From a virus, in the IMG/VR virus record IMGVR_UViG_3300032087_001544, positions 1 to 35,355 of that record: 35,355 bases of DNA; one strand, 5' to 3'. Shown here one piece after another: positions 1-35,355 of the stretch. The position numbers were made by a program, and so were the translations under genes. How positions within the stretch are numbered: the stretch's first letter is position 1; every line of letters starts with the position of its first letter. The notes beneath the pieces were generated by a model, which did no database searches, had not been told where the DNA came from, and was given only the letters and a program-made list of their open reading frames with translations.

Positions 1-377
1 ACATCTTGATATAATTGTTTCATTGATGTAGAAGCGGGGTGATATGCTTCGCCATTTACAACACTCCACCAATTTGAAACATCAGTCCAATTGTTTAAAC
101 CATCATTAAAATCGCCATTAGTAACGAGTTCAGTAGGCAAGACCTGATAAGGCGGTATAACAGTATTTAAGCTACCATCTGAATATGCAGTAGGTGTTAA
201 GACTATACTTGCTTTATTGTTTAAGTCTCTGAGTGTTTTGTCTGTGTCCCAGCTGTTTTCGTAGTAGTCAGAATGTCTGTAGAGTTTGTTTGTAGCCGAG
301 TCGTCATAATACACCTCTCCATAGCCTTCTGGATTAGTGTTACCCCAGTAACTTCTGTGATGTATTTCTCTAGCCAT
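1..377 (-). CDS. Tail fibre / receptor-binding protein, N-terminal part (runs off left edge)
   Basis: Open frame starting with ATG at 377, directly after the TAA of the preceding gene (TAAATG), and still open after 125 codons at the window edge, so the C-terminus is missing. The N-terminus begins MAREIHHRSYWGN and contains many Tyr/Asp/Asn; it probably attaches the fibre to the tail. From about residue 63 it reads TPTAYSDGSLN...PPYQVLPTELVTNGDFNDG, almost the same as residues about 66-95 of the fibre gene at 28937. The following NxWTDVSNWW segment looks like the start of a carbohydrate-binding beta-sandwich. Last gene of the structural run, after the S74 protein. Fibre role is inferred from the shared module and the position. 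Confidence 0.75.
   Translation of the reverse strand, partial: MAREIHHRSYWGNTNPEGYGEVYYDDSATNKLYRHSDYYENSWDTDKTLRDLNNKASIVLTPTAYSDGSLNTVIPPYQVLPTELVTNGDFNDGLNNWTDVSNWWSVVNGEAYHPASTSMKQLYQD
99..186. repeat. 88-bp near-identical repeat, copy 1 (other copy 28653-28740)
   Basis: Aligned by eye without gaps to 28653-28740: two mismatches in 88 bases (one synonymous, one Val/Ile). It lies inside the coding region of the left-edge fibre gene and encodes the segment around SDGSLNT and PPYQVLPTELVTNG. Identity falls off on both sides, as expected for a recombining module. Confidence 0.9.
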
Positions 378-980
378 TTATTTCTTTTTTAAACTTTTAA
401 CTTCTGCTAACAATTCCTGTACTGCACCTACTAGTAAAGGCACTATTCTACTTTGATCTATTGTTTGGTATATAGGGTTGTTTTCTGCGTCTACAGCGTC
501 TTTTTCGCCTTTAACGGCTTCTGGTATTATGTCTGCGACTTCGTGAGCTATAAACCCATCTACTGTAGCCTCTGGGTCAGATATGAAGTTAAATCTATAT
601 GCCTTTAGCTCATTAAGTCTGTCTAGTGCTGACCTTAACGGCTCAATGTTTTCTTTTAGTCTATAGTCAGAGTTTGTGTCTACGTAGTCTTTTACTGCTG
701 CACTAGTGGGTATGCTAGTGTCATTGTCGTTATTGTCAATGCCGTCTGCTTCGTCTACTAGTTTTGTAATAGTTATGTCTTCGCCTGTGTCTTTTAATGA
801 GCCAAACTCTAAAGTACCCTCTGCTTTGAGGTTACCGTTTTGATCCATATGCACACCAGAGTCGTTACCTAGACCGTCTGTAATTTCTTTTAAGCTACCA
901 GTCAAAGGCTGGTTATCTGTCGTTTTGAGTAAACCGTCAAAGGTTTCACTTATTCTAGCACTACTTAATGATGTACCCAT
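378..980 (-). CDS. Short tail fibre/spike protein with C-terminal S74 (endosialidase-type) chaperone domain
   Basis: 200 residues. Residues from about 104 begin SDYRLKENI and continue with LxxLxAYRFNF, DGFIAHEV and a C-terminal helix QELLAEVKSLKKK: the pattern of the intramolecular chaperone of endosialidase (peptidase S74). In that family the domain trimerises the fibre and cuts itself off in front of the Ser of the Ser-Asp pair, which is present here as S104-D105. The N-terminal half (polar, Gly/Asp/Thr-rich, NGNLKAEGTLEFG) looks like a short beta-structured shaft with no enzymatic domain. Unusually short for an S74 fibre. It precedes the left-edge fibre gene directly. The domain call is secure; which fibre it folds is inference. 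Confidence 0.85.
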   Translation of the reverse strand: MGTSLSSARISETFDGLLKTTDNQPLTGSLKEITDGLGNDSGVHMDQNGNLKAEGTLEFGSLKDTGEDITITKLVDEADGIDNNDNDTSIPTSAAVKDYVDTNSDYRLKENIEPLRSALDRLNELKAYRFNFISDPEATVDGFIAHEVADIIPEAVKGEKDAVDAENNPIYQTIDQSRIVPLLVGAVQELLAEVKSLKKK

Positions 981-986
981 ATTTAT

Positions 987-1076
987 TTACTTTTTTTTGT
1001 CTTTTTTAACTTTTGAGTTCTTTAAATACTCAATTAGTTTTACTACGTTATTATGTTTTATTTTATACTGCTTCAT
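987..1076 (-). CDS. Small Lys-rich protein, 29 aa
   Basis: ATG at 1076 overlaps the TGA of the connector gene (ATGA), a translational-coupling arrangement seen repeatedly in this genome; it fills the gap before the S74 gene. The product begins MKQYKIKHNNV and ends KKDKKK, very basic, with no known domain. Support is only position, coupling and an open frame. Confidence 0.5.
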   Translation of the reverse strand: MKQYKIKHNNVVKLIEYLKNSKVKKDKKK

Positions 1077-1576
1077 AACACCCACCCAACGAAACTAGCC
1101 GACTTATCTGGGTACATATCTTCGTTTTGATTCTGATAATACTCTGGAAACTTGCTCGACCCATTAAACGTCAAATAGTCAATCATTCTACGAGTGTAAA
1201 ACTCTGCAAAGTTTCTGTGTTTTTGTACTAGATAGTCTACTTCGTCTTTAGATGGTTGCGTCGCTGTCTCGCTACTATGCTTAAATATCCCACCGTTCTT
1301 AATTTCAAAAGAGCTGAATGGCAAGAAATCTACCATAGCGAAATGGATTAAGGCGGGCTGCACGTATTCGTTTACTAAAGTCTGATAGTCTCCAGTTAAT
1401 GACCCATTTATTATGTCTTGACTAATTTTATTGTATAGTCTTGTCCCTAAGTAATTCTGGATATGCTGAATTTGGGCGAGCTTAACAAAAGGCAGAAACT
1501 TGTCACTGTCCACCGTGCCATTTATAATGGTGTTTCTTACCAGGTCTTCTCTAGAAATAAATAAAGCTGTTGCCAT
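1073..1576 (-). CDS. Head-tail connector-like protein
   Basis: 167 residues, starting MATALFISREDLVRNT. Mostly helical, with QIQHIQNYLGTRLY and a C-terminal region containing NFAEFYTRRMIDYL. This resembles connector/adaptor proteins coded next to the portal in Bacteroidetes phages (DUF6712-like, from memory). Its ATG overlaps the portal stop by one base (TAATG), so it is translated right after the portal. The expected role is joining the portal vertex to the tail. Assignment rests on overall look, size and position; no catalytic motif is expected. Confidence 0.65.
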   Translation of the reverse strand: MATALFISREDLVRNTIINGTVDSDKFLPFVKLAQIQHIQNYLGTRLYNKISQDIINGSLTGDYQTLVNEYVQPALIHFAMVDFLPFSSFEIKNGGIFKHSSETATQPSKDEVDYLVQKHRNFAEFYTRRMIDYLTFNGSSKFPEYYQNQNEDMYPDKSASFVGWVL

Positions 1577-3567
1577 TAGCGTCTATAGTTTGGGTCTAAA
1601 GACCAGTAGTTATTACCTCTATTCGCTGTTTGTGCTACTTCTGGCTCGTTTGTTGGTATACGTGCCTCTTCACGCAAACTAGGATCTAGTTTAGCAATTT
1701 TCTCTCTAGCCTCTTTTACTGTTATTTTCTCGTTATTTTTACGTAAGTAAGTACGTCTCTCCCAGTAATGGTTGCAATTAACACCGCCCTTATAGAGCCA
1801 TATGTTATAACTGTTTGATCCGCTAGGTGCAAACTCGCTATTTGCTGTACTTTCTTTGTCTAAATCTTCTTTACGGTATATTTTCTTAGCTGACCACATT
1901 TTCTGACAAAACTCTCTCTGTGGGTTATTAGAGCCCATATACGCATATCGTATTTTTAAGATGCTTGTGTCTTGCTCACTGGTTTTACTAGGCGAGCTAG
2001 GTAGTACACTAGCAAGCTCTAGCCCAGCGTGTAGTATGTCGTCGTATTGATTAGCTGGTCTTGTGTCTATTAACTCGTAATCGCTTAGGTCTTCGTCTTC
2101 TAAGTTAAGCAGCTCATTCATTACTGCCTTACGTAGCTCTTCTGCTGCCTCTATAGGTACGCAGTTAGGCACTTCTCTACCGTCTTTTATTTTCATTCCA
2201 TACTGCTCGTAACCAGCCTGGCAAGGGTCGTCTGCGTCTTTAAGCTCAGAATGGTCTGCACAGGGCATATAGTATGTCTCTCCGTCTATTTCGTGAGCGT
2301 GAGATCCTTCGCAGCCTAAGTCTTTAGCTACTGCCTCTGCCTCTTCTTTAGTTTTGTATACTGGTTTTCCGTCTACGCTTTTAAGTCCTAGCTTCTGTCC
2401 AGTCTCTTCTTCGATTTGCTCTTTGTTTGTAGCATTTTCTAAATCCATAAACTCTAAAGGCTGTAGCGTTTTAAAGTATAGGTTAAGGTCTATGTCGTTA
2501 AAGTGTAGTATTTTGTCAAAAGAGTCTATTAAAAGGTCTTGAAACGGTTTAATAACCGTATTGTCAAATAAAATCGAGCTCATACGAAGCTCGTCTGCGT
2601 TATTTCCGAGACCGTTTTGGACTTTAATACCTAAAAGCATCGGGCTCGTGATTCTGTGAGCTATGAGAATTTTCTGAGTTGACTCAGTCGATAAAAACTC
2701 GTACTGTTGGTGTGCATCGCTAAGCTGTATAGACTCTACAGTCGCTTGCTCGGATGCATTATTATTAAAAGCAAGTATAAATTTACCAGCGTTACTAGAT
2801 CCAGTGTATTTTTGTTTTATTTTACGCTCTATTTCTGCCTGTGCGTCTTCGTCTGGTATGCCTGAGTTAAAGTTAAGTAGGAGTCCAGGCGACATACCCT
2901 GCTTTACATTCGAAAAATGGAAGTTTGCTATCTCGCTCTCCAGATCGGCATACTGAGTCCCACTCTGGTAATCCACAGGTGCGAAGTAATAAAAGCCAGC
3001 TCTGTAAGGTTTTACGTACAAAATCTCTACAGACTCTTCGCTAAAGCCAAAAGCTGGTATACGCTCTGGCTGCTCTCCGTTTTTTAGGTTTTGCCAGTCA
3101 GCACTATAGTAATATGCCTCTATTTCGCCGTCATCGTTGCATTTCTCTGGTCTTAGCGTTTCTACAGGGTAATGCTCCACTTGTACAATTTGCGTGCGTT
3201 CAGCGTTGTATATTACTTGCATAGAGCACTGACCAAATAATTTTAAGTCTGTAGCTAGTTTTCTTACACAGTCGTCTTTAAATAGACGTTTCATCATAGC
3301 GTAAGCGTCTGGTTTTTTAGATGAGTCAGTAGCGTCTAAGCCTCTACCAAAAATTAGCTGTGCAATACCGTTAATAGAAGCTCCGTTTGTTGGAGATCCG
3401 TTAAAAAGTTGTATAAGGTAATTGAAATAGTTATTGTCTGCACCGTATTCGACCCACTCCTTATTGTTTTGCTCTACTATAGCTGGTGCTGTGTAGGCTG
3501 CAAGGTCTAAGAATTTTAAGCCAGCACGTTTGCGAGCTGTACTACGTCTTTTTTTAGTATTATTCAT
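1576..3567 (-). CDS. Portal protein with long C-terminal extension
   Basis: 663 residues. Residues about 35-75 carry NNYFNYLIQLFNGSPTNGA and IAQLIFGRGLDA, the typical N-terminal wing of portals in Bacteroidetes phages; the middle (FDNTVIKPFQDLLIDSFDKIL) matches the stem/crown helices. The portal forms the dodecameric ring through which DNA enters the head and docks terminase and connector. After about residue 430 there are two additions: a Cys-containing stretch near 446-470 (AGYEQYGMKIKDGREVPNC) and a region at about 535-640 with KIRYAYMG, IWLYKGGVNCNHYWERRTY. The latter is a His/Cys-bearing domain that I associate with head proteins of related phages, sometimes as a separate protein. Overlaps the upstream gene by 8 bases and is followed by the connector. 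Confidence 0.85.
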   Translation of the reverse strand: MNNTKKRRSTARKRAGLKFLDLAAYTAPAIVEQNNKEWVEYGADNNYFNYLIQLFNGSPTNGASINGIAQLIFGRGLDATDSSKKPDAYAMMKRLFKDDCVRKLATDLKLFGQCSMQVIYNAERTQIVQVEHYPVETLRPEKCNDDGEIEAYYYSADWQNLKNGEQPERIPAFGFSEESVEILYVKPYRAGFYYFAPVDYQSGTQYADLESEIANFHFSNVKQGMSPGLLLNFNSGIPDEDAQAEIERKIKQKYTGSSNAGKFILAFNNNASEQATVESIQLSDAHQQYEFLSTESTQKILIAHRITSPMLLGIKVQNGLGNNADELRMSSILFDNTVIKPFQDLLIDSFDKILHFNDIDLNLYFKTLQPLEFMDLENATNKEQIEEETGQKLGLKSVDGKPVYKTKEEAEAVAKDLGCEGSHAHEIDGETYYMPCADHSELKDADDPCQAGYEQYGMKIKDGREVPNCVPIEAAEELRKAVMNELLNLEDEDLSDYELIDTRPANQYDDILHAGLELASVLPSSPSKTSEQDTSILKIRYAYMGSNNPQREFCQKMWSAKKIYRKEDLDKESTANSEFAPSGSNSYNIWLYKGGVNCNHYWERRTYLRKNNEKITVKEAREKIAKLDPSLREEARIPTNEPEVAQTANRGNNYWSLDPNYRR

Positions 3568-3982
3568 AAATTATATACTCTTTGTCATATGTTAAGTCGC
3601 TTTTGTAAACACCTTTGTTTACGCTGTACTCTTCTTGCTCTGACTGGTCTATGTCTTGGTCTGTACAGAAAATTTTGTCTACAATATTTGTGTCAACCTT
3701 AAAGTTTATGTCATTCCAAGTGTTTGTACTTAAATTCCAGTAGTCACTATTTTGGCTATATACGTCATAATCGTTTTGTACTAGCAAGTCGTAGTAGTGA
3801 CCCTCTTCTAAATTAAACACACCACTGTATACCTGGTAGTCATTCTCTTGCGTTACTGTAGGTGTGTATACTGTAGTGACGTTTGTTTGGTCGTCTCTAA
3901 GCTGTACAGTAGTGTTTTGACTATAATTTCTAGGTATTAGTTTTATAGTTTGCGTGTCTGTTGTAGGTTTTAGAATTTTCAT
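3560..3982 (-). CDS. Phage structural protein of unknown role (beta-rich)
   Basis: 140 residues, MKILKPTTDTQTIKLIPR at the start and an acidic C-terminus. The middle has alternating polar/hydrophobic strands (QVYSGVFNLEEGHYYDLLV) resembling an immunoglobulin-like or beta-sandwich fold. It sits between the tail tube and portal genes and overlaps the portal start by 8 bases, so it is probably a minor virion component. It is the first gene after the terminator at 4044-4016 and has the TACGTTATA motif 8 bases upstream of its ATG, so it probably heads its own transcript. Confidence 0.6.
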   Translation of the reverse strand: MKILKPTTDTQTIKLIPRNYSQNTTVQLRDDQTNVTTVYTPTVTQENDYQVYSGVFNLEEGHYYDLLVQNDYDVYSQNSDYWNLSTNTWNDINFKVDTNIVDKIFCTDQDIDQSEQEEYSVNKGVYKSDLTYDKEYIIYE

Positions 3983-3989
3983 ATATACA

Positions 3990-3998
3990 TATAACGTA
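3990..3998 (-). promoter_or_regulatory. TACGTTATA motif, copy 1 (candidate phage promoter)
   Basis: Minus-strand TACGTTATA between the terminator at 4044-4016 and the ATG at 3982. Identical 9-mers occur at 7196, 8310, 15157 and 16941, each just upstream of a minus-strand start. Confidence 0.5.
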
Positions 3999-4015
3999 AG
4001 TTTTTCGTTTTTGCT

Positions 4016-4044
4016 AAAAAAAAAGGGCAGCCGTAGCCACCCTT
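4016..4044 (-). terminator. Intrinsic terminator after the tail tube gene
   Basis: Minus-strand hairpin with 9-bp arms (AAGGGTGGC / GCTGCCCTT, two G-T pairs), a TACG tetraloop closed by C-G (the stable UNCG class), then nine T. It lies 22 bases after the tail tube stop. Confidence 0.9.
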
Positions 4045-4066
4045 AAACCCCTATTTAAAAAATACC

Positions 4067-4597
4067 CTATGCTGGGTCGATTTGTGTAGAGTCTTCTGCT
4101 GCTGTAACTAGGCTAGAAGTAACAAACCACGCTGGGTTTTGCTCTAGACCTTGAAATGTTAAGCCAGAGAAACCAGACAAGTCGCCGAAGGCTTGCCCAG
4201 TAGTAATAGACCCCCCACTACTATTTACACCGTGCTCTGCACCCATTAGTAAATAGTTTCCATTGTAATCTTCTACAATTACAGAAAGTCTGTTTTTAAG
4301 TAATACGTCTAGCTCTACCATAGTAGCTTTGTCTAGACGCTTTAATGTAGTAGTCAAAGTTTGAGTAAAGAAAACACTACCGTTTTCTGGGCTCGCAGTA
4401 ATACTTTGCTCTACACCAGTAGCACCGTCTACGTCGTATTTGTAAAGTGTTGGTGTACCAGCCCACGCAGTAACCTCGCCACTAGTGACTGTTAAGTCTC
4501 CTAGATCGCCGAAAGTTGTAACGAAGATAGCTTTAATACCACCAGCACTAGACTTACACGGTAAACTTCTACCAGTTGAAAGTGATGCACACGCCAT
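4067..4597 (-). CDS. Major tail tube protein
   Basis: 176 residues beginning MACASLSTGRSLPCKSSAGG and continuing with GIKAIFVTTFGDL. This start (MAC...GR..PCK...GGIK) is the pattern I know from major tail proteins of Bacteroidetes siphophages. The rest is beta-strand-rich with FFTQTLTTTLKRLD, typical of tube proteins of the gpV/Hcp-like fold. It stands alone between two terminators (4651-4612 before it, 4044-4016 after it), directly after the capsid gene, as expected for a very abundant protein with its own dosage control. Tail tube rather than head decoration is the best reading. Confidence 0.75.
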   Translation of the reverse strand: MACASLSTGRSLPCKSSAGGIKAIFVTTFGDLGDLTVTSGEVTAWAGTPTLYKYDVDGATGVEQSITASPENGSVFFTQTLTTTLKRLDKATMVELDVLLKNRLSVIVEDYNGNYLLMGAEHGVNSSGGSITTGQAFGDLSGFSGLTFQGLEQNPAWFVTSSLVTAAEDSTQIDPA

Positions 4598-4611
4598 AAT
4601 TTTCTAGTATT

Positions 4612-4651
4612 AAAAAAAGGGTAGGTAGGCACTATACGGCTTACCCACCCT
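4612..4651 (-). terminator. Intrinsic terminator after the capsid gene
   Basis: Minus-strand 10-bp stem AGGGTGGGTA / TACCTACCCT (one G-T pair), 14-base loop, then seven T. It follows the capsid stop by about 25 bases. Confidence 0.9.
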
Positions 4652-4675
4652 AATTAGTTAAACAATTAATTTATA

Positions 4676-5665
4676 TTACGCCAAAGTATAAAGTGCGATG
4701 TCACCTGCGTTCCCAAATTGGGTTCCGCCCGCTAGCCGCATAATAATTCTTGCGTTGTTGCTTCCGTCTAAATCGCTCATATCGAGGATCTTAGCCTCTG
4801 TATGATCTGGGCTAACCAAATTAGTACCGAAGAATAAGTTGCTAGTTTCAGCAGCTACCATATGGTCAGCTGGCATACCAGGAGCTTTAAATACTGGGAT
4901 TCCCTCAAAAGAAAGCTCTTGACCATTAAACCACTGTGACCCTTTGTTGTCAGTACCAGCAGCACCACCGCCACCAGAAGCATTAACAGCACCGAAACCA
5001 CCTAAAGCACGTACATACGCTTTGTAAGCGATTGTAGGCAAGAAAAGTTTCAAGTCGTCTCTCCCATATACGGCTGAAGGGATTGTATCTACTAATTTTC
5101 CGAGCTCATCGATGATTGTCGAAGCAGCAAAAGCAGTTTCTGTAGTAGTTACGTCGTTAACGTTTGCGTCTGCAGCCATTAATACTGTAAGACCGTCATA
5201 TCCGTCTGTAGCTGCAACTCCACCCCAGATGTTTTGCTCAGTTTTCTCAGCAACTTTAGCTACAACGTGAGCCATAATAAAGTCAGCAAAAGAAGTAGGC
5301 AAGTTTTTATAAGCAGAGAAACCTTGCTCTAGAGCCAAGTAGTCGCTAGTAAAATCGAGCTTGCAAACTTCGAGGTTTACTTGTTGTTGTACCACTTCAA
5401 GTACTCTCTCTTCAATGTCAATAACGTCTGCAGTAGCAGAGAAGTCACAAGTAGCAGAAGTCAAAATAGATCCGCTGTCAATTTTCTTGATAACCTCTTT
5501 GTATTGTACGTTAGGTTTAATAGTTACACCACCTTTGTCTAGTGTGTCGCCAGACAATAAGGCAGCTGAAATAATTTGCTTTTTGTACTCCCCTTCGTAG
5601 GTAGTAGTAAAGCTATCCAGTGATCCACTGGTAGTAATAGTCCGTAAGTTTACGTTTCTGTTCAT
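4676..5665 (-). CDS. Major capsid protein
   Basis: 329 residues, MNRNVNLRTITTSGSL at the N-terminus. It has a long helix region (VLEVVQQQVNLEVCKLDF), then SFADFIMAHVVAKVAEKTEQ like the HK97-fold spine helix, a Gly/Ala-rich loop (GAVNASGGGGAAG) and a beta-rich end. It follows the glutamate-rich scaffold by 7 bases and is followed by its own terminator, as for a very abundant protein. Size is right for an HK97-fold capsid protein without a long delta domain, the separate scaffold taking that role. The fold is inferred from pattern and order, not from a search. Confidence 0.85.
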   Translation of the reverse strand: MNRNVNLRTITTSGSLDSFTTTYEGEYKKQIISAALLSGDTLDKGGVTIKPNVQYKEVIKKIDSGSILTSATCDFSATADVIDIEERVLEVVQQQVNLEVCKLDFTSDYLALEQGFSAYKNLPTSFADFIMAHVVAKVAEKTEQNIWGGVAATDGYDGLTVLMAADANVNDVTTTETAFAASTIIDELGKLVDTIPSAVYGRDDLKLFLPTIAYKAYVRALGGFGAVNASGGGGAAGTDNKGSQWFNGQELSFEGIPVFKAPGMPADHMVAAETSNLFFGTNLVSPDHTEAKILDMSDLDGSNNARIIMRLAGGTQFGNAGDIALYTLA

Positions 5666-5672
5666 TTTAAAT

Positions 5673-6257
5673 TTATTTAGAAAGTTTGTTAAATACTCTG
5701 TCTAGCATAGTCGCACTACGATTGTCTGCGTATGTATGCACTGTACGAGTGTTATTTTTTTCTGGATTGTGTTTTAAAGGTTTAGTAGCTGGCTCTTGTG
5801 AAGACATTTTTTCTTTTTTGTCTTCGTCTTTTTTGTATTGCTCTTCAAATTTCTTTTTAAGCTCTTCTACTTCTTGCTTAACTTCTTCAAGTACTGGAGC
5901 GATAGCCTCGACTACAGCCTCTACTACAGTTGCAACCTCTTCTACAACCTCTTCTGGTACGTCTTCTACGACGACCTCTTCTTCTAGCTGCTCTTCTTGT
6001 ACTTCTTCTTCTGCAGCAGCTTCTTTAATTTCTGCGATCATTCCCTCTTCCTCTACGACTAGGGTCTTACCGTCTTCGAGTGCATACTCGCCTACTGGCA
6101 AAGCTACACGCTCTTCGTCTGACACTACGAAAACTTGCTGTCCAGCCTCAAAGCTCTCTGCCTCGATAATTGTACCGTTTTCAAGTGTTTGCTGTGCTAG
6201 AGACATACGTGCCTTTAGCAAAGTCTTGATTTGTGATAACATTTCTGTCGGTTTCAT
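5673..6257 (-). CDS. Capsid scaffolding protein
   Basis: 194 residues. The N-terminal part has TLENGTIIEAESFEAGQQVF and a short beta-rich segment to about residue 75; then a very Glu/Val-rich helical tract with VEELKKKFEEQYKKDEDKKE; the C-terminal 40 residues are basic (KPLKHNPEKNN, RVFNKLSK). A charged helical middle and basic tail directly before the capsid gene is the classic scaffold arrangement: the tail binds the capsid protein and the coiled coil spaces the shell. The N-terminal ENGT...ESF...G segment recurs in front of capsid genes of related phages. Confidence 0.8.
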   Translation of the reverse strand: MKPTEMLSQIKTLLKARMSLAQQTLENGTIIEAESFEAGQQVFVVSDEERVALPVGEYALEDGKTLVVEEEGMIAEIKEAAAEEEVQEEQLEEEVVVEDVPEEVVEEVATVVEAVVEAIAPVLEEVKQEVEELKKKFEEQYKKDEDKKEKMSSQEPATKPLKHNPEKNNTRTVHTYADNRSATMLDRVFNKLSK

Positions 6258-6279
6258 ATATATATCTATTTAAAAATTT

Positions 6280-6732
6280 TTACCAAAAGTCGGCAATACC
6301 TTGCTCCATTTTTTCTCTTACGTCTTGATATGCTCTACGAGCGTCTTCGTAGGTGCTCTGCCAGTTGGCTAGTATTTCTTTTATTTCTTCGTAGTTTCTA
6401 ACTAAGTCGGCTGGGTCTACACCTAGCTCGTCTGCACTTTGCTCTAGTTTCTGTATTTTTTCAGCCATTCTTTCGGCTGCCTCTTCTAGACTAGTAGCTG
6501 CTCCGTTTACTACTGCATTGTCCCAGAAAATCATTACTTCACTGCGAAATTCTGCAATACGGTCTAACCATTCGTCGCCAGCGTCGTAAGCTAAATAACT
6601 AGCCTCGCTGTAACTTTGTTCTAGCCAGTCAAACTCGTTGTCTATGTCATCTACAACAGAAAGCTGTGTTTTGTTAAGCTCTACTTGTTTACGTTGTAGT
6701 TTGTTAAAAGCTGTTTGTAAGTGTCTATTCAT
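6280..6732 (-). CDS. Coiled-coil protein of the head-assembly cluster
   Basis: 150 residues, almost entirely helical (MNRHLQTAFNKLQRKQVELN, AAERMAEKIQKLEQSADEL, DARRAYQDVREKMEQ). No membrane segment and no known domain. It starts one base after the stop of the gene at 7177 and is followed by the scaffold. Both this and its neighbour share ADELGVDPADL / ASDLGIDPMQS type segments, so they may be diverged paralogues. A head-internal or assembly role is inferred from position only. Confidence 0.6.
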   Translation of the reverse strand: MNRHLQTAFNKLQRKQVELNKTQLSVVDDIDNEFDWLEQSYSEASYLAYDAGDEWLDRIAEFRSEVMIFWDNAVVNGAATSLEEAAERMAEKIQKLEQSADELGVDPADLVRNYEEIKEILANWQSTYEDARRAYQDVREKMEQGIADFW

Positions 6733-6733
6733 A

Positions 6734-7177
6734 TTACCTAAATAAGTCGGTTGCTGTTTCGTATCTGTCGTATGTGTCGTTTTGCAAGTCTACTAGAGAA
6801 ACTATGTCGCTCTCGCTTTCTTCTAGTAGTTTACTGCCCTCTTCGTATTTGTCGCTTTGCATAGGATCAATACCTAAGTCACTAGCCATAGACTCAAAGC
6901 TGCGTAGTGCAGTCTCTAGTTTGTCTTGTATTTGTTTGTATTCTTGTAGCTGGTCTTCTAGGCTGTCGTATGTAGAAATCAAGTCTTCTGCTACGCCTTT
7001 AAGCTCGTTAATTTGACTTACAAACTGTGAGTCTTTTTGTCGTAGGTTTTCTACTTGGCTATTAAGATCTAAACTTTGTAGCTCGTTAAGAGCCTCTTGT
7101 ATGTCGTCTGCAGCAGACAGCTCTGTCTTAAACTGCTTACCAAATAACCGAGAAAATACCTTTAATTCTGTACGCAT
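6734..7177 (-). CDS. Coiled-coil protein of the head-assembly cluster, possible paralogue of the next gene
   Basis: 147 residues, strongly helical and acidic (ELNELQSL, LRQKDSQFVSQINELKGVAE, SYDSLEDQLQEYKQIQDKLE). The segment ASDLGIDPMQSDKYEEGSKL resembles ADELGVDPADLVRNYEEIKE in the downstream protein, suggesting duplication. A TACGTTATA motif lies about 20 bases before the ATG, so a promoter may start here for the head genes. Function unknown. Confidence 0.6.
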   Translation of the reverse strand: MRTELKVFSRLFGKQFKTELSAADDIQEALNELQSLDLNSQVENLRQKDSQFVSQINELKGVAEDLISTYDSLEDQLQEYKQIQDKLETALRSFESMASDLGIDPMQSDKYEEGSKLLEESESDIVSLVDLQNDTYDRYETATDLFR

Positions 7178-7195
7178 TAATTTAGCGGTTTCTTA

Positions 7196-7204
7196 TATAA
7201 CGTA
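7196..7204 (-). promoter_or_regulatory. TACGTTATA motif, copy 2 (candidate phage promoter)
   Basis: Minus-strand TACGTTATA followed by TAAGAAACCGC and the ATG at 7177. One of five identical copies. Confidence 0.45.
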
Positions 7205-7225
7205 TCTTTAAAAAAATTTGCATTT

Positions 7226-7378
7226 TTAGCTAGAAGTCCTATTAATCGAGCCTATGCCTTGTGCGTACATAGAGCCATCGCAGCACTCTCTACTGTATGT
7301 GTTTGTATGCCAGCATAGACAAGCTCGCTTGCTGTTTGTTGGTGTAAAAGCTCTTCTTGTGTCTGTGTGTTTTTTCAT
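7226..7378 (-). CDS. Small Cys-rich phage protein, 50 aa
   Basis: ATG at 7378 overlaps the TGA of the protease gene (ATGA). The product contains RACLCWHTNTYSRECCDG and AQGIGSI: four Cys in a compact pattern and a conserved-looking AQGIG. I recognise this CLC...TYS..CC.G...QGIG pattern from small unannotated genes in Bacteroidetes phage structural clusters. The spaced Cys could bind a metal or form disulfides. Function unknown; the motif makes it a real gene. Confidence 0.75.
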   Translation of the reverse strand: MKKHTDTRRAFTPTNSKRACLCWHTNTYSRECCDGSMYAQGIGSINRTSS

Positions 7379-8304
7379 TTGTCTAGTTCTTTAAGTTTGC
7401 TTATAGCCCAGTTAATACCAGCAGATCCACCCCAAGCGTCCCACATTAAACCACCACAGCCTTCGCTATAGGGTACGTCTTTATTTTGTTGGTGTCTTTT
7501 AAAGCTAGCCATTCTAGCGATTGTGTCTCTCGTTATACCTTGTTTCTTTGCGAGTTGGTTGGCTCTGCGTTTGCCTACGTCTGTACCACAAGACCCCCAG
7601 CCGTTTTTATCTGCCCACTCTAGAGCTCGCTTTGCGTTATTGCTAGCTGCCTCTGGGTAATCAGTGTAACTCTCTAGACCTACTTTTTTTTTTAACTCGT
7701 CGGCTACAATAGAATACTTAACCTCTAGTAGTTTTAACCCAGCTTCTATTTCGCTAGACAAGTCTTCTTCTATAGGCTCTAGTGGTCGCTCTGCTTTTTC
7801 TGCGAAGAAACCCTCTATACTGAACCCCTTAATTAAACCCTCTTTCACAAACTCTTGCCATATTTTGTCATTAGTGACTTTTATAGCTCCGACCCAAGTG
7901 CCTAGTGGTAAGTCCATACCATAGCTGTTTGACTTGTCATTTTCTTTGTCGTCTATGATCCAGGACTCGACTAAGGTAAGACCCTCAATGTCTTTTATGT
8001 GCTCATAGGTAGCGTTACTTTGGTAGCCTCTCATTAAGTAAAGTTGGCTCGCCTTACGTACTGTCTCTTTACTAAAGTGTATGTAGTACTCTTCGTCGCC
8101 GTCCTTTCGGTATATCATTTTATTAGGCACTAGTAACGCACCTACAAGTAATTTTTTCTCGTCGTCTACAGACTTAAACTTGTACTCCTTTTTGTTGTTT
8201 AGAGCTACAAAGTTTTCTTCTATTGCTGGGTACTCTACAACACTGATTGCGTCGATACCACTATACTCGTCTGTCTCGTCAATTATTAGTTCTACTATCT
8301 TCAT
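7375..8304 (-). CDS. Prohead protease, XkdF-like (peptidase S78_2 type), with extra C-terminal domain
   Basis: 309 residues. Residues 100-165 carry the family signature: H102 in TYEHIK, then GLTLVESWIIDD with S114, ENDKSNSYG, GTWVGAIKV and IKGFSIEGFF. These match XkdF-like serine proteases, which mature capsid and scaffold in the prohead; H102 and S114 are the likely catalytic pair. From about residue 215 a separate domain follows (YPEAASNNAKRALEWA, GWGSCGTDVGKRRANQLA, CGGLMWDAWGG), also found in other phage head proteins; its job is unknown. A TACGTTATA motif lies 6 bases before the ATG. Scaffold and capsid lie just downstream. Confidence 0.85.
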   Translation of the reverse strand: MKIVELIIDETDEYSGIDAISVVEYPAIEENFVALNNKKEYKFKSVDDEKKLLVGALLVPNKMIYRKDGDEEYYIHFSKETVRKASQLYLMRGYQSNATYEHIKDIEGLTLVESWIIDDKENDKSNSYGMDLPLGTWVGAIKVTNDKIWQEFVKEGLIKGFSIEGFFAEKAERPLEPIEEDLSSEIEAGLKLLEVKYSIVADELKKKVGLESYTDYPEAASNNAKRALEWADKNGWGSCGTDVGKRRANQLAKKQGITRDTIARMASFKRHQQNKDVPYSEGCGGLMWDAWGGSAGINWAISKLKELDK

Positions 8305-8309
8305 ATTTA

Positions 8310-8318
8310 TATAACGTA
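8310..8318 (-). promoter_or_regulatory. TACGTTATA motif, copy 3 (candidate phage promoter)
   Basis: Minus-strand TACGTTATA followed by TAAAT and the ATG at 8304. The space to the start is so short that any transcript would be nearly leaderless, unless the motif works as an upstream element. Confidence 0.45.
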
Positions 8319-8335
8319 GGTTTTATTTTTTTTGC

Positions 8336-9991
8336 CTATCCTAGACTTGCACCCTCTATAGTTTTTCTGTCTAGTTCTTGTGCAGTGCTTACGTCTCCAG
8401 CTACTACATAGGCTCTTTGTGGTTTTTTAGTAGTCTCTGCGATAGCTTCTGCTATTTGATTTGTACCAGTAGCACCGACTATATTAAAGGCTGGAGCTGC
8501 GATTGCTGGTGCGGCTACTGTAGCTCCACCACCACCACCACCTTTTACGCCTTCTGGTTTCTTGACAGCTGTAATTTGTTTTACAGTTGCCATACCACTA
8601 GCTAGTATACCAGCAGCACTTGCAAATTTTGCTATAGTACCAAATGGCTCTGGTATTGTAGTTTTATTAGCAAACACCTCTGTCATTCCCTGAAACGTAT
8701 TTATCGTAGCTTGTGCTATAGCTGCAGATTTGCCAGCCTTGCTATTCTCGCCTAGTATCTGTGATAGTGCACCAAACGTGTCGCCCACTATTTGCATCTT
8801 CTGTAGCTGTAAGGCTTTGTCTCTAGCTATGTCTTCTGCTGCAGCCTCGTCTTTAATCTTCTGTGCTTTCTCGTCATAAAACTTATTGACTTCTGCCTCT
8901 GCCATACGTTTTTGGGCTGGTAGAGCTTTACTGTCTTTTATTTCTTGTAAAAATCTTTCACGCTCTCTCTCTAATAGTATCTGCTGAGCTGCCTCACTGT
9001 CGCCTAAGTTTTTCTCAAAGAAGCTAGATCGTATTTCGCCTACCTTACGAGTACCTTCACGTCTTAGGTCTATTTCTTTTTGTAAACGTTTTTGTAAAGC
9101 GTCTAGCTCTTTTTGGTATGCCTCTTCTTGGTCTTTAAGTCTCTGGTCTGCTGCTGCCTTGTCTTCTTTGTTTACTTGTAACTGATAGCCAGCTCGCATA
9201 TTGCGTAGCTTACTTAGTTGTTTCTCTGTTTCTGCAATACCCTCGTCGCCCTCTTGTTTTATTTTCTCTGGGTCTATAATTAAGTCTCCTAAGAAGTCTT
9301 GAAAGCCTTGACGCAAGTTTGACTCTGCACCAAACAAACTAGCAACCTGGTCAATACCTTCTAGTAAGGCTAGTATAGGTAATGTTACTAAACCAATTAA
9401 ACCGTCTAGTATATATCGGTTTTTTTCTGCTGTTTCTACTTGTGTTTTTTGTATGCTTTTTTGTGTCGCTAGTTGAGCCTCTAGAGCAGCTATAGTTTCG
9501 TCTGTCTGCTTCATTTTTAGCTCTAGTATTTCTCGCTCTGTCTTGCCTTGTAGTTTGAGTATATTCTCGGTCTCACTAGTGCGTTCAAAGTTTTGCTTAG
9601 ATAGTTCGGCTGCACGCTCTTGATCCTTTAGTAGTTTCTTTTGCTCGCCAGTCACTCCAGAAACCGCCTCTTGTATCTTAGACCAGTTTGCAGCAATAGC
9701 AGCGACAGCTACTACAATAGCACCAATACCAGACGCTAGCATAGCAGCTTTTAAGCCTTTAAAACTTTTAGTTAAACCACCGACAGCTTTTATACCACCT
9801 AGTAGCTGGTCTTTAAAATTTAAATACGTAGAGGCTGCGTCGTCAGTCACAGCGTCAATAGCCTTAACACCGTCGTAGTTTCTGTCTAGCTCTTCGTTAA
9901 ATTGTTTTATACCGTTGGTAACTTTCGTAAGCTCCGACTGAGCTTTGCCAGTCTTTACTTCTACTTCAACACCTATTTTCTCTACTGCCAT
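8336..9991 (-). CDS. Tail tape measure protein
   Basis: 551 residues. The N-terminus (VEVKTGKAQSELTKVTNGIK) is the usual tape-measure start. Residues about 80-105 form a hydrophobic segment (MLASGIGAIVVAVAAIAA) and there is a second near 195-213 (LIGLVTLPILALLEGI). A long charged helical region between about 235 and 405 (QEKELDALQKRLQKEIDLRR-like) follows, then AAIAQATINTFQGMTEVF and a Gly-rich end. Tape measures set tail length at about 1.5 angstrom per residue, which would predict a tail near 80 nm. It is the last tail gene before the prohead protease. Confidence 0.85.
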   Translation of the reverse strand: MAVEKIGVEVEVKTGKAQSELTKVTNGIKQFNEELDRNYDGVKAIDAVTDDAASTYLNFKDQLLGGIKAVGGLTKSFKGLKAAMLASGIGAIVVAVAAIAANWSKIQEAVSGVTGEQKKLLKDQERAAELSKQNFERTSETENILKLQGKTEREILELKMKQTDETIAALEAQLATQKSIQKTQVETAEKNRYILDGLIGLVTLPILALLEGIDQVASLFGAESNLRQGFQDFLGDLIIDPEKIKQEGDEGIAETEKQLSKLRNMRAGYQLQVNKEDKAAADQRLKDQEEAYQKELDALQKRLQKEIDLRREGTRKVGEIRSSFFEKNLGDSEAAQQILLERERERFLQEIKDSKALPAQKRMAEAEVNKFYDEKAQKIKDEAAAEDIARDKALQLQKMQIVGDTFGALSQILGENSKAGKSAAIAQATINTFQGMTEVFANKTTIPEPFGTIAKFASAAGILASGMATVKQITAVKKPEGVKGGGGGGATVAAPAIAAPAFNIVGATGTNQIAEAIAETTKKPQRAYVVAGDVSTAQELDRKTIEGASLG

Positions 9992-9994
9992 AGC

Positions 9995-10141
9995 TTATTT
10001 GTTTATCCAGCTTACTTCTTTTTTAGCTTGTTTAAGAGTCTGTTTTATAGTCGTAGGTAGTTTGTATTTGCCTTGTGCTATACGTATATTCTCTGTCTCT
10101 CCGTTTGCGTTTTTTAGTAAGTCTATAATTACGTTTAACAT
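9995..10141 (-). CDS. Small protein between tail protein and tape measure, 48 aa
   Basis: ATG at 10141 overlaps the stop of the 685-residue tail gene by one base (TAATG) and the TAA lies 3 bases before the tape measure ATG, so it fills the gap exactly. Sequence starts MLNVIIDLLKNANGETENIR and ends KKEVSWINK; basic and helical. No domain recognised. Coupling on both sides supports it as a real gene. Confidence 0.7.
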   Translation of the reverse strand: MLNVIIDLLKNANGETENIRIAQGKYKLPTTIKQTLKQAKKEVSWINK

Positions 10142-12198
10142 TATAATTCGTTTAATAGTTCTATGCTTGATTCTCCTGTCGCTAAGTTTGTGTCTATACT
10201 GTTGATCTTATACCTTTTGCCGTTTATGTCAAACCTATCAGCAAGTGTAAAGTTTAAAAGGATTCTAAGGGGTAGATATGCCTTTACTTTTGTAAGTCTG
10301 TTTTTTGTGTTAAACACATTCTGTATGTAGCTCTTGTATAAGTCCTCAAATAGAGTACCATCAAAATTACCTGATGGCTTCCACTCGTTTATCTCTAAGC
10401 CAAAATGCAATACAGTATCGTCGGTAGTGTCATCTAAACTTATAGAGTTACTTGGTATGTAATATCCTGTATAAGATGACTCAGGTATTTTAATATGGTT
10501 TACACCCAAATCAGTTAAGAACGCAATACTTTTTTCATTTGTGTCGTTGTATATAGGATAAAACAAAAGGGGTTCGCCTTTTATAGGGTCTTCGTTTTCG
10601 TCTATCATATAACCCACTTGCAAGTTTACAGTCGTACCACCTACACCATCTGACAGTCTTTCGAATTGCATATGCTCAAAAGGTGCTTCCACTTTATATA
10701 CACCACCATCTAAGTTCTCGTTATTGTTATAGTCTATTGACCCCCATTCTCTGTTGTTTATTTGGTTAAACTTAGATGCGAGTAAAGACTTAGTACCTTT
10801 AAACTTAAAAGATATTTCTTTGTATGGTAGTGCTACATCAACTGTACTGCTATTTACATCTACAAACTCGCTTATATCGTATGCTGTGCTTATTGACTTT
10901 TTATTTGCGTAAAAGTTATCTAAAGTGTCAACGTATATAGTGCCATCATTCTCTACAAACGTAGTAAGGTTAAACAGCTTAAAAAGACCTGTAAGAAAAT
11001 CTATTACTTTAATCTCAGGTACTTGCTGTGTAGGGATAAACGATATTGTAGTAGTTACTGCTGCGTTACCTGCACCTACTGTCTGAGGACTTGGTGCACC
11101 TGAACCAAAGCTACTACTAAAAGTCAAACTAAATGTAGTTAAGTCAATAGCATCTTTTGCTCTTACATAAAAAGTTAAAGTGCCATCGCTAAAGTTTGTA
11201 AAGTTTATCGGCTCGTTTGTAAGGTTACCTGTCTTGCCTATTATATCCCCTACCAACACACCATTACGATACATTAAAACGTCATAAGGTACTGTTGATG
11301 TACTCGCTACTGTTGTGAGTGTTATGTCTGTTATTAGTATTTGCACCTCTAATTCAGTCAAAGATGTAGTTATAACATAATCGCCTGTTGGTGTAAGTGC
11401 AAACGCTGTTACTTGACTTATAAACTCTTGGTCATCTTCTATAAGGTTGCCTTTTTTTCTTTGCAGCCATAAATACATATCATAAAACCTACTGTTTGAC
11501 GTATTGAAAAAATCAGTAGAAAACGTAAGACCATATTTTTCTTCTATGGCTTTTATAATGGGATAAACCCTTATTGCGTATTTTAAGTCTGACCAAAGCA
11601 CACCATTCTTTTGACCACTGCCACTAAAAGCTAAATTTCTTGTGTCTTGAACGTGAGTAGATGAGTCGTAGTATAGTCTGTAATTGTGAGCAATTAAAGG
11701 CGTTATAATAGCATCTGTGTAAGTAACACTATTTATTGTAAAGTCTGCACCACTTTGTAGCCTTGTCTTAACATTACTTGCATCATAGTCTAAAGTAAAG
11801 TTATTAAGCCAGTCTAAGGCATCTAATTTATCTTCGCCTAATAAATCTTTAAGCTCTACTGTATTACCAAAGAACGTAATGCGATACGACTTAGGTCTGC
11901 GATTCTGCAAGTCTACACCCTCTAACTTAATCTTACCTTTTTTGAATGGTAGGTAGTTTAATTCAAGTGTAGCGTCTTTTTTTGTTCTCGCATCAAAGCC
12001 ATCTACAATGTCAAAGTTATAATAGTGCTTAAATATCTTATTGTTAGTCTTAGATGCTGGCAGAGTAAAAGTCTTTGTAAACTCTGTAAATACCTTAGCG
12101 ATATCCTTTACGTTTTGAATAGACTGAGTCAGCTGTACGCTTTCGTCTTTGTACATATCCACTCTTTGACCCTCTATGTATAACTGTATGCTCTGCAC
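10141..12198 (-). CDS. Large tail/baseplate structural protein
   Basis: 685 residues, starting MQSIQLYIEGQRVDMYKDES, then QSIQNVKDIAKVFTEFTKTF with LPASKTNNKIFKHYYNFD. This start recurs in large structural proteins coded before the tape measure in Bacteroidetes phages. The rest is beta-rich with RLTKVKAYLPLRILLNF near the end. The start codon is GTG overlapping the previous stop (TAGTG), which suggests coupling to the 384-residue protein before it. Probably a distal tail or hub protein; the precise role is unknown. Confidence 0.7.
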   Translation of the reverse strand: MQSIQLYIEGQRVDMYKDESVQLTQSIQNVKDIAKVFTEFTKTFTLPASKTNNKIFKHYYNFDIVDGFDARTKKDATLELNYLPFKKGKIKLEGVDLQNRRPKSYRITFFGNTVELKDLLGEDKLDALDWLNNFTLDYDASNVKTRLQSGADFTINSVTYTDAIITPLIAHNYRLYYDSSTHVQDTRNLAFSGSGQKNGVLWSDLKYAIRVYPIIKAIEEKYGLTFSTDFFNTSNSRFYDMYLWLQRKKGNLIEDDQEFISQVTAFALTPTGDYVITTSLTELEVQILITDITLTTVASTSTVPYDVLMYRNGVLVGDIIGKTGNLTNEPINFTNFSDGTLTFYVRAKDAIDLTTFSLTFSSSFGSGAPSPQTVGAGNAAVTTTISFIPTQQVPEIKVIDFLTGLFKLFNLTTFVENDGTIYVDTLDNFYANKKSISTAYDISEFVDVNSSTVDVALPYKEISFKFKGTKSLLASKFNQINNREWGSIDYNNNENLDGGVYKVEAPFEHMQFERLSDGVGGTTVNLQVGYMIDENEDPIKGEPLLFYPIYNDTNEKSIAFLTDLGVNHIKIPESSYTGYYIPSNSISLDDTTDDTVLHFGLEINEWKPSGNFDGTLFEDLYKSYIQNVFNTKNRLTKVKAYLPLRILLNFTLADRFDINGKRYKINSIDTNLATGESSIELLNEL

Positions 12199-13352
12199 TA
12201 TCTTATATTGTTTATTTTGTCAAATGCGTGTTCAAACTCTACTGTGTAGTCAGATAGCTGGTCGTTAAGACTTGTTTTATATGTCACTGACTTTGTAAGT
12301 GGTATTACTGGTATTATTTTCTCTTCTGTTTCTGTTATCTCTGTGTACCATACTTGCTCGCTTAATAACAGCTCTTCTATGACGGAGTTGTAGTCGTCGT
12401 TTATAAAACCAGTATTCATTGAAATTTTGTCTTTGCCTTGCGACATAAACGCTTGTTGCTGGTGTTTATATGTTTTGTAGGTAAGTGTAGACTGATCGAA
12501 TATAGATGCCTTAAACTGCTCAGACTTTACATTAGTTGACTCTACTGACTTTTTGAAAAACCACAAGTCCTGTAAAGCACCAAACTTATTAACGAATGTA
12601 ACTTTGTAAGGCTCGTACTTACATTCGCTTACTGTAATAATCTTAACTACTTCTATACCAGCGTCTGTGTTAATTATAACCTGGTCTACTTCGCCTATGT
12701 TAAAGCTGTTTAAAAACTGATCTAAGCAGTAACTGTCTTCTAGAGTGCCACCGTCATTTATGACTCGCTCTCTGTATGTGTCAACGTCGTCAATACCGCT
12801 TACTGTTACGTAGTCAATTATGCTGTCTGTGTTATTAGAGTATGTAATTGTTTCTGTACGTTTCTCTTCTCCTTTGTACAAGAATGTCACTGTGTTTGTG
12901 TCTTCTGCAAATACTGGTATTCTGACATTGTCGTAGTTAAGTCTGAATATAGTATTGTTTGACATTAACAGTCCTCTTGAAAGCTGAGGATTCGTACCCT
13001 CGTGGAAGTAACCATAACCATCTAAAGCTATATAGTCAACAGGTGTAGGTGTTTCAGATCCTACTGTTTTTGTTAATGTAAACGTAGGTCGAACCCATAC
13101 TGCCTGACTGTCGTACTCTCCGTCAAACTCAATGTCCAGGTAGTCTCTTACTAGTTCGCTAATTTCAAATACTACAAAATTGTTACCAGACAAAGGTGTA
13201 TTAGTAAGTGTATATCTAAGCTCGCTCGATGTAGGAGAAGATAGTAGAGCACCAGTGTAAACGTATAATTCCATCTGTGCACTAGTGAGAGTGCCAGTCT
13301 GAGGCTCTGCTTTTAAATAAAACGGACTCCTTAAATTTATCTTAGTTGCCAT
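12198..13352 (-). CDS. Tail structural protein, beta-rich
   Basis: 384 residues beginning MATKINLRSPFYLKAEPQTG. The N-terminal half is made of beta strands (ELYVYTGALLSS, FEISELVRDYLDIEF), and the C-terminal half has KFGALQDLWFFKKSVES, YKVTFVNKFGAL and DYTVEFEHAFDK. This FVNKFGALQDLWFFK pattern is common in uncharacterised tail proteins next to the large hub-like gene in Bacteroidetes phages. It overlaps its upstream neighbour by 11 bases and its downstream neighbour by one. Virion role by context; no enzymatic motif seen. Confidence 0.65.
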   Translation of the reverse strand: MATKINLRSPFYLKAEPQTGTLTSAQMELYVYTGALLSSPTSSELRYTLTNTPLSGNNFVVFEISELVRDYLDIEFDGEYDSQAVWVRPTFTLTKTVGSETPTPVDYIALDGYGYFHEGTNPQLSRGLLMSNNTIFRLNYDNVRIPVFAEDTNTVTFLYKGEEKRTETITYSNNTDSIIDYVTVSGIDDVDTYRERVINDGGTLEDSYCLDQFLNSFNIGEVDQVIINTDAGIEVVKIITVSECKYEPYKVTFVNKFGALQDLWFFKKSVESTNVKSEQFKASIFDQSTLTYKTYKHQQQAFMSQGKDKISMNTGFINDDYNSVIEELLLSEQVWYTEITETEEKIIPVIPLTKSVTYKTSLNDQLSDYTVEFEHAFDKINNIR

Positions 13353-13926
13353 ATTTAATGTTTATGTTTGGTACGCTTTTTAGATCGTGCTCAATTATGT
13401 CTGCACCGTCTTTAGCAAAAGCATTACCTAAATTTCTAAAAGTAGGATTCTTGTAAGCTGTTTGTGCGTCTCTAAAAAAGTAACTGGCTGATATACCAGT
13501 ATACCATATTGACCTGGATATTAAAAAGACTAAAGACTTTCTAGGTATAAATCTACCTTTGTCGTCTCTGACTTCAAACGTGCCTCTTTGTAGTACCCAT
13601 TCGTTTATGCCTTTACGTAGACCTTTTTTGCCACGTCCGCTACCAAACTGATATGGGCTATTCGGTGCTTTGTTAAATCTAGACTTTGAGCCTTTAGGCA
13701 TCTTCTCTGGGTCGTTACCCTGTACTCCTAAGTCTACAAACTTACCGTAGTCTTCTCCATAGAAAACTATTCTAGGCTGCTCTGTCTTTTGCTGGGTTAC
13801 TTTATAGTGTAGACTATTAGACAGCTGACCAGTATTGTCTTTGTCTTTAAGCGTTAAGTTTTTCTTGGCTTTCTCTACTACTTTATGTCCGTAGCTTTCT
13901 AGCTCTTTGATTATATTCTTTAGCAT
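13342..13926 (-). CDS. Head-tail joining / tail completion protein, HK97 gp10-like
   Basis: 194 residues. N-terminal helix MLKNIIKELESYGHKVVEKA, then LKDKDNTGQLSNSLHYKV and IVFYGEDYGKFVDLGVQG. The TGxLxxSL...Y..FVDxGV layout resembles HK97 gp10-like neck/tail proteins, and the very basic middle (GSKSRFNKAPNSP, GKKGLRKG) is usual there. It overlaps both neighbours, between another small tail protein and the beta-rich tail protein. Family call is by pattern only. Confidence 0.6.
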   Translation of the reverse strand: MLKNIIKELESYGHKVVEKAKKNLTLKDKDNTGQLSNSLHYKVTQQKTEQPRIVFYGEDYGKFVDLGVQGNDPEKMPKGSKSRFNKAPNSPYQFGSGRGKKGLRKGINEWVLQRGTFEVRDDKGRFIPRKSLVFLISRSIWYTGISASYFFRDAQTAYKNPTFRNLGNAFAKDGADIIEHDLKSVPNINIKYGN

Positions 13927-14390
13927 TTGTAAATATCGTTATGTACGCTTACTGTGAATGTAAAAGCCCAGCCAGCTAATTGTCCCTCAAAGCGGTCAAA
14001 GAATATCTCGCACGTTACGTCTCCGTCCATTTGAAAACCGTCTTGATGCAGAGTGCCATTCATAAACTTTTGTGTCAGTCTATTACCTACTGCTAGCATT
14101 GTATTAAGTATCTGGTGTTCGCTTTCGTTTTTAGCAAAAGGGTCTTTTGATTCGTTTTTATATATGTCCACACTGTCCATACAAAGCACTGTTAAATTCA
14201 TATCTACAGTTTGATCTGTAAGTGTAGCTCCATTGATTAATACGTGGGCTAGAGGGAAAATAGTTTGCTTAGATAGGTCTACTTCACTAAGGTCTCCGTA
14301 TGTTACGGTGTTTATGTCTACGTCATCTAGTAGCGTGTCTTTGACTGTGTCTAGTACCAGGTAAAATGCTCTTGCTCCTGTATTGCTCAT
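13920..14390 (-). CDS. Tail completion/terminator-like protein
   Basis: 156 residues, MSNTGARAFYLVLDTVKDTL, with beta strands in the middle (QTVDMNLTVLCMDSVDIY), a helix SEHQILNTMLAVGNRLTQK, and a final strand GWAFTFTVSVHNDIYKC. An N-terminal helix, strands and a late DxFEGQLAGWxFxF segment are typical of small tail-end proteins preceding the gp10-like gene in Bacteroidetes phages. Its ATG overlaps the stop of the chaperone -1 extension (ATGA), tying its translation to frameshifting ribosomes. Exact role inferred. Confidence 0.55.
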   Translation of the reverse strand: MSNTGARAFYLVLDTVKDTLLDDVDINTVTYGDLSEVDLSKQTIFPLAHVLINGATLTDQTVDMNLTVLCMDSVDIYKNESKDPFAKNESEHQILNTMLAVGNRLTQKFMNGTLHQDGFQMDGDVTCEIFFDRFEGQLAGWAFTFTVSVHNDIYKC

Positions 14391-14657
14391 CGTGTTAATT
14401 TATTTTTGTAGTGTAATGTCTCTACTTCGTCTTTCTCTTTTTCGTACATTAGAAATGTTAAACAGTAGTGTAAGTTTTGTTTTGTCACTGCGTCTAGGTT
14501 TAATACGTTTCCTTTTGCTAGTCTGTGTATCGATGTGTACCACCCCCACTTTTTATTGAAGTTGGTATTTGAGTCGAAACTTCCGTCTGTAGACTCGGCA
14601 CTTGTCCAGAGTCCAGAGTAAGATTCAATAAGTCGCTCTCTAAATTGTAAAAAAAAA
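14387..14657 (-). CDS. -1 frame extension of the tail assembly chaperone (G-T-like fusion part)
   Basis: From the T9 tract onward the -1 frame stays open for about 87 codons and reads ...QFRERLIESYSGLW, then FNKKWGWYTSIHRLAKGNVL and CLTFLMYEKEKDE, to a TGA overlapping the next ATG. The KWGWY.SI..LAKG segment is one I know from C-termini of tail-cluster proteins in Bacteroidetes phages, so this frame is the conserved one. It has no convincing start of its own at the upstream end, so it is probably made as a fusion with the first 164 or so residues of the zero-frame protein. Made this way it would total about 250 residues, against 207 for the unshifted product. Confidence 0.75.
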
Positions 14658-15141
14658 CAATGGCAGAAACGGCTACACTAGCTGGCATATCTAGCATCGC
14701 ATCGTACCAGCTGTCTCCTTTATACTCTTCTATTTCGTATTTGTCTTTGTACTTTCTTACTATGGGTCTATATAAGACTGCCATAGCTTTGTGCATATTG
14801 TCCCAGTCTGTAATGTTATTTTCTATGTCTACAAACTCTCCAAACGTAAGGTCGTTTAAGTCTGTAACCATACCAAACTCTGTTTTCCCTAATTTGAATT
14901 TATTAATAAGACTAGGTTTCTCTTCTAGTGCTTTGTTTATTTTGGTTACAATAGTGTTTATGTCTCCAATCTTAAACTTGATCGACTCGCTGTAGGGTAC
15001 ACCACAAAATATTTCTAGCATCTTTAAGGCTGCGTAGTCTTCTGTGTAGTCGTCTGCATTCTCAAAAGTCTTTATAAACTTCTGGTAATGTTTTAAAGGT
15101 ATATCGTGTAAAGACGTTGGGACTAGTAAGTCTAGCTTCAT
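14518..15141 (-). CDS. Tail assembly chaperone, zero-frame product (G-like)
   Basis: 207 residues in the unshifted frame. Residues 1-160 are helical (LKHYQKFIKTFENADDYTED, FEFVDIENNITDW-like) and resemble chaperones that count or mature the tape measure. The codons for V162-F163-F164-Y165 cover the run of nine T. Beyond this the zero frame gives a low-complexity tail (SLQTEVSTQIPTSIKSGGG) and stops, while the -1 frame is the conserved one. Preceded by terminator 15214-15187 and a TACGTTATA motif, so it heads the tail transcript. Several tail genes lie between it and the tape measure, farther than usual. Confidence 0.7.
   Translation of the reverse strand: MKLDLLVPTSLHDIPLKHYQKFIKTFENADDYTEDYAALKMLEIFCGVPYSESIKFKIGDINTIVTKINKALEEKPSLINKFKLGKTEFGMVTDLNDLTFGEFVDIENNITDWDNMHKAMAVLYRPIVRKYKDKYEIEEYKGDSWYDAMLDMPASVAVSAIVFFYNLESDLLNLTLDSGQVPSLQTEVSTQIPTSIKSGGGTHRYTD
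14649..14657 (-). promoter_or_regulatory. T9 slippery site for -1 programmed frameshift
   Basis: Nine consecutive T on the coding (minus) strand, read GTT TTT TTT TAC in the zero frame. Any T7 inside satisfies the X XXY YYZ rule, so both tRNAs can re-pair one base back. Immediately downstream the -1 frame holds the conserved part. Confidence 0.7.
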
Positions 15142-15156
15142 AATGTACGTTTTATA

Positions 15157-15165
15157 TATAACGTA
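15157..15165 (-). promoter_or_regulatory. TACGTTATA motif, copy 4 (candidate phage promoter)
   Basis: Lies between terminator 15214-15187 and the chaperone ATG at 15141, with ATATAAAACGTAC following. Together with copy 1 it gives the arrangement terminator, motif, gene. Confidence 0.5.
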
Positions 15166-15186
15166 ACTTTCTAGAATTTAACTCAT

Positions 15187-15214
15187 AAAAAAACCGCCCT
15201 ATTTCTAGAGCGGT
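15187..15214 (-). terminator. Intrinsic terminator after the terminase operon
   Basis: Minus-strand 8-bp stem ACCGCTCT / AGGGCGGT (one T-G pair), loop AGAAAT, then seven T. About 30 bases after the stop of the 42-aa gene. Confidence 0.9.
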
Positions 15215-15244
15215 CTTAAACCAAGTGTAATGAAAAAATTTACT

Positions 15245-15373
15245 CTACTTCAATTTCTTGAAATAGTCTTTTAGAGCACCGTTGTCAAACATATAGTCTT
15301 TGCTAAATAGAAAGTCAAAGTACTCTTTTTTGTCGACCCACTTGTCTGAGTCTGGTTTTTTATATAGTCTCAT
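15245..15373 (-). CDS. Small protein after large terminase, 42 aa
   Basis: ATG at 15373 with an A/T-rich leader (AATAATAAAA), TAG at 15245, followed by a terminator, so it closes the terminase transcript. The product is MRLYKKPDSDKWVDKKEYFD followed by SKDYMFDNGALKDYFKKLK: soluble, aromatic and Lys-rich. No known domain. Not overlapped by any other supported gene. Confidence 0.65.
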   Translation of the reverse strand: MRLYKKPDSDKWVDKKEYFDFLFSKDYMFDNGALKDYFKKLK

Positions 15374-15427
15374 TTTTATTATTTATGTCTGCAATATAGC
15401 AATAATGTTAATAACTACCAAATTCTA

Positions 15428-16600
15428 TTAGCGTATAGCGTATTTACCGAAGTTGGGTCTGCTTAGTTTAGTGAATATACTATAGCGAACCGCATCAGCA
15501 CTGTGGTCGTTTTGTGATACTGGTTTATTAAGTAGTACACCGTTTTTGTCTTCTACCCACTTATAATTTCTAAACTCTTTTAGTGTGTTTGTGCTGTCGC
15601 TTGTTATGTGTAGTTTATGTCTCTTTAATATATCGATTCCAGCGAGTATACTGTCTTTGCCTTTGAGGCTGGGCTTTATGTTCCATTGACCCTGTCTGCG
15701 TATATAGTCGATGCTCTTGGGCTCTGCGGAGTCGGCAAAAATCTCGTCTCTACGGTCAAAGCCTATGTCCAGGAGTTTATTGTGTATGTCTTCATTTGTC
15801 ATAGCATACTCATAAAACAGCTCTTTTATATAAAGGTTGTCGCCAGACTTGTAAGTCATAACTAAAACCGACGGATCGTTAACATAGCCGAAATCTAAGC
15901 CAGCTGCGACTAGCTTTGCGTCTAGTGGTATTTCTGTAACCTCAGTGAATGTAAATATAGTAGCTCTGTTTCTACCTACTTGCCCTAGACCATATACTCT
16001 CCAGTAGTCTGGGTCAGTCTCTTGTAAGCGTTCTATTTCTGCTATAAGCTCTGGCTCTAAAAAAGGGTTATTCTTATAAGTGGTTATGTGAAAGTCTGCG
16101 TCTTCTCTAGTCTTTACTTTAGTGTAGATCCAGCTGTATTCGTCACTAGGGTTGTAGTCTAATATTAAGCTAGGTTTTGTGTCGCTAGCTGTACGAAATA
16201 AAATCTGTGTATATTGTTCGTAGCTAAACTCGTTGCACTCATTTAAAAACGCTAGGTCTCGCTTTCTACCTTTTAATCTCGATGGCTGGTCTACTGAAAT
16301 AAACTCGAATAGGTTTCCGTTTAGCTTGTATTCGCTGTTACTTTTATTGTGGTCTGCCTCTACGTATAAATCGTATTTATTAAGAATGTCGAAGAAGTCA
16401 CGCATAACCGTAGCCCTAAGAGCTGGGTAGGTTACTCTAAATATTGAGATTGTCTTGCCAGTATTGTTTTCGGCGTAGTCAAATATTAACCAGAGAAGTA
16501 TGTTATATGTTTTGCCAGAGCGTGTACCGCCTTGCTCTATAACTATTTTCTTGTCTGTTTTTTCTAAGTGAGACCAGACTACGTTTGTATCTATGTGCAC
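15428..16600 (-). CDS. terL: Large terminase subunit (PBSX-like)
   Basis: 390 residues. The ATPase domain shows Walker A GGTRSGKT at 24-31 and a Walker B region LAFLNE at 116-121 with the catalytic Glu. The nuclease domain has the RNase H-like acidic residues D236 (GLDFGY), D290 (IFADSAEP) and D366/D369 (NDHSADAVRY). It pumps DNA into the prohead and cuts concatemers. The start codon is GTG overlapping the stop of the small subunit (TAGTG), so the two are coupled. Slightly short for terminases but all motifs are present. Confidence 0.95.
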   Translation of the reverse strand: MHIDTNVVWSHLEKTDKKIVIEQGGTRSGKTYNILLWLIFDYAENNTGKTISIFRVTYPALRATVMRDFFDILNKYDLYVEADHNKSNSEYKLNGNLFEFISVDQPSRLKGRKRDLAFLNECNEFSYEQYTQILFRTASDTKPSLILDYNPSDEYSWIYTKVKTREDADFHITTYKNNPFLEPELIAEIERLQETDPDYWRVYGLGQVGRNRATIFTFTEVTEIPLDAKLVAAGLDFGYVNDPSVLVMTYKSGDNLYIKELFYEYAMTNEDIHNKLLDIGFDRRDEIFADSAEPKSIDYIRRQGQWNIKPSLKGKDSILAGIDILKRHKLHITSDSTNTLKEFRNYKWVEDKNGVLLNKPVSQNDHSADAVRYSIFTKLSRPNFGKYAIR

Positions 16601-16935
16601 TACTCAATAACTTTGACTGTAAACTTTTTAGTTTCTGGCATAGCGATTTCTTGCTTGTCATAGTAGCCTCTGTGTTTCGCTTTGCTCTTTAAGAAAAAAA
16701 TTATAGCAGTAATGTTATCTTTTTTTATCTGGTCATATAGTTTGTTTTCTACAAAATCAATAGCTGTCTCTTGAATGTCGTTTACAGCTTGTGCGTAGAC
16801 TGGATCTTCTTTTAACCATTTGTAGTGTGCAGATCTAGAAACATTAGCACTCAAACAGCTATTAGATACAATACCTAAGTTGTACTCTAAGGTCTCTAGC
16901 ATCTTTTGTTTCTGGTCTGAATTATCGTGTGGCAT
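16600..16935 (-). CDS. terS: Small terminase subunit (HTH, phBC6A51-like)
   Basis: 111 residues. Residues about 10-42 fit a helix-turn-helix (KMLETLEYNLGIVSNSC, SANVSRSAHYKWLKEDPVY), followed by an oligomerisation region FVENKLYDQIKKDNITAI and FFLKSKAKHRGYYDK. This KEDPxY...AIxFFLKxKxKxRGY arrangement is typical of small subunits in Gram-positive and Bacteroidetes phages. It recognises viral DNA for packaging. A TACGTTATA motif lies 5 bases before the ATG, so this gene probably starts the packaging transcript. Confidence 0.85.
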   Translation of the reverse strand: MPHDNSDQKQKMLETLEYNLGIVSNSCLSANVSRSAHYKWLKEDPVYAQAVNDIQETAIDFVENKLYDQIKKDNITAIIFFLKSKAKHRGYYDKQEIAMPETKKFTVKVIE

Positions 16936-16940
16936 ATCTA

Positions 16941-16949
16941 TATAACGTA
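16941..16949 (-). promoter_or_regulatory. TACGTTATA motif, copy 5 (candidate phage promoter)
   Basis: Minus-strand TACGTTATA followed by GATATG-type leader and the small terminase ATG at 16935; marks the change from early/replication genes to packaging genes. Confidence 0.5.
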
Positions 16950-16964
16950 AAAAATTGTTTTTTG

Positions 16965-17351
16965 CTATGCTATAATCTCTTGCATAATAGTTCTAAACTG
17001 TCTTAACTGTTTTTTAGTCTTTAGTTTATGTACTAGCTCGTAAGCATTTTGATACTGTGCGTTGCTTAACTCTGTGCCTATTATAGTAGCGAAGTGTCGT
17101 CTGTATTCTGGCTTACGTCTGCAAACGTCTTGCCATAGCTTAGAGCTGTGTATTATAGTAGCGTGATGTCTATATAGCCCTTGCTTTTTGTAGTGCTCTA
17201 CTATTTTGTAAAGAGTCGATTTGCATTTCTCTCTCATTATATAGTCAAACAAACAGCGAGCGTCTACTACTTCTTGTTTCTTGCACCTTTGGTATATGTT
17301 AATACCAGTCAGATTAATTACTAGATCTCCTATCTTCTTGTGGGTTGTCAT
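16965..17351 (-). CDS. DnaA domain IV-like DNA-binding protein
   Basis: 128 residues without any ATPase motif. Residues 24-70 read KKQEVVDARCLFDYIMREKC followed by LYKIVEHY and LYRHHATIIHSSKLW. This parallels the C-terminal DNA-binding domain of DnaA, where a helix with VxARQxAMYL leads into IGxxFGxRDHSTVIHA; here RHHATIIH stands for RDHSTVIH. In DnaA this domain contacts the DnaA-box. A free-standing copy suggests origin recognition, interference with host initiation, or regulation. The ATG lies inside the end of the upstream 42-aa gene. Confidence 0.65.
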   Translation of the reverse strand: MTTHKKIGDLVINLTGINIYQRCKKQEVVDARCLFDYIMREKCKSTLYKIVEHYKKQGLYRHHATIIHSSKLWQDVCRRKPEYRRHFATIIGTELSNAQYQNAYELVHKLKTKKQLRQFRTIMQEIIA

Positions 17352-17442
17352 TGTATAGTTTTTCGATTAGTATGTAAAGTTTCGCTACAGTACGCTCCAG
17401 GCGTTCTATTCTTTGTAGCATAGTGTATTTTTTTGGTTTCAT
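17314..17442 (-). CDS. Small coiled-coil protein, 42 aa
   Basis: ATG at 17442 overlaps the TGA of the upstream gene (ATGA) and the frame runs 38 bases into the DnaA-like gene. The product has a heptad-like helix MLQRIERLERTVAKLYILIE. Support is the coupling and the helix; the long overlap lowers confidence. Confidence 0.5.
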   Translation of the reverse strand: MKPKKYTMLQRIERLERTVAKLYILIEKLYNDNPQEDRRSSN

Positions 17443-17564
17443 TGTGTATTTTCTTTTACTCTCTCGTCAAATTCCTTACAAGTCTCGCACTGCTTGTCAC
17501 ATTTAGCGTAGCAAAACGAGTTGTCCAAACAAGTCCAGCTATCTGTCTCTTTGTGAGTCATCAT
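17439..17564 (-). CDS. Small Cys-rich protein, 41 aa
   Basis: Begins with two consecutive Met codons, MMTHKETDSW, overlapping the end of the 32-aa gene. Five Cys lie in CLDNSFCYAKCDKQCETCKE, a spacing that could bind zinc or an Fe-S cluster. An upstream AAAAGGAT is the closest thing to a Shine-Dalgarno-like sequence in this cluster. Function unknown. Confidence 0.55.
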   Translation of the reverse strand: MMTHKETDSWTCLDNSFCYAKCDKQCETCKEFDERVKENTQ

Positions 17565-17637
17565 ATCCTTTTAAATATCCTACAAAGTAACAAAAAGCAG
17601 AAACCACTAAACAAGTCAATAAACCACCTAAATCCAT
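17539..17637 (-). CDS. Small single-pass membrane protein, 32 aa
   Basis: Begins MDLGGLLTCLVVSAFCYFVG, one hydrophobic helix, then a polar tail YLKGYDDSQRDR. Its 3' end overlaps the Cys-rich gene by 26 bases in another frame. Size and topology resemble many tiny phage membrane proteins; no family recognised. Confidence 0.55.
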   Translation of the reverse strand: MDLGGLLTCLVVSAFCYFVGYLKGYDDSQRDR

Positions 17638-17638
17638 A

Positions 17639-17716
17639 TTATTTACTTAAATCTGCAATCATATAGCCTAGCATAAAAAAACAAAAGTACACAAAGGCTG
17701 CTAATAAATCTGTCAT
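17639..17716 (-). CDS. Tiny membrane protein, 25 aa
   Basis: ATG at 17716 overlaps the TGA of the nuclease gene (ATGA). Sequence starts MTDLLAAFVYFCFFMLGYMI: one hydrophobic helix and little else. The next gene starts 2 bases after its stop, so four small genes are chained together. Confidence 0.5.
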   Translation of the reverse strand: MTDLLAAFVYFCFFMLGYMIADLSK

Positions 17717-18492
17717 ATCGTACCAGTTATAGTATAGTCATTAAGGTCAAAATCCTCTACAAAAAATGTCTTGTATAGTTTTACAGCTCGCTCTACTTCT
17801 CGCTTGCCATACTCGTAAAAGTCTTTGCTTACATTCCAGACACCTACGTCTAGTGTGTTTTTAGATATACATAGAAACGTAAAGTCTTTGTAGTCACAGC
17901 CGAAGATTTGACAGTACAGATATACTTGTAAGTAATAACGAAAACGGTATGCACTCTTGTCGAAATTCTGTACGTCTACTGTCGTTTTTAAATCTACTAT
18001 GCCACCTTTGTTTTTAAGTATGTCTGCCTTGCCTCTAAACGGCATACCAAATATGTCTTCGTGTATACCAGGCACTTCTGTCTTCGAGTCACTTAATAAA
18101 CTGATAGCTTGTGGGTTTTTTAGTAATGCGTCTACAAGTCGCTCAGTCTCTTCTTTTTCTGTTTGCGTAAATACTTGACCGTACTCTTCTACTGCTAGTT
18201 TATACGCCTTAGTGTTTTTACTCTTGACTGGTACAAACTTTAGCTTGTCGTATTTTTGGGGTTCTAAGACGGCGGTATGTAGAAGCCAGCCAGATCGTAA
18301 CGCAGCGGTTTGCTCGTTGCCGTACTTATTGATGTAGTAGTACGACTTTGGGCTGTCTAGTAATAATTTAAGACTAGAGCTGCTTAGTGCTAGTTTATTA
18401 AGCTCGCCGTAGTAAAAGTCGTCGTTTAACATTTTGTCTAGGAGTTTGTCTTTGTCCCAGTGGTTACCGTCTAGTAATTTAACTGTCTGCAT
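17713..18492 (-). CDS. PD-(D/E)XK exonuclease, RecB/RecE-like
   Basis: 259 residues. N-terminal SSSLKLLLDSPKSYYY and GWLLHTAVLEP (66-77) match the start of exonuclease VIII/RecB-type phage nucleases. The catalytic core is GKADIL with D157 and IVDLKTT with D167 and K169, followed by YYLQVYLYCQIFG, the QxxxY motif of the family. Such proteins resect double-stranded DNA for recombination, usually beside an annealase or SSB; an SSB-like protein lies 3 kb upstream. No annealase was recognised. Overlaps the 56-aa gene upstream by 14 bases. Confidence 0.85.
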   Translation of the reverse strand: MQTVKLLDGNHWDKDKLLDKMLNDDFYYGELNKLALSSSSLKLLLDSPKSYYYINKYGNEQTAALRSGWLLHTAVLEPQKYDKLKFVPVKSKNTKAYKLAVEEYGQVFTQTEKEETERLVDALLKNPQAISLLSDSKTEVPGIHEDIFGMPFRGKADILKNKGGIVDLKTTVDVQNFDKSAYRFRYYLQVYLYCQIFGCDYKDFTFLCISKNTLDVGVWNVSKDFYEYGKREVERAVKLYKTFFVEDFDLNDYTITGTI

Positions 18493-18649
18493 ATTTCTGG
18501 TAAATTGAGTGTTTCTTTGAAAATTTAGTTAAGTCTTTAGCTTTCTTGATAGCCTCTTCTTCGTTGTCTGCTTCTATGTCTATGTATTTTATATCGTACA
18601 TATCATATCTCCAGGTGTACTCCCAGTACTCTATTTCATATTTAGGCAT
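18479..18649 (-). CDS. Small acidic/aromatic protein, 56 aa
   Basis: ATG at 18649 overlaps the end of the preceding gene; TAA at 18479 lies inside the nuclease start. Sequence MPKYEIEYWEYTWRYDMYDI then ADNEEEAIKKAKDLTKF. The beta-rich start and EAIKKAK helix resemble small phage proteins of the kind that have a strand-helix fold. Function unknown. Confidence 0.65.
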   Translation of the reverse strand: MPKYEIEYWEYTWRYDMYDIKYIDIEADNEEEAIKKAKDLTKFSKKHSIYQKYADS

Positions 18650-18926
18650 TTTCTATTTTATTTAGTTTCTCTTCTGCTCTTCTCGCACGCTCTACAGCTC
18701 TTAGCTTTGCGGATCTAAACTTGCTTAACTGCTCGTCATAGACCCTTTGGCGTTGCTGCATCTGCGTTACGTAAACGCTTATATTTGTAAAGGCGTTGAA
18801 TAGTCGTCGCATATCCTTAGTAGGCTTCTGCTTATACCAGCTCTGTAATATGTCGCTAGCTTCTTGAAAATCAGTGTAGTATTTGTACTCTTCTATGTCT
18901 AGTACGTTATTGTCATTTTTATTCAT
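18642..18926 (-). CDS. Conserved phage protein of unknown function (helical)
   Basis: 94 residues, highly helical with DFQEASDILQSWYKQKPT, FNAFTNISVYVTQMQQRQ and RSAKLRAVERARRAEEKLNK. The AKLRAVERARRAEE segment is familiar from small genes in the replication region of Bacteroidetes phages. It follows a possible terminator (18980-18952), so it may begin a transcript with the nuclease and small membrane proteins. Role unknown. Confidence 0.65.
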   Translation of the reverse strand: MNKNDNNVLDIEEYKYYTDFQEASDILQSWYKQKPTKDMRRLFNAFTNISVYVTQMQQRQRVYDEQLSKFRSAKLRAVERARRAEEKLNKIENA

Positions 18927-18951
18927 AACCCAAATATATTAAAATATTGTT

Positions 18952-18980
18952 AAAAAAAAAGGTCGTTTGTTAAAAACCTT
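18952..18980 (-). terminator. Weak intrinsic terminator overlapping the stop of the resolvase-like gene
   Basis: Minus-strand AAGGT / ACCTT stem (5 bp, extendable with weaker pairs) with a 12-base loop containing the stop codon, then a long T run. Weaker than the other terminators here. Confidence 0.4.
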
Positions 18981-19389
18981 CTGGGTATATATACGAAACA
19001 CTGGCTTTACTTTCTGGTAATAAATATACTTCTGTCTCTTTTTTATTGTTTTGCCAGTAAGTCGTAGCTGGCATTTTAAGTGTGCTTTGCTCTAGGTTTT
19101 CAATACTGTCTAGCCAGAATAGATAATTACCTTTAGGGTCAAAGACATAGTACAACTTGACTGTGTCTTCTAGCTCCATTAGCTTGTCGTATTTGTATTT
19201 TTCTATAACCTTAGTGTCATAGTATTTAGTTCTAAATTTTAGCTCTACTACGCACTTGTTGCCTTTAGGCGTGTAGCCTATCGCATCGTAAGGTAGCATA
19301 CTGTCGCCAGTATGTACCAGACTCCAGCCGTCTATGTTTAGAAACGCTATGACAGCTTCTTCGTATTTATGCGTTTGCTCTAGCTTCAT
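18970..19389 (-). CDS. PD-(D/E)XK nuclease, resolvase-like
   Basis: 139 residues. E10 in HKYEEAV, D35 in PYDAIGY and E49-x-K51 in VVELKFR give the E...D...ExK pattern of the small PD-(D/E)XK enzymes such as archaeal-type Holliday junction resolvases and VRR-type nucleases. The C-terminal part (YYVFDPKGNYLFWLDSIE) is a beta-rich addition. It may resolve branched replication intermediates, complementing NinG and the larger nuclease. Overlaps the upstream gene by 23 bases. Substrate cannot be told from sequence. Confidence 0.65.
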   Translation of the reverse strand: MKLEQTHKYEEAVIAFLNIDGWSLVHTGDSMLPYDAIGYTPKGNKCVVELKFRTKYYDTKVIEKYKYDKLMELEDTVKLYYVFDPKGNYLFWLDSIENLEQSTLKMPATTYWQNNKKETEVYLLPESKASVSYIYPEGF

Positions 19390-19573
19390 AAACCTTATTT
19401 ACGTCGTCTATAAACTTTTGTATTTTCTTTTTATTACAGCTACACGGTATAAAGAAAGTGTGCTTATAGTACTCAGCGTGCATTTGTGCTATACGCTTTA
19501 GCTCGTCGTATGTTATTCTGGTAGATGTGTTTGATCTAAACTCTGTCCAGAAATCAAAATCTTTATCGGTCAT
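19367..19573 (-). CDS. Small conserved phage protein, 68 aa
   Basis: MTDKDFDFWTEFRSNTSTRI followed by AQMHAEYYKHTFFIPCSCNK and IQKFIDDVNKVY. The MHAxYxKHxxxxPCxCNKxxI pattern recurs in small genes of Bacteroidetes phages; the PCSCN pair with the preceding His could bind a metal. ATG overlaps the TGA of the 50-aa gene upstream (ATGA). Function unknown. Confidence 0.65.
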   Translation of the reverse strand: MTDKDFDFWTEFRSNTSTRITYDELKRIAQMHAEYYKHTFFIPCSCNKKKIQKFIDDVNKVYEARANA

Positions 19574-19722
19574 TTTCTTTTTATTGTAAGTTCGTTTAGT
19601 TTATCTCGTCTGCGTTCACAACCGCAGCTCTCGTAGCCTAGAAAATCTATGACTATCTTCTCTACTAGCCATTTAATACCAGTAGCTTTAAATATTCTCT
19701 CTAAGAGTGTGCCTAGTTTCAT
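19570..19722 (-). CDS. Small CGC-motif protein, 50 aa
   Basis: ATG at 19722 lies inside the end of the sigma-like gene; TGA overlaps the next ATG. Begins MKLGTLLERIFKATGIKWLV and contains YESCGCERRRDKLNEL. The CGCxxRRxxLN motif is one I recognise from short genes in many tailed phages. It is coupled on both sides. Function unknown. Confidence 0.7.
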   Translation of the reverse strand: MKLGTLLERIFKATGIKWLVEKIVIDFLGYESCGCERRRDKLNELTIKRK

Positions 19723-20272
19723 ATTCTTTTTTTATTTGTTTCTTGATTATTTTAATTGTGTTACGTAAAGACCAGTAAGTTATTTTACTGTCTCTGCTTA
19801 GCTTTGCAATTTTCTTGCCTTCTACAAAGACCTCTTCAAATATGCGTCGTAAATAATATATCTGCATTTTATCTTTTGTAAAGTCTTTTATAAAAGTCTC
19901 AGCTTGTAGTAGCTCTAAAAACTCTGGGTGCTCAAACCACTCAGTTATAGTTTTGTGTTTGTCGTATATATTAGGATCTTCTATATAGTCTTCGTCTTCT
20001 CTAGACTGTAGACCCTCAACTCCTACGTAGTGTATTTTTTTCTCTTCTCTTTTTAAATCGTACACTAAGTTGCGGAGTGTAATAAATATAAAATAGTAGT
20101 TTATCTCGCCGTTGTCATATAAGATACTCTTGCCTTCGTCTCTAGTGTGTTTTAAAACTCTGATATACATTTCTGAGACTATGTCTTTAGCTGTTTCGCT
20201 ATTGACGTCAAAAGTCTTAGTAATGTCTATCCACGTTTGATGTTTGTCGTAAATTTGGTTTATAGTGTCCAT
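19688..20272 (-). CDS. Sigma factor-like protein
   Basis: 194 residues. Residues about 25-85 resemble sigma region 2 (AKDIVSEMYIRVLKH and FIFITLRNLVYDLKREEKK), and residues about 140-185 resemble region 4 with a helix-turn-helix (VEGKKIAKLSRDSKITYWSL, NTIKIIKKQIKKE). No region 1.1 or 3, as in ECF-type factors. It could redirect host RNA polymerase to phage promoters; the TACGTTATA motif is the obvious candidate target. Similar proteins occur near the helicase in Bacteroidetes phages. DNA specificity is inference. Confidence 0.65.
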   Translation of the reverse strand: MDTINQIYDKHQTWIDITKTFDVNSETAKDIVSEMYIRVLKHTRDEGKSILYDNGEINYYFIFITLRNLVYDLKREEKKIHYVGVEGLQSREDEDYIEDPNIYDKHKTITEWFEHPEFLELLQAETFIKDFTKDKMQIYYLRRIFEEVFVEGKKIAKLSRDSKITYWSLRNTIKIIKKQIKKEYETRHTLRENI

Positions 20273-20296
20273 TGTTGGACATTAAGCTACAAAATT

Positions 20297-21199
20297 TTAA
20301 AACGGTGCGTTAATGTTTTTTATAATCTTTATGACGCTTTCATTGTTAATAGAGTAGCCTACATTGTTAATTAATGCTCGCATCATTATAGGCAAGTCTA
20401 GGCTAGTTGGTCTACCGCCAGACTCTATTGACTTCTGTTTAACGCAGTGGAGCTGAGTATACATAAACTCTGTAGGGTGCTGAGTTAGTCTGTGTACTAC
20501 TAAAAACTGGTCACAGCGGTTATTCCACTTTGAGCCAGACTCCATATGGCTAGCACTAGGTACAACTGGGTAACCAGCGTACTGGTGTCCGTCTCTATAT
20601 TTTTGTCTAGCTGCTTCTGTGTTTGCGTGTCCGCATAGCCATATACTTACGTCCCACTTTTGACAGAATATCCTAAAGCGTGTCGCTGCCTCGTAGTCGT
20701 ATTCGTGTGCACCCATATCTTTTAGCTTGCTAGATCTCACAAGAGAATTGTAAGGGTCTATAAGAAAACCGTCGTATTTGAATATAAGTCTAGTTTTTTC
20801 TGCAGCCTCTAGCAACTCTTCGTATGTGTACGTTTTAGAGTTATCCATTATCAAAAAGTGCTTCTTAATAAAATCTAGAGCGTTATTAAAGTCTTTAGGT
20901 ATAATCTTCTGCAGTGGGTCTTCTAGCAGATACTCCATTAGTTTTTTTAAAAGCTCGTATGGCTCGTTTTCGCTAGAGTATATTAAAAACTTCTGTCCGT
21001 GTCTTACTGCGTAGCATAACATTAAAAACAAAACTAGTGACGTTTTACCTACGTTGGCGTGTCCTAGTATAATAGTTAAGCCTTTTTTAAGTCTGATGTA
21101 TTCGTCTATTTCTGGTATGCCTAGTTTTAATGCTTCTTTGTGTTTGCCTTGCTGTATGTCTAGTAGTGTCTTTACTTGGTCGTTAAAATTTATATACAT
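20297..21199 (-). CDS. DnaB-like replicative helicase / RecA-fold ATPase
   Basis: 300 residues. Walker A GHANVGKT at 46-53 and Walker B-like GFLIDP with D148; IYSSENEP and WLCGHANTEAAR follow the order of motifs in DnaB-family hexameric helicases. It lacks the N-terminal primase-binding domain, so it is an ATPase-domain-only form that probably unwinds the phage replication fork and recruits host primase by other means. No primase or polymerase gene is visible in the window. It starts 13 bases after the terminator 21239-21212. Confidence 0.75.
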   Translation of the reverse strand: MYINFNDQVKTLLDIQQGKHKEALKLGIPEIDEYIRLKKGLTIILGHANVGKTSLVLFLMLCYAVRHGQKFLIYSSENEPYELLKKLMEYLLEDPLQKIIPKDFNNALDFIKKHFLIMDNSKTYTYEELLEAAEKTRLIFKYDGFLIDPYNSLVRSSKLKDMGAHEYDYEAATRFRIFCQKWDVSIWLCGHANTEAARQKYRDGHQYAGYPVVPSASHMESGSKWNNRCDQFLVVHRLTQHPTEFMYTQLHCVKQKSIESGGRPTSLDLPIMMRALINNVGYSINNESVIKIIKNINAPF

Positions 21200-21211
21200 A
21201 TGTTAAGTCGT

Positions 21212-21239
21212 AAAAAAAGGGCTAGAATATACTAGCCCT
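21212..21239 (-). terminator. Intrinsic terminator between SSB-like and helicase genes
   Basis: Minus-strand perfect 8-bp stem AGGGCTAG / CTAGCCCT, loop TATATT, then seven T. Downstream TTTACGACTTAACATATG precedes the helicase start. Confidence 0.92.
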
Positions 21240-21259
21240 CGAAAGTAATAAAAATTATT

Positions 21260-21550
21260 CTAGAATGGCAAGTCGTCTTGTCTGTCTGGTAGCTGTTGGC
21301 TGGCAGTGACAGGCTCTTGTACTTCTTTGTTTATTTTAGTATGCCTTGCATAATACTTGCTAGGATCTTTAGAAGACTTTAAAATATCAAAGGAGAAAAA
21401 ACCATTGTTAGTTTCTATTTCTTGTTTGTGTGCTTTTAGAAAGTCTACAAACTCTGCTGCTTTTATATGCAGTTTAGTTACTACCCAGTCAAATCTAGGC
21501 TCTTCTTTAGCTACTACGCTATTAACGTATTTGTGTTCGTATTTATTCAT
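21260..21550 (-). CDS. SSB-tailed protein
   Basis: 96 residues. Ends with ASQQLPDRQDDLPF: an acidic tip closing in Leu-Pro-Phe, like the DDDIPF tail of bacterial SSB that recruits repair and replication proteins. The body (WVVTKLHIKAAEFVDFLK, GFFSFDILKSSKDPSKYYA) is a short alpha/beta domain without an evident full OB fold. So it may be a reduced SSB, or an adaptor using an SSB-like tail. Overlaps the gene before it by 8 bases and is followed by a strong terminator. Confidence 0.6.
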   Translation of the reverse strand: MNKYEHKYVNSVVAKEEPRFDWVVTKLHIKAAEFVDFLKAHKQEIETNNGFFSFDILKSSKDPSKYYARHTKINKEVQEPVTASQQLPDRQDDLPF

Positions 21551-21890
21551 TTGTTATCCAGTTAAACATTAATTGTGCAGTTTCTAAAATCTCGTCTGGC
21601 GTTACGCTGCTTTGTGCGTGAAACTCTGCAGCTGCTTTAATGCAAGTCTGTCTCACAATTAGCGTGTCTTTGTTGCCAGTAAAGCTACTTGGTTTTTGAT
21701 CCATTAATAGCTTAGCGTTTTTATACTCTTCGTTGCTGACCTCGTAAGAGATCTCGTCTCCGATATTTCGCTTAAATTTTCCTTTAGCGAAAAAAGTATA
21801 TTGCAATCCGTCCGCAAAAGTAACTTTATACTTCTGTAGACCATTCCATTGACCGTCTGGGTCAATATGGGTAATTTTACCAGTTTTCAT
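21543..21890 (-). CDS. Possible OB-fold DNA-binding protein
   Basis: 115 residues. The first 55 residues form a beta-rich unit (GKITHIDPDGQWNGLQKYKV, GLQYTFFAKGKFK, IGDEISYEV) that looks like an OB-like barrel, followed by a linker (QKPSSFTGNK) and a C-terminal helix region (RQTCIKAAAEFHAQ, DEILETAQLMFNWI). Similar proteins occur beside replication genes of Bacteroidetes phages. Coupled to the SSB-tailed gene by overlap, so the two may act as one module on single-stranded DNA. Fold inferred by eye. Confidence 0.5.
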   Translation of the reverse strand: MKTGKITHIDPDGQWNGLQKYKVTFADGLQYTFFAKGKFKRNIGDEISYEVSNEEYKNAKLLMDQKPSSFTGNKDTLIVRQTCIKAAAEFHAQSSVTPDEILETAQLMFNWITNE

Positions 21891-21901
21891 ATATAAGGGT
21901 T

Positions 21902-22030
21902 TTAAATAAAAAGGTTTTGCTCTAGTACTCTATTATTGACTTCTAGCTGAGCTTCTAGAAATTCTACTTTTTGTTTGAGCCTAAATACTTCTTGCTCTAG
22001 TGCTTCAATGCGTGCAGTTTGTAAATCCAT
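21902..22030 (-). CDS. Small coiled-coil protein, 42 aa
   Basis: ATG at 22030, TAA at 21902, 12 bases before the next ATG. Product is an almost perfect heptad helix: IEALEQEVFRLKQKVEFLEA with Leu/Val at a and d positions. It is the first gene after the terminator 22103-22072. Likely an oligomerisation or partner-binding peptide; function unknown. Confidence 0.6.
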   Translation of the reverse strand: MDLQTARIEALEQEVFRLKQKVEFLEAQLEVNNRVLEQNLFI

Positions 22031-22071
22031 AATTAGTATTTTGACGTAAAGCTAATAAAAAAAATGTTAAT

Positions 22072-22103
22072 AAAAAAAAGGGTCTAGTAAAAACTAAACC
22101 CCT
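22072..22103 (-). terminator. Intrinsic terminator after NinG gene
   Basis: Minus-strand stem GGGTTTAG / CTAGACCC (one T-G pair; outer A/G-T pairs extend it), loop TTTTTA, then eight T. About 50 bases after the stop at 22154; the intervening bases hold no gene I can support. Confidence 0.88.
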
Positions 22104-22153
22104 TCTCTAATAAAAATGACTAACTATGTATAAAATAGAGATAGCAAATATAA

Positions 22154-22552
22154 CTAAAGTTTATCTATTAGACCCTTATAATATTCTATTTTTTCTAATA
22201 GTTCTAGATCAGTGTGTTTTACTATTTCTCGACTTTGCTGTAATAGCTCAGCAGCTTTGTCGTAGCCATATTCTTTGTTTAGATTCTGTGAGAAGATATA
22301 AGCCTGTCCATAACGCCCTACATTACAGCCGTAACACTGGGGTCTGCAGTTCTCTTCTGACCATCTTAAAGCTCTAGACGCTCTAGAAATAAAGTGACCA
22401 TTCTGTATGCCTTCGCCCTTCCAGTATGCTTTTTTATTACAAGTATAGCACTTTACATAGCCTAGCTTGTCTGCATACTTTCTACGTATGTATTCACTAA
22501 ACACTGTGTCTAGTTTCTTGACTATGTTTTTTCTGGTTAGCTTTCTAGGCAT
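22154..22552 (-). CDS. ninG: NinG/Rap-like recombination nuclease
   Basis: 132 residues. C35 and C38 (KCYTC), N51-G52-H53 (QNGHFISR) and C69/C73/C76 (NCRPQCYGCN) form the conserved Cys/His set of phage lambda NinG (Rap), an HNH-related endonuclease that resolves recombination intermediates. Lambda NinG is longer (about 200 residues); the core alone is present here, with a basic N-terminus MPRKLTRKNIVKKL. Starts one base after the stop of the gene before it and closes a transcript at the terminator 22103-22072. Confidence 0.85.
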   Translation of the reverse strand: MPRKLTRKNIVKKLDTVFSEYIRRKYADKLGYVKCYTCNKKAYWKGEGIQNGHFISRASRALRWSEENCRPQCYGCNVGRYGQAYIFSQNLNKEYGYDKAAELLQQSREIVKHTDLELLEKIEYYKGLIDKL

Positions 22553-22780
22553 TTAGCATTGATTAATAAGCAGCTCCTTACCTAAGTGCTCGTCTATACT
22601 TTTTATAGCTCTATAAATAAAGCGACTGTCTCTTCTAGTGTTTTCTCTCTCTGTTTTAGTCGAGTCGCTGCCTAGATTTGTATACATAGTAGCGTCTATT
22701 TCTAAAAGAGTATCTATTTTGCGTTTGTCACTCCAGGTTTTGTAACCTACAATCTTTAAAACTCTGTCTTGTAATTCCAT
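22553..22780 (-). CDS. Small conserved phage protein, 75 aa
   Basis: MELQDRVLKIVGYKTWSDKR, then LLEIDATMYTNLGSDSTKTE and SRFIYRAIKSIDEHLGKELL. The DATMYTNLGSDSTKxER block is familiar from early genes of Bacteroidetes phages. First gene after the CTAGTCTA repeat array. Function unknown. Confidence 0.65.
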   Translation of the reverse strand: MELQDRVLKIVGYKTWSDKRKIDTLLEIDATMYTNLGSDSTKTERENTRRDSRFIYRAIKSIDEHLGKELLINQC

Positions 22781-22848
22781 ACTGTAAAAATAAAACTAAA
22801 AAAATTAAACTAAAATTTGGTTATTAAAAATAAATAATGCTTTTTACT

Positions 22849-22950
22849 ATAGACTAGTCTATTATATTACTAGTCTATTATTATACTAGTACATAAATAC
22901 TACTCTATATATACTAGTCTATTATATTCTAGTCTATACATACTAGTCTA
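22849..22950. repeat. Tandem CTAGTCTA repeat array (candidate origin or control region)
   Basis: Exact CTAGTCTA octamers start at 22854, 22870, 22914, 22929 and 22943, with degenerate units near 22886 and 22900, giving a period of 14-16 bases in very AT-rich sequence. The first unit is within a 14-bp palindrome ATAGACTAGTCTAT (22849-22862). Two partial copies (CTAGTCT at 22988 and 23003) lie in the neighbouring gene. Regular direct repeats in AT-rich DNA beside replication genes look like origin iterons; binding sites for a regulator are an alternative. Bases 22781-22848 are AT-rich with no gene. Confidence 0.8.
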
Positions 22951-23082
22951 TTTGCCTTGACCTCTATATTTTTTCTGGTAATTTTTGCTAGTCTTTAATT
23001 TACTAGTCTTTGACTTGGCGTGTACGCCAGGTCTTTTAACTTGCTTACGCTCAATGTGTATAAACCCTTTAGCCTTTGCCAT
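22948..23082 (-). CDS. Small basic protein, 44 aa
   Basis: ATG at 23082 lies 14 bases inside the end of the holin gene. Product MAKAKGFIHIERKQVKRPGV then HAKSKTSKLKTSKNYQKKYR, ending GQGK. The KRPGxHAKSK...YRGQGK pattern recurs in tiny genes of Bacteroidetes phages. Strongly basic, so nucleic-acid binding is plausible. Its stop is inside the last repeat unit of the array. Confidence 0.75.
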   Translation of the reverse strand: MAKAKGFIHIERKQVKRPGVHAKSKTSKLKTSKNYQKKYRGQGK

Positions 23083-23524
23083 TACTAATAGCTTTGTATT
23101 TTTCTACGCCTCTAGATCCAAAGTACGCTAGCATAGCTGTAATCGTAGAAGACTTTAGTAATTCTATCCACTCTAAGCCTACAGTAAACTCGATGTTTGC
23201 ACTGTCTAGTATCGCTATTAGAGTAGTCATAAAAATTAAGTATAATAATACTAAAGGGCGTACATTACGTGCTAACCAACTGCTACTACTTAAATCAGCT
23301 TGCCACCTAGCAGTAACGCTCTCTAGCTCTAATTTGTCCATTTCGAGCATTTTAAGAGCTTTTTCCTTGTCTAGTGGACTCAATGTATTCTCCTTACTAA
23401 TTAAGTTCTTTAAAACGCCTAGAAATCCCTTGTCTGGTAATACTTCTGACATTCCACTAAACAACCCTTTCTCGCCTATGAGGAACGAGCCGACTTTAGT
23501 GTCTTTAAATTTCTTTTTAGACAT
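23069..23524 (-). CDS. Holin (3-TM-type)
   Basis: 151 residues. After a charged N-terminal half, ARWQADLSSSSWLARNVRPL leads into hydrophobic LVLLYLIFMTTLIAILDSA (about 90-108), and a second segment SSTITAMLAYFGSRGVEKY (about 126-144). The RWxxDxxSxxWLxxxVRPL...YFGSRGxEKY pattern is that of the phage/GTA 3-TM holin family. It forms lesions that let the amidase reach the wall, and lies next to the amidase. Confidence 0.8.
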   Translation of the reverse strand: MSKKKFKDTKVGSFLIGEKGLFSGMSEVLPDKGFLGVLKNLISKENTLSPLDKEKALKMLEMDKLELESVTARWQADLSSSSWLARNVRPLVLLYLIFMTTLIAILDSANIEFTVGLEWIELLKSSTITAMLAYFGSRGVEKYKAISNGKG

Positions 23525-23660
23525 TCCAGCGTAATTGAAATTGTACTAAGAATAAATACAAATTAGCCTCGTGGTAATTATAGTTAGGCTTTGGTCTGTA
23601 GTAACTAGCTCCTATTAAAAAACTAGTAGGTATTAGTGAAATAATGCTAAAATCGTACAT
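23517..23660 (-). CDS. Small protein of the lysis cassette, 47 aa
   Basis: ATG at 23660 just after the amidase stop at 23662; TAA overlaps the holin start by 8 bases. MYDFSIISLIPTSFLIGASY, then a YLFLVQFQLRWNV end: two moderately hydrophobic stretches joined by YRPKPNYNYHE. Tiny proteins ending xFLxxQxRW are found beside phage amidase genes in this group. Possibly lysis-related; function unknown. Confidence 0.65.
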   Translation of the reverse strand: MYDFSIISLIPTSFLIGASYYRPKPNYNYHEANLYLFLVQFQLRWNV

Positions 23661-23661
23661 A

Positions 23662-24075
23662 CTAAAATCTATTGCTTATATTATCGTATTCTTGTTTTGC
23701 GTCGAAACTAGGACACGCTTTCTGGCTAAAGTCTTTATGTCCATAGATCGTACCGCCGTAAGTATCTTTTAGCTGGCATAGTAAATCTACTAAAGAGTCT
23801 TTTTGTTCAGCTGTTCTAGTGTCTAACCACTCGCCGTTTTTACCAGTACCACCAGCGTAAGCAACTCCTATGCTGTCCCAGTTTTCGCCTTTAGTGTGTG
23901 CTCCAGACTGTTCTATAGGTCTACCCTCTTCTACAGTGCCGTCTGTACGTACTAAAAAATGGTAGCCTACGTCTCGCCAGCCTCGCTCTTCTACGTGCCA
24001 CTTGCGTACAGTCTCTATAGATACGTCGCCTGGTGTAGCTGTGCAGTGTACTATTATTTTATTTATTTTTCGCAT
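23662..24075 (-). CDS. N-acetylmuramoyl-L-alanine amidase (endolysin, amidase_2)
   Basis: 137 residues, a single catalytic domain like T7 lysozyme. Zn ligands H10 (VHCTATP), H113 (GHKDF) and C121 (ACPSFD); Y38 (DVGYHF) and K119 match the catalytic Tyr and Lys. It cuts the bond between muramic acid and L-Ala in peptidoglycan. No signal peptide is visible, so release needs the holin downstream. Overlaps the upstream membrane protein gene by 13 bases. Confidence 0.92.
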   Translation of the reverse strand: MRKINKIIVHCTATPGDVSIETVRKWHVEERGWRDVGYHFLVRTDGTVEEGRPIEQSGAHTKGENWDSIGVAYAGGTGKNGEWLDTRTAEQKDSLVDLLCQLKDTYGGTIYGHKDFSQKACPSFDAKQEYDNISNRF

Positions 24076-24422
24076 TGTTTATACTCAAAGTTTTGACCAG
24101 TTACAGATAGTTTATTAATTACGTCGCTTTGTAAGCTGCGTAGCATTTTCTCTATATTGTCTTTTTCTTCGACTAGCTGTTTTACTTTTGTTTCTAGGCT
24201 TTGGCTTTTAGCTTGTAGCTCTGACACTTCTTCTGGGTTTTTACCTATAAACGTATAAATAACTACGCTTAGAGATCCTACTAGCATACCGACTATAACT
24301 TTAAATATGTCGTTATTTGTGTCTGGTATCTCATAGAACGCTAAAAACAACAAGAGACCCATTACTAGGAAAAATATAATCCCAGCTCCTAAATACCCTC
24401 GTAAGTCTTTATCTTTAATCAT
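24063..24422 (-). CDS. Two-TM membrane protein with coiled coil, lysis cassette
   Basis: 119 residues. Hydrophobic segments at about 12-30 (AGIIFFLVMGLLLFLAFYE) and 42-58 (IVGMLVGSLSVVIYTFI), then a coiled coil LQAKSQSLETKVKQLVEEKD. This layout suits an accessory holin or a Bacteroidetes spanin-like protein; it lies immediately before the amidase. No Cys lipobox, so not an o-spanin. Role inferred from position. Confidence 0.65.
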   Translation of the reverse strand: MIKDKDLRGYLGAGIIFFLVMGLLLFLAFYEIPDTNNDIFKVIVGMLVGSLSVVIYTFIGKNPEEVSELQAKSQSLETKVKQLVEEKDNIEKMLRSLQSDVINKLSVTGQNFEYKQCEK

Positions 24423-24571
24423 TTCTTTTTAATCTCGTACCATTTCTGAATAGTGTAGCCTATAGTAACTACAAGCAAAAGTATTTTCAAAGCACTCTCT
24501 ATGTGGTCGATTGCGGTTATTGTCATTGTGGATAGGTTCGCTATGTAAACTTTAAAACTTGTAGTGTCCAT
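24419..24571 (-). CDS. Small membrane protein, 50 aa
   Basis: The longest frame begins at 24601, inside the previous gene, but the ATG at 24571 (MDTTSFKVYIANLSTMTITA) starts 4 bases after the previous stop and is the more likely start. One TM segment (ALKILLLVVTIGYTIQKW) and a basic end (YEIKKK). It overlaps the next gene by 4 bases. Possibly part of the holin set. Confidence 0.65.
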   Translation of the reverse strand: MDTTSFKVYIANLSTMTITAIDHIESALKILLLVVTIGYTIQKWYEIKKK

Positions 24572-24575
24572 AATT

Positions 24576-24938
24576 CTATTCTTTAAAATTCCAGCCAGCA
24601 AACGTATGTACGCCGTTGTCTTCTATGTCTATTTCTTTACTACTCCAGCCATATGGGTACTGTACAGTAGAGTTACCGTCTTCGTCTGTTTCTGTTATTT
24701 CGCTAGACTTCCATAAAACGTCTACAGAATATTTGTCAGACTGCGTACCCTCTGTCTCAACTTCGCCTTCTTCGTTGTAGGTAGGCTCGACTGTCCACAA
24801 GTAGCCTAGTTTTACAACTGTATGGCTATGCGAAGGCTGGTCGTTACCATCTTCGTCTTGTACAGACGGTAGAGCATTGATCCTAGACTCTGCCTGGCTT
24901 TGACTGTCAAATTCATATTTCTTAAATATATACTTCAT
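24576..24938 (-). CDS. Small beta-rich protein between fibres and lysis genes
   Basis: 120 residues, acidic. MKYIFKKYEFDSQSQAESRI, then HSHTVVKLGYLWTVEPTY and YSVDVLWKSSEI, ending GVHTFAGWNFKE. The pattern of KLG..W and VDVLW...YG...HTFxGW is seen in small genes following fibre genes of other Bacteroidetes phages. Possibly a fibre assembly or virion-associated protein. Confidence 0.6.
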   Translation of the reverse strand: MKYIFKKYEFDSQSQAESRINALPSVQDEDGNDQPSHSHTVVKLGYLWTVEPTYNEEGEVETEGTQSDKYSVDVLWKSSEITETDEDGNSTVQYPYGWSSKEIDIEDNGVHTFAGWNFKE

Positions 24939-24948
24939 TTTAATTTAA

Positions 24949-26118
24949 TTAACTTGTTAGTGTTTGTAATTCGCTATCGCTTAGTGCTTCGTTAAAATAT
25001 ATTAGTTGTTTGCATTTTCCGTAGAAATCAAGACCACCTCCGCCATCTTCAAATCGTAAAGTATTTAATCCTGTTGGTGTGTTTCCACTATTGTCAGTGC
25101 TAACCTCTACGCCATTTATCCATAATGCGAAGTCATCTTGCTTGTATTTAACAGCCACCTTATTAAAATCAGTTACGTCTGTTACAGTATAAAATCCACC
25201 TGCCTGAAAAACATTATTACTTATAACTTGATAATCTATTCTGTTTGTTGCAGCTCCGTATAATATCTCAATTCTATCGGTATAATCTCCATCAGATATA
25301 GCTATTCTTCTGCTTGTGCCACTACTTACAAACGATGCTATTTCAGCAAACAAAACCCCTTCGCTGTCGTTAAACTCTGCACTTGTACCTGAACCATTAC
25401 AGATATCGGCTGAGCGTGATACCGCACCTCCTGACGTTGGTATATATGAAGTTGTATAGCTTCCTTCCTCTACTTGTCCACCGAAAACCTGAAAGTCCGT
25501 TGCTGTACCATTTATACTTCTATAGTCAACAATATATACATAATTTACACTTGCACCTCTTTGAAAAGTAATCTGTTCTCTTTGCCATTTACCTGTAAAA
25601 GTAATTGATTTTTCAGCACCCACACCGCCACTTCCAACAGCTATTGCTCTTATAGTTGTAGTTTCTCCAATAACACCTTTGTAATATAACGAATAAGTTA
25701 AAGAACCTGAACCTCCACTCAAAGTTTCAAAACAATGAGAATTGTTTGTATCATTTGTAATGACTCTTGTAGATGTTTTACTTCCATCAGGAGACACGCC
25801 ATAATTAGCAGTTAATGAGCCACCACCTGTATTAAAAGTAAATATAGATGCAAGGTTAACGCTTTGAATTAATAAATTTGTTCTACTCGGCTCTAAAAGC
25901 AAATGAGGACAATCTCCTACTACGCCATTAGTTAGTGGATAGTCTAAGCGTGGTATATCATCGCCTACTGTTTCTATGAGTCCATCTTTGTTTACTCGTG
26001 TCGCAGTCGAACCACTACCAAAATTAAAATCCCCATCGCCATTAGCAGGTAAGACAGAGTATAACTCGCCATCTCTATAACCACTTGGTATTAACGCTAT
26101 TGATGCTTTATCGTACAT
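24949..26118 (-). CDS. Lectin-like tail fibre protein, paralogue 3
   Basis: 389 residues. Starts MYDKASIALIPSGYRDGELY, then FNFGSGSTATRVNKDGLIET and HLLLEPSRTNLL, a linker found in many phage fibres. Residues about 90-230 form one beta-sandwich (carbohydrate-binding-like), and residues about 255-385 another concanavalin/LamG-like unit with DSEGVLFAEIAS, YKQDDFALWINGVEVS, TLRFEDGGG, KCKQLIYFNEALSDSELQTL. Two further paralogues precede it, 1-2 bases apart. Role: host surface recognition. Starts with the module shared by gene 1. Confidence 0.8.
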   Translation of the reverse strand: MYDKASIALIPSGYRDGELYSVLPANGDGDFNFGSGSTATRVNKDGLIETVGDDIPRLDYPLTNGVVGDCPHLLLEPSRTNLLIQSVNLASIFTFNTGGGSLTANYGVSPDGSKTSTRVITNDTNNSHCFETLSGGSGSLTYSLYYKGVIGETTTIRAIAVGSGGVGAEKSITFTGKWQREQITFQRGASVNYVYIVDYRSINGTATDFQVFGGQVEEGSYTTSYIPTSGGAVSRSADICNGSGTSAEFNDSEGVLFAEIASFVSSGTSRRIAISDGDYTDRIEILYGAATNRIDYQVISNNVFQAGGFYTVTDVTDFNKVAVKYKQDDFALWINGVEVSTDNSGNTPTGLNTLRFEDGGGGLDFYGKCKQLIYFNEALSDSELQTLTS

Positions 26119-26119
26119 A

Positions 26120-27289
26120 CTAACTTGTTAATTTTTCTAATTGTTCGTCTGTAAGAGCTTCTGTAAATACTTGTACGTTTCTTACTTTGCCGTAGAATTT
26201 GTTACTACCTCCACCTTGTTCAAATCTTAATGTATTTAAACCACTAATTGAAGTAGCTGTAAAACCTGCTCGTACTGTTTTTTGTACACCATTAACATAA
26301 ACTCTGTAATCGGATTTTGATGCACCATACTTTACAGCTATTTTTAAATTGTCTGTTAAATCATACCCTGCATCGCCATATATTGATTCTGATGAACCTG
26401 TACCATTATTGTATAAATTTAAATTGCCATTCGTTCTGTATGCTATCATAATACAATTGCTTACTGTACCATCACTAATTGAAATGTGCCTGTGAGAATC
26501 ATCTTCATTAGTAAGTGCTTCTATTTCCGCATACAATACTCCTTCACTATCGTTAAAGTCTTGTGCAGAGCCACTATTATTACATAGGTCTGCATTACGA
26601 GTGGAAGCCGCACCTGTGGTGTTAATTAGACTTGTGCTATAATCTCCTTGCTCTAATTGACCACCCCAAGCTAAAATATCTAAATCAGTATCGCTACCAA
26701 ATGAGCTAAATACTCCAAAATTAAAAAACGCACTTCCTGAAGCATTGTTGCAAGAAACTTCAAATCTTTGCCATTGTGGAGTTACTGTATAAGATTGTTG
26801 TACAGAGTTTCTACCATATATAGCTACTTCTTGATTTTCAGTTGTATTGCTTTTAAGATATATAGAGCCATAGTAATCATCATTAAAGGCACTTGTGTTT
26901 GTGCTTTTTAAAGAATAATTACTCCCACTTGCTGACATTTGTAACCTTGTAGCTTCATTTTCTCCGTTAGGTGCTTCTGCATAGTTTGCAGTTTCTGTAA
27001 GAGTACCACCAACTGTAACTGTAGTAAATTGCGATATATCGTTGCTATAAGTAGCATAATTAGTCCTACTCGGCTCTAAGAGTAGATGCCCTTTAGTGTC
27101 ATTAGTAAAGTCTATTCTTGGCACTCCTGAAGCAGCAGATGCGATTAAACCATCTCTACCTACATACGTTGCAGTAGAACCCCTTGAAAAGTCAAACTCT
27201 TTGTTAAAGAATAAACCACTATTGTCGTTATATGCTAATAGCTTATCTTCTTTTACTGCCCAATTACCATTTCCTAATTTTACTGCCAT
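26120..27289 (-). CDS. Lectin-like tail fibre protein, paralogue 2
   Basis: 389 residues, the same length as the next gene. FDFSRGSTATYVGRDGLI and GHLLLEPSRTNY lead to a beta-sandwich (QWQRFEVSCNNASGSAFF), then DSEGVLYAEIEA, IAVKYGASKSDYRVYVNG, LNTLRFEQGGG and KVRNVQVFTEALTDEQLEKL: the C-terminal lectin unit. Differs from its neighbours mainly in loops and in the middle domain, as expected for receptor-binding variants. Separated by one base from the gene before it. Confidence 0.8.
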   Translation of the reverse strand: MAVKLGNGNWAVKEDKLLAYNDNSGLFFNKEFDFSRGSTATYVGRDGLIASAASGVPRIDFTNDTKGHLLLEPSRTNYATYSNDISQFTTVTVGGTLTETANYAEAPNGENEATRLQMSASGSNYSLKSTNTSAFNDDYYGSIYLKSNTTENQEVAIYGRNSVQQSYTVTPQWQRFEVSCNNASGSAFFNFGVFSSFGSDTDLDILAWGGQLEQGDYSTSLINTTGAASTRNADLCNNSGSAQDFNDSEGVLYAEIEALTNEDDSHRHISISDGTVSNCIMIAYRTNGNLNLYNNGTGSSESIYGDAGYDLTDNLKIAVKYGASKSDYRVYVNGVQKTVRAGFTATSISGLNTLRFEQGGGSNKFYGKVRNVQVFTEALTDEQLEKLTS

Positions 27290-27290
27290 T

Positions 27291-28937
27291 TTATATAATT
27301 GTATAGTTGTTTGCTTCTGCTAATAGTCTAAAGGATTCGTAACCCTCGCCTGTCAGTCTTTCAAGTAAATCATTACTTAGTGCTTCTTTAAATACTGCTA
27401 CGCATTTTACATCTCCGTAGAAGTCATACGAAGTATTGGTAGCAAATCTAAATTTTAATTCTTGTAAATTCAAACCTGATATAGTATTGCTATCACTACC
27501 TACTAAAGTGCCATCGTGAAAAACCTTAAACCCACTTGAATTATAGCTTAAAGCTATTTTGTTGTAACTACCATAATTGAAAGCAGACGATATGTTATTT
27601 GTACCTGAGCTTGACCCTACGAGTACGTCAAAATCATTAGAATTATCAATAAGAGCAATTTGCAATCTATTGTTAAGTGCATCTCCAATAGTTATCATAG
27701 AAAATGCGTTATCTAAAGCATTAGAGTCTTTTTTTATCTCTGCATATAGCACACCCTCACTATCATTAAACAAGTCAGCATTACCACTATTGTTTGCTAC
27801 GTCAGCAGAGCGAGTTACTGTTGAACCGCTTGTTGGTATGTAGGACGTTAGGTAATCCCCACTTTCTAACTGAGCAGCCCAAGCATAAATACCACTACTT
27901 GGTATATCGTCAATCCAAAGACCTTGTCTTGCCCCGTGTAAATTATCTTCAATTAAATCAAATCTCTGCCAATTTTCAGTTACTGATAATGTTTTTTGAG
28001 TTTGAGTCAACACAGGGTCTTTAAGCACTACATTAACAGTACCTGTAACGCTTTTTAGATATATACTTCTTGACACTACACCTATAAGAGTGCTTGATGC
28101 TTGATAATAAAACCCATTTGAGCCATTACTAACTATTTTAGAAGCATTATACTCTCCACTTGGGCTTAAAGTTTCAGTTGTATTAGAAGTTATAGTTGTG
28201 GGTGATTGAACAGTCCATTGCGTAAAATCCTCTGAGTAAGGTAAATAATTAGTCCTCTGTGGTTCGAGCAAAAGATGACCACAAGTTCCAGCGCCTGAAT
28301 AAGGTGAATAATCTATTCTTGGTAAGTCGGTATCGTCTGTTACTAATTTAGCAGATACATTTGATATTGTAGATGTAGCACCATCTTTTGTTCTAATTCT
28401 AAAAGCACCATTTCCTGTTACAATTATATCAAAGTTATTTGTGCCGACCTCTAATACTTTGTAAACTAAACCGCTTCCATTTATTAACTCCAATTTATTA
28501 GCAATACTTAATGCATCAACTGTTATTGATACTCTATACTTTTTGCCAACTGTTATTATATCTTGATTGATATAAGCATTTAGACTTGTAGAGTCCATTG
28601 ATACTGTACCATCTCCAAATGTAACGTCTGATTGAGAAGTCCAACCTGTGCTACCATCATTAAAATCGCCATTAGTAACGAGTTCAGTAGGCAAGACTTG
28701 ATAAGGCGGTATAATAGTATTTAAGCTACCATCTGAATATCCAGTTGGCGTTAGTAAAATACTCATTTTACCTAATAGATCTTCATCTTCAAACTCTTGT
28801 AATTGATTTCTAGTGCATTGCACATTTTCAATATACTCTGAGTTTCTAGTTAAAGCTGATATTAGATTTTGGATAAAAGTCGTTATTGTTGGTATACCTA
28901 GTATAGCACTAGCTAAACCCAATATGCTTGGAGCCAT
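27291..28937 (-). CDS. Lectin-like tail fibre protein, paralogue 1 (long form)
   Basis: 548 residues. N-terminal 55 residues are unlike its paralogues (MAPSILGLASAILGIPTITT, with a hydrophobic helix, then SEYIENVQCTRNQLQEFEDE), probably a virion anchor. An extra domain follows (TPTGYSDGSLNTIIPPYQ, VTNGDFNDGSTGW, up to about 190), then GHLLLEPQRTNYLPYSEDF, a sandwich, and the lectin end with DSEGVLYAEIKKD and VAVFKEALSNDLLERL. It has the 88-bp repeat shared with the left-edge fibre gene. First of three fibre genes; starts 4 bases after the previous stop. Confidence 0.8.
   Translation of the reverse strand: MAPSILGLASAILGIPTITTFIQNLISALTRNSEYIENVQCTRNQLQEFEDEDLLGKMSILLTPTGYSDGSLNTIIPPYQVLPTELVTNGDFNDGSTGWTSQSDVTFGDGTVSMDSTSLNAYINQDIITVGKKYRVSITVDALSIANKLELINGSGLVYKVLEVGTNNFDIIVTGNGAFRIRTKDGATSTISNVSAKLVTDDTDLPRIDYSPYSGAGTCGHLLLEPQRTNYLPYSEDFTQWTVQSPTTITSNTTETLSPSGEYNASKIVSNGSNGFYYQASSTLIGVVSRSIYLKSVTGTVNVVLKDPVLTQTQKTLSVTENWQRFDLIEDNLHGARQGLWIDDIPSSGIYAWAAQLESGDYLTSYIPTSGSTVTRSADVANNSGNADLFNDSEGVLYAEIKKDSNALDNAFSMITIGDALNNRLQIALIDNSNDFDVLVGSSSGTNNISSAFNYGSYNKIALSYNSSGFKVFHDGTLVGSDSNTISGLNLQELKFRFATNTSYDFYGDVKCVAVFKEALSNDLLERLTGEGYESFRLLAEANNYTII
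28653..28740. repeat. 88-bp near-identical repeat, copy 2 (other copy 99-186)
   Basis: 86 of 88 bases match positions 99-186 in the same orientation. Inside the extra N-terminal domain of fibre paralogue 1. Confidence 0.9.
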
Positions 28938-28940
28938 ACT

Positions 28941-29441
28941 TTATTCTAATCCTAAGATATGCGTTGCTGTTGTTCCTGTTGATAATACTCTTTGTACTTG
29001 TAATGGTACGTATGAATTACTTGCTACGTTTTTAAGAATAACACTATCATCACCTGTACCCGCTGGTAATACTGCTACATCACCACTTGTTCCTACGAAT
29101 AAGCTGTAACCATTGTAGCCAAATTTTAGATCACCACCGTTTCCTTTATAAATCTTATAGCTATAACCAGCCACAGCTGATATAGCAGATTTTAAAGTTA
29201 TTACTGTATCTGAATCTACAGTTTCTACTTCTGCCATTTCTCCATTTACAATAACTACATCGCCACCTCTAATATTATAACCAGATGCATTTGAAGAGCT
29301 ATTTAAAAAAGTAGCTGATGCATCAGTTAAAGTGTTACCTGTTGTAGAACTAGTACCACCTACAATACTTCCTGGTTGTGGAATATTTATAGTATCACTA
29401 GGTACAACGTCAATTGCTTTTGTTGGTTGATTACTTGCCAT
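28941..29441 (-). CDS. Probable virion decoration/structural protein
   Basis: 166 residues beginning MASNQPTKAIDVVPSDTINI. The rest is beta-rich with Gly/Thr/Ser repeats (TSSTTGNTLTDASATFLNSS, GGDVVIVNGEMAEVETVDSD, GGDLKFGYNGYSLFVGTSGD). This QPTKAIDVVPSDTxNIP start is one I associate with small virion proteins of marine tailed phages. It is the last gene before the fibre cluster. Structural role by pattern only. Confidence 0.55.
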   Translation of the reverse strand: MASNQPTKAIDVVPSDTINIPQPGSIVGGTSSTTGNTLTDASATFLNSSSNASGYNIRGGDVVIVNGEMAEVETVDSDTVITLKSAISAVAGYSYKIYKGNGGDLKFGYNGYSLFVGTSGDVAVLPAGTGDDSVILKNVASNSYVPLQVQRVLSTGTTATHILGLE

Positions 29442-29452
29442 TGATTATATTT

Positions 29453-29653
29453 TTATTGTTTAGCTCTTTGAGTTATAGGACCTGGTTTATATTCGCAAGG
29501 ATATTTTTTAACTTGCATACCAGTAATACCTGAACTACTACCTTTACCCATTGGAAATCCAGTGGTGTCTAGTGGCCCGTCCCAAACGTGTGATTCTCCT
29601 ACTTGTCCTTCAAGAACAGGTTTTCTAATTAACTTTTCTATATTGTGATCCAT
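29453..29653 (-). CDS. Small protein of unknown function, 66 aa
   Basis: MDHNIEKLIRKPVLEGQVGE then HVWDGPLDTTGFPMGKGSSS and YPCEYKPGPITQRAKQ. Gly/Pro-rich, without predicted helices or membrane segments. Between two small genes with 5-11 base gaps; codon use agrees with neighbours. Could be a small virion protein. No family recognised. Confidence 0.6.
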   Translation of the reverse strand: MDHNIEKLIRKPVLEGQVGESHVWDGPLDTTGFPMGKGSSSGITGMQVKKYPCEYKPGPITQRAKQ

Positions 29654-29658
29654 AATTT

Positions 29659-29961
29659 TTATTTTACGTCGTAAGTTTCTCCACCAACTTCAAATGTACT
29701 AGCGCCTGATGCTTTTGCTTCTGCTAAAGCTCCAGTGAACTCATTACCTTCTAAAGGTGATTCCATCATAAATCCAGAACCAACAGACATTTGTCTTTGC
29801 TCAGGTGTACCATAAATAGTTTGCGCCATACCTTGCGTTTGAGGACTAAACACTGGTTTAGCCGTACCCATTTGGTTAGCAGGCATAGGTGGTTGGTAAG
29901 TCATCGTCATAGTTGGATCTACCATTTTCATAGATGATCCGTGATCTTCGTGTTTAGCCAT
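29659..29961 (-). CDS. Small Met/Gly/Pro-rich protein, 100 aa
   Basis: Begins MAKHEDHGSSMKMVDPTMTM and continues with many Met, Gly and Pro (QPPMPANQMGTAKPVFSPQT) before a short ordered end (AEAKASGASTFEVGGETYDV). Looks largely disordered, perhaps a minor virion or scaffolding-type peptide. Two bases after the stop of the gene at 29964. No family recognised. Confidence 0.6.
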   Translation of the reverse strand: MAKHEDHGSSMKMVDPTMTMTYQPPMPANQMGTAKPVFSPQTQGMAQTIYGTPEQRQMSVGSGFMMESPLEGNEFTGALAEAKASGASTFEVGGETYDVK

Positions 29962-29963
29962 AA

Positions 29964-30410
29964 TTATCTTTCTTTGTCTAGATTAACATTTTTAATAGAA
30001 GTTTGTAAAACTCTATCTATATATGTTTTACCCTTCATTATTTTATTTCTTCTTTCGCTAACTGGAATATCTTCTTCACCTAGCATAATTCTATATATAC
30101 GTTTAATTAATTGTTTACATTTAAATGAAACTTTATATATATTATACTTTTGTGTTGTTCTGTTTCTTTCTCGCCAAACAACTATCCAGTCTTCTTTTAA
30201 AAGCCTATTCCATCTTCTGTTATCCCAGCTATAAGAATAAGCTCCCATTTCAAAATCTTTTTTACTAAATAAATCCATACAGTCTAGATATATTAGTAGT
30301 TCAAGATCAGCGTCATTCAAGCCGTTGTTTTTACAAGCCCACTTTCGTATTATGCGGTAGTGTTTCAGCAGATTTAATTTTTTTAAATCATCTGCATCTA
30401 GCCTTTTCAT
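29964..30410 (-). CDS. Winged-helix (MarR-like) small protein
   Basis: 148 residues. LNLLKHYRIIRKWACKNNGL, LNDADLELLIYLDCMDLFSK and RRWNRLLKEDWIVVWRERNR give helix-helix-HTH followed by a beta wing (TTQKYNIYKVSFKCKQLI), like MarR-type winged helices. The C-terminal half (RIMLGEEDIPVSERRNKIM) is specific to this group, which I recall from marine phages. May bind DNA to regulate late genes, though a virion role is possible. ATG overlaps the stop of groES by 4 bases. Confidence 0.55.
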   Translation of the reverse strand: MKRLDADDLKKLNLLKHYRIIRKWACKNNGLNDADLELLIYLDCMDLFSKKDFEMGAYSYSWDNRRWNRLLKEDWIVVWRERNRTTQKYNIYKVSFKCKQLIKRIYRIMLGEEDIPVSERRNKIMKGKTYIDRVLQTSIKNVNLDKER

Positions 30411-30667
30411 ACAACAACGACTATATCTTGTAGTTTTATAATGTAGAAAAAATTATCTTCATATTCAATTCTATGACCAGCGTGCTTATCGTAAAACACT
30501 ACATCTCCTTTTTTCAACTTAAAACTTTCATCAGCTACACTAACAATTTCAGCTTTCACATATCTAATATCTTGCTTATCAGCTTCAGATAAATATAAAC
30601 CGCCTTCTGTTTTAGTAGTACCTTCTTTTATTTTCTTTATGATTATATAATTACCTACCGCTTTCAT
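30407..30667 (-). CDS. groS: GroES-like co-chaperonin
   Basis: 86 residues against about 97 in bacteria. The beta-barrel starts with KAVGNYIIIKKI, the mobile loop is KEGTTKTEGGLYLSEADK with the GG-hydrophobic anchor that docks into GroEL, and the barrel ends with KKGDVVFYDKHAGHRIEYED. It caps the GroEL ring. The gene overlaps the 3' end of groEL by 17 bases and follows it, the reverse of the bacterial groES-groEL order. Both proteins in one phage suggest a self-contained folding chamber, probably for virion proteins. Confidence 0.88.
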   Translation of the reverse strand: MKAVGNYIIIKKIKEGTTKTEGGLYLSEADKQDIRYVKAEIVSVADESFKLKKGDVVFYDKHAGHRIEYEDNFFYIIKLQDIVVVV

Positions 30668-32204
30668 CTACTCTAAGGTTGTTAATTACACAATCAGTTG
30701 ATAGTATTGTTGTAGCTACAGAAGCCGCGTTTATCAAAGCGCTTTTAGTTACAAGCAAAGGATCGATAATTCCTTCGTCGATCATATTTACCATATTTCC
30801 TGTAACCACATTCAATCCAAAACCTACATCACCAACTTGTTTATGCTCAATACCAGCATTACTAAGTATAGTTTTGTAGGGATATTTTATTGCTTTCTTT
30901 AAAACTATTTCACCTATAATAGATTCATCTAGTTCTTCAGAAGCATTTAACAAAGCAATACCGCCACCTGAAACTATACCTTCTTTAATAGCGGCTTTTG
31001 TAGCACAGATAGCATCTTCTACCCTATCTGATTTTTCTTTTAATTCAACCTCTGAATTAGCACCTACTTTTACAATAGCTACTTTAGCAGATAGTCTAGC
31101 TAGTCTTTTTTCTAAACCAACTACCTTATGAGGTTTTAATTTCTTTTTAAGATCTTTTTTTATTTGCTTAATAATGTCTTCAACTTCTTCTGAGTTACTA
31201 TCAACTTGAATTACAGTTTGATCGTTATCAGTTGTTGTTTTTATACATTCACCTAAGTAATCTACTTCAATAGTATTTAGATCATCACCTAATGTTTCAT
31301 TAATAATTTTAGCGCCAGTAAGCAGGGAAAGATCTTCTAATATTTCTTTTCTTCTTACGCCAAAAGCAGGTGGATCAACTATATTGATCTTAATGTTACC
31401 TTTTACTTTATTCATAACTAAAGCAGATAGCACTTGTGTTTCTACTTCACCGATAATAAACAAAGCTCGTTTTGATTTTATAATATGTTCTAATACTGAC
31501 TGTATCTGTCTTATTGACTCTACTTTTGAATCTAGTATTAAAACTAAAGGGTTGTCAAGCTCGACTGTACCTTTTTCTTTATTGGTTATTAAATTAGGGT
31601 TTAATAAACCTTTATCATACTCTACGCCTTCTACAATATCAAATGTAGTTTCATCACCATCAGAGTGCTCCATGATTACAACACCTGTTTCACCTACAGC
31701 TCTAAAAGCATCTGCTATAAGTTTACCTAACACAGGATCGTTGTTTGTAGATATTGTAGCTATCTGATCTATCATATCTTCAGTAACACCTACTGAATTA
31801 TCTTTTAAATAATCTACAATTTTATTTACACCAGATAATATACCGTTCTTAATATTACGCTCGTTTGATTTATCAATTAAATCGTAAGCTTCTTTCAATA
31901 TAGCATGAGCTAGCACTGTAGCTGTTGTTGTACCGTCACCAGCTTCTTTAACAGTTTTGCGTGCTGCTTCTTTTAATAGTGTTGCGCCCATATTTTCTAC
32001 AGGATCTAATAGTATAATGCTATCAGCTACTGTAACTCCGTCTTTTGTAATAACTGGTTTACCGGTATTGTCTTCTAGTATAACACATTTGCCGCTAGCC
32101 CCAAGTGTGGAGCTAACAGCTTTTGTGAGTTTTTCTATACCTTTAAATACCTTATCTTTGGCATCAACACCAAAGTTTAGGTTTTTGACAATTTTGTCAT
32201 TCAT
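30651..32204 (-). CDS. groL: GroEL-like chaperonin
   Basis: 517 residues (bacterial GroEL about 545). The equatorial ATP site is present: D55 (ITKDGVTVA), GDGTTTATV at 89-97 with D90, the ATPase Asp as D397 (RVEDAICATKAAI) and GIVSGGGIAL just after. The apical domain has ETGVVIMEHSDGDETTFDIV and EGVEYDKGLLNPNLIT. The C-terminal GGM repeats of bacterial GroEL are missing; it ends TDCVINNLRVDESGR. It folds proteins inside a double ring with GroES. Phage-borne GroEL is rare and often has a single-ring mechanism. Confidence 0.93.
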   Translation of the reverse strand: MNDKIVKNLNFGVDAKDKVFKGIEKLTKAVSSTLGASGKCVILEDNTGKPVITKDGVTVADSIILLDPVENMGATLLKEAARKTVKEAGDGTTTATVLAHAILKEAYDLIDKSNERNIKNGILSGVNKIVDYLKDNSVGVTEDMIDQIATISTNNDPVLGKLIADAFRAVGETGVVIMEHSDGDETTFDIVEGVEYDKGLLNPNLITNKEKGTVELDNPLVLILDSKVESIRQIQSVLEHIIKSKRALFIIGEVETQVLSALVMNKVKGNIKINIVDPPAFGVRRKEILEDLSLLTGAKIINETLGDDLNTIEVDYLGECIKTTTDNDQTVIQVDSNSEEVEDIIKQIKKDLKKKLKPHKVVGLEKRLARLSAKVAIVKVGANSEVELKEKSDRVEDAICATKAAIKEGIVSGGGIALLNASEELDESIIGEIVLKKAIKYPYKTILSNAGIEHKQVGDVGFGLNVVTGNMVNMIDEGIIDPLLVTKSALINAASVATTILSTDCVINNLRVDESGR

Positions 32205-32236
32205 GATTTAATTAAATTTAATTTGATTATAAAATA

Positions 32237-32521
32237 TTATTCAAAGGTTTTTACTACCTTAGGACCTTTTACAAATTCAAGCTTTTTAGCATAGTGCTCA
32301 ATGCTACCATCTATTGCAGCTTCAGCACCATCAAGTGTTTCTCTACGAGTTACATCTTGCCACGCGTCTTCTTGATCTTTGTATTCGGTTTGAAAATATC
32401 CATTTGGTAGTTGTACTATTCGCCAGTTTTTCTTTTCAGCGATATGTTTCCAAAATGCGATTTGGTCTTCGGATATTTGTGGTTGACTACTCCACGTGCT
32501 AGTCTTATAATATAGTGTCAT
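32237..32521 (-). CDS. Small protein of unknown function, 94 aa
   Basis: MTLYYKTSTWSSQPQISEDQ, then AFWKHIAEKKNWRIVQLPNG and GAEAAIDGSIEHYAKKLEF. An alpha/beta look with a short amphipathic helix near the end. I recall similar short proteins in marine myophages, without known function. It is transcribed just before groEL, 32 bases away; the intergenic region before it has a CGAGCAGGGT element. Confidence 0.6.
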   Translation of the reverse strand: MTLYYKTSTWSSQPQISEDQIAFWKHIAEKKNWRIVQLPNGYFQTEYKDQEDAWQDVTRRETLDGAEAAIDGSIEHYAKKLEFVKGPKVVKTFE

Positions 32522-32574
32522 TGGTTTTGGTTTTATGTTATTAATTGGTTTGCTCTACTCCCGAGCAGGGTATA

Positions 32575-32886
32575 TTATACTTGTGATGCAAATGTAACTC
32601 CATTTGGAGGAAAAAACTCAACAGTAGAATTTACACCGTTTAAAGATTCAATGTAAGCTTTTGAAAAAGCTTTATCTGTTAATTCTTTCGCTTGACTATT
32701 TGTTAATAAATTATTATCTACAACAATATTCCACGTAGCAAAAATTGTACCATATGTTTTAAATTGCAATGGAGTATCTGTAAATTCACATTCAAAATCT
32801 GTTATATCTTCTACAAAAACTAGTCCTACATTTGCATTACTAGTTGAACTTTGCGAGTGCCTGTTAATATATATATACTTACTCAT
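32575..32886 (-). CDS. Small protein of unknown function, 103 aa
   Basis: MSKYIYINRHSQSSTSNANV followed by beta-strand-rich VGLVFVEDITDFECEF, then a helix LLTNSQAKELTDKAFSKAY and a Pro-rich end. No domain recognised. Preceded by an A-rich leader ATAAATAAAAAAATG. Between a probable virion protein and the gene at 32521, so a virion-associated role is possible. Confidence 0.55.
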   Translation of the reverse strand: MSKYIYINRHSQSSTSNANVGLVFVEDITDFECEFTDTPLQFKTYGTIFATWNIVVDNNLLTNSQAKELTDKAFSKAYIESLNGVNSTVEFFPPNGVTFASQV

Positions 32887-32901
32887 TTTTTTATTTATTT
32901 A

Positions 32902-34128
32902 TTAAGTAACTGGATTACAAGTGTTAGTAAATACTGCATCTATATTAGCATCGTTTCTATCCCAAAATATGTAAGCTCCATTAGTAAAATTAGCACTACC
33001 TATTAAAGATTGACCAACTGCTGGTAAAAAAATTCTACCTTCTTGCATGATGTAAAGCGTGTCAGTACCTTGGATAGCATTTGCTACTACACTAAGAGTT
33101 CCATCGCCAAAACCAGGTATTCCACCTGTTGGTGAACCAGCAATATTTGTACCAGGTGATAATACAAAAGGGGTAAAAGTAGAATCCGCTACAACTCCTC
33201 CATTTGCGTTTAAATCAAAAGATATATACACTGTGCCGTTTTGCCAGTTAGCAACATTAGAATCAGCTAATTTAATACCAATAGCTACATCAAATGTTGA
33301 AAAATCTAAATTACCATTATTAATTGTACCTATTGGCCAGTAAGCATTTTCATCACCATATATACGGCGCTCTTCTAATGGATCGGTGCTACATAAAAGA
33401 GAATCAGGTCCGTTGGTAAGGGGGTTTGGTACTGTTGGTATATTATAATAACTGAACCAAGTGTTTCGATCAGTAGTGTTTAAATTCCAAGCCATACTTA
33501 ATCCATCTAAATCTGAACTAGTGACAGGACCTGCTCCTAGGTTTTGTAAGTTAAATACATAGTCCAATAGTAAAGGGCAAACTTCTATAGCAGAAATAAC
33601 ACTTACGCTATTAACTGTAATAAAATATTGAGTTGAAGAATAATCTAAAGCATATGTTCCAGCCGCAACTGGACCTGTTGGATTGTTTCCGCTAGCTAAA
33701 GATATAGATGTACCAATCAATGGAACTCCACTACCAGTTTTATCTAATATAACATCTACATTAGGACTAGCCGTACAAGCCGTATTTAAATCAGCTGCAG
33801 ATATAATTTGCCCAGAAGTCGTTTGCTGCTTCTGGCCTACTTCTGTAAAAGTTACAGTTTGAATAAAATCATTTAAATAAACTGTTGTTTTAGATACTAA
33901 ACCTTGCTTTAAAAAATCTAAAAATCTTTCTCTTAAAAATTCACTTGTATTACCAGAAAGATCTGGATTTATAAATTGTATAATGTAAGTACTTGTGTTG
34001 ATGATGGAGTCGCCGCGACTATAATTTACAATTATTGTATTTGCCGTCGCACCCACATAACCTATTCCTTCTAATTGAATTGGTTTTGCTACACCAGCGC
34101 CGTCTATTATTAAACCTACTTTACTCAT
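32902..34128 (-). CDS. Probable virion structural protein, beta-rich
   Basis: 408 residues with abundant Gly/Thr/Asn and beta-strand patterns: MSKVGLIIDGAGVAKPIQLE, TIIVNYSRGDSIINTSTYII, then ERFLDFLKQGLVSKTTVYLN, a middle with YALDYSSTQYFITVNSVSVI and a Gly-rich end GTNIAGSPTGGIPGFGDGTL. No enzymatic motif and no lectin repeat of the fibre type. Spaced from the gene before it by about 200 bases containing tandem hairpins. Structural role is inferred from composition and neighbours only. Confidence 0.5.
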   Translation of the reverse strand: MSKVGLIIDGAGVAKPIQLEGIGYVGATANTIIVNYSRGDSIINTSTYIIQFINPDLSGNTSEFLRERFLDFLKQGLVSKTTVYLNDFIQTVTFTEVGQKQQTTSGQIISAADLNTACTASPNVDVILDKTGSGVPLIGTSISLASGNNPTGPVAAGTYALDYSSTQYFITVNSVSVISAIEVCPLLLDYVFNLQNLGAGPVTSSDLDGLSMAWNLNTTDRNTWFSYYNIPTVPNPLTNGPDSLLCSTDPLEERRIYGDENAYWPIGTINNGNLDFSTFDVAIGIKLADSNVANWQNGTVYISFDLNANGGVVADSTFTPFVLSPGTNIAGSPTGGIPGFGDGTLSVVANAIQGTDTLYIMQEGRIFLPAVGQSLIGSANFTNGAYIFWDRNDANIDAVFTNTCNPVT

Positions 34129-34260
34129 TGTTTTTGTTTTTTATGAAAAGTCTATTACTCTGTATAATAAACTTATTGTTAATGGCGATTAGCCAGTTTT
34201 TTTTCAGCGATTGGGTTTTTATGGTTTCGAGCAGGGTTTATAAAAGGCAGATGAGTTCTT

Positions 34261-34305
34261 GGACACATCCGAAGACGTGTCCATTAGCAAATCCGAAGAT
34301 GTGCT
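34261..34305 (-). other. Tandem C(UUCG)G hairpins in intergenic region
   Basis: On the minus strand GGACACGTC-TTCG-GATGTGTCC (34282-34261) is a 9-bp stem with one G-T pair; directly upstream AGCACATC-TTCG-GATTTGCT (34305-34286) is a second with one mismatch. Both have the extra-stable C(UUCG)G loop. No T-run follows, so mRNA stabilisation or processing fits better than termination. Confidence 0.75.
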
Positions 34306-34326
34306 CAACAACTCTTCCGCTTTATT

Positions 34327-35022
34327 TTAATACGTTCCAAAAGTTATAACTGGACTCGTGGAAGCTGCTGATTGACCTTTAACGCCAATCATTCTTAATT
34401 TTGCTACAATAGATGATATTTCTTCTACTGCGCCAGTTCTTTTAACTATTCTAAATGCTAAATATTGCGTTGATGTACTTCTTCCTGGTCCTTTACCTGA
34501 AAATCCAGACGGTAAAGGAAAACCAAAAGCACCATCAGAATAATACAAATCAAATTTAAAATCGAAATACTGACCTGTTGTAGTTGTAATAGGTAACTCA
34601 AATACTCTTTGGTCAAACGGTGCAATAGCTCCATTATTAGACATGCGTTTAAAACTAGAGGGTACATTTACCGCATCCGTAGTTGCACTCATCGCTGTTG
34701 TTCTAGGTTTAAATCTTTCCATTAGCAAACCATAGGTTGATCCGTCTTCAAGTACTAGATCTTCAAATGTTATGTGTAGTTTAGAATAATATAAATTACT
34801 ATAATTTACACCCGTACGTGTAGATAAAACTTTATAATTAGCGTCTTTAGTGTCCCATTTAAATTTTAAACTAGCGTCATTTATACTACCACCATCTACA
34901 TAACTTTTAATATCATCAATAGAAGCTGTCTTAGTACTGTTATCTTTCGATGTATCATTTACTAATATAGTGTCTGACCCTGAAAGATCGCCTATTGGTG
35001 GGTATGAATAGATAATTGCCAT
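34327..35022 (-). CDS. Probable virion structural protein
   Basis: 231 residues. MAIIYSYPPIGDLSGSDTIL then VNDTSKDNSTKTASIDDIKS: the start IxDLSGSDxILVNDTS...T...DDIKSYV recurs in virion proteins of marine T4-like and related phages, by recollection. Beta-rich body (NLYYSKLHITFEDLVLEDGS, QRVFELPITTTTGQYFDFKF) ending ASTSPVITFGTY. Probably the first gene of the transcript in this window, as the next 333 bases have no gene. Confidence 0.55.
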   Translation of the reverse strand: MAIIYSYPPIGDLSGSDTILVNDTSKDNSTKTASIDDIKSYVDGGSINDASLKFKWDTKDANYKVLSTRTGVNYSNLYYSKLHITFEDLVLEDGSTYGLLMERFKPRTTAMSATTDAVNVPSSFKRMSNNGAIAPFDQRVFELPITTTTGQYFDFKFDLYYSDGAFGFPLPSGFSGKGPGRSTSTQYLAFRIVKRTGAVEEISSIVAKLRMIGVKGQSAASTSPVITFGTY

Positions 35023-35355
35023 AGTTATATTATTACTTAGCTTATAAAGCTTTTACTTTAAATTCGTTTATATATTATATACTTACAGATTTCGTTAGTT
35101 TTTTACCTAAGGGTGACATAAGCCTGTTACTAATACTACTTATAAGGCTAGTGTCACAAAATTTTACGTTAGATATTTTGGAGTATAGTGTTACCCCCTA
35201 TGTATTTGATTATCAGTCTGTTACAAAAACGATTTTATATTTCACGGGTCCCCCTTTTTCCCCAGATTTCTACGTATATACCCTTGATTATCAGTATATT
35301 ACGCCCCAGTGTTTGACTTTTTCTGTACATGTACTATATTATTATTTATATTTTA
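35023..35355. other. 333-bp right-end region without a gene: inverted repeat and spaced direct repeat
   Basis: No open frame I can support on either strand. It holds an imperfect inverted repeat (GTGACA-2-AGCCT at 35113-35125 and AGGCT-2-TGTCAC at 35145-35157, 19-base loop), a direct repeat TTGATTATCAGT at 35206-35217 and 35284-35295 (17 of 19 bases match when extended), a pyrimidine tract around 35247-35262, and a short palindrome AAGCTTTATAAGCT near 35040-35052. Likely a regulatory region upstream of the gene at 35022. Confidence 0.6.

Follow-up and report, generated by a model that had tools for sequence, protein, structure and literature searches.

How one gene might give two proteins from overlapping reading frames, and whether the RNA polymerase or the ribosome would change the frame at a run of nine T's (T9), was the question raised by this locus. 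The window (the whole stretch of DNA analysed, 35,355 nucleotides of the IMG/VR virus record IMGVR_UViG_3300032087_001544) carries the gene with this run and its neighbours all on the minus strand, as shown by the ORF list of the window. An earlier note on this DNA, made from the letters, had claimed a programmed switch to the -1 frame at T9, in a tail assembly chaperone gene arranged as lambda G/GT.

Gene layout around the T9 tract

The features of the locus were as follows:

15428..16600, minus strand: terminase large subunit (TerL), directly upstream of the candidate slippage gene; PHROG 2, E 1e-42
14518..15141, minus strand: zero-frame ORF, the 'G-like' product, 207 aa; PHROG 32199 (function unknown), E 3.8e-20
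14649..14657, minus strand: putative T9 slippage tract, zero frame GTT TTT TTT TAC at 14658..14647
14387..14650, minus strand: -1 frame extension, the 'T-like' domain, 87 codons plus TGA
14510..14551, minus strand: conserved block KWGWYTSIHRLAKG in the -1 frame, from the sequence and an alignment of 79 members
14387..14390, minus strand: ATGA overlap of the extension stop TGA (14389..14387) and the ATG of the next gene at 14390
13920..14390, minus strand: next gene, 156 aa; PHROG 30964 (function unknown)
13342..13926, minus strand: HK97-gp10/Neck1-like tail completion protein; PHROG 5, E 0.004; PF04883, E 0.002, under the Pfam cut-off
8336..9991, minus strand: tail length tape measure protein; PHROG 24676, E 3e-16

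The order of transcription was small terminase, large terminase, the candidate slippage gene, the 156-aa gene, the HK97-gp10/Neck1-like gene, two genes of unknown function, tape measure and prohead protease. The tape measure gene (9991..8336) lies 4.4 kb downstream of the candidate slippage gene, as the earlier note had it, with four genes between, and the gene order of Nonlabens phage P12024L was similar. The zero-frame ORF showed a conserved domain at about residues 1-173 followed by a weakly conserved tail; from the T9 site on this tail has 46 residues, where relatives share little similarity. Between its stops the -1 frame is open over 14677..14387 (minus), and the extension from the T run, LQFRERL...KKWGWYTSIHRLAKG...KNKLTR, has 87 residues, in agreement with the open stretch of about 87 codons proposed before. 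The zero-frame stop (14520..14518) falls inside the conserved block KWGWYTSIHRLAKG. The GTT TTT TTT TAC reading with its two frames was confirmed by coordinates on the minus strand, and the same holds for the ATGA overlap of the extension stop with the next ATG (14387..14390) and, in the alignment of 79 members, for the conservation of the KWGWY-type block in the -1 frame.

Besides this tract, the coding strand of the window has T9 runs only at 18960 and 4024 (minus), both between listed ORFs. Elsewhere in the window, a phage-encoded GroEL-like chaperonin was found at 30651-32204 (minus strand; PHROG 5725, E 2e-133), and at 24949-28937 (minus strand) PHROG 5939 (tail protein) was matched by each of three consecutive ORFs, which look like a tandem family.

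Conservation of the tract and of the -1 frame

When viral contigs were first searched with the 207-aa protein, 80 relatives of 43-99% identity were obtained, 59 with T9 and 21 with T10, and the -1 frame was open at the site in all 80. The set was widened by scans that took divergent members or the -1 domain as the query (for this domain, a profile from a narrower alignment), by a scan of bacterial genomes and by genome searches. The final detector made no assumption of T9: wherever a long zero frame and a -1 frame overlapped, it took the longest run of a single base, whichever the base. It demanded a WGW-like block in the -1 frame, and members without this block, among them Nonlabens phage P12024S, are therefore present only in the earlier counts. 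The fetched loci held 250 distinct site contexts in 105 clusters at 80% nucleotide identity, clusters that are not fully independent of each other; the run was T9 in 216 contexts and T10 in 34, and none of the 250 had a run below nine T's, a run above ten T's or a fused ORF. The alignment of relatives that the earlier note had proposed as a check thus showed both the T tract (T9/T10) and the -1 frame to be conserved in 250 contexts. Neither T8 or T10 read errors nor single-ORF relatives, both raised in that note as grounds for doubt, appeared among the DNA loci examined.

The T9 layout was found in the isolate P12024L and in a very divergent Flavobacteriales prophage, and the same layout was also present in contigs of megabase length. 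Divergent prophage or MAG copies also carried the tract, with few prophage copies among about 400 genomes each of the phylum, the family and the order. A prophage-like locus with a profile match only (E 2.9e-6) showed GCT TTT TTT TTG (T9) with KWGW in the -1 frame, and its 42% relative was also T9. Other runs of at least nine T's in the ORFs of these phages numbered 5 in 376 kb of stop-to-stop ORF, four of the five at the start of the gene or just upstream of it. Phe codons elsewhere in the gene were TTT and TTC at 422 : 152, and TTC was absent from both core codons of the site, which has a chance of ~2e-11 for one codon when 80 clusters are taken as independent.

Nei-Gojobori estimates on close pairs produced a dN/dS of 0.11 for the zero-frame domain and 0.13 for the extension past the zero-frame stop, where only the -1 frame is read. 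In the overlap the values were 0.26 for the -1 extension versus 0.70 for the zero frame, and therefore constraint lies on the -1 reading; purifying selection acts on the -1 extension and hardly at all on the zero-frame tail. Overall, the claim of a programmed switch to the -1 frame at T9, giving a short and an extended protein, was borne out to the point of being close to certain, because T9/T10 was present in all 250 contexts and the -1 extension is selected. In all representatives the +1 frame, to which the loss of one U or the gain of two in the mRNA would lead, stops within 0-5 codons; the F-R codons conserved in the -1 frame may produce these early stops as a side effect.

Polymerase or ribosome as the slipping machinery

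The explanation we prefer is that T9 would act as a switch by which one start gives either the short 'G-like' protein or a 'G-T' fusion with 87 C-terminal residues read in the -1 frame. The RNA polymerase would slip on the nine-base A:U hybrid, a fraction of mRNAs would carry one extra U (or two fewer), and ordinary translation would then enter the -1 frame, while the ATGA overlap would link translation of the next gene to that of the fusion. Taken as a whole, with polymerase slippage at T9, short and fusion products and a probable chaperone pair, this explanation is judged likely. In many bacterial genomes, slippage-prone runs are visibly avoided from nine A or T (PMC1088944), and slippage of 15-55% was measured in secretion genes (T3SS/T6SS) of Shigella, Citrobacter and Yersinia (PMC4256274; see also PMC5009743). 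The signs of transcriptional slippage found here were an uninterrupted run of at least nine T's, a length kept in any register and the lack of synonymous interruptions. The scarcity of such runs in other parts of the ORFs also speaks for this explanation, as does purifying selection on the -1 product, which in most members has no start codon of its own.

The strongest alternative is -1 ribosomal frameshifting, in which tRNA-Phe in the P- and A-sites would slip on U UUU UUU and the long run would add slip positions. Such frameshifting is established for lambda G/GT (PMC5009743) and was measured at about 6-7% in an HK97-like chaperone cluster (PMC3711429), and the site itself has U UUU UUU in the right phase. 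However, seven T's would be enough for the ribosome and the last base could be C (U UUU UUC), yet all 250 contexts had at least nine. The run was described by t5, the number of T's that close the codon ahead of the core TTT TTT, and t3, the number of T's after the core. The clusters, any of which can include two forms, were distributed over the (t5,t3) forms as (2,1) 85, (2,2) 8, (1,2) 5, (1,3) 5, (0,3) 1 and (0,4) 2. The run thus occupies all three codon registers with a total that is always at least nine, and T's lost at its 5' side were always restored at its 3' side, a compensation between the run ends that also stands against the ribosome. The T10 form (2,2) provides a route between registers on which the run always has at least nine T's. 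By parsimony, on a tree made from the zero-frame domain with the site left out, t5 changed at least 8 times, every resulting form having at least nine T's; independent pairs gave 3-4 cases with compensation and 0 against, too few for significance (median p 0.25). One family alternates GGT TTT TTT TTG (L317/L323) and GTT TTT TTT TGG (L324) in proteins that are 47-51% identical.

Stimulators of ribosomal slippage were also looked for, and their lack counts against the ribosome. No downstream RNA structure was found, with a mean z of -0.06 over 79 representatives versus -0.72 and -0.50 in control stretches. No marked Shine-Dalgarno element was present, SD-like 4-mers occurring in 8/80 versus 2/80 in the control, too few to matter, and an upstream hairpin looked for at the site was not found. 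A downstream pseudoknot or hairpin, a Shine-Dalgarno element and an upstream hairpin were consequently rejected as stimulators for want of signal. The pattern of length, register and codons is hard to obtain from a heptamer alone, because the heptamer needs only seven T's and leaves its last base free. With any T9 run, nevertheless, U UUU UUU is also present in the correct phase; a ribosomal share is thus possible and the sequence is indecisive on it; ribosomal and polymerase slippage could both contribute. Slippage by the RNA polymerase is favoured over -1 ribosomal frameshifting with reasonable confidence, and the ribosomal alternative is considered unlikely, though it keeps an appreciable share of the probability.

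Long homopolymers mutate, and some gene families exploit such toggling. On this basis the tract might be a contingency locus, in which replication slippage toggles fused and unfused genes in the DNA. No fused DNA form was present among the loci examined, however, and the T10 forms keep the two-frame layout because codons changed and not the net frame. With 250 concordant contexts and no fuse/split length variants among the loci examined, phase variation was largely refuted and is regarded as highly improbable. It is just as hard to credit that the downstream frame is a separate gene with its own start, as the separate 55-aa ORF annotated by GenBank in the Nonlabens phages would have it. Between the run and the WGWY block an ATG was present in only 5/79 cluster representatives and any start (ATG/GTG/TTG) in 20/79, and the FFLxFRxR...Y.ELF stretch before the block is conserved in the alignment of 79 members and selected in the -1 frame; an independent start was rejected for most members since start codons are scarce. 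Finally, a sequencing or assembly error splitting one gene, to which some platforms are prone at homopolymers, was refuted by the relatives and has a negligible probability, since 105 clusters, two isolates and megabase-long contigs all show the layout.

A second tract was found in the prohead protease gene:

7375..8304, minus strand: prohead protease gene
7684..7693, minus strand: A10 tract at the joint of protease and C-terminal domain

An A tract was present at the same joint in four relatives, as A10 in L328, L329 and L336 and as A11 in L330. In L336 the -1 frame encodes the C-terminal domain, and slippage would be required for a full-length protein. Other protease relatives were without the run or the C-terminal domain, and many end at about 205 aa and have no C-terminal domain. 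On the strength of few lineages, this suggests that the protease A10 is a second, dnaX-like slippage site. In addition, the L101 record (G1125, 35634 bases) showed protease gene matches at 3604 and 33207 with near-equal scores, possibly because the assembly end is duplicated or the record has an end repeat. Only tentatively do we propose that in a broad clade of Bacteroidota phages slippage of the host RNA polymerase replaced ribosomal frameshifting at the G/GT-like gene and has a second use at the protease A10/A11, by which two morphogenesis ratios would be set by transcription errors.

Products of the gene and comparison with known systems

The two products are probably a tail assembly chaperone pair made at a fixed ratio. 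A tail-chaperone role is plausible by analogy and is the best guess because the locus resembles lambda G/GT in its architecture, in its position within the head-tail module and in the excess expected for the short form. The chaperone identity given in the earlier note is backed by architecture and module; no sequence or fold match was found, and the gene follows TerL and precedes the neck genes instead of adjoining the tape measure. Structure models, built without the isolate's sequence, had a pLDDT of 92 for the zero-frame domain (AlphaFold2, residues 1-174) and of 83 for the extension, which showed four helices. Comparison of the G-like model with the PDB produced nothing above Z 2.8, and Foldseek with the T-like model matched no PDB chain; both results are compatible with a known fold. 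Pfam had no match for the products of the gene. Weak matches to PHROG 166 'tail protein' in 15/78 members were not reproduced in whole records and were dropped as a functional clue for both reasons. The best chaperone-like structural match was one BFVD tail chaperone with E 0.25, which is not significant, and overall no significant sequence or fold match to known tail chaperones was found in Pfam, PHROG or the PDB.

The next gene (156 aa) is probably translationally coupled to the extension, as suggested by junctions of ATGA in 46/78 and of TAATG/TGATG in 14/78 cluster representatives, resembling spa13/spa32. A number of BFVD proteins of ~240-270 aa (A0A516L611, A0A516L5A8, A0A6J5SVK3, A0A6J7WJY4, A0A6J5N0W0 and others) matched both models. 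Because these single-chain proteins match the G-like and the T-like model, remote relatives with a single ORF (about 15-25% identity) may exist; among the DNA loci examined none was fused.

The frameshift of lambda G/GT is a textbook case of ribosomal recoding in phages. If polymerase slippage is true here, the two-product logic would have been kept by other means, with the ratio conserved and not the machinery. The T9/T10 sites would then be a natural series for slippage studies in Bacteroidota, and the annotation of hundreds of phage genomes that miss the extension would be corrected. A literature search of non-subscription papers turned up no case of transcriptional slippage in the gene of a tail chaperone.

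The closest known loci are genes 40-41 of P12024L and 38-39 of P12024S (JQ823123, JQ823122), which are direct homologues at ~31% identity. They have the T9 (CTT TTT TTT TAT) and the -1 block as KWGWY (P12024L) and KWSWY (P12024S), but the records annotate two separate hypothetical proteins and the frames are not linked. With lambda gpG/gpGT the locus shares two overlapping frames, a -1 extension without its own start, a short product expected in excess and a gene inside the head-tail assembly module. The likeness to lambda drawn in the earlier note thus stood for the two-frame layout and the module, whereas ribosomal slippage became doubtful, with at least nine T's in any register, compensation and no stimulators. 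The tract is a T9/T10 homopolymer here and a 7-nt heptamer in lambda, and here length is kept and not phase. Also unlike lambda, the gene comes after TerL and before the neck genes, at a distance of 4.4 kb from the tape measure, and is without detectable sequence or fold homology to known chaperones. The short:long ratio of lambda is 30:1 (PMC5009743), whereas it would be nearer 1-6:1 here if slippage is as efficient as in known bacterial cases. Finally, the locus was compared with the slippage genes mxiE/spa13 of Shigella, dnaX of Thermus, those of IS elements and tssM of Citrobacter. It differs from these in being a phage structural-module gene with a T tract in a very wide clade, where the slippage is a prediction from the sequence. 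Like them, it has a coding-strand run of at least nine A or T, with an extension (or truncation) in another frame, without recognisable ribosomal stimulators, and a coupling to the next gene as in spa13/spa32 is sometimes present in bacterial slippage genes.
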